Assembly (NCBI RefSeq): GCF_012027425.1
Contig: NZ_SNUE01000001.1
Span: 1 to 64,000, forward strand
Reading direction: 5' to 3'
Length of the DNA stretch: 64,000 nucleotides
Origin: Thermococcus sp. MV5
GTDB lineage: Archaea; Methanobacteriota_B; Thermococci; Thermococcales; Thermococcaceae
Part shown: positions 1 to 64,000 of the stretch, one piece after another
How the letters are laid out: every line of letters starts with the position of its first letter
Position numbering within the stretch: position 1 is the stretch's first letter
The notes under the pieces: generated by a model
The model's database searches: none
What the model was told of the DNA's origin: nothing
Seen by the model: only the letters and a program-made list of their open reading frames with translations
Program-made: the position numbers and the translations under genes

Positions 1-16
1 GAATTTTGCAGTGAGT

Positions 17-625
17 TTAATCGTCTCTGAGGGCATTCTTTACCGCCTCTACAAGACGCTTTTTCTTATGAGAACGCATTCCATAAAGTTTTCCAGCAAA
101 TGAAGTTACGATGGCTAACAAATCCTCAACGAGTTCCTTTTCTGGTGTTTTCTCTTCATCATCGAAGATTACCTCGATTTCAACACCATGAGAGTTGAAG
201 TATTGTTCGAGGTATTTGAATCCAAAGCGTGTGAGTCTATCCCTGTAAGTTATGACGACTTTCCCAACTTCTCCACCCTCAACCAATTTGAAGAGTTGTT
301 TTAATCCCCTTCTGTTCTCGTTCAAGCCTGATGAAATGTCGGTAAGAATTTTCACAACTTGATAACCCTTGGAGGAGCAGTAGTTTTTGAGATATTCAAC
401 CTGTCTCTCCAAGTCCTCTTTCTGGTCTCTGCTCGAAACTCTGGCATAAATGACGACTTTATCAAGAGTTTTTCCTTCAAGTAGTCTTTTGATTTCACTT
501 TCGGGAATACGGTACTCTTTTCCAACACGATACGCTTTAATCTCGCCAGATTTAATCTTTCTAATTAGTGTTGGTTTGCTGATACCCAAGAGTTGTGATG
601 CCTTACCTGTTCGATAGAGCCTCAT
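17..625 (-). CDS. tnpA: IS607-family serine recombinase (TnpA)
   Basis: This is the transposase of an IS607-type element, a small serine recombinase of about 202 residues. An N-terminal MerR-like helix-turn-helix (about residues 1-45, with LLGISKPTLIRKIKSG) is followed by a resolvase domain holding the catalytic serine in YARVSS and the YRDRLTR arginine motif. The ATG at 625 is chosen over upstream codons because GGAGGAG lies just before it. The partner tnpB would lie beyond the left edge of the window, so only part of the element is visible. The right-hand boundary falls near 690-700, inside the neighbouring phosphatase gene. The family call is firm; the element ends are inferred. Confidence 0.92.
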   Translation of the reverse strand: MRLYRTGKASQLLGISKPTLIRKIKSGEIKAYRVGKEYRIPESEIKRLLEGKTLDKVVIYARVSSRDQKEDLERQVEYLKNYCSSKGYQVVKILTDISSGLNENRRGLKQLFKLVEGGEVGKVVITYRDRLTRFGFKYLEQYFNSHGVEIEVIFDDEEKTPEKELVEDLLAIVTSFAGKLYGMRSHKKKRLVEAVKNALRDD

Positions 626-682
626 ACAGCACTCCTCCAAAATAAATTATGAAATGAAAATATTTAAACTTTACACTTTTAA

Positions 683-1081
683 CTATTTATGAAACAGCCC
701 ATAAATTGTTTTAGCCTTATCCTTGTTTACCCCTTGAAGTTGCCCATAATATCGCTCATTCAAATGCCACGACTTATATGTAGGCACATACCTTTCTCCA
801 TCTTCTCCATAAATTGAACCCCATTCTTTCATCATCCAATTTTCGTGCTCTATCTTTGGAATTCCAGAGAAGTTTTTACTCATCACAAGCATTGCTGTTT
901 GGATTGCACGGATAAGTTCAGAAGTAAAAATCACATCAATCCGCCAGTGTTTAAGAAGCTTCCCAGCATTCAAGGCCTCTTCTACACCTTTTTCGCTTAA
1001 AGGAACATCTACCCATCCAGTGAAGAGGTTTAACTTATTCCAAAGGCTCTCGCCATGTCTTATTAGTATGAGATTACTCAT
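683..1081 (-). pseudogene. Truncated 2,3-bisphosphoglycerate-dependent phosphoglycerate mutase
   Basis: The frame begins with the histidine-phosphatase signature LIRHGES and continues through FTGWVDVPLSEKG and NERYYGQLQGVNK, all typical of cofactor-dependent phosphoglycerate mutase. The family normally runs to 200-250 residues, but homology stops after about residue 127 (IYG) and the frame ends five codons later. The IS607 recombinase begins about 60 bp further on, so the element most likely inserted here and removed the C-terminal half, including the second catalytic histidine. The start is set at ATG 1081, preceded by GGTGG. A functional enzyme is unlikely. Confidence 0.8.
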
Positions 1082-1205
1082 TAGGCCCACCTAAAATTTC
1101 TCGGCACTTGAATATAAATCCTTTTCTGCTCAAAAGTGAACAGCACCCTATTGTATCTTGACCATTGAAACTATCAGTGATACTACATTTAGAGAAGATT
1201 AAAGC

Positions 1206-1237
1206 TATATAAAACGAAGACCCAATATAATTTGGGT
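1206..1237 (+). promoter_or_regulatory. Promoter and inverted repeat of the PspC operon
   Basis: A TATA box (TATATAAAA, about 1206-1214) is followed by a perfect 6-bp inverted repeat, ACCCAA at 1220-1225 and TTGGGT at 1232-1237. The repeat would lie close to the transcription start. It could bind a repressor of the PspC operon that follows, or form a small 5' hairpin. The TATA box is clear; the operator role is inference. Confidence 0.5.
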
Positions 1238-1259
1238 TTGGAAAGTGAGGTGAGATCCC

Positions 1260-1490
1260 ATGGAAAAAAAGCTGTATAGAAGCAGAAAAAATAGAATGTT
1301 ATTTGGAGTTTGTGGGGGACTGGCAGAATATTTTAACGTCGATCCTACTCTTGTAAGGATACTCTTTATAATACTACTCATAGGAAGTGTAGGAACGGCG
1401 GTTTTGTTATATCTCCTTCTGGCGGTTGTAATGCCTGAGGAGCCCAAAACAGGAGGTGAAGAAATTGGGAAAGAGATTAAAGAGGAGTAA
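1260..1490 (+). CDS. PspC-domain membrane protein (short)
   Basis: A 76-residue PspC domain protein. KLYRSRKNRMLFGVCGGLAEYFNVDPTLVRI is the classical PspC start, followed by one or two hydrophobic segments (about residues 33-60) and an acidic tail ending PEEPKTGGEEIGKEIKEE. PspC proteins are inner-membrane stress proteins in bacteria; their archaeal role is not established. GAGGTGA precedes the ATG. The gene overlaps the next PspC gene, and the two probably arose by tandem duplication and are co-expressed. Confidence 0.85.
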   Translation: MEKKLYRSRKNRMLFGVCGGLAEYFNVDPTLVRILFIILLIGSVGTAVLLYLLLAVVMPEEPKTGGEEIGKEIKEE

Positions 1491-1905
1491 GAAAAACAAG
1501 ATATTTCTAGGAGTTTTAGGTGGTATTGCTGAATATCTTGAAGTGGATCCCACAATAATAAGGATACTATTCATCCTCTTATGTCTCGTGGAACCAGTAT
1601 TCATCCTAGCATACTTCCTAATGGCTATAGTCATGCCCGAAGAAAAAGAAATAATTACTGCAGAAAAGATCCCTCAAAAATTTGAAAAGATAGTTGAAGA
1701 GACGGGAGAAAAAGTAGAAGAACTCGCCAAAAAAGCCCCAAAAATTGAGAAAAAAGACGATACAAAACTCTTTGGAATAGCTCTTGTCATCTTAGGAGCC
1801 GCATTACTCTTAAAAGAATTTATCCCTCTTCCTTTCCTAGGTCTTAGAGAAATCGTTGCCGTGCTTATCCTGCTCCTTGGACTATACTTGGTGGCGAGGG
1901 GATAA
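1465..1905 (+). CDS. PspC-domain membrane protein (long)
   Basis: A second PspC protein of about 146 residues. It has the PspC segment NKIFLGVLGGIAEYLEVDPTIIRILF, a charged linker (about residues 70-100), and a C-terminal hydrophobic hairpin (LFGIALVILGAALLLKEF, then LREIVAVLILLLGLYLVARG). The start is uncertain. GGAGGTG at 1452-1458 best fits a TTG at 1465, but a GTG at 1456 inside that ribosome site is possible. It overlaps the preceding gene and is followed 2 nt later by the toastrack protein, so all three are one transcription unit. Confidence 0.82.
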   Translation: MGKRLKRSKKNKIFLGVLGGIAEYLEVDPTIIRILFILLCLVEPVFILAYFLMAIVMPEEKEIITAEKIPQKFEKIVEETGEKVEELAKKAPKIEKKDDTKLFGIALVILGAALLLKEFIPLPFLGLREIVAVLILLLGLYLVARG

Positions 1906-1907
1906 AA

Positions 1908-2780
1908 ATGAAAAGACTTCTTGGTATATTTTTAGTATTTTTCGGCCTCTTAATACTTTTAAAAAGTTTCCACCCCCAGTTCTATAACTATCTCCTACCT
2001 TATGCACCATATATCAAACAAACATTCTGGGGAGTCGCACTACTTATTGCAGGCCTTTACATTCTCATAAAAAACCGAAATGCAAGAACTATCTTGGGAG
2101 TTGTGTTCATCCTTTACCTTGCTCTCTATCTTGTGACTCCTGAGACAAGTTTCAGATGGCACTTCCCCTTCAGAGAGGCTGGAGATGTTAAAGAACTCGG
2201 AGAGTTCCAGGCATCCAAGATAGATATAGAAAACATTGCCGCAGAGATCAGTATCGTGAGAGTGTCTGGAGACGGCATAAAAGTCCTCAGCAATTTGCCA
2301 TTAAGGATAAATGAAGGAGATACCTTAGAGATAAGTTGTTCTGAATGTCCTAAGTACAGAAATGGCAAACTTTTCATTAAAGTTGGTGAAGAAGCAGAAA
2401 TTAATTCTCTAACCTTAAGAAATACCGTAGGGGATGGGGACATCAACATAGCTGACGTTACCTCAATCACTATAGAAAATGTTATTGGAGACTTCAAAAT
2501 CTCAGGATCATTTAGCAGCCTTACAACAGCCAACTTTGTAGGGGAAATGGAAATAAGCCTCGAAAAATGCCCCGATATTGAAATCGGAGGGTACTGCTCT
2601 CAAATTGGCATACACAGGGGAAGCGGTGAAGTCACTCTTTACATACCAGACAATATCAAGGTAGCGCCAGAAATTGAAGGGTCTTTAACATCAATCACCA
2701 TAGATAAGGGGTTCGAAGTTGGAGAAAAGACTTTAAAACTAACAGCCAAGAACTTTGTAGGCAAAATAATCGTGGAATGA
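1908..2780 (+). CDS. Membrane protein with C-terminal toastrack-like (DUF4097/LiaF-type) domain
   Basis: A 290-residue protein. The first 90 residues form four hydrophobic segments of the kind seen in LiaF-type proteins. The remainder is a repetitive beta-rich domain (SLTLRNTVGDGDINIADVTSI, TTANFVGEMEIS, KNFVGKIIVE) resembling the bacterial toastrack/DUF4097 fold found in envelope-stress modules. With two PspC genes immediately upstream it completes a PspC-PspC-toastrack operon, inferred to sense or stabilise the membrane. The exact family is assigned by pattern and should be checked by profile search. Confidence 0.7.
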   Translation: MKRLLGIFLVFFGLLILLKSFHPQFYNYLLPYAPYIKQTFWGVALLIAGLYILIKNRNARTILGVVFILYLALYLVTPETSFRWHFPFREAGDVKELGEFQASKIDIENIAAEISIVRVSGDGIKVLSNLPLRINEGDTLEISCSECPKYRNGKLFIKVGEEAEINSLTLRNTVGDGDINIADVTSITIENVIGDFKISGSFSSLTTANFVGEMEISLEKCPDIEIGGYCSQIGIHRGSGEVTLYIPDNIKVAPEIEGSLTSITIDKGFEVGEKTLKLTAKNFVGKIIVE

Positions 2781-2786
2781 TGTACC

Positions 2787-3677
2787 ATGGAAACATGGAA
2801 GGTTGTTAAAGCCTTTACCATAGGACCGTTACTAGAAGTAGCAATACCTAAACCAGGAAATGTAAATAGGTATAAAGACTTTGAAGACCTTACATTTTAT
2901 CATTTTCTTTTTGCCAACACAGCGGTTATGGATGTGTTTTTTGAGGCTGCAGAACGGGGAAAACTAATTAAAAATAAAGAACTCTTACCCCAAGACGCAA
3001 GACTTGGGGAACTTATAAAGAAAGCTGTTGAAAACTCCAAGAAAATCCAGAACTCCAATCCAAACTTCGGTATCATAACTTTAGCAGTCCCCCTCATTGT
3101 CGGTCTTACATGGAGTGGAGAGATTGATTCCGCTAGAGAAAAAACCAAGCTCCTAATACACTCCTCAACCCCCCAAGATACTATTGAGTTCTACAGAGCA
3201 ATAAGGATTGCAAATCCAAAAGGAATTAGAAAAGGAGTAGAATATGACGTATATGACGACTCCTCATTTGACGCAATTGTAAAGGATGAAGTAAACTTGT
3301 GGAACCTTGCCAAAATCTCAAGCAAAAGAGAGTTGATATTCAAAGAATGGCTAAATGGGTATGAACTTAGCTATTCTACCTTTGAAAAGCTTAAGCAACT
3401 TGCCTCATCACTTCCTCTTGAAAAAGCTGCCTTACAAGCGTTTTTAGAACTCTTAGCAACTAACGTAGACACACTTATAATAAGGAAAGCAGGTGTTGAA
3501 GAAGCTATTCTTGTTCAAGAGACTGCTAAAAAAGTATTGAATGGAGAAGTCACCTTCCAAGAACTCGATAGCTTTCTGAGAGAAAAGAAGGACCTAAGAA
3601 ACCCCGGAAGTCTGGCGGACATTATGGCCATTGCTCTAAGTATGCTTGTTCTAAGCGGATACAAACTCAATCTTTGA
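2787..3677 (+). CDS. CitG/MdcB-like triphosphoribosyl-dephospho-CoA synthase homologue
   Basis: A 296-residue protein of the CitG/MdcB family. It shows the N-terminal signature LLEVAIPKPGNVNRYKDFEDLTFYHF, a helical middle part and the C-terminal RNPGSLADIMAIALSMLV. In bacteria the family makes the prosthetic-group precursor of citrate or malonate decarboxylase, but no lyase genes are nearby, so the archaeal substrate is unknown. The stop overlaps by 11 nt the stop of the converging A-domain gene. It sits 6 nt after the toastrack gene and may be read through from the PspC operon. Confidence 0.8.
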   Translation: METWKVVKAFTIGPLLEVAIPKPGNVNRYKDFEDLTFYHFLFANTAVMDVFFEAAERGKLIKNKELLPQDARLGELIKKAVENSKKIQNSNPNFGIITLAVPLIVGLTWSGEIDSAREKTKLLIHSSTPQDTIEFYRAIRIANPKGIRKGVEYDVYDDSSFDAIVKDEVNLWNLAKISSKRELIFKEWLNGYELSYSTFEKLKQLASSLPLEKAALQAFLELLATNVDTLIIRKAGVEEAILVQETAKKVLNGEVTFQELDSFLREKKDLRNPGSLADIMAIALSMLVLSGYKLNL

Positions 3678-3951
3678 TTATCTTGACTCTTTTAGCCCCC
3701 CCAAGACCAAGGCCTAAAACCTTTGAATCGATAACAACAGCGTCTTTTCCAAACTCTTCAACTACCCTTATTGTAAGTCCAGAAATCTCTGAGACTGTAT
3801 CTTCTCCCCCAAATTCTGCATTAACTTGGTTTTTCAGAAATTCGTATGCCTCTTTCCCAAACAGAACAATATCTGGCTCAAACCCTTCCATTTTAAGTTC
3901 ATTGGCCTTTTCTTCAACGCCACTTAAAACCCTAATAAGTTCTCCCCTCAT
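3667..3951 (-). CDS. HK97 A-domain-like small protein (DUF1884 / family 4 encapsulin-like)
   Basis: A 94-residue protein whose pattern fits an isolated HK97-capsid A-domain. There is a helix (LIRVLSGVEEKANELKMEGF), then a strand and helix (PDIVLFGKEAYEFLKNQV), an FGGEDTVSEISGLTIRVVEE loop-strand, and the strand AVVIDSKVLGLGLGG. I recall a Pyrococcus protein of this length (DUF1884) with known structure that was later grouped with truncated 'family 4' encapsulins; this is from memory, not a search. The start at 3951 follows GGTGGG. The gene lies 34 bp downstream of osmC on the same strand, so the two are probably one operon. Shell formation is inference only. Confidence 0.65.
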   Translation of the reverse strand: MRGELIRVLSGVEEKANELKMEGFEPDIVLFGKEAYEFLKNQVNAEFGGEDTVSEISGLTIRVVEEFGKDAVVIDSKVLGLGLGGAKRVKIIKD

Positions 3952-3985
3952 CAAACCCACCATATAAAATTTAGAAAAGATGGCC

Positions 3986-4384
3986 TTAAACTTTTTTCCT
4001 AATAATCTCGTAAGAATAAGTTACCTCAGTGCCACTTAATTTCAAATGAGCACCCACAGAACAATATTTTGCTTGACTGAGATCTATTGCCCTTTTAGCT
4101 TTTTCCTCGTTCACATCTCCATAGATTTTATAATGGAGATGGACTTTTGTGTAGATTCTAGGATACTCATCTCGCCTTTCACCACTGATTTCGACTTCTA
4201 GACCTTCTACGGGCTCCCGCATTTTTTGCAATATCATTACTACGTCTATTGAAGTACATCCAGCGACACTAAGAAGGAGAGTCTTCATTGGAGAGATACC
4301 ACTTTCCCCAAAAATTATTTTTCCCCCTTCCTCTGTCAGGGCTTCGAACTTCTTATCCTCAATCCATTTGACGACTCCTTTCAT
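3986..4384 (-). CDS. OsmC/Ohr-family protein
   Basis: A 132-residue OsmC-fold protein. SPMKTLLLSVAGCTSIDVVMIL carries the conserved first cysteine, and QAKYCSVGAHL near the C terminus carries the second, the pair used by OsmC/Ohr thiol peroxidases. The central EVEISGERRDEYPRIYTKVHLHY is typical of the family. GGTGG precedes the ATG at 4384. It is followed at 34 bp by the A-domain protein, suggesting a joint peroxide-related role. Substrate specificity cannot be read from the sequence. Confidence 0.88.
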   Translation of the reverse strand: MKGVVKWIEDKKFEALTEEGGKIIFGESGISPMKTLLLSVAGCTSIDVVMILQKMREPVEGLEVEISGERRDEYPRIYTKVHLHYKIYGDVNEEKAKRAIDLSQAKYCSVGAHLKLSGTEVTYSYEIIRKKV

Positions 4385-4442
4385 ATGACCACCTAACCGA
4401 AATAGGGAGAATTTTTTAAATCTCTTTTGTGAACCTTAAGTT

Positions 4443-5285
4443 ATGTATATTAGGGCTTTTGACCCATGGAAATCCAAGCTCTGCACATGTCCCTTTAAGT
4501 ACACACTCAATATATATACTGGATGCGATCACGCGTGCGTTTATTGTTATATAACCTCATACATTCCCAAAGCCTTTAAAGTGAGGATAAAAGAGAATCT
4601 TTTCATATATCTAGAAAGAGAACTTAGAAGCTTCGACAAACGCTTTATAATAGCCTTGTCGTATTCCTCTGATCCATACCCTACAATAGATAAAGAGCTT
4701 GAAATAACTCGAAAAGTTCTCAAACTCTTACAAAGATACAATGTCAGATGTTTAATCCTCACCAAGTCGGATTTGTTTGAACGAGACTTAGATATACTAA
4801 GAGACCTAAAGTGTGCCGTGGGAATCACTGTGACAACGATAGACAAGAAAAAAGCCAAATTATTGGAGCCAAATGCTCCTTCCCCATCAGAAAGAATTAA
4901 AGCCCTAAAAGAGGCAAAAGAAGAAGGAATCCCTATCTACGCCAGAATTGATCCCATAATACCATTCTACACTTGGAAAGATTTTGATAAGACTCTCAAA
5001 ACTTTGAACTTTGTGTCCCATATTACCGTTTCTACCCTAAAACTACGGCCAGATTCATGGAAGAGAATGGAGGCAAAATTCCCCACATTAATGGAAAGAC
5101 TTTCCCCTCTTTATAAAAAGGGAGAAAAAATCGCTGGATATTACTACCTACCCAGAGAAATAAGGTTCAAAATTCTTAGAGAGGCCCAAGAAAAGATTGA
5201 GGGAATGGGTATAACGTTTGGTTCTTGCAGGGAGGGGTACTATTCCTACCCAAGCTGCGATGGTTCTCATTTGGTACCGCCATGA
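4443..5285 (+). CDS. Radical SAM protein, SPL (spore photoproduct lyase)-like family
   Basis: A 280-residue radical SAM protein with the iron-sulfur motif CDHACVYC near residue 27 and family landmarks SYSSDPYP, LTKSDLFERD, VGITVTTID and RIDPIIP. Two extra cysteine groups occur, at the N terminus (LCTCPFKYT) and at the C terminus (GSCREGYYSYPSC). The SPL-like archaeal subgroup has no proven substrate. The gene is divergent from osmC. Confidence 0.85.
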   Translation: MYIRAFDPWKSKLCTCPFKYTLNIYTGCDHACVYCYITSYIPKAFKVRIKENLFIYLERELRSFDKRFIIALSYSSDPYPTIDKELEITRKVLKLLQRYNVRCLILTKSDLFERDLDILRDLKCAVGITVTTIDKKKAKLLEPNAPSPSERIKALKEAKEEGIPIYARIDPIIPFYTWKDFDKTLKTLNFVSHITVSTLKLRPDSWKRMEAKFPTLMERLSPLYKKGEKIAGYYYLPREIRFKILREAQEKIEGMGITFGSCREGYYSYPSCDGSHLVPP

Positions 5286-5316
5286 ACCATCGTTCAAAAT
5301 ATGATCCAAAATCCTG

Positions 5317-6024
5317 CTAACGAGAACTTTTAGGTATCGTTAAAGCTTTTATTTGAAGAACTATTGGATTAAACCCATGTTCAATGCTTTTAAGAATTAC
5401 AATATTTTCATAGAATTCCTCTTTTTCAAAAAATCCCTTGCTCAAAATTACATAATCACTCACACTAACAAGCCAGGAATGAAGACCCTCTGGAATGACA
5501 TCCCTGTTAACTAGCATAATTGTATAAAACTCTTTACCATCCTGAATAAGCTTTTCTGTAAGAGACATGTACATAGAAATTAAGGTCTTTATAAATTCCT
5601 CTCCAAAATATTCATACAGAGTATCCAACGTTGCAAACATTGCAACAACCATTTTATCTTGAAAGTTATACTTGTGATCAAGCTTCCTCATGATACTCTT
5701 GTATTTTGGAAAAAACGTCTCTTCATCAAACTCAACAAACGGGTACACGAAGGGATGATCCACCAAAGGTTCTCTAAATCCATTAATCACCGCAATACTT
5801 CCCTTTTCTCCATGTTCAAATAGATTCAAACCAACTGAGTCTGCCCTATACACAAGCTTTCTAAATGGCACCGTGAAGTTGGCTATTATTCCAAATCCTC
5901 CATTTTCTAGTTCTTGCTTTAGAAACTCCATTCCGGTCTTCCACCCTAAGCTGTACTGGTCATAAGATACTAATCCTATGCCTCCTGGGATAATCTTACC
6001 AAAGTATGCTCTTATTTCATCCAT
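5317..6024 (-). CDS. KaiC/RecA-like protein lacking a P-loop
   Basis: A 235-residue protein with the flow of a RecA/KaiC-fold domain (WKTGMEFLKQELENGGFGIIANFTVPFRKLVYRADSVGLNL, then GSIAVINGF), but the position of Walker A reads PGGIGLVSYDQYSLGW with no GK(S/T). Several Thermococcales paralogue families show this degenerate fold, so it is probably not an ATPase and may be a binding or regulatory protein. GGTGG precedes the ATG at 6024. About 265 bp of AT-rich spacer with nothing recognisable separates it from the next gene. Function unknown. Confidence 0.6.
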   Translation of the reverse strand: MDEIRAYFGKIIPGGIGLVSYDQYSLGWKTGMEFLKQELENGGFGIIANFTVPFRKLVYRADSVGLNLFEHGEKGSIAVINGFREPLVDHPFVYPFVEFDEETFFPKYKSIMRKLDHKYNFQDKMVVAMFATLDTLYEYFGEEFIKTLISMYMSLTEKLIQDGKEFYTIMLVNRDVIPEGLHSWLVSVSDYVILSKGFFEKEEFYENIVILKSIEHGFNPIVLQIKALTIPKSSR

Positions 6025-6289
6025 AGGCTACCACCTATAGTGGTTTGCTTAGTCTATAAAATTTTTAAATTTTTGGCAGATGACCGTGAGAACACTAAGA
6101 CATGAATCTAAAGTCTTATCGAATTTCTTCTATGCTTGAATCAAAATCACAGTAAAGGACCAAAAATAAAGAGAATTAAGCAAAAAATCCCTAGATCAAA
6201 AAGAAATTAAATAATGAATCCATTTATGAAATATTGAGAAAGAAAGCAAAGCAGTTATACTTGTGTTAAATCCCTCATCTGTTTCCTAA

Positions 6290-6712
6290 CTAACTTTCTT
6301 CAGCATCCCACAAAGCCAATCCGTTTTCTTTAGGCTTCCTCTCCAATAACTCTCCCAGCAACTCTTGAATAAACACCTCTGCTACGAAAACTTCGCCCTC
6401 AACTAAATGACCACCAAGCATCCTCCCCTCTTTGTCTCCTAGGCTTACGTGAATATGGGCAAAAGGCTCATCATCTTTGAGACTTATGTTCCCTAACGCG
6501 GAAACAAGTTCATAAGTCCCCTTTAGCTCAATAACTTTGTATTGTTTCTTATCCTCTTCGAAATATCCGATTTTAGGATCTCTTAGAGTACCTATCACAC
6601 TAACCGTACCAATTAACACATTGTGCTTTTTGGCAAACTTATTGATAAAACTTAAGAGTTCCTTCCCTTCCGGTACTCTGAAAAGAAATGCTCTACCTTT
6701 TGAAAACCTCAT
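6290..6712 (-). CDS. PPC/DUF296-domain protein
   Basis: A 140-residue single-domain PPC (plant and prokaryote conserved, DUF296) protein. It has SFINKFAKKHNVLIGTVSVIGTL, the histidine-bearing AHIHVSLGD and the glycine motif MLGGHLVEGEVFVAEVFI. Plant members carry AT-hooks and bind DNA; prokaryotic forms are stand-alone trimers, some binding metal through the HIH histidines. The start is the ATG at 6712 after GGTGATTACT. No functional partner is evident. Confidence 0.85.
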   Translation of the reverse strand: MRFSKGRAFLFRVPEGKELLSFINKFAKKHNVLIGTVSVIGTLRDPKIGYFEEDKKQYKVIELKGTYELVSALGNISLKDDEPFAHIHVSLGDKEGRMLGGHLVEGEVFVAEVFIQELLGELLERKPKENGLALWDAEES

Positions 6713-6799
6713 AGTAATCACCTAAATTAAATAGAGGACTAAGGTTAATTTAACTTTTTAGGTGGAACTTTGAAGATAAAATTAGAAAATAAAAGGAGG

Positions 6800-7231
6800 T
6801 TAAGTTCTTCCCTCCTCTAGTCCCTTCTTGAAATATGCATACAACGCATCATAGAGATAAAATTCCTTTTCTAGCGTCTCATAGTCATCCTTACAGATCA
6901 TCCTATAGCCTCTAGCGATAATATCAAGAGCTACTGCCAGAGGAGAGGGGTTCTCAACATGAGTATCTGCTTCTCTAACTATTTCAGCTATCTTTAACAC
7001 TGCAGGGTCCGTTATATTGTACTTCTCTATAAATGCATCAAAAGAGCATTTCCCATTATGGTGCCCAAGTTCAACCCCCTTAAAATCAAATGGTATTCCT
7101 TCAGTTATAGTTGAAGGGTCCGTATCACGCGGCACAAAAATAAACTTGGCTTCAGGATCTATAAATCGCTTTATAAGCCACGGGCAAGCAACTCTATCCA
7201 CATGGACATGTTCGCGGGTTACCTACTTCAT
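6800..7231 (-). pseudogene. ChrB-C-like protein with in-frame TAG at codon 3
   Basis: The frame matches the ChrB C-terminal family: EHVHVDRVACPWLIKRFIDPEAKFIFVP, GVELGHHNGKCSFDAFIEKY and EADTHVENPSP. Family members usually begin MKWVTRE. Here ATG (7231) and AAG are followed by TAG (7225-7223) and then codons for VTREHVHVDRVACPW, so the conserved Trp (TGG) reads as stop. A strong ribosome site (GGTGAG, 5 nt spacing) serves the ATG. The only later candidate is a GTG at 7201 with no ribosome site, which would give 133 residues lacking the first strand. Family role: chromate response, with unknown biochemistry. Either a broken gene or a sequencing error. Confidence 0.75.
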
Positions 7232-7339
7232 AATACTCACCTTCAGTATTTACTATGTCCAATTAGAGAAAGAAATATTTAAACTTATTCTATCAATTAG
7301 AAACGATACAGAAAGTCACCACTTTACAAAATTGAAGGG

Positions 7340-7798
7340 TTAACACTCTAAGACTACCTCTGCATAACTCCTTGGATCCTCCCATATCTTTACCTTGATT
7401 TTTTTCACATTTTTCCCAGCCTTTTCGGATATCCTTTCAGCAAACCACTCTGCTATAAGTTCAGCAGTTACATTTGGCTTGTTGAGAACTACTACCTCAT
7501 TTTCCGGCAACTCTAATCGCTTGCCATTTTTCTCAATTATTATATAAGAATCTTTTTTTTCGGTTATCCACTCCTCACTTACCAGAATCTTATGATCCAA
7601 GAGCTTTATTAAGTTACTAAGGTGGTTAAAGTCAAAAACCATTCCATTTTCATCAAGATCTCCCCATATCTCTACATCTACATTATATGTATGTCCATGA
7701 ATCCTAAGACACTTACTCTCATATGGAAGCACCAAGAAATGGGAACTATCAAAATCCTTATGCCATCCAATTTTTCTCTCAACAATCTTGAATCTCAT
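7340..7798 (-). CDS. queD: 6-pyruvoyl-tetrahydropterin synthase / QueD-like protein
   Basis: A 152-residue PTPS-fold enzyme. Zinc ligands are visible as H in SSHFLVLP and the pair in IHGHTYNVDVEIWG; KCLRIHGH supplies the nearby cysteine, and the C-terminal WEDPRSYAEV carries the substrate-binding Glu. In archaea members serve preQ0/archaeosine formation (QueD) or pterin synthesis, and which applies here is open. The start at 7798 follows GGTGGGATTC. Confidence 0.85.
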   Translation of the reverse strand: MRFKIVERKIGWHKDFDSSHFLVLPYESKCLRIHGHTYNVDVEIWGDLDENGMVFDFNHLSNLIKLLDHKILVSEEWITEKKDSYIIIEKNGKRLELPENEVVVLNKPNVTAELIAEWFAERISEKAGKNVKKIKVKIWEDPRSYAEVVLEC

Positions 7799-7834
7799 GA
7801 ATCCCACCATAATCAAGAAAGAGAAATAGACTTA

Positions 7835-7975
7835 TTAATCTTTTTGGCCATGCTTAATACCTCTTATATCCCCTCTATTTAGCGTATGTTCCTCTAAGAT
7901 GTGTTTTTTCAATTCTTCAAGACTTTTCGCCCTATAACCACAAAAAGGGCATACAAAATTTTGAGTCTCCCTCAC
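7835..7975 (-). CDS. Small C2H2 zinc-finger protein (46 aa)
   Basis: A short frame with a GTG start at 7975, five nt after GGTGAG. It encodes a 46-residue protein with one classical C2H2 finger: FVCPFCGYRAKSLEELKKHILEEH (Cys-X2-Cys, then His-X4-His), then a basic tail. A TATA-like CTATTTATACC lies about 35 bp upstream. Small stand-alone C2H2 proteins occur in Thermococcales and in archaeal viruses, so it may be a DNA- or protein-binding regulator. The finger spacing and a proper ribosome site support a real gene. Confidence 0.7.
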   Translation of the reverse strand: MRETQNFVCPFCGYRAKSLEELKKHILEEHTLNRGDIRGIKHGQKD

Positions 7976-8375
7976 GCTCTCTCACCGTGAATACATATAT
8001 CCTAATGGTATAAATAGCCTTGGGAAATATTTACTCTAGTTAGTAGTATTTTAGTGCGACATTTATTTCCCTTCTCTCTCAACTTTTACTTCAAATTATT
8101 ACGATAAATTATATGGCCATAATTAAGATTTAATATAATATCTTGTCAATATTATCTATAATTAACATTTATTAAAATCATATGATATGGCTTATACTAT
8201 AATGTCATCTAATTTCAATTGTTACTATTATATGAAATTATAAAGTATCCATTTTTTACTATATTAAGTTGTTCTGAGCTTCTGAAACAATTGATCAAAC
8301 CTAATCCTTGCTTATGCAGTCTCCCCAAGAATTTGCAAATAAGTATTGAATAAGCCGACATCTCAAACAATTTTC
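7976..8375. other. AT-rich spacer
   Basis: About 400 bp of very AT-rich sequence. Apart from the TATA box of the zinc-finger gene near 8005-8020, I see no open frame, RNA gene or clear repeat here. It marks the left border of the gene-poor island. Confidence 0.6.
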
Positions 8376-8594
8376 ATGATTACAAGCCAAGGTGGTAATA
8401 ATGGTGGAATATTAAGCACCTTTATTAGAGCCCACACAACAAATTACAAGGAGATGGAATATGCGACGACTATAACCAAGATTTTGGATGCTAATCCCAT
8501 CTAAAAAGGTTTGCACCCAATATACATTGAAGGTCTTATTCAAGGTATTTTAAGAAACCAAGAAGATTGCGCACTATTTGAGAATATGGGGTAA
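8376..8594 (+). pseudogene. Decayed small gene with internal TAA
   Basis: An open frame of 42 codons from ATG 8376 (beginning MITSQGGNNGGILSTFIRAH) is interrupted by TAA at 8502-8504. It continues in the same frame for another 29 codons (KGLHPIYIEGLIQGILRNQED, then CALFENMG) to a second stop. The residue composition across the break looks protein-like (NYKEMEYATTITKILDANP), so I read it as one gene with a nonsense lesion. I do not recognise the family. The call is tentative because chance frames of this size occur in AT-rich DNA. Confidence 0.35.
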
Positions 8595-8640
8595 GAAAAT
8601 TGCTCCACCAATAGCTTTCAATGAACATATATATACGTGA

Positions 8641-8672
8641 ATTTTAGATATAAGGCACATTATATCTAAAAT
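8641..8672. repeat. Perfect 13-bp inverted repeat, 6-nt loop
   Basis: ATTTTAGATATAA at 8641-8653 and its exact complement at 8660-8672 are separated by GGCACA. It would form a hairpin in RNA or serve as a dyad protein site. It lies between the decayed frame at 8376 and the 3' end of the membrane gene at 8728, so it could act as a bidirectional transcript end, though it lacks a strong T-run. Confidence 0.6.
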
Positions 8673-8727
8673 CCATGCACAGAAACGAACGTTAAAAACA
8701 TCGAGAAAAGTGGGAAAGAGAAGGCCA

Positions 8728-9057
8728 TCATCCCCTCCAGGACCTCCAAAGACCGATGACAAAGGCTGGCGCGAGCAGGAGTATTGGAGTCACGACGCTG
8801 TGCATATATATGTAAAACGATGTTGCTCCAAGGCCAAATGATACTACGTTCAAGAGAAGCATTAACCTTTCATCCTTCTGTTTATCTTGTCTCCTTATGT
8901 CGGAACTAGCCTGCTCTATTGACCAAAAGGCAAGCAATATATAACCCAGTGCTGCTGGAAGTGCTAATAGCCGCGAAATACCTCCGGAGAACGCTGCTAT
9001 AAACAGTATCACAAGAGATGCTCCAGCATAGAAAATGAACCCGAGTATGTCCAGCAT
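8728..9057 (-). CDS. Small integral membrane protein, unknown
   Basis: A 109-residue protein with about four transmembrane segments: residues 5-24, 28-46, 66-84 and 87-105. A charged cytoplasmic loop, SSDIRRQDKQKDER, lies between segments 2 and 3. GAGGTGG lies 7 nt before the ATG at 9057. I do not recognise the family. It is one of the few intact genes in this part of the island. Confidence 0.6.
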   Translation of the reverse strand: MLDILGFIFYAGASLVILFIAAFSGGISRLLALPAALGYILLAFWSIEQASSDIRRQDKQKDERLMLLLNVVSFGLGATSFYIYMHSVVTPILLLAPAFVIGLWRSWRG

Positions 9058-9240
9058 ATTTTACCACCTCATATTATAACGCATTTAAAGTTTAAAAGCA
9101 TATCTAATATGTCATGACTCTTCCAGAAAGTAGGATACTATTTCCTCATCTATAGGGAGTTTCTTTGAGGCTTTTTCCACGCATGGGCCAAGTGTATATT
9201 TTACTCTATTGCTGACTGAAAGAATAAAATAATAACATAA

Positions 9241-9255
9241 TTAAATAATTATTGC
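9241..9255 (+). promoter_or_regulatory. Partition-type site 1 (left arm plus spacer)
   Basis: TTAAATAATTATTGC matches the left arm and spacer of the full palindromes at 9413 and 9905, but the right arm is lost. It retains the core AATAATTATTG. Confidence 0.5.
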
Positions 9256-9412
9256 AATTCCTGTTACATTGATCAACTGTTCCTCTCTTAGATGTTCAAG
9301 CGAGGGGCAATAGAGCTGTTACTACATCCCCACTAAGAGTCATGTCTGTTAATAGCAATTTAATCCTCTCTCATCCCTTGAATTTCTCTCCCTTTTTTAA
9401 ATAATAAAGTAA

Positions 9413-9436
9413 TTAAATAATTATTGTATTATTTAA
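9413..9436. promoter_or_regulatory. Partition-type site 2 (complete palindrome)
   Basis: TTAAATAAT, the spacer TATTGT, then ATTATTTAA: perfect 9-bp arms around a 6-nt spacer. It is the same architecture as the site directly before parA. A further half-site lies just upstream, near 9396. Confidence 0.65.
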
Positions 9437-9904
9437 TAATGTGATATGTTTTTTGCAGGATACGTGGCCCTATCAGAGAAGGCCAATACATGCCTGTATA
9501 AATTATCTACTATCAAGAATAATAAAAATTTGGTATTTTTTTACTATGATTTATTTTATTAGTAATAATATATTCATTTGTTCTTAATAATAAACTAATA
9601 AAGTATAATAACTGTGAAAAAATTTTATTTTGTAATTAAAAATTATTTATAGTAATTGATTTATAACTATACCTTTAAGTAAAAAATTAAGTCAAAGTTT
9701 GAGAGTTGAAAGAGCACCAACTTATTTCATAAATATAAAACATTAAGATTAGTATTTAAAAAGGCCAAATTAAATCCCATTTTCCACCCTTTAAATCTAA
9801 ATTAATAGTCTAATTGCCCCTAACAGATACTCAGAAATCACTCCATCCTTACACCACCTCAAAATGGATACCTTCCCCTGAAATCTCAATATTCAGCAAA
9901 GTTA

Positions 9905-9928
9905 TTAAATAATTATTGCATTATTTAA
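9905..9928. promoter_or_regulatory. Partition-type site 3, at the parA promoter
   Basis: TTAAATAAT, the spacer TATTGC, then ATTATTTAA ends 13 bp before the parA start codon. A centromere-binding protein sitting here could both autoregulate the operon and mark the DNA for segregation. The position overlaps where the core promoter must be. Confidence 0.7.
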
Positions 9929-9941
9929 TTATGGTGATCAA

Positions 9942-10724
9942 ATGGCGATTATAATCAGTATTGCTAATCAAAAGGGTGGTGTTGGAAAGACTACAATAAG
10001 CCTCAATCTGGCCCATGCGCTGGCCAAAAAAGGGTATGATACCTTAATAATCGACACTGATCCTCAATTCAACCTCACGTTTGCTCTAATCGGCATGGAT
10101 ATCATCAACTATAGTGACAACAACATAGGCACTCTTCTCATAGAAAACTCAGTGAAAAAGACTCAAATTGAGGAGGCCATAGTCCACATAGATGAGAATC
10201 TATCTCTCATACCTTCCCATCTGAAAGTTTCCGCGATTGAGAGATTGCTTATGACAGCATACATGCGCGAACAGCGGCTCAAAAGAGTTTTAGAAAAAAT
10301 TGAGGATGAATATGACTTTATAATCATTGACAACCCCCCAAGTCTCGGAATATTCTTAATAAACTCTCTTGGGGCCTCGGATTATGTACTGATCCCAACT
10401 GAGTTAGGATACTTTAGTGTCATGGGAGTGCAGTTAACACTTGATGTGATCAGGGAGATAAAGTCCACCGAACTCAACCCAGACTTAGAGATCATGGGGA
10501 TCGTTGCAAACAAATTTACACGCCAGAGCAAAGTTCCTCAGGTGAGGCTAGATCAGCTAAAAGAGGCCTATCCCAACTTACCGATAGTTGCCATTTTGCC
10601 AAGGGCAGTTGCAGTTGAGAAATCTCAAGAAGAGGGTAAGCCTGTATTTGAGTTTGAACCAAATAATAGAGTATCCAAAGCTTTCCTAAAACTTGCGGAG
10701 AGTGTGATCAAAAATGTCAGGTAA
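9942..10724 (+). CDS. parA: ParA/SegA-type partition ATPase
   Basis: A 260-residue deviant-Walker ATPase of the ParA/Soj/SegA family. Walker A is KGGVGKTT (residues 11-18) with the signature lysine; the A' region is IIDTDPQFNLT and Walker B is FIIIDNPPSLG. It lacks an N-terminal DNA-binding domain, as in type Ib ParA and archaeal SegA. GGTGATCAA precedes the ATG. The gene overlaps the next one by 11 nt, and palindromic sites flank the pair. It should drive segregation of a replicon or of the chromosome by ATP-dependent non-specific DNA binding. Confidence 0.92.
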   Translation: MAIIISIANQKGGVGKTTISLNLAHALAKKGYDTLIIDTDPQFNLTFALIGMDIINYSDNNIGTLLIENSVKKTQIEEAIVHIDENLSLIPSHLKVSAIERLLMTAYMREQRLKRVLEKIEDEYDFIIIDNPPSLGIFLINSLGASDYVLIPTELGYFSVMGVQLTLDVIREIKSTELNPDLEIMGIVANKFTRQSKVPQVRLDQLKEAYPNLPIVAILPRAVAVEKSQEEGKPVFEFEPNNRVSKAFLKLAESVIKNVR

Positions 10725-11052
10725 AAGTAGAAAGAAAACGCTTCCCAAGCTCCCCTCTATGAGCAGTGAGGTTGTGAAAACCCTAACTGAAGAGCCAAAA
10801 AACAGCAGGACAAACGCAAGGAAAGATACTGAGAAAAAGATGAAGACACTATACATAAGTGTGGATGCAGATAAGCTGTTAAGATTACTCTATGCTGAGG
10901 GTGAAGGCAAACAGAATGAAATCTTTGAAAAGGCTATAAAACTGTACTGGGCCCTTAGAGAGGTCTTACCAGAGGAGAAGTTTAGAAGATTGATAAAACT
11001 GGCCGAGAAAAAGGAAATCGAGAAGATAACACAGAGATTGGAGTTCAAGTGA
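10714..11052 (+). CDS. SegB/ParB-like ribbon-helix-helix centromere protein
   Basis: A 112-residue protein. Residues 1-43 are basic and probably disordered (SGKSRKKTLPKLPS). Residues 44-75 read as a ribbon-helix-helix (KTLYISVDADKLLRLLYAEG, then EGKQNEIFEKAIKLYWALRE), followed by a charged helix. Size, disordered arm and RHH core resemble archaeal SegB and small ParB/ParG proteins more than classical HTH ParB. It is translationally coupled to parA, with its ATG inside the parA 3' end, and is presumed to bind the TTAAATAAT-N6-ATTATTTAA sites. Confidence 0.75.
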   Translation: MSGKSRKKTLPKLPSMSSEVVKTLTEEPKNSRTNARKDTEKKMKTLYISVDADKLLRLLYAEGEGKQNEIFEKAIKLYWALREVLPEEKFRRLIKLAEKKEIEKITQRLEFK

Positions 11053-11076
11053 TTAAATAATACAATAATTATTTTA
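11053..11076. promoter_or_regulatory. Partition-type site 4 (inverted orientation)
   Basis: TTAAATAAT, the spacer ACAATA, then ATTATTTTA begins one base after the segB-like stop codon. The spacer is the reverse complement of TATTGT, so this copy points the other way from sites 1-3. One arm base differs from perfect. Confidence 0.6.
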
Positions 11077-12008
11077 TTATTTTATTGTTGTTTTAATTTT
11101 AGGTTGATACTCTCTCCTCCCACTCTTTACCGATTGTTAGGAGATTTATAAACAACTGAAAAAACTCAATAATAATTATTGAAAGCACGGAACATTAAAC
11201 GGGTTTAATTTTACTTGAGAAAATGTGCTCTCTGAAGGATACGCCCTAATAATAAACTCCTTTGTCTAAAAGTCCCTTGTTCTGACGATTTTTATCCTGG
11301 TAACACGGTAACATCCCATAGTTCTCTATCAAAAGTATGAACCCAATCTTTGTGGATGTTTTAAATATAGAAAAAAGCCCGAATATAGAAACATCTTTTT
11401 CCAGTATTGAGCAGGGCCATACTACATAGTGCTTCTGAAACCATATGCTAGAAAGCTTCACTCACCAATTAGAAGTAGGGTAAAACCCGTATTTAACACT
11501 TTCGAAAGAAAAGAGTTTTAAAATTTCAAAGTCCCAAAGAACCTTAAACCTAAAAATATCAGTCCACAAAGTGTAAAAATAATATTCCAAAAATCTTCAT
11601 TGTGAATGTTAGTATTCAACCTCCCCTATCAATCCTCTTAAGAAAACAAAACTCTAAAAAAGAGTTAGATCTGACGAGTTTTTGAAAAGAAAAGTGGGAT
11701 TTCTAAGACATTTTTTAGGGTAACCCAACATAGTTAATCCTTTTAAGTCCACTGGGGAAATATCAAAATCCACAAATTCTTTTTTACGGATATAAAAATA
11801 CTCCAATTTTTAATAAGCATTCAACGCCTTTACTTAATTATTCAAAGATTCTAAAGGCCCTTAAAAGACTTGTAGAGCTAGATAATAGCTTCTTTAAGTT
11901 CCAAAATGAACACTTGTGTACAGAACATCTGCAGGAAATCAAAACGATAATAACACACTTTAAAATCCAAAGCCAACCAAACTAATGATATAATGATAAA
12001 AACAAAGC
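11077..12008. other. Gene-poor region with a fifth site and a possible gene remnant
   Basis: CAATAAT-A-ATTATTG at 11167-11181 is a perfect palindrome sharing the core of the partition sites. A plus-strand frame open from about 11742 to a stop at 11983-11985 has no ATG. Its second half (KILKALKRLVELDNSFFKFQ, then NEHLCTEHLQEIKTIITHF) looks like the end of a lost protein of unknown family. A 71-codon minus-strand frame at 11246-11461 does not look coding. The rest shows nothing. Confidence 0.4.
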
Positions 12009-12644
12009 TTAAAACTCATAACTCTTAACACTAAAGCCAAGACCATTGTTTACTCTCCCCAGTTCGACCACCGTAGTTGCAATCTCTTCAAGGAGTGGGA
12101 GAGCCCATGGGATGGCCTCTTCAAGTGCATTAACATTAACAAAATAAAATGCTGTTCTCTGAAAGCTTGAAGTGAATGAGAGTATCATCGATAATGTAGC
12201 GAAAACTTCCCTTGGTGATTCACTTAATATCAAGAGCTTTTCAAAGCCCAAAACGGGGTTAATTATTCGTTTTTCACTATCTAGGTGTGGGAGTGCAACT
12301 TCCAAGTACTCTTTTATTCTTATATGAGGTTCCTTAAGGGCCAAGTGTCCGATAACATCTCCCACGTCTAGTGCTCCTCCAATTTTTACTACCTTAATCC
12401 CATCCAGTACTTCACTATCTAACCCTTTCAACTCCATTTTGATCTTGTAGATAGGCAGGGTGTCAAGGGTGTCATCTATTATCACCTGGTAGTCATTTTC
12501 TTTGGCCCAGATGATTAACTCGTACAAAATAACAGCAGAATTAATAATTGGGGAATATTCAATTAACACCGTTTCTCCTTCTCTTACTTCCTCAAAAAGT
12601 TGGGGGAAGTTCTTTATAAACCCCTTAAGAATATTGGCATTCAT
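12009..12644 (-). CDS. DUF257-family protein
   Basis: A 211-residue protein matching what I know of the Thermococcales DUF257 family: EEVREGETVLIEYSPIINSA, the acidic VIIDDTLDTLPIYKIKMEL, GLDSEVLDGIKVVKIGG and DVGDVIGHLALKE. The fold resembles RecA/KaiC, but no Walker A is present. The start at 12644 follows GGTGATGTTT. Function is unknown. It is intact inside an otherwise decayed island. Confidence 0.7.
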   Translation of the reverse strand: MNANILKGFIKNFPQLFEEVREGETVLIEYSPIINSAVILYELIIWAKENDYQVIIDDTLDTLPIYKIKMELKGLDSEVLDGIKVVKIGGALDVGDVIGHLALKEPHIRIKEYLEVALPHLDSEKRIINPVLGFEKLLILSESPREVFATLSMILSFTSSFQRTAFYFVNVNALEEAIPWALPLLEEIATTVVELGRVNNGLGFSVKSYEF

Positions 12645-12768
12645 AAACATCACCTATTTTCGATATGGCATTTGTTTTATAAAAGGATTTTCTTTTAGAG
12701 ATATTTTAAGCCCATATAGCAAGAATTCTCGGAATAATGTTTATTGATTAGTTGACGATGATTTTCTC

Positions 12769-14004
12769 TCAGCCCCTTTTCAAAAACTCATCTATAGTCT
12801 TTGTGAACCTTATCCTCCTCAACAGTGCCGATGACGAAAGCCACTTACCACTACCAAGCTTTGTCTCATTGTCCAAAAGTTCTATGACTTCCTCCAAGCT
12901 GTCTGTCTTTAAAACTGGTGGAGAATTAAACATTGCCCTAACACTTTCTCTAACAAACCACACTCCCACTGGAATTTTAAACCCGGGGTAAATCTCCCTA
13001 AGGAGTATAGCGGTAGCTTGTCTTTTTATTCTCTTTAAATACTCAAGTGTTGCAAGCATGCTTGCATAATAGCATCCACCTATGCCTGGATAGGTTGTCC
13101 TTCCATGATAACCTTCATGGTCACCTTCAATAACCACGCTGTCTGCGCCTGGGTTCCATGTGGATCCAGGCCACCATGCTTCCATCCATTCGTAACTCCA
13201 TTTGGCAGGATACAGGATTGCTATAAACAGGTTATCATGAAGGCGGTATCTGAAGACTAAAATCTCATTTAGGGGATCATATTCCTTTATTTCCTTAATG
13301 AGCTTCCTTGAAAGTATGCTGTCCACCGCAGTAATGCTCCATCTCGTAGGGACAAGCCTTCTTCTGTTCTTAACACCAAATGCACCAGTGCTAAATATCT
13401 TTTGTATGTGTGAAACAGGGACTCCCGATTCGTAGAGATATGTAACCGCCTCAAGTGCAGGTAGGTCAGTGTCATCATGAGCCTTCTCTACAGGTCTAGG
13501 GATTGATGGATTCCCAAGAATTTTCATGTTGGTAAGAGGAGATCGAGGACCTTGTGGTGGTTCATGTTCACTAAATGTCATAAAAGGTTGGGGAGGTTTC
13601 TTAAGAGCAATTTGTACGTCCACAGGCTTAGAACTCATTGCTATGAGCCTTAATTCATCAATAAGTTTATCTTCAGGTTTTTTAACATCTGCTATTTTAA
13701 TGCCAGTTATAAGACTCCATCGATACTCAAGGATATCCTCTATTTTCTTCTCAATCCACAGCTCAGGATAGTCAAACACTTGGGTATCTCCAACTAAAGG
13801 TGGTGCAGCTGGCCCTATTCTCACATAAGGATAGCCTACCCTGCCTATGAAAATCGATGGAGGGCTAGAACCCTCTATAATTTTTGAGGAAACGCGTCGT
13901 TTGACCATTAAAGTGGCCCGGGCCCTAGCTATTACAGGACAATATGCAAGACCACACCATCCCCTACCTCTGCAGAGTATACACAAATTTGGATCTAACT
14001 TCAT
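12769..14004 (-). CDS. nreA: DNA repair protein NreA
   Basis: An archaeal Nre protein of 411 residues. The N-terminal zinc motif CILCRGRGWCGLAYC (Cys-X2-Cys-X5-Cys-X4-Cys) is followed by the conserved SSPPSIFIGRVGYPYVRIGP, HDDTDLPALEAVTYLYESG and WWPGSTWNPGADSVVIEGDHEGYHGRTTYPGIGGCYY-type blocks. The C-terminal KTIDEFLKRG is a plausible PCNA-interaction (PIP-like) tail. NreA is linked to repair of alkylation and crosslink damage. Starting at ATG 14004 puts the zinc motif at the N terminus, as in the family; an upstream in-frame ATG would add 18 residues. Confidence 0.9.
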   Translation of the reverse strand: MKLDPNLCILCRGRGWCGLAYCPVIARARATLMVKRRVSSKIIEGSSPPSIFIGRVGYPYVRIGPAAPPLVGDTQVFDYPELWIEKKIEDILEYRWSLITGIKIADVKKPEDKLIDELRLIAMSSKPVDVQIALKKPPQPFMTFSEHEPPQGPRSPLTNMKILGNPSIPRPVEKAHDDTDLPALEAVTYLYESGVPVSHIQKIFSTGAFGVKNRRRLVPTRWSITAVDSILSRKLIKEIKEYDPLNEILVFRYRLHDNLFIAILYPAKWSYEWMEAWWPGSTWNPGADSVVIEGDHEGYHGRTTYPGIGGCYYASMLATLEYLKRIKRQATAILLREIYPGFKIPVGVWFVRESVRAMFNSPPVLKTDSLEEVIELLDNETKLGSGKWLSSSALLRRIRFTKTIDEFLKRG

Positions 14005-14058
14005 TGGATTAATTACCCATGTATGCATGGAGATGAACAGATAATTAAAGGTTATCAC

Positions 14059-14454
14059 AGGTTCATCTCTAAAGGTACAATATTCCTCAATAGTTTAAGG
14101 AATAGTCCACTCTTCGAGTAACTTATAGCAAAAAGCAAGAACTTGGAGAAGACTTTATTAAAAGGGTTATGAAACAATTACACTTTAATAATAAGAAAGT
14201 CAAATTCAAAGGCTTTGTAAAGTGCCGAATGAGTGAGAAAATGAGTGAGAATGAGTATATACTATTTATTACATCAAAGAAAATCTTGAAATAGATTAGG
14301 AGGCCATGCAATAGAGAGTAAAGAGTACCTTCTAATAAAGGGGAGCCTTTAAAGATTGTATTTGTAAAATATATTAAGAAAGACTCAGATACTTAGACTT
14401 TCATCAATACCATTATGTTTAAGTAGCGCTCTGACAATTAATTATGGTGATACC
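14059..14454. other. Intergenic region between nreA and rmuC
   Basis: About 400 bp. A plus-strand frame from about 14104 to 14294 contains an ATG with a weak ribosome site and would give a Lys-rich 40-residue peptide (MKQLHFNNKKVKFKGFVKCR start). I cannot tell whether it is real. A TTTAAG element near 14417 probably drives rmuC. Nothing else was recognised. Confidence 0.35.
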
Positions 14455-15486
14455 ATGTCTCCCATAGACGTGTTGAGCATTATATTGTTTATTGTTGTTC
14501 TGTTAGTTATGGCATATGTACTCACCAAACTAACAAAGACAGAAAACAGAATTGATGAGATTAACAAAAAAGTTGATGATTTTCAAATGGAAATGTCAGC
14601 TCTAATTGAGGGCGCTGTTGCCAAAACCTTTCAGAACTCGGCAGATGTTCTCAAAAGTCTTTTTGCTTCAGCAATAACGGAGAACTCTAACATTATAAAA
14701 GGTGCCTTTGCAACATCTCTAAAGGAACTAGGAATTCAAGAAGATCTTGGAAAGCTGAGTGAGGCTTCAAATGATCTCAAGAGAATAACTTCTGACCTGA
14801 AGAGCATGTTTCAAGTAAAGCAATCACGAGCAAAGTTCGGTGAGCTCCAGCTTGAGACCTTGCTGAAGGATATCTTTCCGTCGAGTAGGCTACATTTCCA
14901 GAAGAACATAGGTTCCGGAACTCCTGATGCGTGTATTGTGGTGGAAGATAGCATATATCTCTGCATAGACTCTAAATTCCCACTTGAAAACTTCAAAAGA
15001 TACAGTGAAGCAGAAAGTGAGAGTGATAAGAAGAATTACTGGAAAGAATTTGTTAATGACGTCAGAAACCATGTTAAGAGCATAAAGACCAAATATGTTG
15101 GAAAGGAAAATACCTTGAACTTTGCACTAATGTTTGTCCCATCAGACACCATTTTCTACCATCTCATCTCAGAGAGCCCCGACATTGTAGTAGATGCTGC
15201 CAAGTTAGGGGTTGTTCTGACATCTCCTTCGACGCTCCCAGCCTATCTGAGTCTTGTTTCTGCAAGGATTCAAGCTCAGGAGATCTCAAAAAGAGCTGAG
15301 GATATACAAAAGAAACTTGTAATGATGGGTGAATATATAGAAGATCTTGGCAGGAATCTGAATACGCTTTTTGGCCATGTAAACAGAGCATCCAATAAGA
15401 TTCACGATGTAAAATCGTCATTTGATAAGTTGAGGAATTTTCATATCGCAGTTAGTGGATTTGAGGAGGTGGAATGGGAGGGGTAA
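14455..15486 (+). CDS. rmuC: RmuC-family protein
   Basis: A 343-residue RmuC-type protein. An N-terminal membrane anchor (about residues 6-24) is followed by a coiled-coil stretch (to about 120). The nuclease-like core carries QSRAKFGELQLETLLKDIFP, GTPDACIVVEDSIYLCIDSKFPLENF with the Asp...Asp-X-Lys core, LMFVPSDTIFYHL and VVLTSPSTLPAYL. RmuC limits rearrangements at inverted repeats in bacteria and is sporadic in archaea, which suggests lateral gain. GGTGATACC precedes the ATG. The next gene is a decayed nuclease on the other strand. Confidence 0.88.
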   Translation: MSPIDVLSIILFIVVLLVMAYVLTKLTKTENRIDEINKKVDDFQMEMSALIEGAVAKTFQNSADVLKSLFASAITENSNIIKGAFATSLKELGIQEDLGKLSEASNDLKRITSDLKSMFQVKQSRAKFGELQLETLLKDIFPSSRLHFQKNIGSGTPDACIVVEDSIYLCIDSKFPLENFKRYSEAESESDKKNYWKEFVNDVRNHVKSIKTKYVGKENTLNFALMFVPSDTIFYHLISESPDIVVDAAKLGVVLTSPSTLPAYLSLVSARIQAQEISKRAEDIQKKLVMMGEYIEDLGRNLNTLFGHVNRASNKIHDVKSSFDKLRNFHIAVSGFEEVEWEG

Positions 15487-15701
15487 CAGTCCGTGGTTAA
15501 GAGAAGATGTATGTCGAACTTAGAGCAAAATTTAAAATCCCCACTTGTGTACATTCTCCTGATGCGAAGCTATGATTTGTATTTTTTAATTTTACTGGCG
15601 AATATTCGTTTGACTAGACAATCATAGGCGGTTGCTTTTATAGAAAAAACTCTCTCCCTTATCTACTTTAATAATTTGACTGATAGAGGGAATATCTTCT
15701 T

Positions 15702-16794
15702 CTATTGTCTGGTCCCCATTTTTTGGAGGTAGATAATCATCCCATTAGATCCAACATTTTGTGATGAAGTATTAACTTCAATCGCCATGCACAGTTTTAA
15801 AGGAGTGTCCCTCTGGTTGATAATTTCAACACGAAAGCCACTTACATAATCATAATTTTTCTGAATTAAAGATCCAGGGTATAGGTTCCAAGTTGCTAAT
15901 GGTTATTCTTCTTTGGTGAGAATGTTGATCCGAGAGATGTAACTCTAATGACTGGTATTTCTGGACTCAGTCCCAATGCGATACACGAATACTTGTGCTT
16001 CTTTCAGTGAGATCACATCTTCAAGAGGGATATGCAAAAGAAGGAACTCAACAGGCATGGTTGAGGAGATTGTCTTAATGAATTCTTGTTAGTTTTTGGT
16101 GAGGCATATTCTATTTTTACTCTTTCCACTTTTGACTTCTACACCTATAATTTTATCAGCTTTAAAAACAGACAACTCATACCGCTTTTTAATGCCATCA
16201 AGATTAGTTACCACCTTAAATTCTTGGGAGCCTACGATATCACCAGCTAGAAGGAGATAATCTGAAATGCTCCTAGACTCTGTTAGAATGTAACTCAGTG
16301 AAATAAGCTTGTTAATATCCTCGAGATAAAATCCTCTATTTCTCTGATAGCATCTTGAAATTTTCATAATGTTCAGGAAAGATTGACAAATCTAGTAATC
16401 TTTCTCCAGCATCTTTCACAATCAGCTTAAGTAGTGATTTATTATTGTTATAGCCATATTCTTCTTTTCTTAGATACCCAAGTTTTACAGTAATAGGGAA
16501 TGCCCACTCCGCACCTAGAAATAAAAGGAAAAAGTGTGCGATTACTTCTAACTTATCTCGACCTCTAAAAGTGTTTAATAAATATCTGGAGTTAATGGGG
16601 TGGTCAATAAGACTAATAAGATCATATTGACCTTCTAATTCGGAGATTATTTTGTTCTTTAAGTAAGCATCAGCAAGCTTCTCGCCGATAATCCCCTTAA
16701 TGTTGTTTGCAGTCCCTAAAGGAATCTCAAAAGTCTCAATCTTTTCCTCCGTAAATTGAATTCCACTCACTCGTTTAGTCCTCTTTTTAGTCAC
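15702..16794 (-). pseudogene. Multiply broken PD-(D/E)XK nuclease-like gene
   Basis: Fragments on one strand add up to one ancestral protein. First comes a start segment with NNIKGIIGEKLADAYLKNKI, the usual N-terminal helix of such nucleases, ending at a frameshift near 16336-16367. Next is a segment with KADKIIGVEVKSGKSKNRI, the Glu-X-Lys core, ended by TAA at 16089-16091. The same frame then continues (QEFIKTISSTMPVEFLLLHI) and shifts frame at least twice more, through SGFRVEIINQRDTPLKLCMA, to a final stop at 15702. At least four lesions mean it is dead. A former restriction or defence nuclease is likely but not proven. Confidence 0.65.
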
Positions 16795-17149
16795 TAAATG
16801 GCACCAATTCTAATTTGGAAAACACGTTAAATTAAGTTTTCATAGTATCTCTTCTACAAATATCTCTCAGAATTGTTGGTGGGCCTTCACCCACTCTTTC
16901 TCACTCTTATTATGGTATCCCAAGATAAACATTTGCAATTGCCTCTGCAGGAATTTATATTAGAAAACAAAACCCGAAAAAATAAAAACAAACCAGAGAC
17001 AAGCAGAATCAATAGGGAGCTATATGACATTCTCAACAAGCTTATTGAAAAGGCAGTAAAAATGTATTATGTGGTGGTAAGGAAGTGATTAGAACTCTAA
17101 GTTTGAAATTTTTGAATCAGACCCGGATTTCATGAAGAGTACAAGCTTA
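16795..17149. other. Spacer between nuclease remnant and tRNA-Thr
   Basis: A 71-codon plus-strand frame at 16873-17088 has a tail, SRINRELYDILNKLIEKAVK, that could be protein, but it has no ribosome site at its start and no known family. I leave it unannotated. No other feature was seen. Confidence 0.4.
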
Positions 17150-17226
17150 TGGAGCCGGGACCGGGATTTGAACCCGGGACCTGCGGATTACGAGTCCGCC
17201 GCCCTACCGAGCTAGGCTACCCCGGC
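17150..17226 (-). tRNA. tRNA-Thr (CGT)
   Basis: The cloverleaf runs from GCCGGGGTAGCC at 17226 down to the encoded CCA at 17150. The acceptor stem is GCCGGGG with TCCCGGC, the anticodon loop CTCGTAA lies within GCGGA/TCCGC, and the T-arm is GGGTTCAAATCCC. The anticodon CGT reads ACG threonine codons. A TATA box (CTTATAAA) lies about 25-35 bp upstream. The 3' end faces the AT-rich island, the usual orientation for an integration target, but no duplicated 3' end was found on the far side. Confidence 0.95.
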
Positions 17227-17268
17227 ACGTCCCAAGGATGTTGATAAAAGAGAAATTTATAAGCTTTT

Positions 17269-17685
17269 TCATACCAGTTCCTTGCCTGTAGTAGTCATTA
17301 CCAGCTTCCCGTGTTTTACCCCCTTTAAACTTATCAATCGTTCTGCTATCTTTTTCACCCTGCTGGCTTCGCCCTTCACCACTATCACTTCAAGACAGTT
17401 GTGCTCATCCATGTGAACATGAAGACTTGAAATGATCTCGTCCACGTAGTCATGTTGCATCTCAAGAAGCTCCTTCACCACATCAGCCTCATCATGGTTG
17501 TAGACTATCGTTATAGTACCTGCCACTTCTTTATTCCCCTCTTCCCACTCGTGCCGCACTATAAAGTCTCTAACCAAATCTCTTATAGCCTCACTTCTAT
17601 TTGCATAACCTTTTTCCTCTATTATTGCGTCAAACTTTCCAAGTAAATCCTCAGGCATTGAAACTCCAAAGCGGATTATCTTCAT
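17269..17685 (-). CDS. nikR: Nickel-responsive regulator NikR
   Basis: A 138-residue NikR. The N-terminal ribbon-helix-helix reads [20 protein letters not shown] and [18 protein letters not shown]-terminal ACT-like domain carries the metal ligands in [18 protein letters not shown] (two His and Cys) with a further His in NHDEADV. It represses nickel import when nickel is sufficient. No nickel transporter is adjacent in this window. An ATG start is used. Confidence 0.95.
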
Positions 17686-17773
17686 ACTTCACCACCGTTG
17701 TAAAATAATCGTCTCTAATATTTAAATTTTGAGAAAGGAAAAATAGATAAGGAAGGTTAAGGAAAAATAAAAT

Positions 17774-19831
17774 ATGCAAAAAAAGTTCAAACTTGATGCT
17801 GGGAAAATCCTTATCCTCCTGTTTTTAGCATACTTAATATTTCTCTTCTGGAGTATGAGAGCAGTTCAGCCCCCTCCCCATCCACCACCAGAAGAGGAGC
17901 AAGAGATTATGCTTATTGCCAAAAAACTTGGTTTTCTCAATGACAATAAGTTAAGCGAAGAGGAAAAAACCGTGGTACTCAAGGTTTACCGCCTCTACAA
18001 GTATCGTACAACTCTTTTTGATGAGGTGGAGACTGACAACCCCTCACTCCTCGCAAATTTAAGCGGACAAATTAGTGAGACATTAGAAAGAGTCCCACTT
18101 CCTCTTCAAGACGACATGGTGCGCTTTCTGTTCTCTGAGAGTCCATACACCCTTGAGGACTTTTCAAATAGAGTGATGATATTTAAGTCTCAGGTAAATG
18201 AATTTCTCAAGACCTATGAAAAATTACCTCCAAGAATTAAAAATGGGATAGAGAATTCAAGAAACATTTACGAGGTAAACACCCTCCAAGACTATATAGC
18301 CATAGTAAAGCTACTCTACATGAATCTATATGAACTTCCTCCCGACATTATAACAGCAATAGACAGCACTCAAGGCATTCTAGATGGCTTTGAACCCCAT
18401 GAGATAGAAGAGTTCTTGGATAGCCTCAACTCAGTTAAAGAAAGATTTTTTGTAAACCAAACGTTTAGAGAGTGGTTCGTCGAAAATTCAGGATACTTTG
18501 ATGCAACTAACATCAAGGCAAGCTGGGATAAATTTGTACAAGAAAGCCAAAAAGATACAACACCTCCAAAAATATGGGGTGTTGTAACAAGTGAAGGAAA
18601 AAATATCAGAGTAAGCTTCACAGTAAAAGACAATGTAAATGTTCCAAAAGAGGTAATCATCAAAATAGGAGCAAAAGTGATTACTCTTCCGATTTCTACC
18701 AATTCTCTTACATATAGCAGTGCCATAGAGTTTGAACAAGAATGGGGAGAGTACAATATAACAATCACAGGTATGGATACAAAAGGGAACAAACACTCTG
18801 CAAAAATTGAATTCTCTCACTACCCGGAAATCTTCGAAATAAAGTTTGATGAGGGTGGCGAGGAATTTCAAAACGCTCGAGCCTACACTAAAGAAGAGCT
18901 CACAAAGATGTGGCGCTATGCGGCCAAATATAAACCCCTGCAGATTTACAAGATCGTTTATCCCTACCTAGGGTTTGACAGATATGGAAAAATAAAATTT
19001 GATGGTGCAATGGAATTCTTCTACGAGAAAGCAAAAAGAGATCTTTTCAAATTCTACCACAAGCCTCTCCCCTTCTATTCGATAACTCCTCTTCATATTG
19101 CATACTTTGTAAATAGCTATGTCCACTCATACGATATGCCTTACATAAAGACATTGAGATCTTCCATCTGTGGATATGATGGGGAAACACAGGTAGTACT
19201 TATGAACAACCTTTTCCTGGACTTTAATCTCAAAGCATGGGCCCTTCAAGTACCTGCAAGTATAAGCGGCTGGCGACTGGATCACTCAGAAATCATTGTT
19301 ATATGGGACGTCCCCCTCCTAGTGGGAAGCAATTACAAAGGAGTTTACGTGTTGGGAAAGGATCCCTATATTCAGAATGATAATCTCTTCTATCCTTACG
19401 ATCCTGATTGGTTTTCCACATATTATGATGACACTGTAGAGATGATGACCCTTGGGATACTTCCATACAGGCCAGATATGGTCTCTGTTGAAGAATTCTA
19501 CAAACGTTTTAACTTCCGCGTAACTCCTGCATATCCGTATAAAAATCTCATGAAGGAACTCATCACCGGCTACGAGTTTTTTGCCTCTTACGTAACGTTT
19601 AACATAAGCAAAGACTACGTACAGGGTCTCTTAGAAAAAATACAAGAGGGGGACTTAAGCGTACTCGAAGATTTAAACAAGCTTGAAGCAGCGAGAGGTT
19701 TATGGTACAGGCTCGATGGACGTAATCTCTATTATGGGTCTAAATATACGCCAGATTATGTTACAGTTACAAAAGATGGAAGATTTTATTATGTTCACAG
19801 AAATCGTTCCAAAATATTCTCTACTTCGTAG
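17774..19831 (+). CDS. Large membrane-anchored extracellular protein, unknown
   Basis: A 685-residue protein. One N-terminal transmembrane anchor (residues 11-29) precedes a proline-rich PPPHPPPEEE linker and a long helical region (about 40-260). An Ig/cadherin-like beta segment follows (DTTPPKIWGVVTSEGKNIRV to IEFSHYPEIF), then an alpha/beta domain rich in Tyr and Trp to the end. It resembles archaeal S-layer-associated proteins in layout; I do not recognise a catalytic motif. Its last 37 nt overlap the converging flavoprotein gene. Confidence 0.65.
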   Translation: MQKKFKLDAGKILILLFLAYLIFLFWSMRAVQPPPHPPPEEEQEIMLIAKKLGFLNDNKLSEEEKTVVLKVYRLYKYRTTLFDEVETDNPSLLANLSGQISETLERVPLPLQDDMVRFLFSESPYTLEDFSNRVMIFKSQVNEFLKTYEKLPPRIKNGIENSRNIYEVNTLQDYIAIVKLLYMNLYELPPDIITAIDSTQGILDGFEPHEIEEFLDSLNSVKERFFVNQTFREWFVENSGYFDATNIKASWDKFVQESQKDTTPPKIWGVVTSEGKNIRVSFTVKDNVNVPKEVIIKIGAKVITLPISTNSLTYSSAIEFEQEWGEYNITITGMDTKGNKHSAKIEFSHYPEIFEIKFDEGGEEFQNARAYTKEELTKMWRYAAKYKPLQIYKIVYPYLGFDRYGKIKFDGAMEFFYEKAKRDLFKFYHKPLPFYSITPLHIAYFVNSYVHSYDMPYIKTLRSSICGYDGETQVVLMNNLFLDFNLKAWALQVPASISGWRLDHSEIIVIWDVPLLVGSNYKGVYVLGKDPYIQNDNLFYPYDPDWFSTYYDDTVEMMTLGILPYRPDMVSVEEFYKRFNFRVTPAYPYKNLMKELITGYEFFASYVTFNISKDYVQGLLEKIQEGDLSVLEDLNKLEAARGLWYRLDGRNLYYGSKYTPDYVTVTKDGRFYYVHRNRSKIFSTS

Positions 19832-20331
19832 GGATGCTCTAGGATTATCACTCCTTCCTCTTTCAAGGCCTTAATATGCTCAAGATCGACTTTCCTTGGA
19901 TATATTTTGAAAACCTTACCATTAGGTGCCTTCGTCTCAACAACAGGTTTTGAATCTGTGGGGACCATTATCAAAGGAACTTTGCTTTTTAAGGCCTGTG
20001 AAGCACAGCATGAAAGAAGAGAATCTGCAATTCCAACTCTTATTTTGGCTACCGTATTCGATGTCGCTGGAGAGATTACAAAAACGTCAAACTTACCTAA
20101 ATTGAAGGAGCCGCATGATGGAAATGCATGTCCTTGTTTTGACTCCCTTACAACGGGAAAATTACCTATCCTTTCAAGAACCCCATAAATCCTGGCCACT
20201 TCCTCACCCGCTGAAGAAAGGAACACTTTAAGCTCATGGTGATCCCTTAAGTGTTCCAGTACATCAACACTTTCCAGAAGCAAATGACCTGCACCACTGA
20301 TCCCCCACGCAATTCTCAACGCCGCCACCAT
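19795..20331 (-). CDS. Archaeal flavoprotein (AfpA / dihydromethanopterin reductase-like)
   Basis: A 178-residue flavodoxin-like protein of the UbiX/Dfp-type fold. IAWGISGAGHLLLESVDVL is the phosphate-binding start, with VFVISPATSNTVAKIRVGIADSLLS and PLIMVPTD following. It matches the AfpA/DmrB-like group, which binds FMN and often couples to ferredoxin. The electron partner is unknown. The start could be ATG 20331 or a TTG twelve bases downstream of it. It converges with and overlaps the surface-protein gene. Confidence 0.75.
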   Translation of the reverse strand: MVAALRIAWGISGAGHLLLESVDVLEHLRDHHELKVFLSSAGEEVARIYGVLERIGNFPVVRESKQGHAFPSCGSFNLGKFDVFVISPATSNTVAKIRVGIADSLLSCCASQALKSKVPLIMVPTDSKPVVETKAPNGKVFKIYPRKVDLEHIKALKEEGVIILEHPYEVENILERFL

Positions 20332-20388
20332 CCAAAGTTCGAGAACAAAGTTTTAAGTATTTTTGCCAAACCCTAAGTGGTGGAAAAT

Positions 20389-20835
20389 ATGGAAATCCCG
20401 AACTATGGAAGAATAATGGCAAGGACAGTTGTATTTGATTTGAATGGAACACTGGGAGTTGAAGGAAAAGTAAAAGCAGACGTTAAAGAACTCTTAAAAG
20501 AACTTAGTGAAAAATATGAAATCGTGGTATTAAGCTCCGACACATTCGGAACCTTGAAAGATGAATTCAATGAACTTGATATAAAGATAGAAAGGGTTAA
20601 AGATGGCAACGAAAAGCTTCAGAAGGCCCTTGAATATGAGCCTTACATTGGCGTGGGCAATGGAAACAACGACGTTAGAATGCTTGAAAACGCTGAACTT
20701 GCCATTTGTGTAATAGGAGAAGAAGGAGCAAGTGTTGAGGCCCTTCTGGCTAGTGATATCGTGGTTAAAGACATTAAAGATGCGATCAATCTGTTGTTAA
20801 ATGAAAAAAGACTAATAGCGACTCTTAGAGGTTAA
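20389..20835 (+). CDS. HAD-superfamily phosphatase-like protein (soluble P-type ATPase-like)
   Basis: A 148-residue minimal HAD protein with motif I VFDLNGTL, motif II LSSDT and motif IV VGNGNNDVRMLENAELA. Motif I has Asn where many HAD phosphatases have the second Asp, as in proteins related to the P-domain of P-type ATPases. The start is ATG 20389, served by GGTGG. The stop overlaps the converging ATPase gene by 11 nt. Confidence 0.8.
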   Translation: MEIPNYGRIMARTVVFDLNGTLGVEGKVKADVKELLKELSEKYEIVVLSSDTFGTLKDEFNELDIKIERVKDGNEKLQKALEYEPYIGVGNGNNDVRMLENAELAICVIGEEGASVEALLASDIVVKDIKDAINLLLNEKRLIATLRG

Positions 20836-21934
20836 AACGCTCTTTAATAACCCTCTCAATAACCGGATCAATTATTTTATATCTCTTTTCCCCATCCCTA
20901 TATTCCGCATTAATCCAGCTCATCTTTTGAAGGGCCTCTAAAATAGCAGCTAGTCGTGAATTTGGCACTTTACCACTCTTAGACTCTAGAAATTCTTTTA
21001 TGAGTGTCCATCTATCAAATCCCATTGAAATAGCCCTCAACACCAAGATATACCTGGGACTCCGCTTTTCAAGTTCTCTTAACTCACCTTCGAGGAATTT
21101 TTCTGCTTTTCTCATTACTCCTTTTATAGCATTTTCAAAACTTTTCGTTTTTATGTAATTGTATCCAAACTCTACTAACCAGCCTGGAATTCCACCTAAA
21201 AGTTCTGCAGCATGCTCTACTTCTTCTTCCCTTATTTTTATTCTCGCCTCAACAAATCCCTGTCTCAAGAATTCAATTGAGAGTTCTTTGGAAAAGGGGG
21301 AGATAGTAATCTCATTATATATCCTACCATACAGTGGGGATTCATAATCTGAAACGCCAATAAGATCATGCAAAAGTCCTATTTCAGACCCTGTGAAGAT
21401 AAAACTTATATTTGGCAGATTGTCGTATGCGTAAGCCACAAGAGTTAAGAACTCCTTTCCTCCTCTCCGTCCGTAGAACCTCAAATATTGGGCCTCATCA
21501 AAGGCTATGATAATCTTACTGCGTTTATTTAATGCCTCCAAAATCTCCGAGAGTGAGACTTCAGGTTCAAAGTTCAATTGAAGCCCTGCAATTGATACTC
21601 CCTTCACTCTTTTCAGGTACTTAAAGAGTTCCCTTTTCATGGGATGGCTAAGGGAGTTTAATCCATTTTCAAAGGCTTTTAATAGAGACTCATTTGTTAT
21701 CCACCCTCCAGAATCAAAGTGAAGCTTTCTTACGTCTATGTATATTCCACTTTTTAACTCATTCAATACAACCTTGAGTAAAGAAGACTTCCCTACTCGC
21801 CTTATTCCTAAAATTAGGGTAATTGGATATTCTTTAGCCGAATTTTTTATCATTTCTATCTCTTGTTCCCTATCGAATATGTCCTCTCTCTTTTCCTTAG
21901 GTCTTGGGTCAAATAACATAGATAATGCCCCCAT
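20825..21934 (-). CDS. Archaeal-type AAA/STAND ATPase
   Basis: A 369-residue archaeal ATPase of the PF01637 type. FDREQEIEMIKNSAKEYPIT leads into Walker A GIRRVGKSSLL, Walker B is IIIAFDEAQYLRF, and IFTGSEIGLL is the sensor strand. The C-terminal third is a winged-helix region (RWTLIKEFLESKSGKVPNSR). The family is expanded in Thermococcales with no settled function; links to mobile elements and defence have been proposed. The promoter contains a perfect palindrome (see next entry). Either ATG 21934, possibly leaderless, or ATG 21919 is the start. Confidence 0.82.
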   Translation of the reverse strand: MGALSMLFDPRPKEKREDIFDREQEIEMIKNSAKEYPITLILGIRRVGKSSLLKVVLNELKSGIYIDVRKLHFDSGGWITNESLLKAFENGLNSLSHPMKRELFKYLKRVKGVSIAGLQLNFEPEVSLSEILEALNKRSKIIIAFDEAQYLRFYGRRGGKEFLTLVAYAYDNLPNISFIFTGSEIGLLHDLIGVSDYESPLYGRIYNEITISPFSKELSIEFLRQGFVEARIKIREEEVEHAAELLGGIPGWLVEFGYNYIKTKSFENAIKGVMRKAEKFLEGELRELEKRSPRYILVLRAISMGFDRWTLIKEFLESKSGKVPNSRLAAILEALQKMSWINAEYRDGEKRYKIIDPVIERVIKERFNL

Positions 21935-21965
21935 TACTTAGTAATGGTACCATTACTTATAAAGT
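21931..21965 (-). promoter_or_regulatory. TATA box with 18-bp palindromic operator
   Basis: On the minus strand a TATA element (TTTATAAG) at about 21957-21964 is joined to AGTAATGGTACCATTACT (21940-21957), a perfect 18-bp palindrome reaching almost to the start codon. CCATTACTTA also occurs twice in direct repeat (21931-21940 and 21950-21959). A repressor bound here would block the start site; autoregulation by the ATPase itself is possible. Confidence 0.65.
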
Positions 21966-22007
21966 TTTTGAGAGAAAGTTAAAAGGCAGTGAGAGGATAG
22001 TGTAATA

Positions 22008-22062
22008 GCGGATGATGATGAATCAAACCTGATTGATGAGGAACCCTATGAGCGCTGACGCC
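22008..22062 (+). ncRNA. C/D box sRNA with guide for pre-tRNA-Met C34
   Basis: A complete C/D layout lies in 55 nt: terminal stem GCG...CGC, box C ATGATGA (22012-22018), D' CTGA (22029-22032), C' TGATGA (22034-22039) and D CTGA (22055-22058). The guide before D is complementary over ten bases (GCUCAUAGGG) to the pre-tRNA-Met at 30,674, spanning the anticodon and the first intron bases. By the D+5 rule it targets C34. A TATA-like TTAAAAG lies about 25 bp upstream. The 3' end overlaps the antisense 3' end of nob1. The D' guide target was not identified. Confidence 0.82.
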
Positions 22063-22531
22063 TTTTCCTCTTCTTTTTAGGAAGAAGCCTAACCTTACTC
22101 CCACAATCGGGACATACATCGTCAGAAGGCTGAGTTTCAAACTTTTTCCCGCACCCTACGCAGACATAACGCCACTTTATCACTTTTCTTATACCTTTTT
22201 TCAAAGTCCTAAACTTAAGCCCTAGAAGAGTAGCAATGTTCTGAAGGTTATAATCATCAGTAAAAAGTTCTCCTTTAAGTTCATAGGCTAGAGCCAGTAT
22301 TTCAATGTCAGCATCACTTAATTCTCCAAGTTCACCAGTTTCAATAGCCTTTTCTTTAATTTTTTCAATGCTATCCTTTGAAGGCACCATAACTCTAACT
22401 TTGCCTGCACTAATGAGGCTTTCCAGTAAAAGTCTCGATTCTGGGTCTTTAACCTCTTCAATTACCTTTGGGGTTGTAATGCCCTCTACATCAATACCCT
22501 GGATAAATATGGCTGCATCTATAATCAACAT
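22046..22531 (-). CDS. nob1: Nob1 rRNA endonuclease
   Basis: A 161-residue Nob1. The PIN domain has acidic residues in [21 protein letters not shown] and [10 protein letters not shown] zinc ribbon follows (CVGCGKKF ... CPDCGSK) with a basic tail ending [10 protein letters not shown]. It makes the 3' end cut that matures 16S rRNA in the small-subunit precursor. The extreme 3' end lies opposite the C/D sRNA. Confidence 0.93.
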
Positions 22532-22740
22532 GGGATTTAATTAGAAGAAAGAGTTAAAGGTTTATCGTCTCCCTGACCTTGAGTTTAGTATTTAAGCCTT
22601 CCCTATCTTATGTTTTTACTCTTATTTTTTGTAAATATTATTTACGATTTATTACTGTATCAATTCGACTAGTTAGGCGAAAATTTTATATATTTCCAAA
22701 TATTACTTTACTTTGTAAACATTCCTAAGGAGGGCCTCCA

Positions 22741-22953
22741 ATGAATAGGAAGTCCCCTTTTATAAATGATCGAAATTTAGCTATTTTGACAGTAGTGTTG
22801 TGGATACTTCCTTTTGCAGTGTACCTTTTTAACACTTCGACTCCAACAGTGCTTCACATGAGCAGACCATTTGCATACTCCGTGATATGGTGGCTAGTGG
22901 TTCTCTTGCTCTTTGTAGCTTGGGCATACCATGATCTCGGAGGTGGAGAATAA
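22741..22953 (+). CDS. Small membrane subunit next to sodium symporter
   Basis: A 70-residue protein with two transmembrane segments (about residues 15-30 and 45-63). It overlaps the following SSS transporter by one base (TAATG) and is preceded by GGAGGG. Small DUF3311-like partners commonly precede such permeases. An upstream TATA (TTTATATA near 22686) would start the whole symporter/5-oxoprolinase operon. Confidence 0.75.
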   Translation: MNRKSPFINDRNLAILTVVLWILPFAVYLFNTSTPTVLHMSRPFAYSVIWWLVVLLLFVAWAYHDLGGGE

Positions 22954-24497
22954 TGGAAACCTGGCAGATTGCTACCATTATAATATTTTTCTATAGTGTG
23001 CTTGTGATAGGCATCGGGGCCTGGGCAGGAAGGATTTTAAAAAAATCCATGGAAGACTTCTATATTCTTGGTAGAAAAGGTAGTACAATTGTAACATTTC
23101 TCGCAACTGCGGCAACTTATCATAGTGCGTTTGCGTTCTTAACTAGTGTAGCAGTTTTTGCAACTGCTGGCATAACATTTTGGATTGCAGCTTCTGCTTG
23201 GACACTTCTTGCAGGAATTTTCATGTATCTGGTTGGACCAAGAATATGGAGAATAGGAAAGGCTAGAGGACACATGACTCCTGCAGATATGTTAAGCGAC
23301 TTTTACGACAGCAAGATTATTGGAGTAATAACTGCAATTGTCATGGCTCTTTTTATAATTGCGTATATAGTGGTCCAAGCTGTTGGTCTCGGAATAATTC
23401 TTGATGTAGCAAGCCAAGGCCATATTCCTTACCAGTGGGCTTCATTAATATTGATACTTGTAGCAGCTGTTTATCTCTTCCTTGGTGGACTCAGGGCAGC
23501 TTATTGGACTGATGTACTTCAAGGGATTTGGATGTATCTCGGCATATTTGTTGCCGCACTTATCATTGTTGGCAAGCTTGTACCGGGAGGCTTCACAGCA
23601 CTTATGGACTCTGTTAGGACTGTTAATCCAAAACTATTAACTATGAACTGGACACCACAGAAAACACTTGGTGCAATTTTAATATATGGTCCTGGCCTCA
23701 TGCTACTCCAGCACCTTTGGATTAAGTACTATATAGCAAAAGACGAAAAAACACTTAAAACGTCCGCTGTTGGGACAGCAATTTACTTAAGCACTTATTA
23801 CATCGCTGCAGCTCTTATAGGACTTTCAGCTGCTGTTGCAAACACAAGGGGAATTCCAGGAGTTCTTGAAGCCGGATTTATCTCAACATTAAAAGCCCAA
23901 TATGGAAGTGCTGATGCGGTTGCAGCCGTGATGATATACAAGCTCCTTCACCCGGTTTTAGCTGGATTCTTACTTGCAGGTGCTACTGCAGCTGCAATGT
24001 CAACCCTTGATTCATTCTTGGGTTCAACCTCGATGATTCTAGTCAGAGACATCTATCAGAAATATATCAAGCCAGATGCAGAGGAAGGCCATTATGTCCT
24101 TGTGAGCAGAATATTCATGATAATCTGGGCTCTTGTAGGATGGTACTTTGCCCTTCTTAAACCAGGATTAATATTCGATATAGCTTCAATTGCATGTGCT
24201 GGTGGATTACAGTTCTTACCTCTCCTCCTTCCAGCAATAATTCCAGGAACAAAGAAATACATAAATAAAAACGGGGCTCTTGTAGGATTAATAGTTGGGA
24301 GTTTTCTTGCAGCATTCCTCTCACCTCAGATTGGCGGAAAAATTGGCTTCTTAACTGTTGAACACCCTGCTGTTGCAGGCCTTGTAGCAGTTATCATTAA
24401 TGTAATAGTTGCACTAGTACTCTCAGCTATAACAAAACCAAGCGAAAAAGAGCTTAAAATCATGGAGGAATACAAGGAGATACTTGCAAAAATTTAA
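22953..24497 (+). CDS. Sodium:solute symporter (SSS family)
   Basis: A 514-residue symporter with about 13 transmembrane segments. Family marks include [40 protein letters not shown] (the SSS signature region), [20 protein letters not shown] with the sodium-site serines, and [14 protein letters not shown]. The position before pxpA suggests 5-oxoproline or a related amide as substrate, which is inference from context. Confidence 0.88.
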
Positions 24498-24535
24498 GTT
24501 CTCTTTTTCATTTACATTTCTTGGGGGTGAACTTC

Positions 24536-25303
24536 ATGAAAATTGACCTTAATTCAGATCTTGGGGAAAGTTTTGGAAGGTATAAGCTAGGTCTCGATGA
24601 AGAGGTTATGAAGCACATAACCTCAGCCAACGTTGCCTGCGGATGGCACGCAGGAGATCCCCTAGTAATGAGAAATACTGTGAGACTCGCAAAAGACATG
24701 AACGTTGAAGTTGGCGCTCATCCAGGATATCCTGATCTTATGGGATTTGGAAGAAGATATATGGACCTTACAAGAGAAGAAGCCAGAAACTATATCCTGT
24801 ATCAGATTGGAGCCTTATACGCATTTGTGAAAGCTGAAGGATTGACCCTGCAACATGTCAAACCTCATGGAGCACTCTACAATGCTCTTGTTAAAGATGA
24901 AGAACTTACAAGAGGTATTCTTGAAGGAATAGCTGATTTTGATAAAAACATAATCTTTGTCGGGCTTTCTATGTCAAAACCCTTAGAAATTGCAGAAGAA
25001 ATGGGACTAAAAGTTGCTCATGAAGTTTTTGCAGATAGGGCCTACAACCCTGATGGAACCCTTGTTTCACGAAGAAAACCAGGTGCGGTAATCCACAATA
25101 AAGAGGAGATAGCCGAGAGAGTTATCTCCATGGTAAAGGATGGCGGAGTAAAAGCGATCAATGGGGAATGGGTTGAACTCAAAGCAGATACAATCTGTGT
25201 TCATGGGGATAATCCAAAAGCTGTGGAGATAACAGCATACATAAGAAAACGCCTCGAAGAGGAAGGAATTAAAATAGTTGCAATGAAAGAGTTGATATGG
25301 TGA
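24536..25303 (+). CDS. pxpA: 5-oxoprolinase subunit A (LamB/YcsF)
   Basis: A 255-residue LamB/YcsF-family protein beginning [20 protein letters not shown]. It has [57 protein letters not shown] and VHGDNP. With PxpB and PxpC it makes the ATP-dependent 5-oxoprolinase that opens pyroglutamate to glutamate. The start follows GGGGGTGAACTTC. It is first of the three enzyme genes. Confidence 0.95.
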
Positions 25304-25307
25304 TCAA

Positions 25308-26000
25308 ATGCTCCCTAAGTTCAAACCCGCTGGTGATTCAGCGATAGCTATAATCTTTGGCAATGAAATTAGCGAAGAGATAAACAAGAAAGTGCACGCT
25401 GTGGCGGAAACAATAGAACATGCTTCTCCAGAATGGCTAGTTGAAGTTGTTCCCACATATACAAGCGTCTATGTGTATTATGATCCTATTAGAATTTCCT
25501 ACTCTGAGATAGCAGAGGCCCTGAAGCCTTTTTTATCAGCCGAGCCTAAGAAAGAAGAAAAAAGAATAGTTAAAATACCCGTTGTCTATGGAGGAACCTT
25601 TGGCCCAGACATAGAGTTCGTTGCTCAATACAACAATCTCACCATAGATGAAGTCATAGAGATTCACTCAAAACCACTATATAGAGTCTATATGCTCGGA
25701 TTTCTCCCTGGATTTGCGTATCTGGGTGGCATGGATGATAGAATAGCAACGCCTAGACTTGAGAAACCCCGTTTAAAAGTCCCTGCTGGAAGTGTGGGTA
25801 TAGCTGGAAAACAAACGGGATGGTACGCAATAGAAAGCCCTGGAGGATGGAGACTCATTGGCAGAACTCCCTTAAAAACGTTTGACCCCCATAAAAAACC
25901 TCCAAGCATTGTAAAAGCTGGAGATTATGTAAAGTTTGTTCCTATAAGCGAAGAGGAATTTCAAGAGATTTACAAAGATGAATGGGGAGAAGAAAGATGA
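25308..26000 (+). CDS. pxpB: 5-oxoprolinase subunit B (KipI-like)
   Basis: A 230-residue protein with FKPAGDSAIAIIFG at the start. The cyclophilin-like C-terminal half is marked by YMLGFLPGFAYLGGMDDRIATPRLEKPR, VPAGSVGIAGKQTGWYAIESPGGWRLIGRTP and FDPHKKPP. It is the partner of PxpC in the oxoprolinase. It starts 5 nt after pxpA and overlaps pxpC by 4 nt. Confidence 0.95.
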   Translation: MLPKFKPAGDSAIAIIFGNEISEEINKKVHAVAETIEHASPEWLVEVVPTYTSVYVYYDPIRISYSEIAEALKPFLSAEPKKEEKRIVKIPVVYGGTFGPDIEFVAQYNNLTIDEVIEIHSKPLYRVYMLGFLPGFAYLGGMDDRIATPRLEKPRLKVPAGSVGIAGKQTGWYAIESPGGWRLIGRTPLKTFDPHKKPPSIVKAGDYVKFVPISEEEFQEIYKDEWGEER

Positions 26001-26998
26001 TAGAACTCGTCAATGTGCCTTCCTTAATTACAGTACAGGACTTAGGAAGAAGAAAATATCAGAGTTTTGGAGTTCCCGTTAGTGGCGTGATGGATGAGGT
26101 TTCTGCAAGACTAGCAAACTATCTTGTAGGTAATGAAGATAACACTCCACTTTTAGAGTTCGTATTAAGAGGGCCTACCATAAAGTTCCATTCCTCGGCG
26201 GTCTTTGCAGTAGGTGGGGATGTAGAAGTAAAGCTTAATGGCCAGCCAATAAAACCATGGGGGAGCTATTGGGCAAAAAGAGGAGATATACTTGAGATAG
26301 ACACCCTTAAATCCGGAATGTATGGCTATATAGCGTTTGCCGGAGGAATTGCATGCGAGCCAATTTTAGGGAGTTGCTCCACGTACTTAAGAGCAAAATT
26401 TGGAAAAGCCCTGAGTTCTGGAGATAAGCTCAAACTTGGTTATGCAATTTTAACTGGCAAAGAAGGAAAACAGCTACCAGAAGAATTTGTTCCAAAATAT
26501 GAAAAGGAAAATATAGTTAGAGTTATCCTTGGCCCTCAAGAGGAACACTTCACCAAAAAAGGCATGGAGACCTTCTTAACATCAGAATATACCGTAACTT
26601 CTGAATCCGATAGAATGGGTTATCGCTTGGAGGGACCAATGATAGAGCACTCGGATAAAGGAGCTGACATAATAACAGATGCCATCCCCCTTGGCTCGAT
26701 TCAAGTACCAAAAAATGGAAAACCGATCATAATGCTCGCAGATAGACAGACTACTGGAGGCTATGCAAAAATAGCCATAGTCACAAAGGTAGATATTCCA
26801 AAAGTTGCCCAAACAAGACCCGGAGGGAAGATTAGATTCAAAGCAATCAGTGTTGAAAAAGCTCAAGAAGCTTTGAGACGACAAGAAAAGTTCATGGAAG
26901 CGATAAAATTCTTTCTCCGTGGAGAGATGAGAGCATATAAAGTGAAAACTTTTGGAAAAGGGATAATAGCATTTACAAAGATAGAAAAGAAGAGGTGA
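25997..26998 (+). CDS. pxpC: 5-oxoprolinase subunit C (KipA-like)
   Basis: A 333-residue protein with SLITVQDLGRRKYQSFGVPVSGVMDEVSARLANYLVGN, FAVGGDVEVKLNGQPI, SESDRMGYRLEGP and ITDAIPLGSIQVP, all typical of the biotin-carboxylase-like KipA/PxpC family. The ATG at 25997 overlaps the pxpB stop (ATGA); GGGGAG precedes it. It completes the PxpABC enzyme. Confidence 0.95.
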   Translation: MIELVNVPSLITVQDLGRRKYQSFGVPVSGVMDEVSARLANYLVGNEDNTPLLEFVLRGPTIKFHSSAVFAVGGDVEVKLNGQPIKPWGSYWAKRGDILEIDTLKSGMYGYIAFAGGIACEPILGSCSTYLRAKFGKALSSGDKLKLGYAILTGKEGKQLPEEFVPKYEKENIVRVILGPQEEHFTKKGMETFLTSEYTVTSESDRMGYRLEGPMIEHSDKGADIITDAIPLGSIQVPKNGKPIIMLADRQTTGGYAKIAIVTKVDIPKVAQTRPGGKIRFKAISVEKAQEALRRQEKFMEAIKFFLRGEMRAYKVKTFGKGIIAFTKIEKKR

Positions 26999-27427
26999 TC
27001 ACTCTTTCTCCCGCATAACACGGGCAACTTTGTAGTGCTTTCCATCGCATTCAAAATCATCTAAAATCTCAAGAATCTTGACGATATCGCCCTCAAAGAG
27101 GCCTTCTGGCCTAGTGAGGGCCTGTTTTTCAGGATCACTGCATTCAACGAAGCTTAATTTTATTTTTGAACCCACTATTGCAACTCGTGGTTCCATTGCT
27201 ACTTCTATTGCTGGCTCAATAACCTCGACCACTCTAACCTTACCTTCGTGCAGTGGGCAGGAGTGCTCTATGTTTCTAACTCGTACAACCTTGTACCTCC
27301 TTCCTTGCTCCAAATTTCCTACACAAACCCTTGCAAGTCTACAACTTTTGCAGGGATCAGCTGGCCCATAATAAATGAACTCAACCCCCGGTTTTGCAAG
27401 CTTTTCCCCAACCAACGTGATTGTCAT
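26999..27427 (-). CDS. UPF0179 family protein
   Basis: A 142-residue archaeal UPF0179 protein with cysteine clusters in [29 protein letters not shown] and VECSDPEK, suggesting a metal or iron-sulfur site. The function of the family is unknown. The start at 27427 follows GGAGGTG. Its stop abuts the pxpC stop on the opposite strand, and it lies 24 bp downstream of egsA. Confidence 0.88.
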
Positions 27428-27451
27428 TTTAACACCTCCCATGAAATATGA

Positions 27452-28492
27452 TCATATTACTCCGGTTACCTTGGCTGCTTTTTCAGCAGCCTCTTTTGTT
27501 AATCCATCTTTGCCCAAGATAGTATACCTTTCAGGCCGTATAGTATGAGCAATAGTCAAAGCCTCTATTATAAACTCCGGGTCAATTCCCAGTTCATATG
27601 CATTAGTTGGTGCCCCAACCCTCTTTAAGGTTTCTCTAATTTTTTGCCACTTCAGACCGTGTAAGTATGCCATTATTATTGTTCCAACTCCACATTGTTC
27701 CCCATGTAATGCAGGTTTTGGAGCTATTGCATCCAATGCATGGCTAAATAGATGTTCAGCTCCACTGGCAGGCCTTGATGAACCTGCTATACTCATTGCA
27801 ACACCACTTGAGATGAGACCTTTTATGACTTTCCGAACACTCTCCTCGTTACCCAATCTTATTATGTTAGCATTCTTGATTACCATTTTAGCACTCATAA
27901 GAGACAAAGAAGCTGCATACTCGCTGAAATATTCTCCCTTTATTTTGTGTGCAAGTTCCCAGTCTTTCACTGCAGTCAGGTTACTTATCATGTCTCCAAC
28001 CCCGGCTGCAAGATACCGATAAGGAGCGGTCTTTATAACATTAACATCCGCAATAATAGCTACAGGTGGACGTGCTTTTATAGAGGTCTTGGCATTAAGA
28101 TCCTTTATCGAAGCATTTGCACTCGCTATCCCATCATGAGAAGCTGTTGTTGGGAAGCTTATGAAGGGGATGCCTGCTTTAAATGAAGCAAGTTTAGCGA
28201 CATCGATTACACTCCCTCCGCCTACTCCCAGAAGCCACTTAATATTTTCATTTTCAATAACCTCTAAAGTTTTTTGCACCTCTCTCATTGAAGCCTCTTT
28301 TATCACCAGATTCCTTACATTAAACGAATTTTTCAAATGTTTTTCAACATCCTTTCCTGCTATCTCTTTTGTTTTAGGCCCATAAAGAATCAGGGTATTT
28401 TCCCCTAATTTTAACCTTCTAGCCACTTGACTGACTTTATCCTTCAAGTCCTCTCCAAGAAGAACTTCCCGAGGTAACTCCATTAAATGCAT
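27452..28492 (-). CDS. egsA: sn-glycerol-1-phosphate dehydrogenase
   Basis: A 346-residue EgsA enzyme. It reduces dihydroxyacetone phosphate to glycerol-1-phosphate, the stereospecific backbone of archaeal lipids. GVGGGSVIDVAKLASFKAGIPFISFPTTASHDGIASANAS forms the nucleotide and metal region; AGVGDMISNLTAVKDWELA, GAEHLFSHALD and LHGEQCGVGTIIM supply the zinc ligands. The start at 28492 follows GGTGAGTCTC. It is probably co-transcribed with the UPF0179 gene. Confidence 0.95.
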   Translation of the reverse strand: MHLMELPREVLLGEDLKDKVSQVARRLKLGENTLILYGPKTKEIAGKDVEKHLKNSFNVRNLVIKEASMREVQKTLEVIENENIKWLLGVGGGSVIDVAKLASFKAGIPFISFPTTASHDGIASANASIKDLNAKTSIKARPPVAIIADVNVIKTAPYRYLAAGVGDMISNLTAVKDWELAHKIKGEYFSEYAASLSLMSAKMVIKNANIIRLGNEESVRKVIKGLISSGVAMSIAGSSRPASGAEHLFSHALDAIAPKPALHGEQCGVGTIIMAYLHGLKWQKIRETLKRVGAPTNAYELGIDPEFIIEALTIAHTIRPERYTILGKDGLTKEAAEKAAKVTGVI

Positions 28493-28587
28493 GAGACTCA
28501 CCATCCTATTCTTAGGGTTTCAAAGCTTAAAAAATAATTGGAAGAAAAAGCTTTAACCTTTCTCACAATATCCCTCTGGGTGGTCAA

Positions 28588-29394
28588 ATGGGAATTGCGG
28601 AAGTCTTTCAGAGATACTTTATAGATCCAATAAAATACAACAAAGGGTATAATATCGTTAACACATTAACATATGCCTTAATTCTTGGATTGGCTTCTCT
28701 AGGAGTTTATAAAATTTTAAAAAAGCTCAATATAAAGTATAACAACGCTTTCTTTAGGGCCCTTATGCCCTACATGATTCTGGGAGCCTTTGGACGAGCC
28801 CTTACCGATGCAACCATAATACCTAGAACGTATCTCACAGTCACGCCAGGGATTTACATTCTTGTATTTACAATAACGTTCTCTGCCTTATTAACAACCC
28901 ACAAGCTTTTTGAAGATTGGCAGAAGGTCTTCTTATACTTTGGGTGGAGTCTCGTTGGAATGGAGAGTTTACTCCTACTATTTAATATTGATAAAGTCGA
29001 TTTTAACCTCACAGTCTTAAAATACTTTGTTCCATTTGCAACGATAGCTCTCATAACAATATATCTACTTTCAAAAAAGATCTGGCTGGTTAAAGAAAAC
29101 TCTTACCTCTTCTATGCTCATTTCTATGATGCCACAACAACATTTGTAGGCGTTGACTTCTTGGGGTACTGGGAGCAACATGTAGTTCCAAGATACCTGA
29201 TGGAACTTACAGGAACTGCTGCAGTGATGTATTTATTGAAGTTTGCTGTATTAATGATTGCTTTATATCTCATGGAGAAATTAGAAGAAAGTGAAAGTGA
29301 CAAAGAGCTTATGGACTTCATAAAGATGGTAATGTTCATCCTCGGCTTTGCCCCCGGTACTAGGAACCTTTTGAGAATGCTCATGGGGGTTTAG
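28588..29394 (+). CDS. DUF63 family membrane protein
   Basis: A 268-residue membrane protein with about seven hydrophobic segments and the DUF63 landmarks FFRALMPYMILGAFGRALTDA, AHFYDATTTFVGVDFLGYWEQHVVP and FILGFAPGTRNLLRM. Function unknown. It is followed 2 nt later by suhB, so the two are one operon. GGGTGG precedes the ATG. Confidence 0.85.
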   Translation: MGIAEVFQRYFIDPIKYNKGYNIVNTLTYALILGLASLGVYKILKKLNIKYNNAFFRALMPYMILGAFGRALTDATIIPRTYLTVTPGIYILVFTITFSALLTTHKLFEDWQKVFLYFGWSLVGMESLLLLFNIDKVDFNLTVLKYFVPFATIALITIYLLSKKIWLVKENSYLFYAHFYDATTTFVGVDFLGYWEQHVVPRYLMELTGTAAVMYLLKFAVLMIALYLMEKLEESESDKELMDFIKMVMFILGFAPGTRNLLRMLMGV

Positions 29395-29396
29395 AT

Positions 29397-30152
29397 ATGT
29401 ATGAGTGGAATGAGATAGCACTTAACCTTGCAAAGGATATTGAAAGGGAAATTATGCCACTTTTTGGTACAAAAAAAGCTGGAGAGTTCATTGGAGTTAG
29501 CCCAAGTGGTGATAAAACAAAGTTTGTTGACAAAATAGCTGAAGATATAGTTTTAGAGTATCTTAAACCCCTTGGAGTGAACATCATAAGTGAGGAAATT
29601 GGAAGCATAGATACCGGGAGCGAGTACTCTGTCATCGTTGATCCCATTGACGGTTCTTTCAATTTTATTCATGGAATCCCAATCTTTGGATTCAGCTTTG
29701 CAGTTTTTAAAAAGAAAAAGCCAGTGTATTCCATGTTATACGAGTTCATGCCTAAAAATGTTTACGAAGGAATTCCAGGAGAGGGAGCATACCTAAATGG
29801 AGATAGAATAAGAGTAAAGACGCTGAATGAAAAATCGATCTCAATAAGCTTTTATACAAGGGGAAGAGGAGCAAAACTAGTTGAAAAAGTTAGAAGGACT
29901 AGGGTCTTAGGGGCCATTGCAATAGAGCTGGCATACCTTGCTAGGGGTTCTTTAGATGGAGTAATTGATATAAGAAATTATGTTCGGCCCACCGACATAG
30001 CAGCTGGCTATATAATTGCAAAAGAGGCCGGAGCAATTGTAAGTGACGATAAGGGAAAAGAAATCAGCTTTGATCTTAGTGCATCAGAAAAATTGAATAT
30101 AATAGCTGTAAATGACGAAAGACTTCTCAAACTGATACTCGAAGAAATTTAA
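29397..30152 (+). CDS. suhB: Inositol monophosphatase / fructose-1,6-bisphosphatase (archaeal IMPase-FBPase)
   Basis: A 251-residue lithium-sensitive phosphatase fold. GDKTKFVDKIAEDIVLEYL, IISEEIGSID and DPIDGSFNFIHGIPIFGFSFA form the metal site, with YVRPTDIAAGYIIAKEAGA as the C-terminal motif. Archaeal members hydrolyse both inositol-1-phosphate and fructose-1,6-bisphosphate and may support di-myo-inositol phosphate synthesis or gluconeogenesis. Confidence 0.92.
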   Translation: MYEWNEIALNLAKDIEREIMPLFGTKKAGEFIGVSPSGDKTKFVDKIAEDIVLEYLKPLGVNIISEEIGSIDTGSEYSVIVDPIDGSFNFIHGIPIFGFSFAVFKKKKPVYSMLYEFMPKNVYEGIPGEGAYLNGDRIRVKTLNEKSISISFYTRGRGAKLVEKVRRTRVLGAIAIELAYLARGSLDGVIDIRNYVRPTDIAAGYIIAKEAGAIVSDDKGKEISFDLSASEKLNIIAVNDERLLKLILEEI

Positions 30153-30179
30153 ACTGAAGATGAAAAATCAGCAAAATAC

Positions 30180-30410
30180 TTAGCCCTTCCAAAAAACATA
30201 ATTTCCCACATTGTCTATGCAAATTAAGATGTATTCTTCGGCAGGTATGGCTACTCCATATTCTTCTTCACTGAATCCATATCCCCCAATAAGTTCCATG
30301 ATATACCTTCTCAAAAGTTCCATCTCTACATAGTGCCACACTTCACTCTTTTTATGCGCAATTAAGACTATGCAAATACCGCTTTGCTCGTCTTGAACTA
30401 GGGCCTTCAC
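30180..30410 (-). CDS. Hypothetical protein, possibly N-terminally broken
   Basis: A 76-residue frame from a GTG with no clear ribosome site. It contains SGICIVLIAHKKSEVWHYVE and PAEEYILICIDNVGNYVFWKG, a strand-helix-strand pattern. The frame stays open about 21 codons upstream of the GTG (YRRGKKYNTLLEV...) but has no good start there. An ATG at 30468 in another frame would join after a one-base shift, so the gene may be frameshifted near 30445. Family not recognised. Confidence 0.4.
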   Translation of the reverse strand: MKALVQDEQSGICIVLIAHKKSEVWHYVEMELLRRYIMELIGGYGFSEEEYGVAIPAEEYILICIDNVGNYVFWKG

Positions 30411-30673
30411 TTCTAAAAGAGTATTATATTTCTTCCCCCTTCTATAGGCAATTGATGTACTTATCCATTATTACATAGTCAGTTAAAAAGAATTGCAAGA
30501 ATTGCCTAGAGATATTTGAATATTTGACAAGTATTGCTCCATTAATATGAAAAGTATCTCCTCTAAAATAATTACAATGTGATCAAATTATTAGAGTAAA
30601 AATATAAGAAAAATAGAAGATTCAAACGGGCGAAAGATTTAAAAATAAATCACAAAGAGGTATATGCGGAAGT

Positions 30674-30781
30674 GCCGGGGTGGCTCAGCCTGGTCAGAGC
30701 GCCCGGCTCATAGGGCCGCTCCCTCTTGGGGGAGCCTGAGAAACCGGGAGGTCGCGGGTTCAAAGCCCGCCCCCGGCACCA
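30674..30781 (+). tRNA. Elongator tRNA-Met (CAT) with 30-nt intron
   Basis: The acceptor stem is GCCGGGG/CCCCGGC with encoded CCA (30779-30781). The anticodon CAT lies at 30709-30711. A 30-nt intron (30713-30742) follows base 37, the canonical archaeal position, and its removal gives the loop CTCATAA on a CCCGG/CCGGG stem. It has none of the initiator acceptor features, hence the elongator call. BRE/TATA (CGAAAGATTTAAAAA) lies about 30-40 bp upstream. The unspliced RNA matches the guide of the C/D sRNA at 22008. Confidence 0.94.
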
Positions 30782-30806
30782 TCAAAAGTCTTTTCTAGGT
30801 GTCACG

Positions 30807-31307
30807 ATGTTGCTCACAAACCATGCGAAAGAAAGAATCATTAAGAGACTCTCAAAACGACGAAAGCTCGAGCTAGTTTACTCCTCCCTTTTAAAGTTTC
30901 TAGAAAGTGCAAATGAAATTAGGATAAACGAAAAGATTATCATCTTCACTGATGGGAAGAAATCCCTTGTATGCACTAGATTACCTTACAAGATTCTAAC
31001 TAAGAATGAAACTGAAAAAATAAAGAAAATAGAAGATAGTTATGAGTGCATTTTCTGGGGAAAAGAAAAGTTTGTCCGTATTACAACCCCAAAGAAGTTC
31101 TTAAACATTATTACAGAAGAAGGCTTTCATTTTTACCTCAACAAGGAAAAGAAAGTCTTCTATGTTGGGACCACTGAACCACTATTGGCTATAACATTCA
31201 GACCAGCCAAAAAAGATGAACGAAATTTCGTTATGAATTCTAGAGCGCAACAACATTCTCAGCTCTCTATTGGCACTACAAATATCTCCCCAAATGGCTC
31301 TTCTTGA
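30807..31307 (+). CDS. Hypothetical protein with RelE/DUF4258-like start
   Basis: A 166-residue protein that starts at ATG 30807 after AGGTGT, not inside the tRNA. The N-terminal LTNHAKERIIKRLSKRRKLE has the His...Arg pattern of DUF4258/RelE-fold proteins. Strands IRINEKIIIFTDGKKSLVCTRLP and FHFYLNKEKKVFYVGTTEP follow. The assignment is weak. Its last 49 nt overlap the 3' end of scpA on the other strand, so its C-terminal tail is constrained by antisense coding. It could be read from the tRNA promoter. Confidence 0.6.
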   Translation: MLLTNHAKERIIKRLSKRRKLELVYSSLLKFLESANEIRINEKIIIFTDGKKSLVCTRLPYKILTKNETEKIKKIEDSYECIFWGKEKFVRITTPKKFLNIITEEGFHFYLNKEKKVFYVGTTEPLLAITFRPAKKDERNFVMNSRAQQHSQLSIGTTNISPNGSS

Positions 31308-31918
31308 ATTAACTCTATCTTTCCCATATTTGCTAGAAATAATAGATACAGAAAAGTCCTTGCCACGATTTTGGGGCTAGGATCAAATATAAGCTCCCAA
31401 AAAGTTATCTTGTCCTTGGTACTATTGTAGAGTTCTTTTACTATTTCATACAGCTTATTAACATGCTTTTCAATGTCCACACGAAAATCATCGACAACAA
31501 ATATTTCTTCTTCAATTTGTACTTTCTTCTTCTTTTTGGGTCTCCTTTTCTCTGTCTCTTCAAGGGCATCCATTAAAGCCTCTATTAAATCATCCAGAGT
31601 ATAATACCTCTCTGCTCTCCTAAGAGGTGGAATGTATGGATCAACATCTACCCTTATTCTTTCTTCTTTCTTCTGTTCCTCTTCTTCTTCATCCTTAGCA
31701 TAGAGGAGGGCCTCAGTTTTCATTCTAAGGAGAATAGAGGCCGCTAGAATGGCTCTTGCTGAGACTCTCAAATCTAAGTCTCGCATTTCTCTTATACGTT
31801 CAATGTATTTCTCAGTAATATCCACTATATCAATGTTCCACGGGTCAACTTTACCCATAGTGACAAGTTGCAAGAGTATATCAATCGGAGTTATTTCTTC
31901 CTCTCTTCTATATTCCAT
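31259..31918 (-). CDS. scpA: Segregation and condensation protein A
   Basis: A 219-residue kleisin. The N-terminal EITPIDILLQLVTMGKVDPWNIDIVDITEKYIE is the Smc-neck-binding part, RAILAASILLRMKTEALLY is the ScpA signature, and a C-terminal winged helix ends EEPFGEIFVVPIES. It bridges the Smc heads. It starts 10 nt after smc, with GGTGAAATAAG before the ATG. Confidence 0.93.
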   Translation of the reverse strand: MEYRREEEITPIDILLQLVTMGKVDPWNIDIVDITEKYIERIREMRDLDLRVSARAILAASILLRMKTEALLYAKDEEEEEQKKEERIRVDVDPYIPPLRRAERYYTLDDLIEALMDALEETEKRRPKKKKKVQIEEEIFVVDDFRVDIEKHVNKLYEIVKELYNSTKDKITFWELIFDPSPKIVARTFLYLLFLANMGKIELIQEEPFGEIFVVPIES

Positions 31919-31928
31919 CTTATTTCAC

Positions 31929-34900
31929 CTACAAACCAAGGGCATTTGCATTTCTTGCCCTTGCCTTCTCCAAATACTGCATGGCCTTTTCAAGGCTTAA
32001 ACTGACGACTCTTGAAACTCCTCTACGCATTGAGACTCCAATTATTTTATCAGCGTTCGACATCATTACATCTCTCAATGTGATAACTATGAACTGACTA
32101 TCTTTTGAAGCTTCCTTTATTAAATCCGCTACTCTTTTAACGTTTGCATCGTCAAGGTGAGCATCAATCTCATCAAAGAGATAGAATGGGGCTGGTTTGA
32201 AGTGCTGTATAGCAAAGACAAAAGCCAATGCAGTTAATGCCTTTTCCCCACCACTCATAGCTTCGATTCTCTTTACTTCCTTTCCAGCTGGCTTTGCCTC
32301 TATGTCCAAACCTCCACTAAATGGATCCTCTTCATTCTCAAGGACAAGCTTTGCCTCTCCTCCTGGAGAAAGCTTTGCAAAAAGTTCTGAAAAGTTCTTC
32401 GCTATTGCATTTAGCGTTTGCATAAATACATTCCTCTTTTGGCTCTCTATTTCATTTATGAACTCAACAATACTCTCTTTCTCGGCTTCAAGGCGTTCCC
32501 TCTTTGACTTAAGTTCTAGATATCTCCTCTCAACAACTTCGTAATCCTCAATGGCTTTCATGTTCACTGGTTCAAGTTTTTTGATCTCATCTTCCATTTG
32601 TTCAATCTCTTCCCTAAGCTTTTCAAGATCTTCTGGGATTTCTTTAACAACTTTAACGTCGTGATGTTTCAATTCACTGGTCTTTTCTTTAAGCTGTGCC
32701 TCATATTGGGCCATCCTTATTTTAATAGAATTAGCTTCTAGCCTAAGTTTTTGTAGGACATCTCTCAGCTTCTCTTTTTCTTCTCTCATTTGAGAGATCT
32801 CTTCTCTAAGTTTCTCTCTCTCATCTCTTAGGGATTTAAGTTCGTCTTTTACTTCCTGCTCTTTCTCTTGGAGTTCTTTAAGCCGCTCTTGTAGTGACTT
32901 AATATCCTCTTCATTCTGCACAATGCTAGCTTTGAAAGCATTTATCCTGTTAATAAGCCCTTCAATTTCTTCCTCAAGATCTGCTTTTCTTGGGATAAGC
33001 TCATCATTGATTCTTATATCTAGATTCTCAAGCCTTGACTCTATTTTGCTGAGTTCCTCTCTAAGACCACTTATTTCATGTTCAACCTCTCTTATCTTCT
33101 GATTGAGTTCTCTAGCTTCTGGATTATCTAATGCCTTTCTAAGCTTATTCCTCATCTTTTCAAGTCTCTCTATTCTTCCACTGAGTTTTGCAAGATCACC
33201 CTTTGTCTGATGAATCCGTTCTTCCAATTCTTTTAATCTCCGTTCTCCCATCTCAATTTCTTCTTTCAAACCTTTATCTTCATTTAAGAATCTCTCCATG
33301 TCTTTCTGTAACATTTGCAAGTCCTTAGACACATCACTCTTTTTCATTCTAAGTTCAAATAAATCTCTCTCCAATCCTCTTTGCTCAAGCTTTAGAGCAT
33401 TTATTTTAGATTCAAGTTGTTCCTTCTCCCTCTCACGTGCTTCCAATGCCATCCGTATCTCATCAGTGTTAATAGCAAGCTTCGTTCTTGGCCGGTAATA
33501 TCCTCCAACAATAGCACCACTTCTCTCTAAAAGCTCCCCTTCAAGCGTGACCATTCTAATCTTACCAATACCTACCTCTCTTGCCTCATCCATATCATTA
33601 ACTATCAATGTATCTCCAACGGCAAATGAAACAGCATTCCTAAACTGTGGATCATATTCAATAACATCCATAACTGGAATCCCCTTAGAAGTACCATTCA
33701 ATTTTCTTGGCCTTATTTTATTAAGAGGTAAAAATGTCAATCTTCCCAGCTTATTCCGTTTTAAGAAGTTTATAGCCTTTTCAGCCACTTTATCATCCTT
33801 TACTACAACATTATCTGCATGTGAACCTAAGGCAACTTCTACAGCCGTAAGATAGGTATCATCCCTAACCTTAATGAGCTCAGCCAAAGAACCATAAATT
33901 CCAGGGATATTAGCCTTTTTAAGAGCTTCAAGTGTCCTATTTTGGCTGATTTCCTTTCGGGCTTCGGCTTTGATGAGTTCTTCGTTGAGCTTTTTGATTT
34001 CGGGAGTTATTTTTTCTAATTTCCTTTGAGCCTCTTCTAGTTCTTTTTCGATTTTTCGTACTCTTGCACCTGCTCTTTCTATCTTCGAGTCTATCTCTGA
34101 AAGTTCAGATTTCTTAGAATTTATTTCCTCTTTGAGCTCTTCAATTTTATTCTTCAGAACAAGTCTCCTAGTGGAATTCTGGGAATTCTTAGTTTTAATT
34201 CTTTCTATCTCTTCTGTCATTTTTGTAATTTCACTTTCCTTGAAATATTGTTCTTTTTTTGCATTCTCAAGGTCTTCTTCGACTTTATCTAGCTCTTGCT
34301 TTGCAATAGTGAAGTTCTTATCTATTTCAGCAAGCTTTAGTATTAGTTCATTTCTTTCTTTCTCCTTTTTCTGAATCTCACCAAGAAGTTTTTCCCTTCT
34401 TTTCTTCCATCTCTCAATAGCGGATTTACCCTTTTCAATTTCCTCGGAAACAGTTTTTAATTCATCTTTCACTTTTGTAAGGCGCCTTTTGCTCTCATTT
34501 ATCTCCTTGCGGGCAAGCTCTATGTTCTTTTTAGCTAGCTCTATTTGGGAGGTAACCTCGCTTATCTTTTTCGTGATATCAAGTATTCCATCCTCACTTT
34601 TCTCTTCAAGCTCCCTTTCTACCTGAGTCAGAGTTTTCTCCTTCTCAAGTATTGTTTTTGCAATCTTCTCCAGTTCTTTGTTTATACGCTCTATTTCAGA
34701 CTCTATCTCTTTGTCTCTCTCTTGACTTGTGGCAATAAGATTTTCCAATCTCTTAACCTCTCCTACGAGGAGAGTGGTCTTTGCAATTTCAAGTTTCTCT
34801 TTTAAGTCAAGGTACCTCAACGCATCATTTCTTTCTTTTTCAAGCTTATCAAGTTGTGTCTTAACCTCTCTAATTAGAAGGTCGACTCTTGCCAGATTCT

Positions 34901-35462
34901 CCTCTGCTTGTTTAAGTTCTTCCATTGCTTTTTTCTTTTTCTCGTCATATTCAGCTATCCCTGAGATTTCATCTATTATCATTCTCCTTTCTGTGGGACT
35001 CATTTTGATAAACTTAGTTATGTCTCCTTGAAGAACAAGATTGTATCCATCTGGAGATATCATGGCTGCACTTAGAACATCAAGAATGTCACTCCTGCTT
35101 GTCCTTTTTCCATTTAACCAATAAGCACTCCTACCATCAGGATAAACCCGTCTTTTGATTACTACCTCATCCTCATCGATTGGAAATCCGCGATCTTCAT
35201 TGTTAAAGTACATTGCAACTTCAGCATATTTAGCTGGAGGTTCATCCTTAGTTCCAGCAAAGATTAAATCACCAATCCTAGTCGCGCGCATGGCCTTTGC
35301 AGATAATCCACCAAGGACGAAGAGAATAGCATCACCAATATTACTCTTCCCACTCCCATTAGCTCCCACTATAGCCGTAAATCCACGAGAAAAAGGAACT
35401 ACAATCTTTCTACTTCCGTATGATTTGAAACCCTTCATTTCAAGCTTCTCTACATAGGGCAT
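31929..35462 (-). CDS. smc: Chromosome segregation ATPase Smc
   Basis: A full-length Smc of 1,177 residues. Walker A GANGSGKSNIGDAILFVLGG is near residue 35 and the Q-loop is LVLQGDITKFI. A long coiled coil leads to the hinge (about 500-680, NIPGIYGSLAELIKV ... GAIVGGYYRPRT), then a return coil. The C-terminal head has signature EAMSGGEKALTALAFVFAI and Walker B FYLFDEIDAHLDD. With ScpA and the ScpB gene at 47.1 kb it forms the condensin complex. The start at 35462 follows AGGTG. Confidence 0.97.
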   Translation of the reverse strand: MPYVEKLEMKGFKSYGSRKIVVPFSRGFTAIVGANGSGKSNIGDAILFVLGGLSAKAMRATRIGDLIFAGTKDEPPAKYAEVAMYFNNEDRGFPIDEDEVVIKRRVYPDGRSAYWLNGKRTSRSDILDVLSAAMISPDGYNLVLQGDITKFIKMSPTERRMIIDEISGIAEYDEKKKKAMEELKQAEENLARVDLLIREVKTQLDKLEKERNDALRYLDLKEKLEIAKTTLLVGEVKRLENLIATSQERDKEIESEIERINKELEKIAKTILEKEKTLTQVERELEEKSEDGILDITKKISEVTSQIELAKKNIELARKEINESKRRLTKVKDELKTVSEEIEKGKSAIERWKKRREKLLGEIQKKEKERNELILKLAEIDKNFTIAKQELDKVEEDLENAKKEQYFKESEITKMTEEIERIKTKNSQNSTRRLVLKNKIEELKEEINSKKSELSEIDSKIERAGARVRKIEKELEEAQRKLEKITPEIKKLNEELIKAEARKEISQNRTLEALKKANIPGIYGSLAELIKVRDDTYLTAVEVALGSHADNVVVKDDKVAEKAINFLKRNKLGRLTFLPLNKIRPRKLNGTSKGIPVMDVIEYDPQFRNAVSFAVGDTLIVNDMDEAREVGIGKIRMVTLEGELLERSGAIVGGYYRPRTKLAINTDEIRMALEAREREKEQLESKINALKLEQRGLERDLFELRMKKSDVSKDLQMLQKDMERFLNEDKGLKEEIEMGERRLKELEERIHQTKGDLAKLSGRIERLEKMRNKLRKALDNPEARELNQKIREVEHEISGLREELSKIESRLENLDIRINDELIPRKADLEEEIEGLINRINAFKASIVQNEEDIKSLQERLKELQEKEQEVKDELKSLRDEREKLREEISQMREEKEKLRDVLQKLRLEANSIKIRMAQYEAQLKEKTSELKHHDVKVVKEIPEDLEKLREEIEQMEDEIKKLEPVNMKAIEDYEVVERRYLELKSKRERLEAEKESIVEFINEIESQKRNVFMQTLNAIAKNFSELFAKLSPGGEAKLVLENEEDPFSGGLDIEAKPAGKEVKRIEAMSGGEKALTALAFVFAIQHFKPAPFYLFDEIDAHLDDANVKRVADLIKEASKDSQFIVITLRDVMMSNADKIIGVSMRRGVSRVVSLSLEKAMQYLEKARARNANALGL

Positions 35463-35527
35463 ATTTAACACCTGAGCGAAATTAAGGTGAAATATAGTTA
35501 TATATCTTTCCCATTGGAACGGAGTTA

Positions 35528-35932
35528 TTAAACCATGCCCTCAAGCTCTAAAATCTTTTTCTGACGTAGATATATTACAGGAATGCCATTTTCACGAAGC
35601 CTTTTCTTTAAAGCTTTATCATTAGTGCATACGATCACATTTGGCATATTTAACGCAAATTCTAATATTTGTTGATCTATAGGTTTCTCTCCAAACCTAC
35701 CGATTTCAAGTGTAATAAACTTTTCGGCCAGCTTCTTAGCCATCCTAACTGCCATAAGGTCTCTTCCTTTGACCTTACGCTCTATCAAATCTAGCTCATT
35801 AAGAACGACATTTGGAATAGCAATTTCAAAATTTACGTCAAGAATACGTTGGAGTTCACCCACTATATCAACTCCGAATTGCCCTGGAACTAAGAGAAAA
35901 TTTGTATCCGGCACTACAATCCATTTTCTCAT
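35528..35932 (-). CDS. PIN-domain ribonuclease (Fcf1/Utp24-like)
   Basis: A 134-residue PIN protein with acidic residues in VVPDTNFLLVPGQ, VLNELDLIERK and VIVCTNDKALKKRLREN, ending IPVIYLRQKKILELEG. It resembles the archaeal Fcf1-like PIN proteins encoded beside ribosomal and initiation-factor genes, suggesting a role in rRNA processing. The ATG at 35932 follows GGTGGAC; upstream codons are ignored. It is last in the rps6e-aIF2-gamma-PIN operon. Confidence 0.85.
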   Translation of the reverse strand: MRKWIVVPDTNFLLVPGQFGVDIVGELQRILDVNFEIAIPNVVLNELDLIERKVKGRDLMAVRMAKKLAEKFITLEIGRFGEKPIDQQILEFALNMPNVIVCTNDKALKKRLRENGIPVIYLRQKKILELEGMV

Positions 35933-35967
35933 GAAGTCCACCATTAAAAAATTAAAAAATAAAGTTA

Positions 35968-37200
35968 TCACTCCCTTATGAAGCCATAACCAATAAGCCT
36001 CCATCTTGAGCCTACTTGTCTACTTATAGCAACTCTCTCTCCAGGCTCTGCACATATTGGTATCTGAAGCTTTAGTTCTATCTCATCTTTGCCCAATCCT
36101 GTAACTAGACCCATTGTTCTAGCTGTTCCTACATTTAATAAGAGTACTTCTCTTCTCTTTATTGGTTCCACTCTAAGTTCTTCCTCGGTCCCTACGACCC
36201 TCTCTAACAGGTGAACCTCCAAGCGAAGCTCTTGCCATACAGGTGGAAGATTCCCGGGTTTCCCTACAACATTACCAGCCATGAGATCTCCCTTTGTGAG
36301 AAACGGATCCAATTTAGTTCCAACACCCACTAGGCCACCTGGATAAGCCTCTTCTACGAACCTACCCCCCGCTTGGAGCGATACGATTTCCGTCGTTATT
36401 GGTTCATACTTTATTCTACCATGTTCTTCATAAGGGACTCCTGGCCTTATTTCAATTTCATCTCCAACTTGTAGCTTTCCTTGAATAATTGATCCTCCAA
36501 TAACCCCGCCCACGAGTTTCTCTGGGGTCGTTCCTGGCTTATTAACGTCAAAACTTCTCAGAACAAGCATCCTGGGGGGTTTATTTGGATCTCTCTTGGG
36601 TGTTGAGATTATATCCTCTATTGCGTTTAATAAGATATCAACGTTAGCACCATGAAGGGCTGATATCGGAATTATCGGAGCATTCTCAGCTACGGTACCC
36701 TTAACAAACTCTTTAATCTGCTCATAGTTTTCTATAGCCTGCTCTTTTTTAACAAGCTCTATTTTGTTTTGAGCAATTATTATATTTTTATTACCCACTA
36801 TTTGGAGGGCCATCAAATGTTCTCTTGTTTGTGGTCGTGGACATGGTTCATTTGCAGCGATAACTAAAATGGCCCCATCCATTAAAGAGGCACCCGCAAG
36901 CATGGTAGTCATCAAAGCCTCGTGACCTGGAGAATCAATAAAAGAAACTCTTCTTTCAAATTCAGTTTCAGCTCCACAATATGGACATTTTGGAGAAGTT
37001 GAATATTTACCACAGCTTGGACATTTCCTTATTTCAGCGTCAGCAAATCCTATTTTAATTGTAATACCTCTCCTGAGTTCTTCACTATGAGTATCGGTCC
37101 AGATCCCAGTTAGGGCCCTTGTCAATGTAGTCTTACCATGATCAACGTGACCTACCATCCCAATATTAACCTCAGCTTGCTTAAACTTTTTCTTCGCCAT
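35968..37200 (-). CDS. eif2g: Translation initiation factor aIF2 subunit gamma
   Basis: A 410-residue GTPase that carries Met-tRNAi to the ribosome. G1 [10 protein letters not shown]3 [10 protein letters not shown]4 AQNKIEL and G5 SALHG are present. A zinc knuckle follows the switch region ([17 protein letters not shown]), and domains II and III are complete. The ATG at 37200 ([14 protein letters not shown]) follows GGAGGCGAGG and is preferred to the upstream in-frame start. Confidence 0.96.
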
Positions 37201-37304
37201 TTTCCTCGCCTCCAAAAGTAAGGATTCATTCTCCCTTATTAACCTTGCCACAAGAACTTTTAAAATTAATTGATGGAATAGAAATTAAATAAAAGGAAAA
37301 AATC

Positions 37305-37685
37305 TCATGGGTAAACTATTTTAACATTTATCTGAGCAATTTCAGGACTTATTGTATTGCCCCTAACAGTCTTCTTCCTCCTTTCTCCTCTTTCTTGAGG
37401 CCTGAATCCGGGCCCTTTTGAGAGGAGTATTCTAACTCTTCTTGGACCATGAACATCTGGCCTCATTGGAAATCCATCTTTATCTGTACCACCAGTTATT
37501 TTAAGCTTAACCTCAGCGGGAATCTCACTTCCAAAGATCTCACTCAGATTAAGCCCAAGCTCTTTTGGTTCAATCTCATCTCCTATTCTTAACCCTATAA
37601 GCTTCTCTGCTTCGGCTCCAGTAATTTCAACCTGTTTTGCAACTCCACTTTTTGTATCAGATATTACAAGCTTGAATGTAGCCAT
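37305..37685 (-). CDS. rps6e: Small-subunit ribosomal protein S6e
   Basis: A 126-residue protein S6e with [66 protein letters not shown] and [26 protein letters not shown] precedes the ATG. It is first in an operon with aIF2-gamma and the PIN protein. The GC-rich structured segment lies directly upstream and may be part of its leader or a separate RNA. Confidence 0.96.
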
Positions 37686-37750
37686 TTCCTCCCACCTCCA
37701 CGTTCATTAGCGGGATTCATTGGGTAAACCCCTTATCCACCATGGGCTAA

Positions 37751-37975
37751 CTGACCTCCTCCCCGCCCTGAAGGGTGAGGGTTCCAGCGAGCGGTTCGGT
37801 TTACGGGCTCACCACTTACTCTCGTCGCCGATTTCAGTTCAGCCCGACGGCTCGGTCTTGAGCCCGTTACCCCTACCGGAGACCGGATTGGGGTTATCTG
37901 CAAGGGCAAGGACACGAGGAAAACCCTTCCTCTTATCGGGTTGTTTTGGAGTGGCCCTTTCAGGGCCTTATTAAA
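37751..37975 (-). ncRNA. Candidate GC-rich structured RNA upstream of rps6e
   Basis: This 225-nt stretch is clearly richer in G+C than its surroundings and can fold extensively when read on the minus strand. It has a perfect 5' hairpin GGCCCTGAAAGGGCC (about 37951-37965), a 9-bp stem ACGGGCTCA with TGAGCCCGT enclosing inner stems, a CCGG-AGA-CCGG hairpin, and a 3' hairpin shared with the dispersed copies listed below. A TATA-like CTTAAATA lies just upstream near 37985. It may be a free-standing ncRNA, the rps6e leader, or the omega-RNA-like end of a lost IS605-type element; no known family was recognised. Confidence 0.45.
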
Positions 37976-38023
37976 TTAGAAAGGTATTTAAGGGTTTCGC
38001 CCCTCACGGACTACCTTTAGAAT

Positions 38024-38058
38024 CCCCGCATCCCCGCCCTAAAAAGCGAGGCTTTCAA
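38024..38058 (-). repeat. IS605-type right-end hairpin remnant (copy b)
   Basis: Read on the minus strand: GAAAGCCTCGCTTTTTAGGG, then CGGGGATG. It shares the GAAAGCCTCG(C/A)CC-TTTA-GGGCGGGGAGG layout of copies at 37751-37785, 38167, 51782 and 54992. It lies in the gene-free segment between rps6e and the permease. Confidence 0.5.
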
Positions 38059-38166
38059 GTGTAACTTCATTTAAAAAGGTTTCTTTGAGTTAGGGGATAT
38101 TGTTTTAAAATCTCATACTTATATCACTCTCATTAGGACAATTGACATCTACAAACTTTTACCACT

Positions 38167-38198
38167 CGAAAGCTCGCCCTTTAGGGGGAGGAGGTCAG
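38167..38198 (+). repeat. IS605-type right-end hairpin remnant (copy c)
   Basis: GAAAGCTCGCCCTTTAGGGG, then GAGGAGGTCAGC, on the plus strand, opposite in direction to copies a and b. It overlaps the last bases of the permease gene at 38195 and could also serve as that gene's transcript end. The GGAGGAGGTCAG tail matches the end of copy a. Confidence 0.5.
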
Positions 38199-38710
38199 CT
38201 TTTATTATCCCATTCAATTAGTTTTTCTATGAACACTCCCATGATGACCACAAAGATAATTGTTAAAATGAGCCTTATTGCCATAAATTTTGGTCCAAGA
38301 AATTGAAGTTCTACCATCTCTTGTGGGATTTTTATACATGCCCATGCTGAAAGAAAGATTATAATATTAGATATTTTAGCACCTTTCTTAAGTAAGGCAG
38401 CAGCTATTGGAAAGGCAATATAAAGGGGGCCAGTTGGCAACGTACCAAGGATTATAGCAAAGAGAATACCTTTCACACCAGATGCGTTTCCAAGATACTT
38501 CACAACAACATCTTTTGGGATCCATACTGCAAAAAGACCTAATATAACCATCACTGCAGGAAGTATCCATACCATCTCAATAAAAATTTTCCATGATGTA
38601 CTAATTACTGCTTCCTTTTTATCTGGGAAAAGTGATAAAAGGCCTACAAGAATTATCAAAATTAATCCCAACAAAACCCAATCTCTAACCATTTCTCTTT
38701 TCTTTTTCAT
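38195..38710 (-). CDS. ArsP/DUF318-type permease, C-terminal half-gene
   Basis: A 171-residue membrane protein with about five segments. The permease motif is NASGVKGILFAIILGTLPTGPLYIAFPIAAALLKKGAK. It matches one half of the PF03773 permease family (ArsP-like), which normally has two homologous halves in one chain. It overlaps the other half-gene by 4 nt. The substrate is unknown; metals or metalloids are plausible given the family and the linked regulator. Confidence 0.78.
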   Translation of the reverse strand: MKKKREMVRDWVLLGLILIILVGLLSLFPDKKEAVISTSWKIFIEMVWILPAVMVILGLFAVWIPKDVVVKYLGNASGVKGILFAIILGTLPTGPLYIAFPIAAALLKKGAKISNIIIFLSAWACIKIPQEMVELQFLGPKFMAIRLILTIIFVVIMGVFIEKLIEWDNKS

Positions 38711-39189
38711 AAGATTGCCCCCATAATCAAAGCAATAATAATTGCGATGATAAAACTCAGTCCATTACGGAGAAACGCTATCTTCTTTCCGAGTTCCTTT
38801 ATCTCTAGGGGGAGTGTGACTGTTCCAATCATAGTTAATGTAGTTATAAATGCAGCGACTGCACTAACTGATGCACCATTCTCAAGAAGAGAAGCTGCCA
38901 AAGGGAACGACAATAAAGCAGGGATGTGCATTAATGCTCCAAGTGCACCAACAAGTAATATCCCTTTAATTCCCGACTGCTCGCCTATAAATCCTGATAT
39001 TTGTTCAGGTGGTACGAATCCAAGAAGTAAGCCAATGACTATTACAATTATGCAAAGCATTGGGAGTATTTTGATAAGAGAGTTTACAGCTATTTTTAGA
39101 GAGCTTATTGCCTTATTTTTATCTTTGACAAATGCTATCAAAAGGGCAGTGATAGCTATAATATTAATAATAGGTGCAGTAACATTCAT
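38707..39189 (-). CDS. ArsP/DUF318-type permease, N-terminal half-gene
   Basis: A 160-residue membrane protein with about five segments and the matching half-motif GEQSGIKGILLVGALGALMHIPALLSFPLAASLLENGAS. Together with the gene that follows it would make one complete ArsP-like permease from two chains. GGTGATTAA precedes the ATG. It follows directly after the regulator gene (stop and start adjacent). Confidence 0.78.
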   Translation of the reverse strand: MNVTAPIINIIAITALLIAFVKDKNKAISSLKIAVNSLIKILPMLCIIVIVIGLLLGFVPPEQISGFIGEQSGIKGILLVGALGALMHIPALLSFPLAASLLENGASVSAVAAFITTLTMIGTVTLPLEIKELGKKIAFLRNGLSFIIAIIIALIMGAIL

Positions 39190-39534
39190 TTAATCACCTG
39201 CTTCCTCTGTCTCTAACAGATTTATCACTATTTTTTTCGTCTTTAACCTCCACACCTTCTCTGGTGCTCCACCACCCTCTTCTATATATCCAGCAACTTC
39301 TATGATACCTGCATTCTTAAGTTCAGAAAGATGGTAATATAGCCCTGATTTTGTTAATTGTTCTCCTCTTTTAATTAGATATTCATAAATCTCCTTTGTA
39401 CTTCTACTCCCACTCCCAATGTATCTAATTATCAACCATCTAGTTGGAAAGCGCAAAGCTCTGACAAAATTACGAAGCTGAAGCCAACTTGGAGGCACAT
39501 CCTCTGGAGGCTCGCATGGTACATTATTACACAT
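39190..39534 (-). CDS. ArsR-like winged-helix regulator
   Basis: A 114-residue regulator. RFPTRWLIIRYIGSGSRSTKEIYEYLI and LTKSGLYYHLSELKNAGIIEVAGYIEEGGG form a winged helix. The extreme N terminus MCNNVPCEPPEDVP carries two cysteines that could sense a metal or redox change. The ATG at 39534 follows GGTGATTC. It heads a three-gene operon with the two permease halves and probably represses it. Confidence 0.8.
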   Translation of the reverse strand: MCNNVPCEPPEDVPPSWLQLRNFVRALRFPTRWLIIRYIGSGSRSTKEIYEYLIKRGEQLTKSGLYYHLSELKNAGIIEVAGYIEEGGGAPEKVWRLKTKKIVINLLETEEAGD

Positions 39535-39659
39535 GTGAATCACCATAATTTTATAGTTATATACAGTAATATATTGGTGATATATAAAACTTTTGTCAAC
39601 AATAAGCTATCAGAACTCCTTTCTTCTTGTGAAAATCAAAAAGAAACAAAAAAACTAGC

Positions 39660-39983
39660 TCATTTTTTAGCTAGTGCTGTAATCATTTTCCACATTCTCA
39701 CAACATACTCCACAGTAACTGGGTAACTCTGTGAAACTTCAACAATCTCTGCTCCTTTTTAAAAAATTGGAAAGTCTACCATCATGTTCTCAAGCGCTTC
39801 TTTATTTGGTGCGTTCCATATAGTGTATGAACCATGTGCAAAGTTGTAGCTAGCTACAAACTCTATTCCCTCTGGGAGTTCGGCACCTTTAACCAAAACG
39901 GATTCAAAGAAGTTAGATGCCTCTTCCATTGCAGCAATATCTTCTTCAGGGGCCCATTTGTGAGTTATAATATACATTGGCAA
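39660..39983 (-). pseudogene. DUF3303-like small protein interrupted by TAA
   Basis: Codons 1-74 (MPMYIITHKWAPEEDIAAME ... NKEALENMMVDFPIF) end at TAA (39759-39761). The same frame then continues without a stop for 32 codons (KGAEIVEVSQSYPVTVEYVV, RMWKMITALAKK) to TGA at 39660. The joined 107-residue product has the layout of DUF3303-like proteins, whose C-terminal EIVEV strand lies in the continuation. A single Leu-to-stop change (TTA to TAA) would explain it. The truncated 74-residue form may still be made. Confidence 0.6.
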
Positions 39984-40332
39984 TTCTTACACCCCAAAAT
40001 AATTCCTATGAGTTCTCCATAGTGTTAGAAGGAGCACGCGAGGGAGAGGAAGAACTGTCCAAGAATTCCATGGTGCTCCCAATAACTTATTTACTCCCCT
40101 TCCTAGCTGAAATTTCCAATCGTGATTAGTGTTCTTGTCATATTTAAATATTTCTATGGTTAAACTAAAGATTAATTAACATATATTTTTACCTTAATCA
40201 AACAAAATTGTTGTTAAATCCCTCAGAAACTTGTACTACACCACAACCTCCAAGACTTCCAAGTACCTTAGTTTAATATCAAAACTTTTTTATATACCTT
40301 CACTTTATCCCTTCAACAAAGAGGTGAGAAAA
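39984..40332. other. Intergenic region with imperfect hairpin
   Basis: GGAGCAC (40032-40038) and GTGCTCC (40070-40076) form a 7-bp outer stem around partly complementary inner arms. It could be a terminator or structured RNA. A TATA box (TTTTTATATACC) at about 40285-40297 would serve the Sec61-beta gene. Nothing else was recognised. Confidence 0.4.
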
Positions 40333-40503
40333 ATGGCGAAGGAAAAAACAACTCTTCCACCAACGGGTGCAGGTTTGATGAGATTTTTTGATGAAGATAC
40401 AAGGGCAATAAAAATAAGCCCCAAAGGGGCCATAGCAATAGTGTTGATTTTCATTGCCATTGAAATACTCCTTAATGTCTTTGGATACCAAATATTTAGT
40501 TAA
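40333..40503 (+). CDS. secG: Preprotein translocase subunit Sec61-beta (SecG)
   Basis: A 56-residue archaeal Sec61-beta with MAKEKTTLPPTGAGLMRFFDEDT, then ISPKGAIAIVLIFIAIEILLNVF as the single transmembrane helix. It associates with SecY/SecE in the membrane. The start is ATG 40333 after GAGGTGA; longer upstream readings lack support. The stop overlaps by 4 nt the stop of the converging PRC-barrel gene. Confidence 0.92.
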   Translation: MAKEKTTLPPTGAGLMRFFDEDTRAIKISPKGAIAIVLIFIAIEILLNVFGYQIFS

Positions 40504-41159
40504 AGGAGTGTTTTCTTCAATCCTCTTGCGTTTAATTCCTCATTTACTATCCTTCTAATAGCATCTTCAATATATCCCTTAAGAAGGGTCTCCACATCAG
40601 CTTTTATTTGATCTATATCATGCCGTAGTCCCTCAAGAAGCCTGATGTACTCCTTAGCCATCTCAAGCTGGCCCTCTTGTTTTATAAGTTGCTCCTTTAG
40701 ATGCTCAAAGTCTTCTTTAATCACTTGAAGCCTCTTCAATTCCCTTGTGAGCTCATCCATTTGTTTTATCAGCTTAGAGTTCTCTTCTTTCAATTCTGCA
40801 ATCACTCTTTCCTTGTGTTCAAGTTCTTTCACTAATGCATTATACTCCGAAGCAATATTGTGAAGCTGCTCAATCTCCCTTATAGGTGGAACCTGCCCAT
40901 TTCCAAGGATTATTACATCAGGTCCAACATTCACTATATCCGAAGGGCGGATTCTTATTTTCTTTTCACTTGAGAACATTCCTGTCTGAACTTCACCCGT
41001 TTTAGCAAGGTTTTCTAGAGTCTTAATTTTAAATATAAAATAGAACTGGTCATGATCTACTTCAACATTAATGTCCGTTACATAACCCAGTATTTGTCCT
41101 TCGGTTAACGACACCACGAACTTATTAACAAGTTGATTTGCTTGTTGACTTTCGGCCAT
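40500..41159 (-). CDS. PRC-barrel-like protein with long coiled coil
   Basis: A 219-residue protein. Residues 10-95 look like a PRC-barrel-type beta domain (FVVSLTEGQILGYVTDINVEV ... IRPSDIVNVGPDVIILG). Residues 100-215 form an uninterrupted coiled coil (ELEHKERVIAELKEENSKLI onward). PRC barrels without catalysis often bind RNA or cell-division proteins; CdvA-type proteins share this layout, but no CdvB gene is present here. The start at 41159 follows GGTGA. Confidence 0.65.
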   Translation of the reverse strand: MAESQQANQLVNKFVVSLTEGQILGYVTDINVEVDHDQFYFIFKIKTLENLAKTGEVQTGMFSSEKKIRIRPSDIVNVGPDVIILGNGQVPPIREIEQLHNIASEYNALVKELEHKERVIAELKEENSKLIKQMDELTRELKRLQVIKEDFEHLKEQLIKQEGQLEMAKEYIRLLEGLRHDIDQIKADVETLLKGYIEDAIRRIVNEELNARGLKKTLL

Positions 41160-41230
41160 GGCATTCACCTAAGAAAGATTTTTGAAGTTACTATACTTAA
41201 GCCTTTCTCGAAGTTAAAAAGGTGAAGATC

Positions 41231-41806
41231 ATGATAGTCTTTGTAGGCCGTTCAAATGTTGGAAAAAGCACCCTCATATTCAGACTCACAGGCAAATACG
41301 TCAAGCGAGGAAAGAGACCGGGAGTTACCAGAAAACCTATCGAACTCGGCTGGAGAGGTAAAACAATAGTGGATATGCCCGGATTTGGATTTATGAGTGG
41401 AGTGCCGAAACATGTTCAAGAAAAGATAAAAACCGAAATAGTGAGATTTATTGAAGACAATGCTGATAAAATTGACCTAGCTGTTCTTGTCGTAGATGGT
41501 AAAAGTGCCCTAGAAATTATCGAACGCTGGGAAAAACGAGGAGAAATCCCAATAGGTATCGAATTCTTCCAGTTTCTTCAAGAGCTAGAGATCCCAACCA
41601 TTGTAGCTGTTAATAAGATGGACAAAATGAAAAATATTCCTGCCACAATAAACAAGCTTATAGAGAAATTCGGACTTTCCGGTAGTTGGGATGACCATAA
41701 AGATACTTTTATACCAATTTCAGCAAAGTTTGGTACAAATCTCGAGGAACTCAGAAAATTAATAGAAGAAAAGATCAAAAGGTCTCAAGAACAACGTGGG
41801 TTATAG
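41231..41806 (+). CDS. engB: GTP-binding protein EngB
   Basis: A 191-residue TrmE-Era-EngA-EngB-type GTPase. It has G1 GRSNVGKST, G3 DMPGFGFM, G4 NKMDKM and SAKFG. In bacteria EngB supports large-subunit assembly; the archaeal role is presumed similar. ATG 41231 follows GGTGAAG. The 3' end overlaps the converging regulator by 32 nt. Confidence 0.92.
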   Translation: MIVFVGRSNVGKSTLIFRLTGKYVKRGKRPGVTRKPIELGWRGKTIVDMPGFGFMSGVPKHVQEKIKTEIVRFIEDNADKIDLAVLVVDGKSALEIIERWEKRGEIPIGIEFFQFLQELEIPTIVAVNKMDKMKNIPATINKLIEKFGLSGSWDDHKDTFIPISAKFGTNLEELRKLIEEKIKRSQEQRGL

Positions 41807-42239
41807 TTTCCCTAACACCGTCAAGAGAAGCTACTTCCTCTAAAATCTCATCAAGTCTTGTTTTGTCCGCTTCCACAATAAGGTCTATGTCACCAGTAAC
41901 TCTGTGAATCCGTTTAATTTTAAGCTTCCTAATAGACTCATAAACTTGTTTTCTTTTTGTGGGTTCAATTCTAACAAAAATAAACACATCCCCCTTCTTC
42001 TCCCCAAGGAATTCTAATGCTCTGTCTGTAAGATCGATAAATCCTCTTCCCGTTCTTATGTATCCAAGCTCTTTGAGAGTCTTAAGATGATTGCTTAGAG
42101 CTTGTCTCGTTATTCCAAGCTCATCTGCAATTTCATCTTGTGTTTTTTCAACTGTGTGTACCTCTATAGTCTTCCCCTCTTTGTAAAGCTTCTTAAGCAA
42201 TTCTATCTGCCTTGATGTAAGTGCAGTTTCATTATTCAT
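41775..42239 (-). CDS. Lrp/AsnC-type regulator with winged-helix N terminus
   Basis: A 154-residue regulator. The HTH is TSRQIELLKKLYKEGKTIEVHTVEKTQDEIADELGITRQALSNHLKTLKELGYI, followed by an AsnC/RAM-like ligand domain (DVFIFVRIEPTKRKQVYESI ... RVTGDIDLIVEA ... SLDGVRETITHVV). The effector is probably an amino acid. The start at 42239 follows GGTGATTGAAA. Confidence 0.8.
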   Translation of the reverse strand: MNNETALTSRQIELLKKLYKEGKTIEVHTVEKTQDEIADELGITRQALSNHLKTLKELGYIRTGRGFIDLTDRALEFLGEKKGDVFIFVRIEPTKRKQVYESIRKLKIKRIHRVTGDIDLIVEADKTRLDEILEEVASLDGVRETITHVVLETF

Positions 42240-42391
42240 TTTCAATCACCCCTTACTATTTTCTTTGCCATCACAAACCAATACGTTTGAGAGTTTAATA
42301 AATCTTTTGGTCTTTGTAAACAAATCCCACTACTTATTGCCATCCAATGTTCAGGGTTAATTTTTTAATTATTACCCTTTTAATTTTAACT

Positions 42392-43462
42392 ATGAATAAA
42401 GCCAAGTACACAAACAGAGTTCCAGAAGATAGAAAAGAAGTTGTTGAAGTCATCAAAAAGCTCAAAAAACCTGTAAAAGTTATGATAATAGGAAGCGTGG
42501 ATAGCGGAAAAACCACACTCACAGTCTTCTTAGCAAATGAGCTGCTAAAAGAGGGTCTTAGAGTAGGAATAATCGATAGTGATATAGGTCAAAAGGGAAT
42601 TCTTCCCCCAGCAGTCATTAGTCTCGGATTTCCAGAAGGTGTGTTTACCTCGCTAGATGAGATAAAAGCTGAAAAACACTATTTTGTGGGCAGCATTACT
42701 CCCAATCAGTTCTTTGGGGAAATGATAACCGGTGTAAAAATCCTTGTGAATGAGGCCATTAAAAGAGCAGACGTTATTCTCATAGACACTACTGGCCTAG
42801 TCCATGGGCCAGGTGTAGAATTAAAACGAATGAAAATTGAAGTAACTAATCCTGACATTATTATTGCCCTTCAGAAAAAAGACGAGCTTGAAAATATTAC
42901 TCGGCCTTTTGAGGACAAGAAAAAAATATTTAGATTAAGAATTAGTGAAAACGCGAGAATTCACACCAGAGAAGAAAGAAGAAAAATAAGACGAGACAAG
43001 TGGAAAAGATATTTCAAAGAATCCCATGAATGGGAGATTGATCTGCACCAGATAAACATAAGTGGCACGCTAATGTTCCAAGGGGCAAAAATCACTGAAG
43101 AAGAGAAGAATACGTTAGAACGTCTTTTTAGGTGGATAATCTTTCACGGAAGAAAAATTTCCAATAAGTATTTCGTTGTGAAAGCCGATATTGGGAACTT
43201 TCCCAGAGGCTTTGATCGAAACACGCTCGTAACATGTGATTTTGAAAAATTAAGCAATCTTATCGTTGGCCTTATAGATAGGCAAGGATTTTGTGTGGGA
43301 TTAGGGATTCTCAAGATTATAAATTTCAACGAGCTTAAAGCTCATTTAATGACTCCCCTAAACAAAGAAGAACTTGAAAAAATTACAGAAATAAGGTTAG
43401 GCAGAATTAGAGTTAGAGAAGACGGGGAAGAGCTCGGTCTTCTCCCTAGAGAAGCCCTTTAG
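42392..43462 (+). CDS. Polynucleotide 5'-kinase (Clp1/Grc3-like)
   Basis: A 356-residue archaeal homologue of Clp1/Grc3. Walker A is GSVDSGKTT, with DSDIGQKGILPPAVISLG and VGSITPNQFFGEMITGVK following the Clp1 pattern and LIDTTGLVHGPGVELKRMK as Walker B. Archaeal members phosphorylate 5'-OH ends of RNA and DNA. The C-terminal half carries the Grc3-type beta domain. ATG 42392 is preferred to the GTG/TTG codons upstream. Confidence 0.9.
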   Translation: MNKAKYTNRVPEDRKEVVEVIKKLKKPVKVMIIGSVDSGKTTLTVFLANELLKEGLRVGIIDSDIGQKGILPPAVISLGFPEGVFTSLDEIKAEKHYFVGSITPNQFFGEMITGVKILVNEAIKRADVILIDTTGLVHGPGVELKRMKIEVTNPDIIIALQKKDELENITRPFEDKKKIFRLRISENARIHTREERRKIRRDKWKRYFKESHEWEIDLHQINISGTLMFQGAKITEEEKNTLERLFRWIIFHGRKISNKYFVVKADIGNFPRGFDRNTLVTCDFEKLSNLIVGLIDRQGFCVGLGILKIINFNELKAHLMTPLNKEELEKITEIRLGRIRVREDGEELGLLPREAL

Positions 43463-43509
43463 AGAAACATTTTTAACCAAAAAGTGTCTGGTAGTATTAG
43501 GTGCTCCTA

Positions 43510-44349
43510 ATGGAAGTCAAAGGATTCGTTGAAATTGTAAGACCAGCTAACTGTATCATTGCAGGGTTAGTAGGTATCCTTGGCGCTACTGTAGCCTTAG
43601 GTAGTTTACCTCCCAGCAAAACAAGTTTGCTGATATTTTTAGTAGTTTTCTTAGGATGTAGTTGGGGAAACACTATAAATGATTATTTTGATTATGAAAT
43701 TGATAAAATTAACAGACCAAAGAGGCCTCTTCCAAGGGGGGCTTTTTCCAGAAATACTGCCCTCATTTATGGTCTCTCTCTGGCACTTTCAGGCCTTTTT
43801 ATAGCATATTTAATTGGCATTGAGGCATTTCTCTTTGCATTGGGTGCGTATTTATTGATGTTCCTCTATGCATGGAAACTCAAACCTCTCCCACTCATCG
43901 GGAACTTAGCCGTTGCAACCTTAACTGGAGCAACACCTATTTACGGCGCAATCGCTGTTGAGAAAATAGGACTAGCAGGTTATCTTGCTCTCTGTGCATT
44001 CTTGGTAAACGTTGCCAGAGAAATTTTCAAAGATGTCGAGGACATAGAAGGTGACAAAACCCAAGGTGCAAAGACTCTCCCTATTATTTGGGGGGTTAAG
44101 AAGGCTTCCATGATTGGAGTTTTATTCAACATAACTACCATCATGGCGTCGTTCCTTCCTGTAAGGGTGGGAATAGGTCTTGGATACTTCCCAATAATCT
44201 TTGTGGATGGAATAATTTTATGGGCAAGTTACGAAGTTTTAAAAAGCCCCGCTCCTACAACTGCCGGGAAGGTTCAAAGAAAGCTGAAAATTGCCATATA
44301 TTTGGCAGTGCTTAGCTTTTTACTAGGATCAATAACAAGGGAGGTGTAG
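43510..44349 (+). CDS. Digeranylgeranylglyceryl phosphate synthase (UbiA family)
   Basis: A 279-residue UbiA prenyltransferase with about eight transmembrane segments. The two Asp motifs are NDYFDYEIDKINRPKRPLPRG and VEDIEGDKTQGAKTLP. It adds the second geranylgeranyl chain to G1P in archaeal lipid synthesis, in the same pathway as EgsA at 27.5 kb. ATG 43510 follows GGTGCTCC. It is followed 3 nt later by a small conserved protein. Confidence 0.92.
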   Translation: MEVKGFVEIVRPANCIIAGLVGILGATVALGSLPPSKTSLLIFLVVFLGCSWGNTINDYFDYEIDKINRPKRPLPRGAFSRNTALIYGLSLALSGLFIAYLIGIEAFLFALGAYLLMFLYAWKLKPLPLIGNLAVATLTGATPIYGAIAVEKIGLAGYLALCAFLVNVAREIFKDVEDIEGDKTQGAKTLPIIWGVKKASMIGVLFNITTIMASFLPVRVGIGLGYFPIIFVDGIILWASYEVLKSPAPTTAGKVQRKLKIAIYLAVLSFLLGSITREV

Positions 44350-44352
44350 TAA

Positions 44353-44733
44353 ATGGAATTTAGAGATGTAATCGAAAAAGAGTTGGCTAATCCTAAACTT
44401 TGGACTCTCATCACGTTTAAAACCCCCTATGGACCCGGTGAAACCATGGATCAACTAGCAAATCTTCTTGAAGAACTGGGATGGAAAGTCACCTTTAAAG
44501 CAAACTGGTGGACTGCAGACATCCCATATGGGGTGATCAGATTAGATGCAGAATATGAAGGAAGAGAGAAAATAGTCTTGGGGAGATGGATACTTGGAAG
44601 CAAATGTGAACTTCTTAAAATCGAGAACCTAGACTTGGAAAAAGGCAAAAATGAGTTCTACAGACTAGTAGACGGAATCACGTCAACACTAATATATGAT
44701 CCAGTTATTAGGACTATGAGAGAACAATATTAA
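44353..44733 (+). CDS. Conserved hypothetical protein
   Basis: A 126-residue soluble protein with WTLITFKTPYGPGETMDQLA, LLEELGWKVTFKANWWTADI and GRWILGSKCELLKIENLDL. There are no membrane segments or known catalytic motif. It starts 3 nt after the prenyltransferase, so co-expression is likely. Family not recognised. Confidence 0.7.
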   Translation: MEFRDVIEKELANPKLWTLITFKTPYGPGETMDQLANLLEELGWKVTFKANWWTADIPYGVIRLDAEYEGREKIVLGRWILGSKCELLKIENLDLEKGKNEFYRLVDGITSTLIYDPVIRTMREQY

Positions 44734-44763
44734 CGCCACTTTTTAATATTTAAAAAGGAAAAA

Positions 44764-45564
44764 TCATTCAAGAATCTGATAATAGCCGATCTCTGGTTCA
44801 AAGATTTCACCCTCCGCCAAAAGGGCCCTAATAGCCTCTTCAATGATTTCTACATCATACTTGTCTTGAAGTTTTCTTTGAATAAACTTAAGTGAAACGG
44901 CCATTCCCTTCGATCGAAGAATCTCAAGTACTGCTCTCTTAACTTCTTCCAACCCTTCCTTAACTTTTTCGGCCTCCTCAAAGAATTCTTCCTCAAATGC
45001 AGACTCCTCAGCTTTTTGCTCCATTATCACAGCATAAAGTTCATCAATAGTAGCAAGTAAATCTTCGGATATTCCTTTGTTCTTAGCTATTACTCTCGCT
45101 TTTGCTGTTATTCCATACGTATTATATATCTCAAAGGCCAGCCTTGCTTTCTTGATGTGCTCCACTTTATCTTTTAAGGTTTCATAGCGATGTAATATCC
45201 ACATGTTCGGGTCTACTTTGGTCACTCCCTCGATTAGGACTTGCTTATCATCTCTCCATTCTGTAATTTTACCAATTAGCTGGACCATGTCTCCTTTTTT
45301 CACTAAACGAATGAATCTCGTATCATCCCTAAACCCAAGAACCCATATTACTCCAGTTCCGTCATCAATCTGGAACTTACCATAGGTTTCATCTTCTGCA
45401 ATAATCGGTTCTCTGACTACAGTCCCTACAATTTTTGCTCTGTAAACTTTCCTCGCATCTTTTGTAATTAGATAATTAGGTTCAAAATCACCCTCACTTT
45501 TTACATAAAACCCTTCAAGTATATCCTTTATATAAACTCTAGTTGAAGGTAATCTCTTTTTCAT
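44764..45564 (-). CDS. rpa32: Replication protein A subunit RPA32
   Basis: A 266-residue third RPA subunit. An OB-fold (about residues 35-130, AKIVGTVVREPIIAEDETYG, KFQIDDGTGVIWVLGF) is followed by a linker and a C-terminal winged helix (RAVLEILRSKGMAVSLKFIQ). It overlaps RPA14 by 4 nt. With RPA41 and RPA14 it forms the heterotrimeric single-strand DNA-binding complex. Confidence 0.93.
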   Translation of the reverse strand: MKKRLPSTRVYIKDILEGFYVKSEGDFEPNYLITKDARKVYRAKIVGTVVREPIIAEDETYGKFQIDDGTGVIWVLGFRDDTRFIRLVKKGDMVQLIGKITEWRDDKQVLIEGVTKVDPNMWILHRYETLKDKVEHIKKARLAFEIYNTYGITAKARVIAKNKGISEDLLATIDELYAVIMEQKAEESAFEEEFFEEAEKVKEGLEEVKRAVLEILRSKGMAVSLKFIQRKLQDKYDVEIIEEAIRALLAEGEIFEPEIGYYQILE

Positions 45565-45932
45565 TCTAACCACCCTGCAAGAGCATTTTTAATTTTTGGG
45601 AGAAGCTTTTTTTCGAGTTCTTGCACTTCCTCTAGATATTCGATCTCCACATTGCTAAAGTCCTGAACAACCTCACCGTAAACGTGTATTTCTTCATTCC
45701 TAATGACTCTGCCAATTATCCTCACTGTCTGACCAATTTTTGGTAAGACATTCTCCTCACATTCAATTGGAACGACCCCAGTTCCGTCATCAAGCCAGAA
45801 AATATAGTCTATCTTATCTACCTTGACAACTTTACCAATAAGGGATACCCTAAGATCATCAAGAGTAATTTCAGAGATTTTTCTTTCCACAGCGGGTCTG
45901 CGTCTTTTAATCCGAACTGGCATCTCTTCCAT
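45561..45932 (-). CDS. rpa14: Replication protein A subunit RPA14
   Basis: A 123-residue single OB-fold subunit with DLRVSLIGKVVKVDKIDYIFW, LDDGTGVVPIECEENVLPKI and GQTVRIIGRVIRNEEIHVYG. It is the middle gene of the RPA operon, starting 1 nt after RPA41. Confidence 0.93.
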   Translation of the reverse strand: MEEMPVRIKRRRPAVERKISEITLDDLRVSLIGKVVKVDKIDYIFWLDDGTGVVPIECEENVLPKIGQTVRIIGRVIRNEEIHVYGEVVQDFSNVEIEYLEEVQELEKKLLPKIKNALAGWLE

Positions 45933-45933
45933 A

Positions 45934-46995
45934 TCACTCTACCTCCTCTAAAAGCTCTCTTCTAACTTTTTCAATTTCTCTTTTACAATCTACATCATCC
46001 CAAGAGGAAGCTTTTAATATCAGTCCTAAGAAGCGATCTTCAACAACGTTTCCTCTAACTACTATCTCTTTACCAAGCACATGATAAAATTCATCCTCTG
46101 CTAACTTTCTACCAGCTTCTCTTGCAGTCATGCCCATTTTTATCAGTTCCTTAAGTTTCTCACCTATTTCCTCAGGTTCTACACCGAGAATTTCTACTAC
46201 ATCATCCCCAAATAAAGTGACTCTAATGTAACCTGTAGAATCATCCAAACCAAAGTCAAGAATAGTAGCAGTTATTGGTCTTACTTCTCCATGTTCTATA
46301 CATATCCACGTGTTTGTGGCTGGGTCATAATCAACTTTTCTCCTGCATTGAGGACATGCATCATAAGCGATGACTCTATAAAGTTTGGCTATTGTACCCC
46401 TAACTTCCACAAATTTCTCTCCACCCATTAACTCCCCAATTTTCTTTCTTGTGTAATTATAGCTCCTGACCTCCTCAATAGGCGGAATCTCACTTACTCT
46501 TGGGTCGTCCGGATTTAAAATGACTCTGCTCCTGAAGCTTACATGAAGCTCTGGAAGACCTCTAAGACTCTCTCTTACATCAGCATTTATTATCTTAACC
46601 ACACTTCCGACTTGTATCTCATTGTAATACTTTGCAATTTCAGAATCCCACAGAACAACCCTTGCCCTTCCAGTGCTATCATAGATCATAAGACCCGCTA
46701 CCCTTCCTAAAGAACCATCTTTTTTCTTGTATTCTCTAACAGGGTATTTTCGAAAAACTCTCCCAACTATATTAACTCCTCTCATTCCTGGAACCAAATC
46801 AGCGAGATGCATGAGTGGAGCTTCCTCCTCTTCAGTTTTTACCCCTAGTTCCTCTGCCAGTAAGAGAGCAGCAGCATGCTCAGAGATCTCATTAGTACGT
46901 GCGATCTCATTGATTTTAGCTTCTATCTCTTCCATGCTCATACCTGTTTTTTGCCGTATCCTTTTTACAATCTCATCTTTAGTTATGACTACCAT
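45934..46995 (-). CDS. rpa41: Replication protein A large subunit RPA41
   Basis: A 353-residue large subunit. An N-terminal helical part (about 1-65) precedes an OB-fold (LVPGMRGVNIVGRVFRKYPV ... GLMIYDSTGRARVVLWD) and a second OB domain with zinc ligands CPQCRRKVDYDPATNTWICIEHG. It is first in the operon. The start at 46995 follows GGTGAG. Confidence 0.94.
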   Translation of the reverse strand: MVVITKDEIVKRIRQKTGMSMEEIEAKINEIARTNEISEHAAALLLAEELGVKTEEEEAPLMHLADLVPGMRGVNIVGRVFRKYPVREYKKKDGSLGRVAGLMIYDSTGRARVVLWDSEIAKYYNEIQVGSVVKIINADVRESLRGLPELHVSFRSRVILNPDDPRVSEIPPIEEVRSYNYTRKKIGELMGGEKFVEVRGTIAKLYRVIAYDACPQCRRKVDYDPATNTWICIEHGEVRPITATILDFGLDDSTGYIRVTLFGDDVVEILGVEPEEIGEKLKELIKMGMTAREAGRKLAEDEFYHVLGKEIVVRGNVVEDRFLGLILKASSWDDVDCKREIEKVRRELLEEVE

Positions 46996-47113
46996 ATACA
47001 CTCACCTAAATAGTAATTAATAGAACAGGTATTTAAAGTTTTTGAATTCGCAATAAGCCCTTAATATTTCTCTATATCTCTGAAAAAGAAAAAATAAGCA
47101 GCATAAAGAATTA

Positions 47114-47686
47114 CTACTTGGTGTTTTCGTTTTTTTGTTCCTTCTCTATCTTAGATATCAAGTCAGAATACTCTGCATGAACAACTTTTTTAAAGGCCTC
47201 TTTAATTATGAGGGGATCATTCTCTGGAAAGCCATAAAGCTCAGCAAACTTTTGAGTAGTTCCAAGAATTTTTGTTCTTTCATAGGGCTCCGCATATACC
47301 AAGCCCATTTCCAGCAAACGTTTTATGTGTTCATACACTTGGCTTCCTCTGAGCTTCACTAATTTGCTCTGCTCGATTGGTTGGAGATATGCTATTAATG
47401 CAAGTGTCTTGAGTTCTCCTGTTCTCAGATCCGGTCTCGGCATTAACTGAACCACCATTTGAGAATACTCTTGCTTAACCTGCATTACATATTTGTCTCC
47501 CAAGACTCTTACAACCTCTATTGCACTGTTTCTTTCTGCATATTCAGCTGCTATAAGCTCAATGAGCTTCTCAATATAATCAAGAGATTTTATTCCCAAA
47601 GCCTTCGAAATCTCTTTAACACTTAATGGCCTACCAGATACAAATAAAGCAGCCTCAACCAGAGCCTTGTCCTCAATTAACCCCAT
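47114..47686 (-). CDS. scpB: Segregation and condensation protein B
   Basis: A 190-residue ScpB with two winged helices: LIEDKALVEAALFVSGRPLS, VKEISKALGIKSLDYIEKLI, then PRPDLRTGELKTLALIAYLQPIEQSKLVKLRGSQVYEHIKRLLEMGL. It dimerises on ScpA within the Smc complex. It is encoded 12 kb from scpA-smc but in the same orientation. ATG 47686 follows GGTGATGATC. Confidence 0.92.
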   Translation of the reverse strand: MGLIEDKALVEAALFVSGRPLSVKEISKALGIKSLDYIEKLIELIAAEYAERNSAIEVVRVLGDKYVMQVKQEYSQMVVQLMPRPDLRTGELKTLALIAYLQPIEQSKLVKLRGSQVYEHIKRLLEMGLVYAEPYERTKILGTTQKFAELYGFPENDPLIIKEAFKKVVHAEYSDLISKIEKEQKNENTK

Positions 47687-47759
47687 GATCATCACCTAGA
47701 AAGATACTTCAGAATTAATATTGTATTATTCTTTGTGTTTTATATTGGTTTCGCATTAA

Positions 47760-48068
47760 TTACTTCTCATAAAACACATAATACATGGAAACGTATTTCT
47801 CCTTTTCCAGTAAGAATTCGTCGTCTTCTGGATAATACTTCGCAAGTTCTGGATTTTCACCAGCGAACTTTTTAATAGACTCCATAGAATCCCAGATGGT
47901 TACAAGAAGGAAATGAGCCACTTTGTCCTCATCTTTTCGTGTGAAACATAATTTTAGCAAACCATCAACAGAACTATAATCCGGTACTGCTCTTTCAACC
48001 AAAAATCTCTCATACTCATCAGCTTTCTTAATAGGAACTCCCCCGTGCCATAACCTCATAATTGCCAA
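47760..48068 (-). CDS. ABM-like (dimeric alpha/beta-barrel) protein
   Basis: A 102-residue ferredoxin-like-fold protein: MRLWHGGVPIKKADEYERFL, PDYSSVDGLLKLCFTRKDED and KVAHFLLVTIWDSMESIKKF fit the antibiotic-biosynthesis-monooxygenase/stress-barrel superfamily. Catalysis cannot be inferred. GGAGGTGATATT precedes the ATG region. Confidence 0.72.
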   Translation of the reverse strand: MAIMRLWHGGVPIKKADEYERFLVERAVPDYSSVDGLLKLCFTRKDEDKVAHFLLVTIWDSMESIKKFAGENPELAKYYPEDDEFLLEKEKYVSMYYVFYEK

Positions 48069-48168
48069 AATATCACCTCCTCCTTACTGTATAAACATTT
48101 ATGATATATGAACATTGTGCATTCAAATAATAGGGATAAATTGGAGTTCTGATGATTTTACCATCCAA

Positions 48169-49128
48169 TCATACTTTCAATGCCCATTTAGCACTTTTCC
48201 AAAAGCTGATTATCCCTATACCGCTTCCCACAAGCCAAAGAACGACGAGTATAATGAACTTGAGCTCATGAAATTGCACTTCAAGGATTGAGAACAACAC
48301 TGCCGAGATCGTGAAAATGAGGGAAAGGACAAACAGCTGATAAAAATCAAGCTCACACTCAAGTCTTTCTATGTCTTCTCTCTTTGATCTCTTCAGTGCT
48401 CTGTAGATTAAACAGAATGTCAAAGCATAGAGTAACCAGATAATAGCCTGAGGCCCTATTTCTGGTATTGCTGCTGGATTTATCCCAAAACCCAAAGCTC
48501 CGTAGTATAACAGCAATACCGGAATTAAGAACTTAAGCTCCCTCTTTGTAGGAAGAAGTCCTTCCATATCATCATCTCTACCGAATTTTTGCCTCCAAAT
48601 GTAGATTAAAAGAAGAATAACTCCAAGTGTGCTTACAGCAGACGTGAAAGATGCAAAGGGTGATGGAGAGTTAGAGCTTTCGAGCATCCCAAATACAAAG
48701 GCAAAAAGGTAGGGTCTTTTGAGTAGTACGCTTGGCAACACCTTCCTTTTAGATGTTAGCAGTTCAGCAACGCCTATAGGGAGTATAAAGGACATAAATG
48801 GATGCCAGAAGAGTACTATTACAAGAACCTCAAAGATGCCTATGCCTGCAACGTGAATTGGCGACTCCCACCCGGGATTCCACACGACTTTGGTTATGTA
48901 TGCCTCATAGAGTCCAAAAATAACACCTGCTAAGTATAGTGTTTCGAATCTTGGTTTCCCAAAGCGGTAAACAACTGAACCTAAAATTAGAGTGTGGAGT
49001 CCATAGAGGGGAAGAATTACAAGTAGTCCCCAGAAAGCGAAGAAAGGATAAAGAGTTGCTCCTATCGTAACTTCACCAAAGAAAACTGAGAATGAGGCAA
49101 TGATGAGCCAGAAAAAAGCCCTTCTCAC
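48169..49128 (-). CDS. Polytopic membrane protein, unknown
   Basis: A 319-residue protein with about nine hydrophobic segments and a short charged cytoplasmic loop (RQKFGRDDDMEGLLPTKREL). WNPGWESPIHVAG and GMLESSNSPSPFASF are conspicuous loops. A GTG start at 49128 is served by GGGGTGAA. No transporter family was recognised. Confidence 0.62.
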   Translation of the reverse strand: MRRAFFWLIIASFSVFFGEVTIGATLYPFFAFWGLLVILPLYGLHTLILGSVVYRFGKPRFETLYLAGVIFGLYEAYITKVVWNPGWESPIHVAGIGIFEVLVIVLFWHPFMSFILPIGVAELLTSKRKVLPSVLLKRPYLFAFVFGMLESSNSPSPFASFTSAVSTLGVILLLIYIWRQKFGRDDDMEGLLPTKRELKFLIPVLLLYYGALGFGINPAAIPEIGPQAIIWLLYALTFCLIYRALKRSKREDIERLECELDFYQLFVLSLIFTISAVLFSILEVQFHELKFIILVVLWLVGSGIGIISFWKSAKWALKV

Positions 49129-49259
49129 TATTTCACCCCTACAACTCACCAACTCTTTTTCAAGCTACCTCTTCTTTTTACTTTATGGGTTTTAACATAT
49201 AAGAGTGTTATGAGTATGAGAGTAGGACACAGATGAAAATAAAACAATGTGCAATTTTT

Positions 49260-50042
49260 TTACTCTTCGACTGCTTTCTGTGCGATAAACAGTACGACTT
49301 TGGAATAGTGTCCCATTCCATGCTTTTCTATTCTCTCCCCAAATTTCTCCCAAACCTCATCAAAGGATGGGGTATCAATACCATATATCTTTGGAACATT
49401 CTCGCATGCGAACTCTATTTCCTCCTTGGCCTGCTCCGGAGTGAGTTTTTTGCCGGTGTAATATGCCTTTTTCGTGAGGAGCTTGAGCCCTGTCTCTTTG
49501 AGCATCTCTTCGTATTCTTTTGCACTTAGCCATGTAGCACCACAGATATAGGAAAACACTTTATTTTCCAGCTTTTGGGCATCGCTCTCCATTTCCTCTG
49601 GAGGCATTGCAACAAAGCAAAAGTATCCCTCTGGCTTCAGAATGCGGCTGACCTCATGAAACGTCTTATGAACGCCTTCTTTTCCTCTTGTCATGTGGAT
49701 GTCTTCTAATCCCAGAAAATTAACTACCATGTCAAAGCTTTCATCCGGAAAAGTCATATTAGTAGCATCCATTTGAACAACCCTTATGCGGTTATCGAAG
49801 CCATGTTTCTTGATGTTCTCCTTCGCATTTGTGATATCATTTTGGGCAATATCAATCCCTGTGATCCTAACAGTACTCTCACACTTTGCTATCTCAACAG
49901 CAAAAAATCCATAGCCCGTTGCTAGGTCTAATATTTCCATTTCTGGTTTAATTGGCAAATCTTTTGCAATTTTTGAGCGCAGACCATTGAGTTTTGAAAA
50001 ATATGTGGGATATTCATGGCTGGATATATATTGTTCGTTCAT
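49260..50042 (-). CDS. SAM-dependent methyltransferase (class I)
   Basis: A 260-residue methyltransferase. Motif I is EILDLATGYGFFAVEIAK, followed by ITGIDIAQNDITNAKENIKK, VVQMDATNMTFPDESFDMVV and the FHEVSRILKPEGYFCFVAMPP post-motif. The substrate is unknown. GGTGATACC precedes the ATG. Confidence 0.85.
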   Translation of the reverse strand: MNEQYISSHEYPTYFSKLNGLRSKIAKDLPIKPEMEILDLATGYGFFAVEIAKCESTVRITGIDIAQNDITNAKENIKKHGFDNRIRVVQMDATNMTFPDESFDMVVNFLGLEDIHMTRGKEGVHKTFHEVSRILKPEGYFCFVAMPPEEMESDAQKLENKVFSYICGATWLSAKEYEEMLKETGLKLLTKKAYYTGKKLTPEQAKEEIEFACENVPKIYGIDTPSFDEVWEKFGERIEKHGMGHYSKVVLFIAQKAVEE

Positions 50043-50753
50043 GGTATCACCTAATAACTAGTAATCTTGACTGTTATAATTATTGTGAATTTTTACAACT
50101 TGAAAAAACCTTACTCTCTTTGAAGCGTGGCTCATCCTTGTGAACGGGAGCTTTATGATGATTATCCTAATAATATTTCTTGTGACAAGCTTTTTTTAAT
50201 ATCAAAAACTCAAAATAATATCAGGCAGACCTTGAAAAGATGGTAGGCGTGAGGGGAGAAACAATAGTTTTCCCTGAGAAGGAAAAGTACAATCCATCGC
50301 CTAAACCAACTTATAAAATAACAAAAGTCCTAAACACGACAATAGAGGAGCTCTTTTTATTCGATGAGAATAAACTTTAGAGTTTCTCTATTACCTTCAT
50401 GACCATATTAAAAATAATTGCTCAGCACAAAGAGTACAAAACCTACAACAATTAATCCAAGGAGCATCACTATTGCACTCCCAAGTTTTGAGTAGTCTCT
50501 AAGCTCCTACTCTGACTAAAAAATTCCTTCTGTTTTACCTTCGATATTATTTCAGAATCTTTAGTGGTTTTCCGGTCGATGAAAGAACCACGCAGTGGAC
50601 ACACCTATCTATTTTTGTGTTTAAATTTTAATAAACTTGCTGCTTTTGAAAGTGAAACCTTAAAAGACAGAATTCAATCTACTATCATCTATGGGAATCA
50701 TCGCTGCATTGATATAAAAGCTAACTTTCCATCAAGTCTTATTTCCACAAACA
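50043..50753. other. Intergenic region containing gene remnants
   Basis: About 700 bp with no intact gene. It contains the Xre-type remnant at 50222-50380 (separate entry). On the opposite strand, 50408-50506 encodes only a last transmembrane segment, KLGSAIVMLLGLIVVGFVLF, ending in TAA. That piece resembles the end of the small membrane partners often paired with Xre regulators. A frame at 50564-50827 does not look coding. Confidence 0.45.
50222..50380 (+). pseudogene. Xre-family helix-turn-helix remnant
   Basis: Fifty-one codons without a start encode [40 protein letters not shown] and [12 protein letters not shown] before TAG. This matches the second half of Xre/Cro regulators, where the usual text is ALAxxLGVxRETIxxIExGKYNPSLxLAxKIAxxLxxxIEELFxF. 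Helix 1 and the start codon are lost, and several conserved positions are changed ([15 protein letters not shown]), indicating decay. Confidence 0.65.
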
Positions 50754-51716
50754 TCATTTCCCCGAAGAGTTTCTACTGGGTAATCTCCTCATGTAGAACC
50801 TTTTTCCTTCATACTCAAGTTCAATAAGCTTTCCCTCATCCAAAAGCTTTTCAATGATCCCCCAACCAACATTTGCTTTCCTTAAAAGTTCCTTCACAGC
50901 CTCTTCTCTCATTGGATGAACGCTTGTAATACTTAACAAGTCTTCTTCAACGTTTCCCGTAAAAGTGAAGGCATTTCCTTCGTAGCCAATTAAATATTCA
51001 ACTCTATCAACGACTTTTGCAAAGGTTTGAAACGCTTGATTGATAATTTCTTCTTTTGCCGGCTTAACCCATTTTTCCGTTGGAGGTCTGGTGGGAATTG
51101 AGATATACGCTATATCGGGCTTTAGCTCTTTCAAAAACTCTGCTATCTTCTCAAACTCATTTCCATAATTTATTCCATCAATCAGCATAGTTTCAGTTAC
51201 AAGTTCACCTTTGAACTCTTTTCTAAACTCCAGCATACCCTCCAAAATCATCCCAAGCCTCAGGCTTTTATGAGGTCTGTCTATTTTTCTCCACAGCTCT
51301 TCACTAACAGCATCAACTTTTAAAGAGACAAAGTTAAACCTTAACAACTCTTCCCTAACATCATCACACCATATTAAAGAGGAGTTCGTTAAAATTGCAA
51401 GAGGAATTTCAAGTTCCGTTAAAAGCTCAGCCTCTTTTCCAAGGTTTACATCCAATGTTGGTTCTCCATCAGGGACAAAAGTAATATAATCAATTTTCTC
51501 ATTTCTTGTCTTCACTTCTTCAACTTTTTTCTTAACGTCTTCAAAGATAACTTCTGGACTATAAAACTCCTTTCTTTTAACCTCCATCCTTAGGGTCTTC
51601 CCAACTTGGCAGTAAACACAAGCATAAGAACAAAACTTGTCGGGAATGTTATTTACCCCAAGACTTCTCCCAAGTCTGCGAGAAGGAACAGGACCAAAGG
51701 CAATTAAAGTTCTCAT
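50754..51716 (-). CDS. Radical SAM protein with C-terminal winged helix
   Basis: A 320-residue radical SAM enzyme of the COG0731-like type. FGPVPSRRLGRSLGVNNIPD and CSYACVYCQ carry the iron-sulfur cysteines, and YITFVPDGEPTLDVNLGKE follows. The C terminus, ITSVHPMREEAVKELLRKAN, forms a winged helix. The promoter carries a DtxR-type operator like that of the feo operon, so iron control and a role in metal or Fe-S metabolism are inferred. ATG 51716 follows GGTGATCGTC. Confidence 0.85.
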   Translation of the reverse strand: MRTLIAFGPVPSRRLGRSLGVNNIPDKFCSYACVYCQVGKTLRMEVKRKEFYSPEVIFEDVKKKVEEVKTRNEKIDYITFVPDGEPTLDVNLGKEAELLTELEIPLAILTNSSLIWCDDVREELLRFNFVSLKVDAVSEELWRKIDRPHKSLRLGMILEGMLEFRKEFKGELVTETMLIDGINYGNEFEKIAEFLKELKPDIAYISIPTRPPTEKWVKPAKEEIINQAFQTFAKVVDRVEYLIGYEGNAFTFTGNVEEDLLSITSVHPMREEAVKELLRKANVGWGIIEKLLDEGKLIELEYEGKRFYMRRLPSRNSSGK

Positions 51717-51730
51717 GACGATCACCAAAA

Positions 51731-51755
51731 TTAGGTTAATCTAACACTCTTTAAG
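51731..51755 (-). promoter_or_regulatory. DtxR-type operator at the radical SAM promoter
   Basis: TTAGGTTAATCTAA (51731-51744) lies directly downstream of a TATA-like CCTTAAAG (about 51748-51755, minus strand). It matches one arm and centre of the DtxR consensus TTAGGTTAGSCTAACCTAA. It lies immediately before the gene start and could block initiation. Confidence 0.6.
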
Positions 51756-51781
51756 GTTTTTGTGTTACCACTCCGGTTGGC

Positions 51782-51816
51782 CCTGACCCCCTCCCCCTTG
51801 AATGGCGAGGCTTTCA
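51782..51816 (-). repeat. IS605-type right-end hairpin remnant (copy d)
   Basis: Read on the minus strand: TTGAAAGCCTCGCCATTCAA, then GGGGGAGGGGGTCAGGG. It is a diverged copy of the hairpin repeat at 37751. It lies between the end of the feo-linked membrane gene and the next promoter, so it may now act as a transcription end. Confidence 0.5.
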
Positions 51817-51862
51817 AAAGAAAAATGTAATTAAAAAAGATGGGAAGGCGTAATGGTCATGG

Positions 51863-52297
51863 TCACTGAACTTTCACTGGTTTCTTTGAAACATCCTTAA
51901 CTGACAAGTACGCAAAGATTGAAAGAAGCCCTAATACTAGATAAGACGTTACATCATCCAATGGACTCCATCCAATGAAATCCTCGCTCTTTAGGAGATA
52001 TGCTTCAATCGCACCAGCACCAATAACAAGCAAAGCTAGTATGGCCAGTCCAATGCTTAAAATTGAGCCGGCATAAAGATAGGATGTTGCTTTAAAGTCA
52101 TTTTTCAATGCCTTTTTGAACCCTGTTAAGTAAATTGCACTTATTGTTAACAATACAAAACCAACAAATAAATCTCCTGTTGGGGACACTATCACTGTCA
52201 TTTCTCTTCCAAAGTAGCTTAAGCTTTCTATCATGCCGTAAATAAGATAGAGGGAGCCAAAGATTAAGGTTAAATATTTAACGGTTTTTATTTTCAT
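51863..52297 (-). CDS. Membrane protein linked to feoB
   Basis: A 144-residue protein with four transmembrane segments (about 8-25, 38-58, 74-95 and 113-132). It overlaps the feoB stop by 4 nt (ATGA), so it is translated with the iron transporter. No family was recognised. A role in ferrous iron uptake is inferred from the operon only. Confidence 0.65.
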   Translation of the reverse strand: MKIKTVKYLTLIFGSLYLIYGMIESLSYFGREMTVIVSPTGDLFVGFVLLTISAIYLTGFKKALKNDFKATSYLYAGSILSIGLAILALLVIGAGAIEAYLLKSEDFIGWSPLDDVTSYLVLGLLSIFAYLSVKDVSKKPVKVQ

Positions 52298-54306
52298 AGT
52301 AATGCACCTCCAATTAACACTATCGCTAATGCTACTAAGTAAGCTAACAGCAATTCATAGAGAAGAGCAAAGAGTGCCCATTTTGTTCCGGCTTCCTGCT
52401 TAATTACCCCAATTGTAGCAACACAGGGGACGTAAATTAGAACAAAGGCCATAAAAGCAAAAGCGGTTACTGGAGTAAAAGCATTACTTGATGCTAAAGC
52501 ATAAGGTAAGCTCTCTTCTCCAACCCCATAAAGTATTCCCATTGTTCCAACAACAACCTCCTTAGCAAGAAAACCAAAGAACAAAGCCACTCCAGCTTTC
52601 CAGTCCCATCCAAATGGTTTGAATATTGGTTCCAAGGCACGCCCTATTGTTGCAACCCACGACTTTGCTAATAATTCACTACTTTCAAGTGCGTTTGAAC
52701 CAAGGTATCCACTTGGTCCAGTAACTGATAAAAGCCAGACTATAATCATCGTTGCAAAGATTATTGTTCCAGCTTTTTTCAAGAATTTTTCCGTCCTTGT
52801 CCAAGTAACTCCAAATATTGTTCTCCAATTGGGTTTGTTATACGGAGGCAATTCCATAACAAAATGCGAAGGCTGTCCTTTGAATATAAACCCCCTAAAG
52901 AGCCAAGCAAGGATTAAAGCTAAGAGTATGCCCAAGATATACATGCTTGTTATCACCGTTCCCTCTCTTCCCATAAAAAATGCCCCTGCGAACAGTGCAT
53001 AAACAGGTAAACGTGCACTACATGACATTAAGGGATTAATTAAGATTGTTAATATTCTGTCCTTCTCATCTTCAAGTGTTCTTGTTGCCATTATTGCTGG
53101 AACATTACATCCAAAGCCCATTATCATTGGTACAACGGATTTTCCATGTAATCCGAATCTGTGCATCACTCTATCCATAACAAAAGCTGCCCTTGCCATG
53201 TATCCGCTATCCTCAAGCCAAGAAAACACCAGGAATAGAAAGGCAATCGGAGGTAAAAACACTAAAACACTCCCCAGCCCTGCTATTATTCCATCTCTTA
53301 AAAGTGAAGCTAAAGCATCGTTGCCTATGCTACTTCCAACTACATCACCAAGCCATCCAAAGAATGCGTCTATTATATCGCTAAACGGTGTTGAAACGTC
53401 AAAAGTAAATTTAAATGCCATCCACATTAGACTGAAAAATACTGGAATGCCTAGATACTTGTGAGTGAATACTTCATCAAGCATTTCAGTAAAGGTAATT
53501 CTTTCTTCTTTCTTAGTAACAGCTTTTTTTGCAATTTCACTAATTATTCTATACCTCTCATCAGCTAACGCGAGTTCGATATCATCATATTTTTTGTGCA
53601 AATCGTTGAAGACATCAATTAAGGTTTTTATTACATCATCTCTCATTTTGCTCTTTTCAATTATTGCTCTTACATCGCTATCCTCTTCTAATAGTTTTAT
53701 TGCAAGCCATCTCAAGTTATACTGTCTAGTTAATTCCTCATCTTTTTCCAAAACCTTAATTAGCTTCTTTATATAAGGTTCGAAGTTTGGATATTCGACT
53801 ATCGGTGGTTTTTTGTCAAGAGATTCTGCAATTCTTTCTTTTAATTTATCAATGCCTTCTCCTTTTGAAGCAATTGTTGGAACAACAGGAACACCTAATA
53901 ACTCTTCAAGTTTTTCTGGATTTACATTATATCCCTTCTCCTCTGAAATATCAATTTTGTTTAAGGCTATAACAACATTTGCCCCAATTTCAAGAAGCTG
54001 TAAAACCAAATAGAGATTTCTTTCGAGATTTGACGCATCTATAATATCAACAACAACTTTTGGTTTCTCTTGGACAATAAAATTTCTTGCAATCTTTTCA
54101 TCAATAGAATAGGCGGTTAAACCGTAAACTCCAGGTAAGTCAACAACCCTAAACCTCATTCCTTTGTGCTCAAGTTCTCCTTCTTTTTTCTCAACTGTTA
54201 CTCCAGGCCAATTACCAATGTGTTGCCTTAAACCGGTTAAAGCATTGAAGATAGTAGTCTTACCAGTATTGGGATTCCCAATTAAAGCTATTACCACTTC
54301 TTTCAT
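52294..54306 (-). CDS. feoB: Ferrous iron transporter FeoB
   Basis: A 670-residue FeoB. The cytosolic G domain has G1 GNPNTGKTT, G3 DLPGVYGLTAYS and G4 NKIDISEEKG. A helical linker and two Gate domains with about nine transmembrane segments follow (VFLPPIAFLFLVFSWLEDSG, GFGCNVPAIMATRTL, FFGFLAKEVVVGTMGILYG). It imports Fe(II). It overlaps feoA2 upstream and the small membrane gene downstream. Confidence 0.96.
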   Translation of the reverse strand: MKEVVIALIGNPNTGKTTIFNALTGLRQHIGNWPGVTVEKKEGELEHKGMRFRVVDLPGVYGLTAYSIDEKIARNFIVQEKPKVVVDIIDASNLERNLYLVLQLLEIGANVVIALNKIDISEEKGYNVNPEKLEELLGVPVVPTIASKGEGIDKLKERIAESLDKKPPIVEYPNFEPYIKKLIKVLEKDEELTRQYNLRWLAIKLLEEDSDVRAIIEKSKMRDDVIKTLIDVFNDLHKKYDDIELALADERYRIISEIAKKAVTKKEERITFTEMLDEVFTHKYLGIPVFFSLMWMAFKFTFDVSTPFSDIIDAFFGWLGDVVGSSIGNDALASLLRDGIIAGLGSVLVFLPPIAFLFLVFSWLEDSGYMARAAFVMDRVMHRFGLHGKSVVPMIMGFGCNVPAIMATRTLEDEKDRILTILINPLMSCSARLPVYALFAGAFFMGREGTVITSMYILGILLALILAWLFRGFIFKGQPSHFVMELPPYNKPNWRTIFGVTWTRTEKFLKKAGTIIFATMIIVWLLSVTGPSGYLGSNALESSELLAKSWVATIGRALEPIFKPFGWDWKAGVALFFGFLAKEVVVGTMGILYGVGEESLPYALASSNAFTPVTAFAFMAFVLIYVPCVATIGVIKQEAGTKWALFALLYELLLAYLVALAIVLIGGALL

Positions 54307-54530
54307 TCTTTCACCTCCACGTAGATTTTCATAGCTATACCTCTTCCAAGAGCAATTTGTCCTCCTTTGACTGAAATAATTAAAGGGCCAGCCATTTGAT
54401 TCCTAACAACGAAAATTTCGCTTCCCGGATTTAGTCCCATATCAACGAGTTTTCTAAAAATTCCATGTCCTCCAGCAAAGTATTTTAGGATCACTCTCTT
54501 TCCTTCTCCTACAAAAGCTAATGGAAACAT
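54303..54530 (-). CDS. feoA: FeoA-domain protein 2
   Basis: A 75-residue SH3-like FeoA protein with GHGIFRKLVDMGLNPGSEIFVVRNQ, PLIISVKGGQIALGRGIAMKI. It overlaps the feoB start by 4 nt. The N terminus (FPLAFVGEGKRVILKYFAGG) differs from the first FeoA, suggesting a division of tasks. Confidence 0.9.
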   Translation of the reverse strand: MFPLAFVGEGKRVILKYFAGGHGIFRKLVDMGLNPGSEIFVVRNQMAGPLIISVKGGQIALGRGIAMKIYVEVKE

Positions 54531-54743
54531 TCACTCCACCTCTATGTATCCAGCCTCTTCAAGCCGGAGCGAAAGTTTATACCCTCTAACTTCAATTTCT
54601 ATAGGATCCCCGAGTGGAGCTCTCTTAATTACCCTAATTTTAGTTCCTGGTGTAAGCCCCATGTCTAAAAGACGAGTCTTAGGACCTCCAGCAATTCTCC
54701 TAACTTTTACAACTTCTCCAGGCATAACTTCGTTCAATCTCAT
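54531..54743 (-). CDS. feoA: FeoA-domain protein 1
   Basis: A 70-residue FeoA: MRLNEVMPGEVVKVRRIAGG, PKTRLLDMGLTPGTKIRVIK, DPIEIEVRGYKLSLRLEEAG. ATG 54743 follows GGAGGTGGGCAT, so the 80-residue reading from 54773 is not preferred. It is first in the feoA-feoA-feoB-membrane operon, downstream of two DtxR-type operators. Confidence 0.92.
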   Translation of the reverse strand: MRLNEVMPGEVVKVRRIAGGPKTRLLDMGLTPGTKIRVIKRAPLGDPIEIEVRGYKLSLRLEEAGYIEVE

Positions 54744-54800
54744 ATGCCCACCTCCATGGACACTTTCATACATACCTATTAGATTTCCCTAATAATCTGT

Positions 54801-54830
54801 GATTAGCCTAATCTAACAATCTTTAAATAG
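54801..54830 (-). promoter_or_regulatory. feo promoter with DtxR-type operator 1
   Basis: On the minus strand TTAGATTAGGCTAATC (complement of 54801-54816) matches TTAGGTTAGGCTAACC of the DtxR box with two changes. It lies just downstream of a TATA-like ATTTAAAG (about 54821-54829), over the expected transcription start. Iron-dependent repression of feo is the natural reading. Confidence 0.7.
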
Positions 54831-54875
54831 TTTTCCGTTTGTAAAGGAAACATACCCTATATGAAAACATGACTT

Positions 54876-54889
54876 TTAGGTTAACCTAA
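54876..54889. promoter_or_regulatory. DtxR-type operator 2 (perfect palindrome)
   Basis: TTAGGTTAACCTAA is a perfect 14-bp palindrome about 50 bp upstream of the feo TATA box. It may be an upstream operator cooperating with the first. Confidence 0.7.
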
Positions 54890-54991
54890 CATGATTAAGA
54901 ATTCCAAATAACATACTATCTAAAATACAATTTGTACAAAATAGTTTGAAAAATAAAAATTTAAGTTTTCTTTTCAAAATGTTGTCCTAAA

Positions 54992-55026
54992 CTGACCTCA
55001 CCTCCGCCTCAAAGGTCGAGGCGTGA
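54992..55026 (-). repeat. IS605-type right-end hairpin remnant (copy e)
   Basis: Read on the minus strand: CACGCCTCGACCTTTGAGGC, then GGAGGTGAGGTCAG. It lies 30 bp past the end of the metallo-beta-lactamase gene, in the position of a terminator. Same stem-loop and GGTCAG tail as the other copies. Confidence 0.5.
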
Positions 55027-55056
55027 AAAAAGGTGCATATATCTATAAGCGCTACT

Positions 55057-55872
55057 CTAAAGCTCTATCACCTTTCCAACGTATAGGGGCTCAAAGTTTT
55101 TTCCAACAGTATACATAAATGACGCCATTGCTTCAAAACCCGTGCAATGACCTGCATAAAGTTTTTGAACGCCCAAGTCTTTTAGACCTCTTATTGCATC
55201 CCTCCGCAATTTCTCGTCAGAGCCCATCAGATGAAAACCTCCTATTAGAGCTTTAATAGGTTTATTCAACAAGTTTTGAGCATGCATTACTATATTTAAG
55301 ATCCCACTGTGACCACAACCCGTTATTACAATGACACTCTCTCCATCTTCTACAACTAGTGCTATATCATCCCTAACAGGATCTTTGATGAGGCCATTAT
55401 CTTTCACAATATATCCAACTCTTCTATCCCAAGTTACTCTCTTGATCTCTCCACTAGTCCAAACTCCATCAAAAATCTTTAATGGCTTCTTATCAAGAAT
55501 AAAGTTTGCTCCAAGAGTTTCCAATTCTTCTTGGAGATATGGAATCCCTATATCCCTTAGCTTAGGTTTTAGAGCTATTCGCTGTAAAAAGATCTCAGGG
55601 TGAGCATAAATATCTATAGTGCTTCTCCTAACTCTAAGAAACTCCCTCAACCCTCCAGTGTGATCATAATGGCCGTGAGTTAAAACGACTGCATCGATTT
55701 TTTCCGGATCTATTTCCAAGGCTTTCATGTTATGGAGAAGAATTTTTCCCTCCGTTCCAACATCCACTAAAATTCTCCTCCCATCGTAATCAATAAAAAG
55801 AGAAAACCCATGATACCCCAAGAGGCCCTTTTTAAAGCCTGCATGATTCTCAAAAAGCACTATACTTCTCAT
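55057..55872 (-). CDS. Metallo-beta-lactamase-fold protein (COG1237-like)
   Basis: A 271-residue MBL-fold hydrolase. VVLTHGHYDHTGGL is the HxHxDH metal motif, VVEDGESVIVITGCGHSGIL carries a metal His, and ALIGGFHLMGSDEKL and LYAGHCTGFEA complete the site. This group includes enzymes assigned to methanopterin precursor formation, but the assignment is weak in Thermococcales. It ends the minus-strand NifX operon. Confidence 0.85.
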   Translation of the reverse strand: MRSIVLFENHAGFKKGLLGYHGFSLFIDYDGRRILVDVGTEGKILLHNMKALEIDPEKIDAVVLTHGHYDHTGGLREFLRVRRSTIDIYAHPEIFLQRIALKPKLRDIGIPYLQEELETLGANFILDKKPLKIFDGVWTSGEIKRVTWDRRVGYIVKDNGLIKDPVRDDIALVVEDGESVIVITGCGHSGILNIVMHAQNLLNKPIKALIGGFHLMGSDEKLRRDAIRGLKDLGVQKLYAGHCTGFEAMASFMYTVGKNFEPLYVGKVIEL

Positions 55873-55882
55873 CTTTGTTCCC

Positions 55883-56785
55883 TCAAATTAACAGTTTACC
55901 AAACTCAACTTCTAAGGTCTGTGTCGTTCTCCATACGAAAGCTCCTTCTCCCTTGAGAACATGCTTTCTCATGGCTCCTTGTGGAACCCCATTTGCTTCA
56001 TAAATCATGCTCTGCATGTCCGGATCGTTATAAAGTACAAGTGTTGGACCGGGAGTGTTGAGAAGGTTCTCCACGACGTACCTAGTTCCTAAAAGGGTAA
56101 CTCTTCCCCTCATCGGCTGGATCAGCAGTGGAATAGCGGCGCTTCCGGGAGTTGTATAGAACAGAACTGCAGCATCATCAATTGCAATTAGGCTGTTTCT
56201 TCTATCTCTCACCGCCGCTGCAAGAATTAAGAACGCCATTCCTACCAGTGTTATGCTGTGAGCACTGCCAAAGTCTACTAAAATGCTCTTTCCAAGCTCT
56301 GGAGCTTCACCTTTAAAGAAGACCTCATCAAGAGTAGTATAGGTTTCTCGTATCACTTCACCATACTTCTCTTTGGACACTGCAGCCTCTGGAACACTTT
56401 TTATTTTTCCTGTTAGTATATCAGAGTAAAGTTTATCCGTAAGGGAACGATCTAATCCATAAATTGTTTGAATTATTGTTGCTGCAGTATAAAGATCATT
56501 TAAAATATCTTCCTTTGCCATTTTTATTGGATCCAGACCAGTTGGTTTATTGTCCTCTATTTTTACTATTGTATCAAACTTCTCCTTTGGATATTTTCCT
56601 CTCGTATCAAAGAAAACCAATTCATATTCCTTCTCTACGAATCTATCCCCAATGTACTCAATCACTTTGGTTGGATCATTGTCGATCCCAAAAATTTTCA
56701 AGTTTCTTCCATGGTAAACAGGGTCATAGTATATTTCTCTCCCTTCATACTCTAAAATTTTTACAGCTAATTTGCTATATTTCAT
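55883..56785 (-). CDS. HerA/VirB4-like fold protein without Walker A
   Basis: A 300-residue protein. The second half (NSLIAIDDAAVLFYTTPGSA, PLLIQPMRGRVTLLGTRYVV, GPTLVLYNDPDMQSMIYEAN, GEGAFVWRTTQTLEVEF) follows the order of the C-terminal part of HerA/VirB4-type ATPases, including a DD pair where Walker B would be. No GK(S/T) loop is seen in the first half. It is therefore probably a non-hydrolysing relative or another fold. Located between nifX and MBL genes; function unknown. Confidence 0.45.
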   Translation of the reverse strand: MKYSKLAVKILEYEGREIYYDPVYHGRNLKIFGIDNDPTKVIEYIGDRFVEKEYELVFFDTRGKYPKEKFDTIVKIEDNKPTGLDPIKMAKEDILNDLYTAATIIQTIYGLDRSLTDKLYSDILTGKIKSVPEAAVSKEKYGEVIRETYTTLDEVFFKGEAPELGKSILVDFGSAHSITLVGMAFLILAAAVRDRRNSLIAIDDAAVLFYTTPGSAAIPLLIQPMRGRVTLLGTRYVVENLLNTPGPTLVLYNDPDMQSMIYEANGVPQGAMRKHVLKGEGAFVWRTTQTLEVEFGKLLI

Positions 56786-56857
56786 AAGATTCACCAAACA
56801 ATAATAGGTAAATAAAGTATAAACGGATTTCTCTTAAGTTAGGAAATAAAAGAAAAG

Positions 56858-57280
56858 TCACCAGTTACCTTTGCCTTGTCCTCTTCTGTGCCCCATTCTT
56901 TGGCCTCTTCCAGGACTTCTCCCTCCTTCAGGACCTAGAATTGCTTGAGTTAATTCCCCACGTAAAAATGCCTTCACAGCTTCTTCTACAGTCATGGTTG
57001 GAGGAGCTGAAACAAATTTTATGCCCGATGCTTGAAGTATTTGGGAAGAGTTGGGCCCAAATTGACCAGCTATGACAACATTTGCACTTTCATTTATACA
57101 AAATTGGGCCGCCTGAACACCAGCTCCTCTTGAAGCACTTGCACCAGGATTAGGAGCTACTTTAGTATTTTTTATTTGTCCTTCTTCAATATCCACTATT
57201 GTGAACACTGGAGCTCTCCCAAAAGCTTGATTAACGAAATCATTCAATCCACCTTTCGCAGTTGCTACCACTATTTTCAT
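56858..57280 (-). CDS. NifX/NafY-like (dinitrogenase iron-molybdenum cofactor) protein
   Basis: A 140-residue PF02579 domain: MKIVVATAKGGLNDFVNQAFGRAPVFTIVDIE, VQAAQFCINESANVVIAGQFGPNSS and TMTVEEAVKAFLRGEL. It ends in a Gly/Arg/His tail (GGRSPGRGQRMGHRRGQGKG). This fold binds metal clusters (NifX, NafY, and the Mo-Cu orange protein). No nitrogenase is present, so an ORP-like role is more plausible. ATG 57280 follows GGTGATAACC. Confidence 0.88.
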   Translation of the reverse strand: MKIVVATAKGGLNDFVNQAFGRAPVFTIVDIEEGQIKNTKVAPNPGASASRGAGVQAAQFCINESANVVIAGQFGPNSSQILQASGIKFVSAPPTMTVEEAVKAFLRGELTQAILGPEGGRSPGRGQRMGHRRGQGKGNW

Positions 57281-57333
57281 GGTTATCACCCAAAAGAATT
57301 AGGGAAACCGAATTTAAAAAAGTTTGCATAAGC

Positions 57334-57546
57334 TCAAAAACCTCCACCTCTATTTGGCCTCAGAAAACCTCTGATAATGAGAAGCACTATGAAGCCCAAG
57401 GCATAAGGAAGGGCCACAAAAAGTAGCCTTATGAAAAAGTAAATGATTCCAATCAGCAAAAGCATGTCAATTAAATAATAAGGTTCTCTCAGGCAATAGT
57501 TAAAGAAACTTTGTCTTCTATAGCCCCTTCCCATTCCTCGTGGCAT
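57334..57546 (-). CDS. Small membrane protein with Gly/Arg N terminus
   Basis: A 70-residue protein. MPRGMGRGYRRQSFFNYCLR is followed by two transmembrane segments (about 24-42 and 44-60) and a final PNRGGGF. Its N terminus echoes the MGRGRGRR of the DUF134 regulator and the tails of both NifX-like proteins. It lies between the two nifX-like genes and may anchor the complex. Function unknown. Confidence 0.65.
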   Translation of the reverse strand: MPRGMGRGYRRQSFFNYCLREPYYLIDMLLLIGIIYFFIRLLFVALPYALGFIVLLIIRGFLRPNRGGGF

Positions 57547-57577
57547 TTATAATCCTCCAAAAATTAAAGAGAAAAGC

Positions 57578-58177
57578 TCACCACCAGCCGAAATATCTGG
57601 CTATCCGGTTTCTTCTATTTGGCATTCCAGTCCATGGACAGTACCCTAATCTTGCTCCCCAGCCACGTCCTCCTCTGCCCCAACCTCTACCAAATCCTCT
57701 TCCTATGCCTCTACCTCTTCCTCCACCCCAACCAAAGCCGTAAGCTGGATACGGTGGGATAGGAGGATAATACTGTGGGTTCTGGGAGGGTACTTGGACA
57801 GGAGGATAAGATGGAGCTTGTGGAAATTCTGATGCTGGTGAAGGGGTTTCTCCCTTTATAATTCTGTCAACGGCTTCCTTTATTGATGTCCCTGCTGGAA
57901 AGGTGTAGTATTTGATCCCAGCTGCTTGAATAGCACTCATGGCATTTGGCCCTATTTGTGATGCTATTATTGTATCAACCCCCTCGTTTATGAGTGTCTG
58001 TACGGCTATTGGACCAGCCCCTCCTCCTGCATATGCAGCTTGATTTTGGAGTACTCTGACATTCTTTATTTCCCCATTCTCCACATCAACTATTGTAAAC
58101 ACTGGTGCCCGCGCAAATACTGGAGCTATAGTATCTTCCAACCCCCCATTTGTCGAACTTGATATTCCAATCCTCAT
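57578..58177 (-). CDS. NifX-like protein with Pro-rich and Gly/Arg-rich tail
   Basis: A 199-residue protein. The N-terminal 115 residues are a PF02579 domain (MRIGISSSTNGGLEDTIAPV, FARAPVFTIVDVENGEIKNV, INEGVDTIIASQIGPNAMSA). A Pro/Tyr-rich linker follows, then a repetitive GRGRGIGRGFGRGWGRGGRG stretch and a last LGYCPWTGMPNRRNRIARYF block as in DUF5320-type proteins. It may deliver or hold a metal cluster at a membrane or scaffold. First gene of the minus operon; start set after GGTGATGAGA. Confidence 0.82.
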   Translation of the reverse strand: MRIGISSSTNGGLEDTIAPVFARAPVFTIVDVENGEIKNVRVLQNQAAYAGGGAGPIAVQTLINEGVDTIIASQIGPNAMSAIQAAGIKYYTFPAGTSIKEAVDRIIKGETPSPASEFPQAPSYPPVQVPSQNPQYYPPIPPYPAYGFGWGGGRGRGIGRGFGRGWGRGGRGWGARLGYCPWTGMPNRRNRIARYFGWW

Positions 58178-58203
58178 TCTCATCACCACCCATATTTCTG
58201 TTA

Positions 58204-58230
58204 TGTGCATATGCACAAAATCTTAAAAAC
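58204..58230 (-). promoter_or_regulatory. Promoter of the NifX operon with TGTGCATATGCACA palindrome
   Basis: The minus-strand TATA (TTTTTAAGA, about 58222-58230) is followed by ATTT and the perfect palindrome TGTGCATATGCACA (58204-58217). A DtxR-like half-site (GATTAACCTAAC, 58236-58247) lies just upstream. The same TATA-palindrome order recurs at 58453-58478. Confidence 0.65.
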
Positions 58231-58249
58231 TTTTCGATTAACCTAACAT

Positions 58250-58437
58250 TTAGCTGGAACATAAAATTTCTACTATTTTCTCCAGATCCATTCTAAGTTT
58301 CGTTAAACTTCTCCCCCGATACACCTAGGCATGATGTTTAAGTTCCCTTTTATACGAAGAAAATCTAACCTCATTCTAAATGCTACTAGTACATCAACAT
58401 TACTAAGGTAATCAATGACAACTCTAATCTTTCTCAT
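58250..58437 (-). pseudogene. Small frameshifted gene with a NifX-type promoter
   Basis: ATG 58437 opens a frame (MRKIRVVIDYLSNVDVLVAF, RMRLDFLRIKGNLNIMPRCI) that stops after 44 codons at a run of five G. Shifting one base there continues as SLTKLRMDLEKIVEILCSS to TAA at 58250. The joined product of about 61 residues looks like a compact alpha/beta protein. The TATA-palindrome promoter before it matches that of the NifX operon. Either a recent indel or a sequencing error; family unknown. Confidence 0.45.
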
Positions 58438-58452
58438 TTCTAAATCAACATG

Positions 58453-58478
58453 ATAGCATATGCACAAAATTTTTAAAG
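58453..58478. promoter_or_regulatory. Second TATA-palindrome promoter, shared by divergent genes
   Basis: GCATATGCACAAAA (58456-58469) joins TTTTTAAAG (58470-58478). The TATA core is nearly symmetric and can serve both the plus-strand MinD genes (ATG 58511) and the minus-strand small frame (ATG 58437). The palindrome has 11 of 14 bases of TGTGCATATGCACA. Confidence 0.6.
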
Positions 58479-58510
58479 TTTTAGGCCTCCCTAACTCTGG
58501 AGGTGAAAAC

Positions 58511-59371
58511 ATGCAAATAGCAGTGAGTGGGGGTAAAGGAGGAACAGGGAAATCAACAGTTGCAATTAACCTAGCAATAGCTCTGAAGGAATATTTCGAC
58601 CTTGCATTGGCTGATTTAGATGTTGAAGCACCAAATGATCACATACTCCTTAATGTTGAGCTTCAAAATGAAGAACCGGTCAACATGTTTATGCCCCGTT
58701 TTGACTATTCAAAGTGTATCAAATGTAGAAAGTGTGCTGAGATTTGTGAAGAAAATGCAATAATCACTATGAAGGATGGGACTCCCTTCTTGATACCAAC
58801 TTTATGTTCCGGTTGTAGAGGATGTGAGATAGTATGTCCTGTTCCAGGGGCAATACTGGAGAAACAGAAAACCATGGGACACACATACCTAACAAACACG
58901 GTCTATGGATTTCCTCTCATAACAGGCAAACTCTTGGAAGGGGAAGAGAGAGCTATGCCAATTGTAGTTGCGGCAAGAAAGAGGGTACAAAAGCTTGATA
59001 ATGAGCTTTTACTAGTAGATACCGCTGCAGGTACAAATAACACCGTTTCCAAAGCTTTAGAAAATTCAAAACTGTTAATCGCAGTTACAGAACCAACCCC
59101 ATTGGGTCTGCATGATCTCGAGCTCATACTAAAACTTGCAGAGCTTATGGGTATTGAGACTTGGATAGTGCTCAATCGAAGTAGCCTTGGTAATAGGGAA
59201 GGAGTGCAAAAAGTGGCAAAAGAATACGGAGTAGAGATAGTTGCAGAAATTCCATATAGTGAGAATATAATCCGAAGCTACATTGAGGGGAAGCCTATAG
59301 TGTTAAGCGAAAATAAAGAAGCAGAGGTCTTCAAAGAACTTGCCAAAAAAGTCGCAGAATATGTGGGGTGA
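58511..59371 (+). CDS. MinD-superfamily ATPase with inserted ferredoxin domain (1)
   Basis: A 286-residue COG1149-type protein. Deviant Walker A GGKGGTGKST lies at residues 8-17. An inserted two-cluster ferredoxin domain (about 60-105) has CIKCRKCAEICEENA and CSGCRGCEIVCP, and LVDTAAGTNNTVSKAL forms the second half. Members include the paired Orp ATPases of the orange-protein operon and relatives of Nbp35/Mrp cluster carriers. ATG 58511 follows GGAGGTGAAAAC. Coupled to the next, paralogous gene. Confidence 0.92.
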   Translation: MQIAVSGGKGGTGKSTVAINLAIALKEYFDLALADLDVEAPNDHILLNVELQNEEPVNMFMPRFDYSKCIKCRKCAEICEENAIITMKDGTPFLIPTLCSGCRGCEIVCPVPGAILEKQKTMGHTYLTNTVYGFPLITGKLLEGEERAMPIVVAARKRVQKLDNELLLVDTAAGTNNTVSKALENSKLLIAVTEPTPLGLHDLELILKLAELMGIETWIVLNRSSLGNREGVQKVAKEYGVEIVAEIPYSENIIRSYIEGKPIVLSENKEAEVFKELAKKVAEYVG

Positions 59372-59376
59372 AAAGG

Positions 59377-60264
59377 ATGCAGATCGCAATAGCAAGTGGA
59401 AAAGGCGGAGTTGGAAAGTCAAGTGTTGCTGCTTCACTAGTTTATCTTCTTAAAGATACTTATAAGCTAATAGCGATTGATGCTGATGCTGATGCACCTA
59501 ATCTGGACCTACTCTTTAATGTGGAGAAATGGGAAGAGGAAAAAGAACTCGTAGGGGCAAAAGTTGCCAAAATAAACACTGAAACATGCATACAATGTGG
59601 CATATGTGCTGAGAGATGTCCTTATGATTGCATAAAATTCATTGATGGAAATTACGTAGTTAATGAATTAACATGTGAAGGTTGTGGCGTTTGTAGGCTT
59701 GTGTGTCCAGTGGAGGGAGTAATTACTTTAGAAGAGGTTCGATCTGGTATAATTAGAAAGACAACGACAAAATACAACTTTCCCTTAATATCAGCACAGC
59801 TCGATGTGGGTAGACCAAATAGTGGAAAGCTTGTTACTGAAGAGAAAGAATGGGCCAAGAAAATTATGAAAGAACAAAATCTAGAACACATGATAGTGGA
59901 CTCAGCAGCAGGGATTGGATGTCAAGTAATAGCAAGTCTTGGAGGTGCGGATGTAGTAATACTTATTGCGGAACCAACTCCCGCTTCATTGAGTGATGTA
60001 AAGAGAGTTTACAAAGTTGTTCAGCATTTTAGAGAACCAGCTTACCTAATAATCAATAAAGCGGACCTAAATCCAGGGTTTAGAGGATTACATGAGTTTG
60101 CTGAGGAAGAAGATATACCCATAATCGGCGAAATACCGTATGACAGAGCAGTTCCAAAAAGTATGACAATGCTCCAACCAGTTATTGAAGCATTTCCACA
60201 ATCTAAAGCATCTAAAGCTCTTAAAGAAATTGCAAGGATAGTAGAAGAAGAAATTTTAAAATAG
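59377..60264 (+). CDS. MinD-superfamily ATPase with inserted ferredoxin domain (2)
   Basis: A 295-residue paralogue of the preceding gene. Walker A is GKGGVGKSS, the ferredoxin insert has CIQCGICAERCPYDC and CEGCGVCRLVCP, and MIVDSAAGIGCQVIASLGGA is the Walker B region. The pair probably forms a heterodimer that loads or moves a metal cluster using ATP. ATG 59377 follows GGGGTGAAAAGG, 5 nt after the previous stop. Confidence 0.92.
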   Translation: MQIAIASGKGGVGKSSVAASLVYLLKDTYKLIAIDADADAPNLDLLFNVEKWEEEKELVGAKVAKINTETCIQCGICAERCPYDCIKFIDGNYVVNELTCEGCGVCRLVCPVEGVITLEEVRSGIIRKTTTKYNFPLISAQLDVGRPNSGKLVTEEKEWAKKIMKEQNLEHMIVDSAAGIGCQVIASLGGADVVILIAEPTPASLSDVKRVYKVVQHFREPAYLIINKADLNPGFRGLHEFAEEEDIPIIGEIPYDRAVPKSMTMLQPVIEAFPQSKASKALKEIARIVEEEILK

Positions 60265-60318
60265 TACCTCCCATTTCTCTCACTAATTTTTAAATAATAT
60301 TATCGTGATTGTATAACC

Positions 60319-61116
60319 ATGACTCCGTACCGCTCAGATAATTTAAAGAACATAAAAATAGAAAGTATTTTGATGTTTTACTTGCTTGTCTATCTAATCG
60401 TCTACGGTTCAACGCTTGTTATAAACTACTATTTAAAAACTTCTTACATTCTTTTAGATCTTACAGCTACGATCGGGATTACATCTACAGGAATATTGTT
60501 AGTTGCTGTTCTTATACTAAAATTGAATAATAAAAAATTAACTCCCTCAGTTTTTGGAATTAATAGGGACAATTTAGGTAACAGCTTTCTATTAGCCGCA
60601 GCTCTTTCAACGCCCATCCCGTTGTTTTGGCTCATTGGCATGCAAATTGTAGGTATCGATACATTATTAGTTGCTGCTAAACCGTCCTGGGCAAATTTTC
60701 CAATTTCGTTAGGAATTTTAATATTCGCCGTCCTATTCTGGGGTTTAGTTGGCACTGTTGCCTTCGCTTTTTGGCAAGCTTTTCCCTATGAGCTCATGCA
60801 TGGTATTTCTCCTAAATTTGCAGTACTTTTGGTAGCCATTTTATGGTCTGGACTATACAATACGCCCTTACTAACCGGAAAACTTGACCCTGTTGATATT
60901 CTTTTCTTTGGGTTCCTATTTACATGGGTTTATCACAAAACAAGAAACAGCGTAGGGATTGTGATAGCATATCTCTTGAATGAAAATCCCTTGTGGTGGA
61001 TAATAGGAGCTATATCTGGAGTAAATATAAAAACAGCATTCATGATTTTTCTTGTTTTTAGAGTGCTAGTGTGTTTAGTCTCAATTGTGTTGTTAGTGAG
61101 AAGAAACTATTTATAG
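60319..61116 (+). CDS. CPBP-like polytopic membrane protein
   Basis: A 265-residue membrane protein with about eight segments. VGTVAFAFWQAFPYELMHGISPKFAVLLVAILWSGLYNTPLLTGKL resembles the CPBP intramembrane protease core, but the usual EExxxR is replaced by AFAFWQAFPYE, so catalysis is doubtful. It follows the MinD pair by 54 bp with its own TATA-like sequence. Function unknown. Confidence 0.55.
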   Translation: MTPYRSDNLKNIKIESILMFYLLVYLIVYGSTLVINYYLKTSYILLDLTATIGITSTGILLVAVLILKLNNKKLTPSVFGINRDNLGNSFLLAAALSTPIPLFWLIGMQIVGIDTLLVAAKPSWANFPISLGILIFAVLFWGLVGTVAFAFWQAFPYELMHGISPKFAVLLVAILWSGLYNTPLLTGKLDPVDILFFGFLFTWVYHKTRNSVGIVIAYLLNENPLWWIIGAISGVNIKTAFMIFLVFRVLVCLVSIVLLVRRNYL

Positions 61117-61139
61117 AATATTTCTCAAACCTTTTTAGA

Positions 61140-62240
61140 ATGGCGAAGTGTGAATTATGTGGTTACGAGTCTGAAGAAATTAGTGAAGCAATTGGGGTAT
61201 GTGTTAACTGCCTTAGAAGAAACCCTCAAAAAGCTTTAGAAAAAGTTATGAGATCCCATTTCCAATGGCGAGAGCTGATAAGCCTACCTTCCTTTCCTCC
61301 TCAAAACGGAGAAATTTCCTGCAAAATCTGCGTTAATGAATGCCAAATTCTAGAAGGAAATCCTGGCTATTGTGGGGTAATCTGGAACAAAAAAGGAAAA
61401 TTGGTACCAATAACTGGAAGTTTTAACTATGGATACCTTCACTGGTATCTTGATCCTCACCCCACAAACTGTGTTGCACGACCTGTGTGTCCTGAAGCAA
61501 AACACAGAGGATTTTGTAACTTGGCAGTCTTCTTCGCCGGCTGTAACTTAGATTGCCTCTTTTGCCAAAACATAGAGCACAAGTACATGATAAAAAATGG
61601 AAATATCGATCCTTTAGCAGGGAGTATCATAAGCTCAGAAGAACTTGCTAATGTTGCTATGAAAAGGGAGGTCTCTTGTGTATGTTACTTCGGTGGAGAT
61701 CCAACACCACACGCGCCTTATGCAATTAAAACCTCCAGAGAAATCATCAAACGAGCAAAAGATATCGAATTAACAAAAAGGATTTGCTGGGAAACAAATG
61801 GCTTAGAGAATCCAAGGATAATGAAGGAAATGGCCAAATTAAGCATTGAAAGTGGAGGAATAATAAAAATTGACTGGAAAGCTTACACACCAAGCATTTA
61901 CCAAGCTTTAACAGGCATAAACGGAGAAAAAGCCCTCCAAAGAATAAAAGAGAACATAAAACTCATTTCTTCAATGAAAACAAGAGACGAATCTCCACTG
62001 TTAGTCGTGAGCACTCTTGTAGTTCCTCATTACATTGACGAGAAGGAGGTAAGAAAAATAGCAACATATCTTGCAAAAATTGATCCAGAGATCCCTTACG
62101 TTCTCCTTGGGTTTGCTCCTCAGCACTTAATGCATGATATTCTGCCCACAAGCAAAAAACAAATGAAAGAGGTCTATCATGCAGCTAAAGAAGAAGGTAT
62201 AAAAGAAGTTTACATAGAAAATTACTGGCTCTTAAGGTAA
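61140..62240 (+). CDS. Radical SAM protein, PflA/AmmeMemoRadiSam-like, with N-terminal zinc motifs
   Basis: A 366-residue protein. N-terminal Cys pairs (MAKCELCGYE ... GVCVNCLRR; then SCKICVNECQILEGNPGYCG) precede the radical SAM core with GCNLDCLFCQN and YFGGDPTPHAPYAIK. ATG 61140 lies about 27 bp after CTATTTATAG, so the message is probably leaderless. Archaeal members act with activator-like partners of unknown target. The last 9 nt overlap the converging DUF134 gene. Confidence 0.85.
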   Translation: MAKCELCGYESEEISEAIGVCVNCLRRNPQKALEKVMRSHFQWRELISLPSFPPQNGEISCKICVNECQILEGNPGYCGVIWNKKGKLVPITGSFNYGYLHWYLDPHPTNCVARPVCPEAKHRGFCNLAVFFAGCNLDCLFCQNIEHKYMIKNGNIDPLAGSIISSEELANVAMKREVSCVCYFGGDPTPHAPYAIKTSREIIKRAKDIELTKRICWETNGLENPRIMKEMAKLSIESGGIIKIDWKAYTPSIYQALTGINGEKALQRIKENIKLISSMKTRDESPLLVVSTLVVPHYIDEKEVRKIATYLAKIDPEIPYVLLGFAPQHLMHDILPTSKKQMKEVYHAAKEEGIKEVYIENYWLLR

Positions 62241-62567
62241 TTCCTCTTTCGGAATTTCATTTCCTTGGGCAAGAATTATCAACTCTCTTCCCTCAACGAG
62301 CATTTGAGCAACTTTTTTTCTCGCTGATGCTAGTGCCCTCCACACTGTTCCTCTCGAAACACCCATTCTCTGGCCAGCCTCTTCCTGCGTTAATCCTTCA
62401 TAATCCACCAATCTCAATACCTCAAACTCCTCATATGTCATGAAGACTGGAGGTTGAGGAGGACCAAATGGAGGTTTAGCCGGATAAAAGTGTCTAACCT
62501 CAGGAATAAGGCCTATAAAACGCATTTTCCTTCTCCGACCCCTACCTCTTCCCATTCCTCGGGGCAC
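62232..62567 (-). CDS. DUF134/UPF0251 DNA-binding protein
   Basis: A 111-residue regulator. The Gly/Arg N terminus PRGMGRGRGRRRKMRFIGLI is followed by a sigma-70 region-4-like helix-turn-helix (YEEFEVLRLVDYEGLTQEEAGQRMGVSRGTVWRALASARKKVAQ). The family co-occurs with NifX-like and ORP genes and is the best candidate to bind the TGTGCATATGCACA sites here. The GTG start at 62567 is preferred because GGTGAG lies before it. Confidence 0.88.
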   Translation of the reverse strand: MPRGMGRGRGRRRKMRFIGLIPEVRHFYPAKPPFGPPQPPVFMTYEEFEVLRLVDYEGLTQEEAGQRMGVSRGTVWRALASARKKVAQMLVEGRELIILAQGNEIPKEELP

Positions 62568-62780
62568 TTCTTCTCTCACCTGAATTCATTTGGAACTTTC
62601 CCTTTTTAGAGTTTCGGTAAGAAGGAACAACTCCCTATTTCATTATCTTTTAGTACTTCCATGTTTGATTCTCACAAAATTCCTACGTTAACTCTTCCAT
62701 GCCTTCTACTAGTTTTAAGAGGGGAGAGAACAATTTCCAAGCGGCGCTTTTATAAACCTCTTTGTTTATAATATACATCA

Positions 62781-64000
62781 ATGTATTTGCGGAAAGACCT
62801 TATACAGCCAAGGCTTTATCAAGAGGTAATCTATGCAAAGTGTAAAGACAAAAATAGTCTAGTTGTTCTACCAACAGGACTAGGAAAGACTCTAATAGCC
62901 CAAATGATAGCAGATTACCGCCTTTCCAAATATGGAGGAAAAGTCCTAATGCTAGCCCCTACAAAGCCTCTAGCCCTCCAACATAGGGAGAGTTTCCTGA
63001 GGCTCTTTAACATCCCAGAAGAAAAAATAAACACTTTAACAGGAGAAATTCCTCCTGAAAAAAGGGCAGAAATATGGAGAAAAAGCATTATAATTACAGC
63101 TACTCCTCAAACTATAGAGAACGATCTTGTTGTTGGTAGAATAAACCTCGAAGATGTGGTTTTGCTTATCTTTGATGAGGCCCATAGAGCTGTTGGAAAC
63201 TACGGATATGTATATATCGCAAAAGAATACATGAGAGAATCAAAGCATCCTCTTATTCTGGGTTTAACGGCTTCTCCTGGGAGCGACGAGATAAAAATAA
63301 AAGCTATTGTGAAGAACCTATTCATAGAACACATTGAACTCAGAACAGAAAATTCTCCTGATGTAAAGCCCTATGTACAAGGAATAAAGTTCGAATGGCT
63401 CAAAGTCAAACTTCCTGAGATTTATAAAGACGTTAGAAAGCTTTTGCGTGAAATGCTCAAAGACTCTCTAAAACCTCTTGCTGGAGCGGGGTTACTCGAT
63501 AGTTATTCCCCCGACATACCAAAGAAAGAAGTCCTAAAGGTAGGTAAAATAATAAACGCCGAAATGGCAAAAGGTAATTACGAAGTAGGAAAACTTATGC
63601 TATACCAAGCTAAAGCTTTAAAGCTTCACCACGCGATAGAATTGCTTGAGACCCAAGGATTATCCGCCCTAAGAGGATACTTAAAAAAGCTCTATGAAGA
63701 AGCGAGGAAGGGCAGAACAAAATCTACCAAAGAGATCATCCAAGACCCAAGAATGAAAAAAGCAATAGCTCTTCTCCTACAGGCCAAGGAGCTCGGACTT
63801 GATCATCCAAAACTCGATAAGTTGAAGGAAATTATAAAAGAACAACTAGATAAGAAACCATCCTCAAAAATAATTGTCTTTACAAATTACCGTGACACTG
63901 CAAAGAAAATTGTGGAAGAGCTTCTAGAAGAACCTATTAAAGCCATGCGTTTCGTTGGACAAGCCAGCAAAGAAAATGACAAGGGTCTAAGTCAGAAAAA
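62781..64000 (+). CDS. hef: Hef helicase/nuclease (5' part)
   Basis: The first 406 residues of the archaeal FANCM/XPF-family protein Hef, running off the window. Walker A is VVLPTGLGKTLIAQ, motif II LIFDEAHRAVGNYGY and motif III GLTASPGS. The helical insert is typical of Hef (PYVQGIKFEWLKVKLPEIYKDVRK onward), and the second RecA domain begins at SSKIIVFTNYRDTAKKI. Hef processes stalled forks; the XPF nuclease half would lie beyond 64,000. The start at ATG 62781 gives the family N terminus (LRKDLIQPRLYQ). Confidence 0.93.
   Translation, partial: MYLRKDLIQPRLYQEVIYAKCKDKNSLVVLPTGLGKTLIAQMIADYRLSKYGGKVLMLAPTKPLALQHRESFLRLFNIPEEKINTLTGEIPPEKRAEIWRKSIIITATPQTIENDLVVGRINLEDVVLLIFDEAHRAVGNYGYVYIAKEYMRESKHPLILGLTASPGSDEIKIKAIVKNLFIEHIELRTENSPDVKPYVQGIKFEWLKVKLPEIYKDVRKLLREMLKDSLKPLAGAGLLDSYSPDIPKKEVLKVGKIINAEMAKGNYEVGKLMLYQAKALKLHHAIELLETQGLSALRGYLKKLYEEARKGRTKSTKEIIQDPRMKKAIALLLQAKELGLDHPKLDKLKEIIKEQLDKKPSSKIIVFTNYRDTAKKIVEELLEEPIKAMRFVGQASKENDKGLSQK

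Follow-up and report, generated by a model that had tools for sequence, protein, structure and literature searches.

A chromosomal locus found in one clade of a Thermococcaceae genus is probably a plasmid-type partition cassette, consisting of a ParA ATPase, a ribbon-helix-helix (RHH)-type adaptor and parS sites, that resides in the chromosome under selection and carries localized iteron centromeres. The locus lies in the 64-kb stretch of DNA analysed here (hereafter the window), which is the first part of a 425-kb contig in an assembly totalling 1.98 Mb. This part of the main chromosome resembles a complete partition unit of the plasmid style, with genes for a motor and for a DNA-binding protein and with five site clusters.

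A ParA gene pair among conserved chromosomal genes

The first-pass annotation of this DNA had proposed a ParA ATPase and an overlapping open reading frame of 112 residues, and both are borne out. The ATPase matches AAA_31 (E 5e-53) and CbiA (6e-28) as well as Soj structures (1e-26 to 4e-32), contains the deviant Walker A motif KGGVGKT within the sequence NQKGGVGKTT, and its gene overlaps that of its partner by 11 bp. Since comparison of the window parA gene with its counterpart in the congener G079 gives a dN of 0.036 and a dS of 0.69, ParA is, as judged from codon substitutions, under purifying selection. The cassette is set among conserved chromosomal genes, with the same flanks in congeners; no mobile-element gene was detected among the neighbouring ORFs scanned, and no other plasmid genes were recognised beside the cassette. 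A DUF257 gene (window 12009-12653), which adjoins the cassette in 4/5 carrier genomes and was not found in G079, is outside the core unit. The locus and orc1/cdc6 are separated by about 750 kb in G079 and by about 660 kb in G076. The locus is thus unlike a bacterial parS, which is origin-proximal, and we count this against its reading as a partition cassette.

Family searches returned no match for the 112-aa partner. Its position and size fit those of a small RHH centromere-binding protein encoded beside ParA, and the single match of a partner-family profile in the PDB is the RHH omega repressor (E 0.26), which is suggestive, but not proof, of an RHH fold. The AlphaFold model, which is of low confidence (pLDDT 57), places a KTLYIS strand before two helices. 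This putative DNA-contacting strand is common to the window partner and to its ftsZ-linked cousins in other genera (described below), and reads KTLRIK in the Methanocaldococcus jannaschii protein; its occurrence in cousins that lack arrays at their loci, together with its divergence in M. jannaschii, also counts against the partition-cassette reading.

Arrays of an 8-bp iteron at the operon

Palindromic sites had been described around the gene pair, with TTAAATAAT-N6-ATTATTTAA exact at 9413 and 9905, one copy with a single mismatch at 11053, a half copy at 9241 and the element AATAATTATTG common to all five sites. Each of these is present, AATAATTATTG being exact at 9244, 9416, 9908, 11063 (minus strand) and 11171, and the observation holds more strongly than first stated. 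The sites are clustered as claimed, but rather than simple palindromes they are built from an 8-bp iteron (TTAAATAA/TNMAATAA) arrayed in both orientations and in strict 8-bp register; four of those in the window are runs of three to five octamers, both direct and inverted, with the consensus TNMAATAA (Table 1).

Table 1. Genes and octamer arrays of the cassette (window coordinates; distances are relative to parA)
Feature	Position	Strand	Description
parA	9942-10724	+	260-aa ParA ATPase; AAA_31 match
Putative RHH centromere-binding protein gene	10714-11052	+	112 aa; overlaps parA by 11 bp
Array 1	9225..9256	.	four octamers, TAAAATAA TAACATAA TTAAATAA TTATTGCA; weak fifth unit at 9217-9224; at about -725, also in G076, G079 and G080
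Array 2	9397..9436	.	five octamers including the exact palindrome at 9413; 7 units in G079
Array 3	9905..9928	.	three octamers, -37 to -14 of parA; identical in 5/5 carrier genomes
Array 4	11053..11084	.	four octamers; first base directly after the stop codon of the 112-aa ORF
Array 5	11168..11183	.	decayed in the window, AATAATAA TTATTGAA; 4-5 units in relatives; at about +1207 in G076, G079, G080 and G083

Across the carrier genomes array 3 has three units and the other arrays have three to seven, and positions of about -725, -545, -37, +1111 and +1207 relative to parA recur in G076, G079 and G080, as well as in G083 where its contig reaches. Iteron sites are located at the promoter and flank the operon, an arrangement of the type Ib-like/RHH kind. 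The sites are almost pure A+T, as would be expected of AT-rich sequence arising by chance, yet the probability of such an origin is close to nil: four arrays were seen in intergenic DNA compared with 0.05 in shuffles, the window contains seven motif matches with up to three mismatches compared with 0.35 expected from shuffles, a reversed-pattern control gave zero copies in every genome scanned, and between the window and G079 the array bases are 93% identical, compared with 60% for other upstream intergenic bases.

A genome-wide count of the motif, proposed at the outset as a check on clustering, places every match with two or fewer mismatches in the 1.98-Mb assembly at this locus. Likewise, the 16-bp core TNMAATAATTATTKNA is present in four to five copies per genome in four carrier genomes, all of them at the locus bar one in G079, and in zero or one copy in five congeners without the gene pair. 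Sixteen genomes of other genera contain five scattered copies, none of which is at their parA loci, and three exact site matches sit on DNA stretches without the gene pair. The stray copy in G079 is an iteron pair far from the locus (G079:C1:1261751-1261766).

Array 3 is the probable operator and also a probable centromere array. The least demanding role for the arrays as a whole would be regulatory, the 112-aa protein repressing the parA operon and its neighbours with no DNA being moved. This would agree with the location of array 3 just upstream of parA and with the ability of ParG-like RHH partition proteins to repress their own operon (PMC7308502). We nevertheless consider a purely regulatory function improbable, given that the four further arrays, which lie 545-725 bp upstream of the operon or else downstream of it, exceed the needs of autoregulation and are kept across species, that in an M. 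jannaschii plasmid arrays of this octamer extend across about 22 kb, and that ParA is retained under selection.

Distribution within the genus and kinship with a methanogen plasmid

The gene pair is present in 5/13 genomes of the genus (the window genome, G076, G079, G080 and G083) and, in those carriers with a long enough contig, is situated between the same conserved genes. Comparison with relatives revealed four congeners that keep both flanks and from which the pair is absent. Because a 73-bp stretch (window 9677-9749) survives in these empty loci, the difference between carrier and empty loci is not one clean insertion. This noncoding stretch, which has a conserved AGTAAAAAATCAAGTCAAAGTTTGAGAG-like core, is retained in every genus member examined, whether or not parAB is present; an Rfam search gave nothing significant for it, and it may represent a small RNA or a promoter.

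The ParA tree joins the window clade to the ParA of the 58-kb M. jannaschii plasmid (94/91) and sets the ftsZ-linked clade apart (85/88). In view of the long plasmid branch and the midpoint rooting, we take this as moderate evidence for plasmid kinship. Independent support comes from the arrays: an octamer profile built from the Thermococcus arrays only identifies 14 arrays in NC_001732.1 (20223-41883), all of which are noncoding though the plasmid is 75% coding. These occur at 8-bp spacing only, with none at 7, 9, 10 or 11, and scoring with 25 shuffles agrees with scoring against a fixed background. The Methanocaldococcus side of this comparison consisted of plasmids, and the four that served as controls, one of which is equally AT-rich, contain zero arrays. 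On the M. jannaschii plasmid the core AATAATTATTGCATT lies immediately beside the partner gene's stop codon, as array 4 does in the window. The 14 arrays are a probable multi-site centromere of this plasmid, and the chromosomal cassette probably descends from an M. jannaschii-type plasmid.

Other potential sources of kin were set aside. A T. nautili plasmid gave a weak match, but no annotated ParA lies beside it; the ParA relatives on viral contigs are distant, with no more than 36% identity; and matches from a scan of genome contigs were mostly unrelated bacterial ParA proteins.

A captured plasmid locus could alternatively have been turned against plasmids, through incompatibility mediated by the same octamer, or could be a remnant that is being lost. 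Its nearest kin are plasmid-borne and have the same octamer, its presence in the genus is patchy and array 5 has decayed in the window, all of which would be expected of such a locus. Set against this, no Thermococcales plasmid bearing this partition system turned up in the collection searched, and the strong constraint on the arrays and on ParA speaks against a remnant; we therefore regard this explanation as unlikely, favouring a cassette that is maintained for partition.

SegAB and the ftsZ-linked pair

The locus had been called SegAB-like, a description that holds for gene layout, with overlapping genes for ParA and a small partner and sites near the operon, but not for partner homology, since the 112-aa protein has no match to SegB (PDB 7DUV/7DV2) by either single sequence or profile, and the window-partner profile has no significant match to the SegB of the genus itself. 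Moreover, true SegAB is encoded elsewhere in the window genome (G000:C6:56958-58003; L085:7956-9010), where a 102-aa partner that matches SegB (PDB 7DUV, E 4.8e-9) adjoins its own ParA and has a GRGLEALI-like N-terminus. Given that the window ATPase and the SegA of the genus also fall into separate clades of the ParA tree, there is very little chance that the window locus is the SegAB chromosome-segregation locus, in spite of the shared layout. What stands of the original operator and centromere reading is a ParA and RHH-type locus with clustered sites, which comparative evidence supports well. Sulfolobus SegB sites have the form TCTAGA-S-TCTAGA and are also scattered over the chromosome, and in Thermococcus sibiricus a 2025 study detected no sites of the SegB type in the vicinity of segAB (PMC12284271); the sites at the window locus are A+T-rich octamers.

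Homologues of the 102-aa SegB are present in 12/13 members of the genus, the missing member being a 61% complete assembly, compared with 0/81 other Thermococcaceae. In the other Thermococcaceae genera, 79/81 genomes encode a cousin protein that shares about 30-41% identity with the window partner, next to a ParA that is mostly 49-60% identical to that of the window. At all 16 of the cousin loci inspected this pair sits directly behind the same conserved gene, identified as ftsZ at the locus with Pfam annotation. Across the 94 Thermococcaceae genomes, SegAB and the ftsZ-linked pair are almost mutually exclusive, which suggests that a chromosome-segregation system has been replaced within one family. 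In the genus of the window the ftsZ locus and its upstream neighbours are intact, with no parA behind ftsZ (L193-L197; the pair is present at L069:8385-10766 in other Thermococcaceae), and a small CopG-like ORF is located upstream of ftsZ. One genome from another genus (G035), which is complete as a single contig of 1.5 Mb, is devoid of the ftsZ-linked partner, a close ParA and SegB, and therefore appears to lack all three partition systems.

Discussion

By analogy with the omega and delta proteins of pSM19035, the 112-aa protein would coat the octamers and activate ParA, and array 3 would repress the operon. The parS sites of pSM19035 are contiguous 7-bp repeats that overlap promoters and bind one RHH dimer each, four contiguous repeats being needed for full activation of ParA (PMC9499535). 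Dimers of the putative RHH protein may similarly occupy adjacent 8-bp iterons, in the way that omega lines up on its heptads, and the array at -37 may act as an operator restricting parAB expression. Jointly, the five arrays would make up a localized centromere; its nucleoprotein complex could activate ParA-ATP on the nucleoid and move the DNA carrying the arrays.

Thermococcus kodakarensis is polyploid (PMC5120986), which, with SegAB already present in the genus, places the need for active partition in doubt, and we count this against the proposed function. It is conceivable, at somewhat less than an even chance, that the locus serves an archaeal chromosome as a true localized centromere, in the form of a captured plasmid machine beside SegAB, and that SegAB, ftsZ-linked ParA-RHH and plasmid-type ParA-RHH-parS systems have been swapped and stacked within the family. 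The appearance of archaeal centromeres, including whether they are clustered or dispersed, counts among the listed open questions (PMC5120986), and a second system beside archaeal SegAB in a small group of heat-loving archaea provides a test case. Comparative genomics predicts a defined 8-bp recognition unit for a family of ParA partners that had been unannotated, and as the same octamer occurs on a methanogen plasmid and in a Thermococcales chromosome, both binding and partition are directly testable.

Amongst related systems, the pair on the 58-kb M. jannaschii plasmid (NC_001732), for which a limited literature search found no characterisation, has a ParA with 59% identity, a partner with 35-38% identity, the same 11-bp overlap and the same octamer arrays, but is plasmid-borne, with its arrays extending over about 22 kb. 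The ftsZ-linked ParA and small partner belong to the same protein family and have the same gene order as the window pair, but occupy another genomic place, behind ftsZ in the examined loci, and are without octamer arrays. SegAB of the Sulfolobales and Euryarchaeota also combines ParA with a small DNA-binding partner, overlapping genes and sites near the operon, although its partner is unrelated by sequence to that of the window. The delta-omega system of pSM19035 likewise pairs a ParA ATPase with a small partner and has contiguous short iterons, direct and inverted, in several arrays, one of which is at the parA promoter; it differs in that the window unit is 8 bp rather than 7 bp, with an unrelated iteron sequence, in that the window locus resides in an archaeal chromosome, and in the marginal similarity of the window partner to omega (E 0.26).

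What the first reader, a model, noticed from the sequence alone, without database searches (positions are those of the whole stretch)
22008..22062. C/D box sRNA whose guide spans the anticodon-intron junction of pre-tRNA-Met
Seen: boxes C, D', C' and D with a GCG/CGC terminal stem. The D guide is complementary over ten bases (GCUCAUAGGG) to the tRNA-Met at 30,674, and the fifth base upstream of box D pairs with anticodon base C34. The last three paired bases are intron, so only the unspliced tRNA fits. Known: archaeal elongator tRNA-Met carries Cm34 guided by a C/D RNA. Inference: methylation must precede splicing. The sRNA also overlaps the 3' end of nob1.
Basis: partly seen in the sequence, partly recalled or inferred. 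Interest (0 to 1): 0.72.

Follow-up and report, generated by a model that had tools for sequence, protein, structure and literature searches.

The report
Guide RNA for unspliced tRNA-Met
This is the Thermococcales version of a small RNA that directs a methyl group onto the first anticodon base of methionine tRNA and recognises the tRNA before its intron is cut out; the mechanism was already published, and comparison of 49 genomes here supports it strongly.

Summary
Window 22008-22061 (+) matches Rfam sR41 (RF01126) above its gathering score. Its D guide pairs over ten bases with the elongator tRNA-Met gene at 30674-30778, with C34 opposite guide position 5; the last three paired bases are intron. 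The strongest evidence added here is covariation: intron bases +1..+3 are GGG, AGC or AGU in different archaeal lineages and the guide changes to match (49 of 49 genomes fully paired; 0 of 1020 cross-lineage combinations). The guided segment is also the 5' half of the bulge-helix-bulge splice motif, so guide binding and splicing should exclude each other. Methylation before splicing is already stated for pre-tRNA-Met (PMC2584109); sR-tMet of haloarchaea is the studied counterpart. In the window genome the D' guide is an orphan. One side result may be new: in Methanofastidiosia and Theionarchaea the D' guide of this sRNA is complementary (9-11 bp) to an element at a fixed position inside the same tRNA-Met intron, suggesting two-site docking. 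That does not occur in the window.

The parts
22008..22061 (+). box C/D sRNA, Rfam sR41 family (stem 22008-22010/22059-22061; C 22012-22018; D' 22029-22032; C' 22033-22039; D 22055-22058)
   Evidence: Rfam RF01126 63.4 bits, gathering 54; sequence read
22044..22053 (+). D guide CCCUAUGAGC; G22050 is position 5 from box D and faces C34
22019..22028 (+). D' guide UGAAUCAAAC, probably an orphan
   Evidence: no convincing rRNA site; not conserved among relatives, whose D' box is often degenerate
30674..30778 (+). elongator tRNA-Met(CAU) gene with intron; target of the D guide at 30706-30715, C34 at 30709
   Evidence: Rfam tRNA 54.8 bits; sequence; ARAGORN as run did not report it
30713..30742 (+). 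tRNA-Met intron (30 nt, position 37/38), first bases GGG pair with guide positions 9-11
   Evidence: exon stem CCCGG/CCGGG and loop CUCAUAA read; parsed
22046..22531 (-). nob1-like gene (PIN_6 plus zinc ribbon); its 3' end is antisense to the D guide

Best explanation
It is an archaeal box C/D guide sRNA of the sR41 family. It assembles with L7Ae, Nop5 and fibrillarin, and its D guide base-pairs with unspliced elongator pre-tRNA-Met from base 31 to intron base +3. Fibrillarin then methylates the ribose of C34 (Cm34). Guide binding occupies the 5' half of the bulge-helix-bulge splice motif (C32-A35 otherwise pair with intron UGAG), so the guide complex must leave before the splicing endonuclease can act: methylate first, then splice. 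Shown here: family membership, complementarity in the correct register, and its covariation across lineages. Inferred from known biochemistry: expression, complex assembly, methylation, and its order relative to splicing. The D' half appears to have no target in this genome.
For: Rfam sR41 above gathering score. Ten contiguous pairs with C34 at position 5. Same guide in all genera of the family sampled, including the large genus g3 where box D is CCGA. Intron bases +1..+3 and guide positions 9-11 covary as GGG/CCC, AGC/GCU, AGU/ACU: 49 of 49 genomes 3/3 paired, 0 of 1020 cross-lineage combinations, mean 0.41 of 3 against the spliced sequence. The literature describes the same arrangement in Pyrococcus (predicted) and haloarchaea.
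Against: No transcript or methylation data for this organism. Seven exon bases also pair, so action on spliced tRNA is not excluded. In P. furiosus, mass spectrometry text assigns Cm34 to the tRNA called Met-i and does not, in the passages I read, report it for elongator tRNA-Met (PMC7668247). Intron +2/+3 are also constrained by pairing inside the splice motif.
Confidence: 0.92

Rival explanations
1. It guides Cm34, but acts mainly on spliced tRNA-Met; pairing with the intron is incidental.
For: Seven guide bases pair with the mature anticodon loop and base 31.
Against: The guide tracks the intron bases through three different types, 49 of 49, and does not track mature bases 38-40.
Confidence: 0.05
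2. It mainly serves another RNA through its D' guide, and the tRNA-Met match is secondary.
For: In other lineages the second guide of this sRNA fits 16S rRNA (11 bp in f2/f4/f5; 9 bp in Methanobacteria-type genomes).
Against: In the window genome no convincing rRNA site was found for the D' guide, and the D' sequence is not conserved in its relatives while the D guide is.
Confidence: 0.02
3. It is not a functional RNA but a by-product of the nob1 3' end, whose codons happen to resemble a guide on the other strand.
For: The D guide and box D lie antisense over the nob1 3' end.
Against: The sRNA is conserved where nob1 is not adjacent (for example L010, L015-L017, L193-L213), and boxes C, D' and C' lie outside nob1.
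Confidence: 0.01

Closest known systems
Rfam RF01126 sR41 (Thermococcales box C/D sRNA)
   Same: Whole-length match above the gathering score; identical D guide CCCUAUGAGcg and boxes
   Different: Only the D' guide differs from the Rfam consensus
Pyrococcus sR49, predicted guide of tRNA-Met Cm34 (Clouet d'Orval et al. 2001, as cited in PMC2584109)
   Same: Same target, same kind of separate sRNA gene, same reasoning that part of the intron pairs
   Different: I could not read the original sequence, so identity of sR49 with Rfam sR41 is likely but not checked; the name sR41 is used for another Pyrococcus sRNA in PMC2584109
sR-tMet of haloarchaea (Rfam RF02163; Joardar et al. 2011)
   Same: Box C/D sRNA for Cm34 of elongator pre-tRNA-Met; weak covariance match here, 29.4 bits, E 0.0044
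   Different: Below the family's gathering score of 50
Intron-encoded C/D guide of pre-tRNA-Trp (Cm34, Um39)
   Same: C34 methylation that uses intron pairing and so precedes splicing (PMC2584109, PMC7994747)
   Different: There the guide is the intron itself; here it is a separate gene
Human SNORD97/SCARNA97 (PMC6601510)
   Same: Box C/D guides of C34 in elongator tRNA-Met (abstract)
   Different: Two cooperating eukaryotic guides

Membership tests
Archaeal box C/D guide sRNA | Boxes C, D', C', D in order with a closing stem | tested here: met
   read directly at 22008-22061
Archaeal box C/D guide sRNA | Guide complementary to a target, modified base opposite position 5 from box D | tested here: met
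   10 bp, C34 at position 5
Archaeal box C/D guide sRNA | Binds L7Ae, Nop5 and fibrillarin and is expressed | not testable with these tools
   needs RNA and protein experiments
Rfam sR41 (RF01126) | Score at or above the curated gathering score | tested here: met
   63.4 bits against 54
Guide of pre-tRNA-Met Cm34 | Guide pairs across the exon/intron junction and covaries with the intron | tested here: met
   49 of 49 genomes, 0 of 1020 swaps
Guide of pre-tRNA-Met Cm34 | C34 of elongator tRNA-Met is 2'-O-methylated in the organism | not testable with these tools
   needs RiboMethSeq or mass spectrometry
Rfam sR-tMet (RF02163) | Score at or above the curated gathering score | tested here: not met
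   29.4 bits against 50: same function proposed, different family model
Intron-encoded pre-tRNA-Trp guide | The C/D RNA lies inside the target's own intron | tested here: not met
   separate locus at 22008-22061; the intron is 30713-30742

The most novel reading that the evidence does not exclude
In some lineages of this sRNA family the guide docks on pre-tRNA-Met at two sites at once. In Methanofastidiosia (f2) and Theionarchaea (f5) the D guide pairs with the anticodon/intron junction, and the D' guide (UGAAUCCAAU, otherwise a fit to 16S rRNA) pairs with an element UUGGAUUCA that starts 13-15 bases into the same intron. The intron would carry a copy of a 16S site as an anchor for the guide complex. 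The window's own genome does not have it.
Probability: 0.55. Interest if true: 0.5.

Novelty: already known. Interest (0 to 1): 0.27.

Why it matters
It links tRNA splicing to wobble-base modification: the guide reads intron bases, so the intron is needed for a modification and the order of two processing steps is set by base pairing. The covariation shown here is independent evolutionary support for that published idea and gives one reason why tRNA-Met introns are kept in these archaea. The possible two-site docking in relatives would show an intron shaped as a landing pad for a guide complex.

Tried and rejected
(1) D' guide target in rRNA: no convincing site for the window guide; the longest run, 11 bp with two G-U, lies outside the rRNA gene in the flank of L131. 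Treated as an orphan. (2) D' guide against the tRNA-Met intron in Thermococcales and the other sampled lineages outside f2/f5: nothing beyond chance. (3) Bacterial promoter and terminator scan: nothing, and not informative for an archaeon. (4) The MFE fold of the pre-tRNA is not the cloverleaf/BHB form; the BHB was read by hand from exon/intron pairing. (5) A pattern search for other CAU-anticodon tRNAs in the genome found none with the pattern used, so specificity against initiator tRNA-Met and tRNA-Ile(CAU) was not tested. (6) A simple pattern search for the guide in genus g3 gave mostly chance hits because box D there is CCGA; a covariance model solved this. (8) The parser picked a wrong CUCAUA site in G008; corrected, since its tRNA is identical to the window's. 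(9) G089 was left out of the covariation count: its guide has one mismatch (at A37), although its intron positions pair.

Full report
What is there. The window contains a box C/D sRNA at 22008-22061 (+). It matches Rfam sR41 (RF01126) over its whole length with 63.4 bits against a gathering score of 54. The D guide CCCUAUGAGC (22044-22053) is complementary to GCUCAUAGGG at 30706-30715 in the elongator tRNA-Met gene 30674-30778 (Rfam tRNA 54.8 bits; not reported by ARAGORN as run). Guide position 5 (G22050) faces C34 (30709).

Where the intron begins. The exon stem CCCGG/CCGGG and the loop CUCAUAA place the intron at 37/38, 30713-30742. The precursor can form a canonical bulge-helix-bulge: CUCA (32-35) with UGAG, bulges UA|G and AA|A, and GGC/GCC beyond (read by hand; the global MFE fold, does not show it). 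The guided ten bases are base 31 plus the 5' half of this motif. Binding of the guide and formation of the splice motif should therefore exclude each other. This is inference from pairing, not measured.

Evolutionary test. I collected the sRNA and the tRNA-Met of the same genome for Thermococcaceae and for more distant relatives. Three intron types occur at bases +1..+3: GGG in Thermococcaceae and in G083, AGC in families f3 and f5, AGU in f2 and f4 (36, 7 and 6 genomes). The guide is CCC, GCU and ACU respectively. In 49 of 49 genomes all three positions are Watson-Crick pairs; in 1020 cross-lineage combinations none has all three; against the spliced sequence the same guide positions average 0.41 of 3. 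This is the strongest evidence that the precursor is the substrate. The genomes are related, so the 49 are not independent; the independent information is the matching change between lineages. Predicted duplex energies for the window are -19.7 (precursor) and -13.3 kcal/mol (mature), so mature tRNA is a poorer but not impossible partner. Intron +2/+3 also pair within the splice motif and so evolve under two constraints.

Variation in the family. In the large genus g3 most copies have box D CCGA and often a deviating box C, with an unchanged guide core; Rfam sR41 misses or barely reaches most of those genomes. In relatives of G083 the same guide sits at D', and the D guide AUGAUGGGCGAU pairs with 16S CCGCCCGUCA; G082 has the same two guides in the opposite order. 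In Thermococcaceae outside g3 the D' guide is not conserved and its D' box is often CGGA or CCGA, so it looks like an orphan. [quoted passage not shown]

nob1 overlap. The neighbouring gene on the minus strand has a PIN_6 domain and a zinc-ribbon-like end, as in Nob1. Its TAG stop is the antisense of CUA in the guide. The same arrangement is found in all 12 same-genus genomes in which the sRNA was found and in some members of other genera, but the sRNA also occurs where nob1 is not adjacent. Overlap of archaeal C/D sRNA genes with ORF ends is common (PMC7994747).

What is known already. PMC2584109 states for pre-tRNA-Met that a separate C/D sRNA guides Cm34, names Pyrococcus sR49 as a predicted guide, and says that because part of the intron pairs, methylation has to occur before splicing. 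PMC4033218 lists sR-tMet of haloarchaea (Joardar et al. 2011, whose title names the elongator pre-tRNA-Met) as the guide of Cm34. The finding is a correct rediscovery of a known RNA and a known idea, in a genome I could not name.

A caveat from the literature. In P. furiosus, mass spectrometry text assigns Cm34 to the tRNA labelled Met-i (PMC7668247). I did not find a statement there about C34 of the elongator tRNA-Met, so direct evidence of this methylation in Thermococcales was not located.

Possible new point, outside the window. In f2 (Methanofastidiosia by the titles of L298 and L330) and f5 (Theionarchaea, L254 and L316) the D' guide is GAUGAAUGAAUCCAAU, which fits 16S AAUUGGAUUCA over 11 bp. 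The tRNA-Met introns of these genomes contain UUGGAUUCA starting at intron base 13-15, giving 9-11 contiguous pairs with the D' guide of the same genome in 6 of 6 genomes. Dinucleotide shuffles of each intron reach this in 8 to 47 of 20000 trials, and introns of other lineages show at most 4 bp. The f2 introns are otherwise dissimilar, and their D guide duplex is short (8-9 bp). The order of the two sites allows both guides to bind one precursor. This suggests two-site docking, but the sample is small (two families, and the two f5 introns are nearly identical), and the D' guide is also explained by 16S.

Noticed in passing
L242, L243, L246-L248, L250 (tRNA-Met introns); L209, L211-L213, L298, L322 (sRNAs): In Methanofastidiosia and Theionarchaea the tRNA-Met intron carries UUGGAUUCA at intron base 13-15, complementary (9-11 bp) to the D' guide of the same genome's tRNA-Met sRNA, which also fits 16S AAUUGGAUUCA.
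   Followed up: partly
L194 (G082); L175 (G083), L163-L192: The two guides of this sRNA (tRNA-Met C34, and AUGAUGGGCGAU fitting 16S CCGCCCGUCA) occur in opposite order in different archaea, like a circular permutation of the RNA.
   Followed up: partly
L136-L161 (genus g3): The sRNA has box D CCGA instead of CUGA and often box C UGACGA, with a long G-C stem and a conserved D' guide UCCAAGACGGG that fits 23S UCCGUCUUG (9 bp); Rfam sR41 misses most of these.
   Followed up: partly
L280, L303, L325: In some Thermococcales a different C/D sRNA carries the 16S guide GAUGAAUGAAUCCAAUG, paired with another D guide (ACCCCAGAGUGG).
   Followed up: no
window 21940-21957: Perfect 18-bp palindrome AGTAATGGTACCATTACT just upstream of the ATPase_2/MCM_C-like gene at 20825-21934 (- strand); possibly an operator.
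   Followed up: no
Rfam RF01126 naming: The name sR41 stands for different Pyrococcus and Thermococcus sRNAs in Rfam, PMC2584109 and PMC9014305, so lists of targets under that name cannot be merged safely.
   Followed up: no
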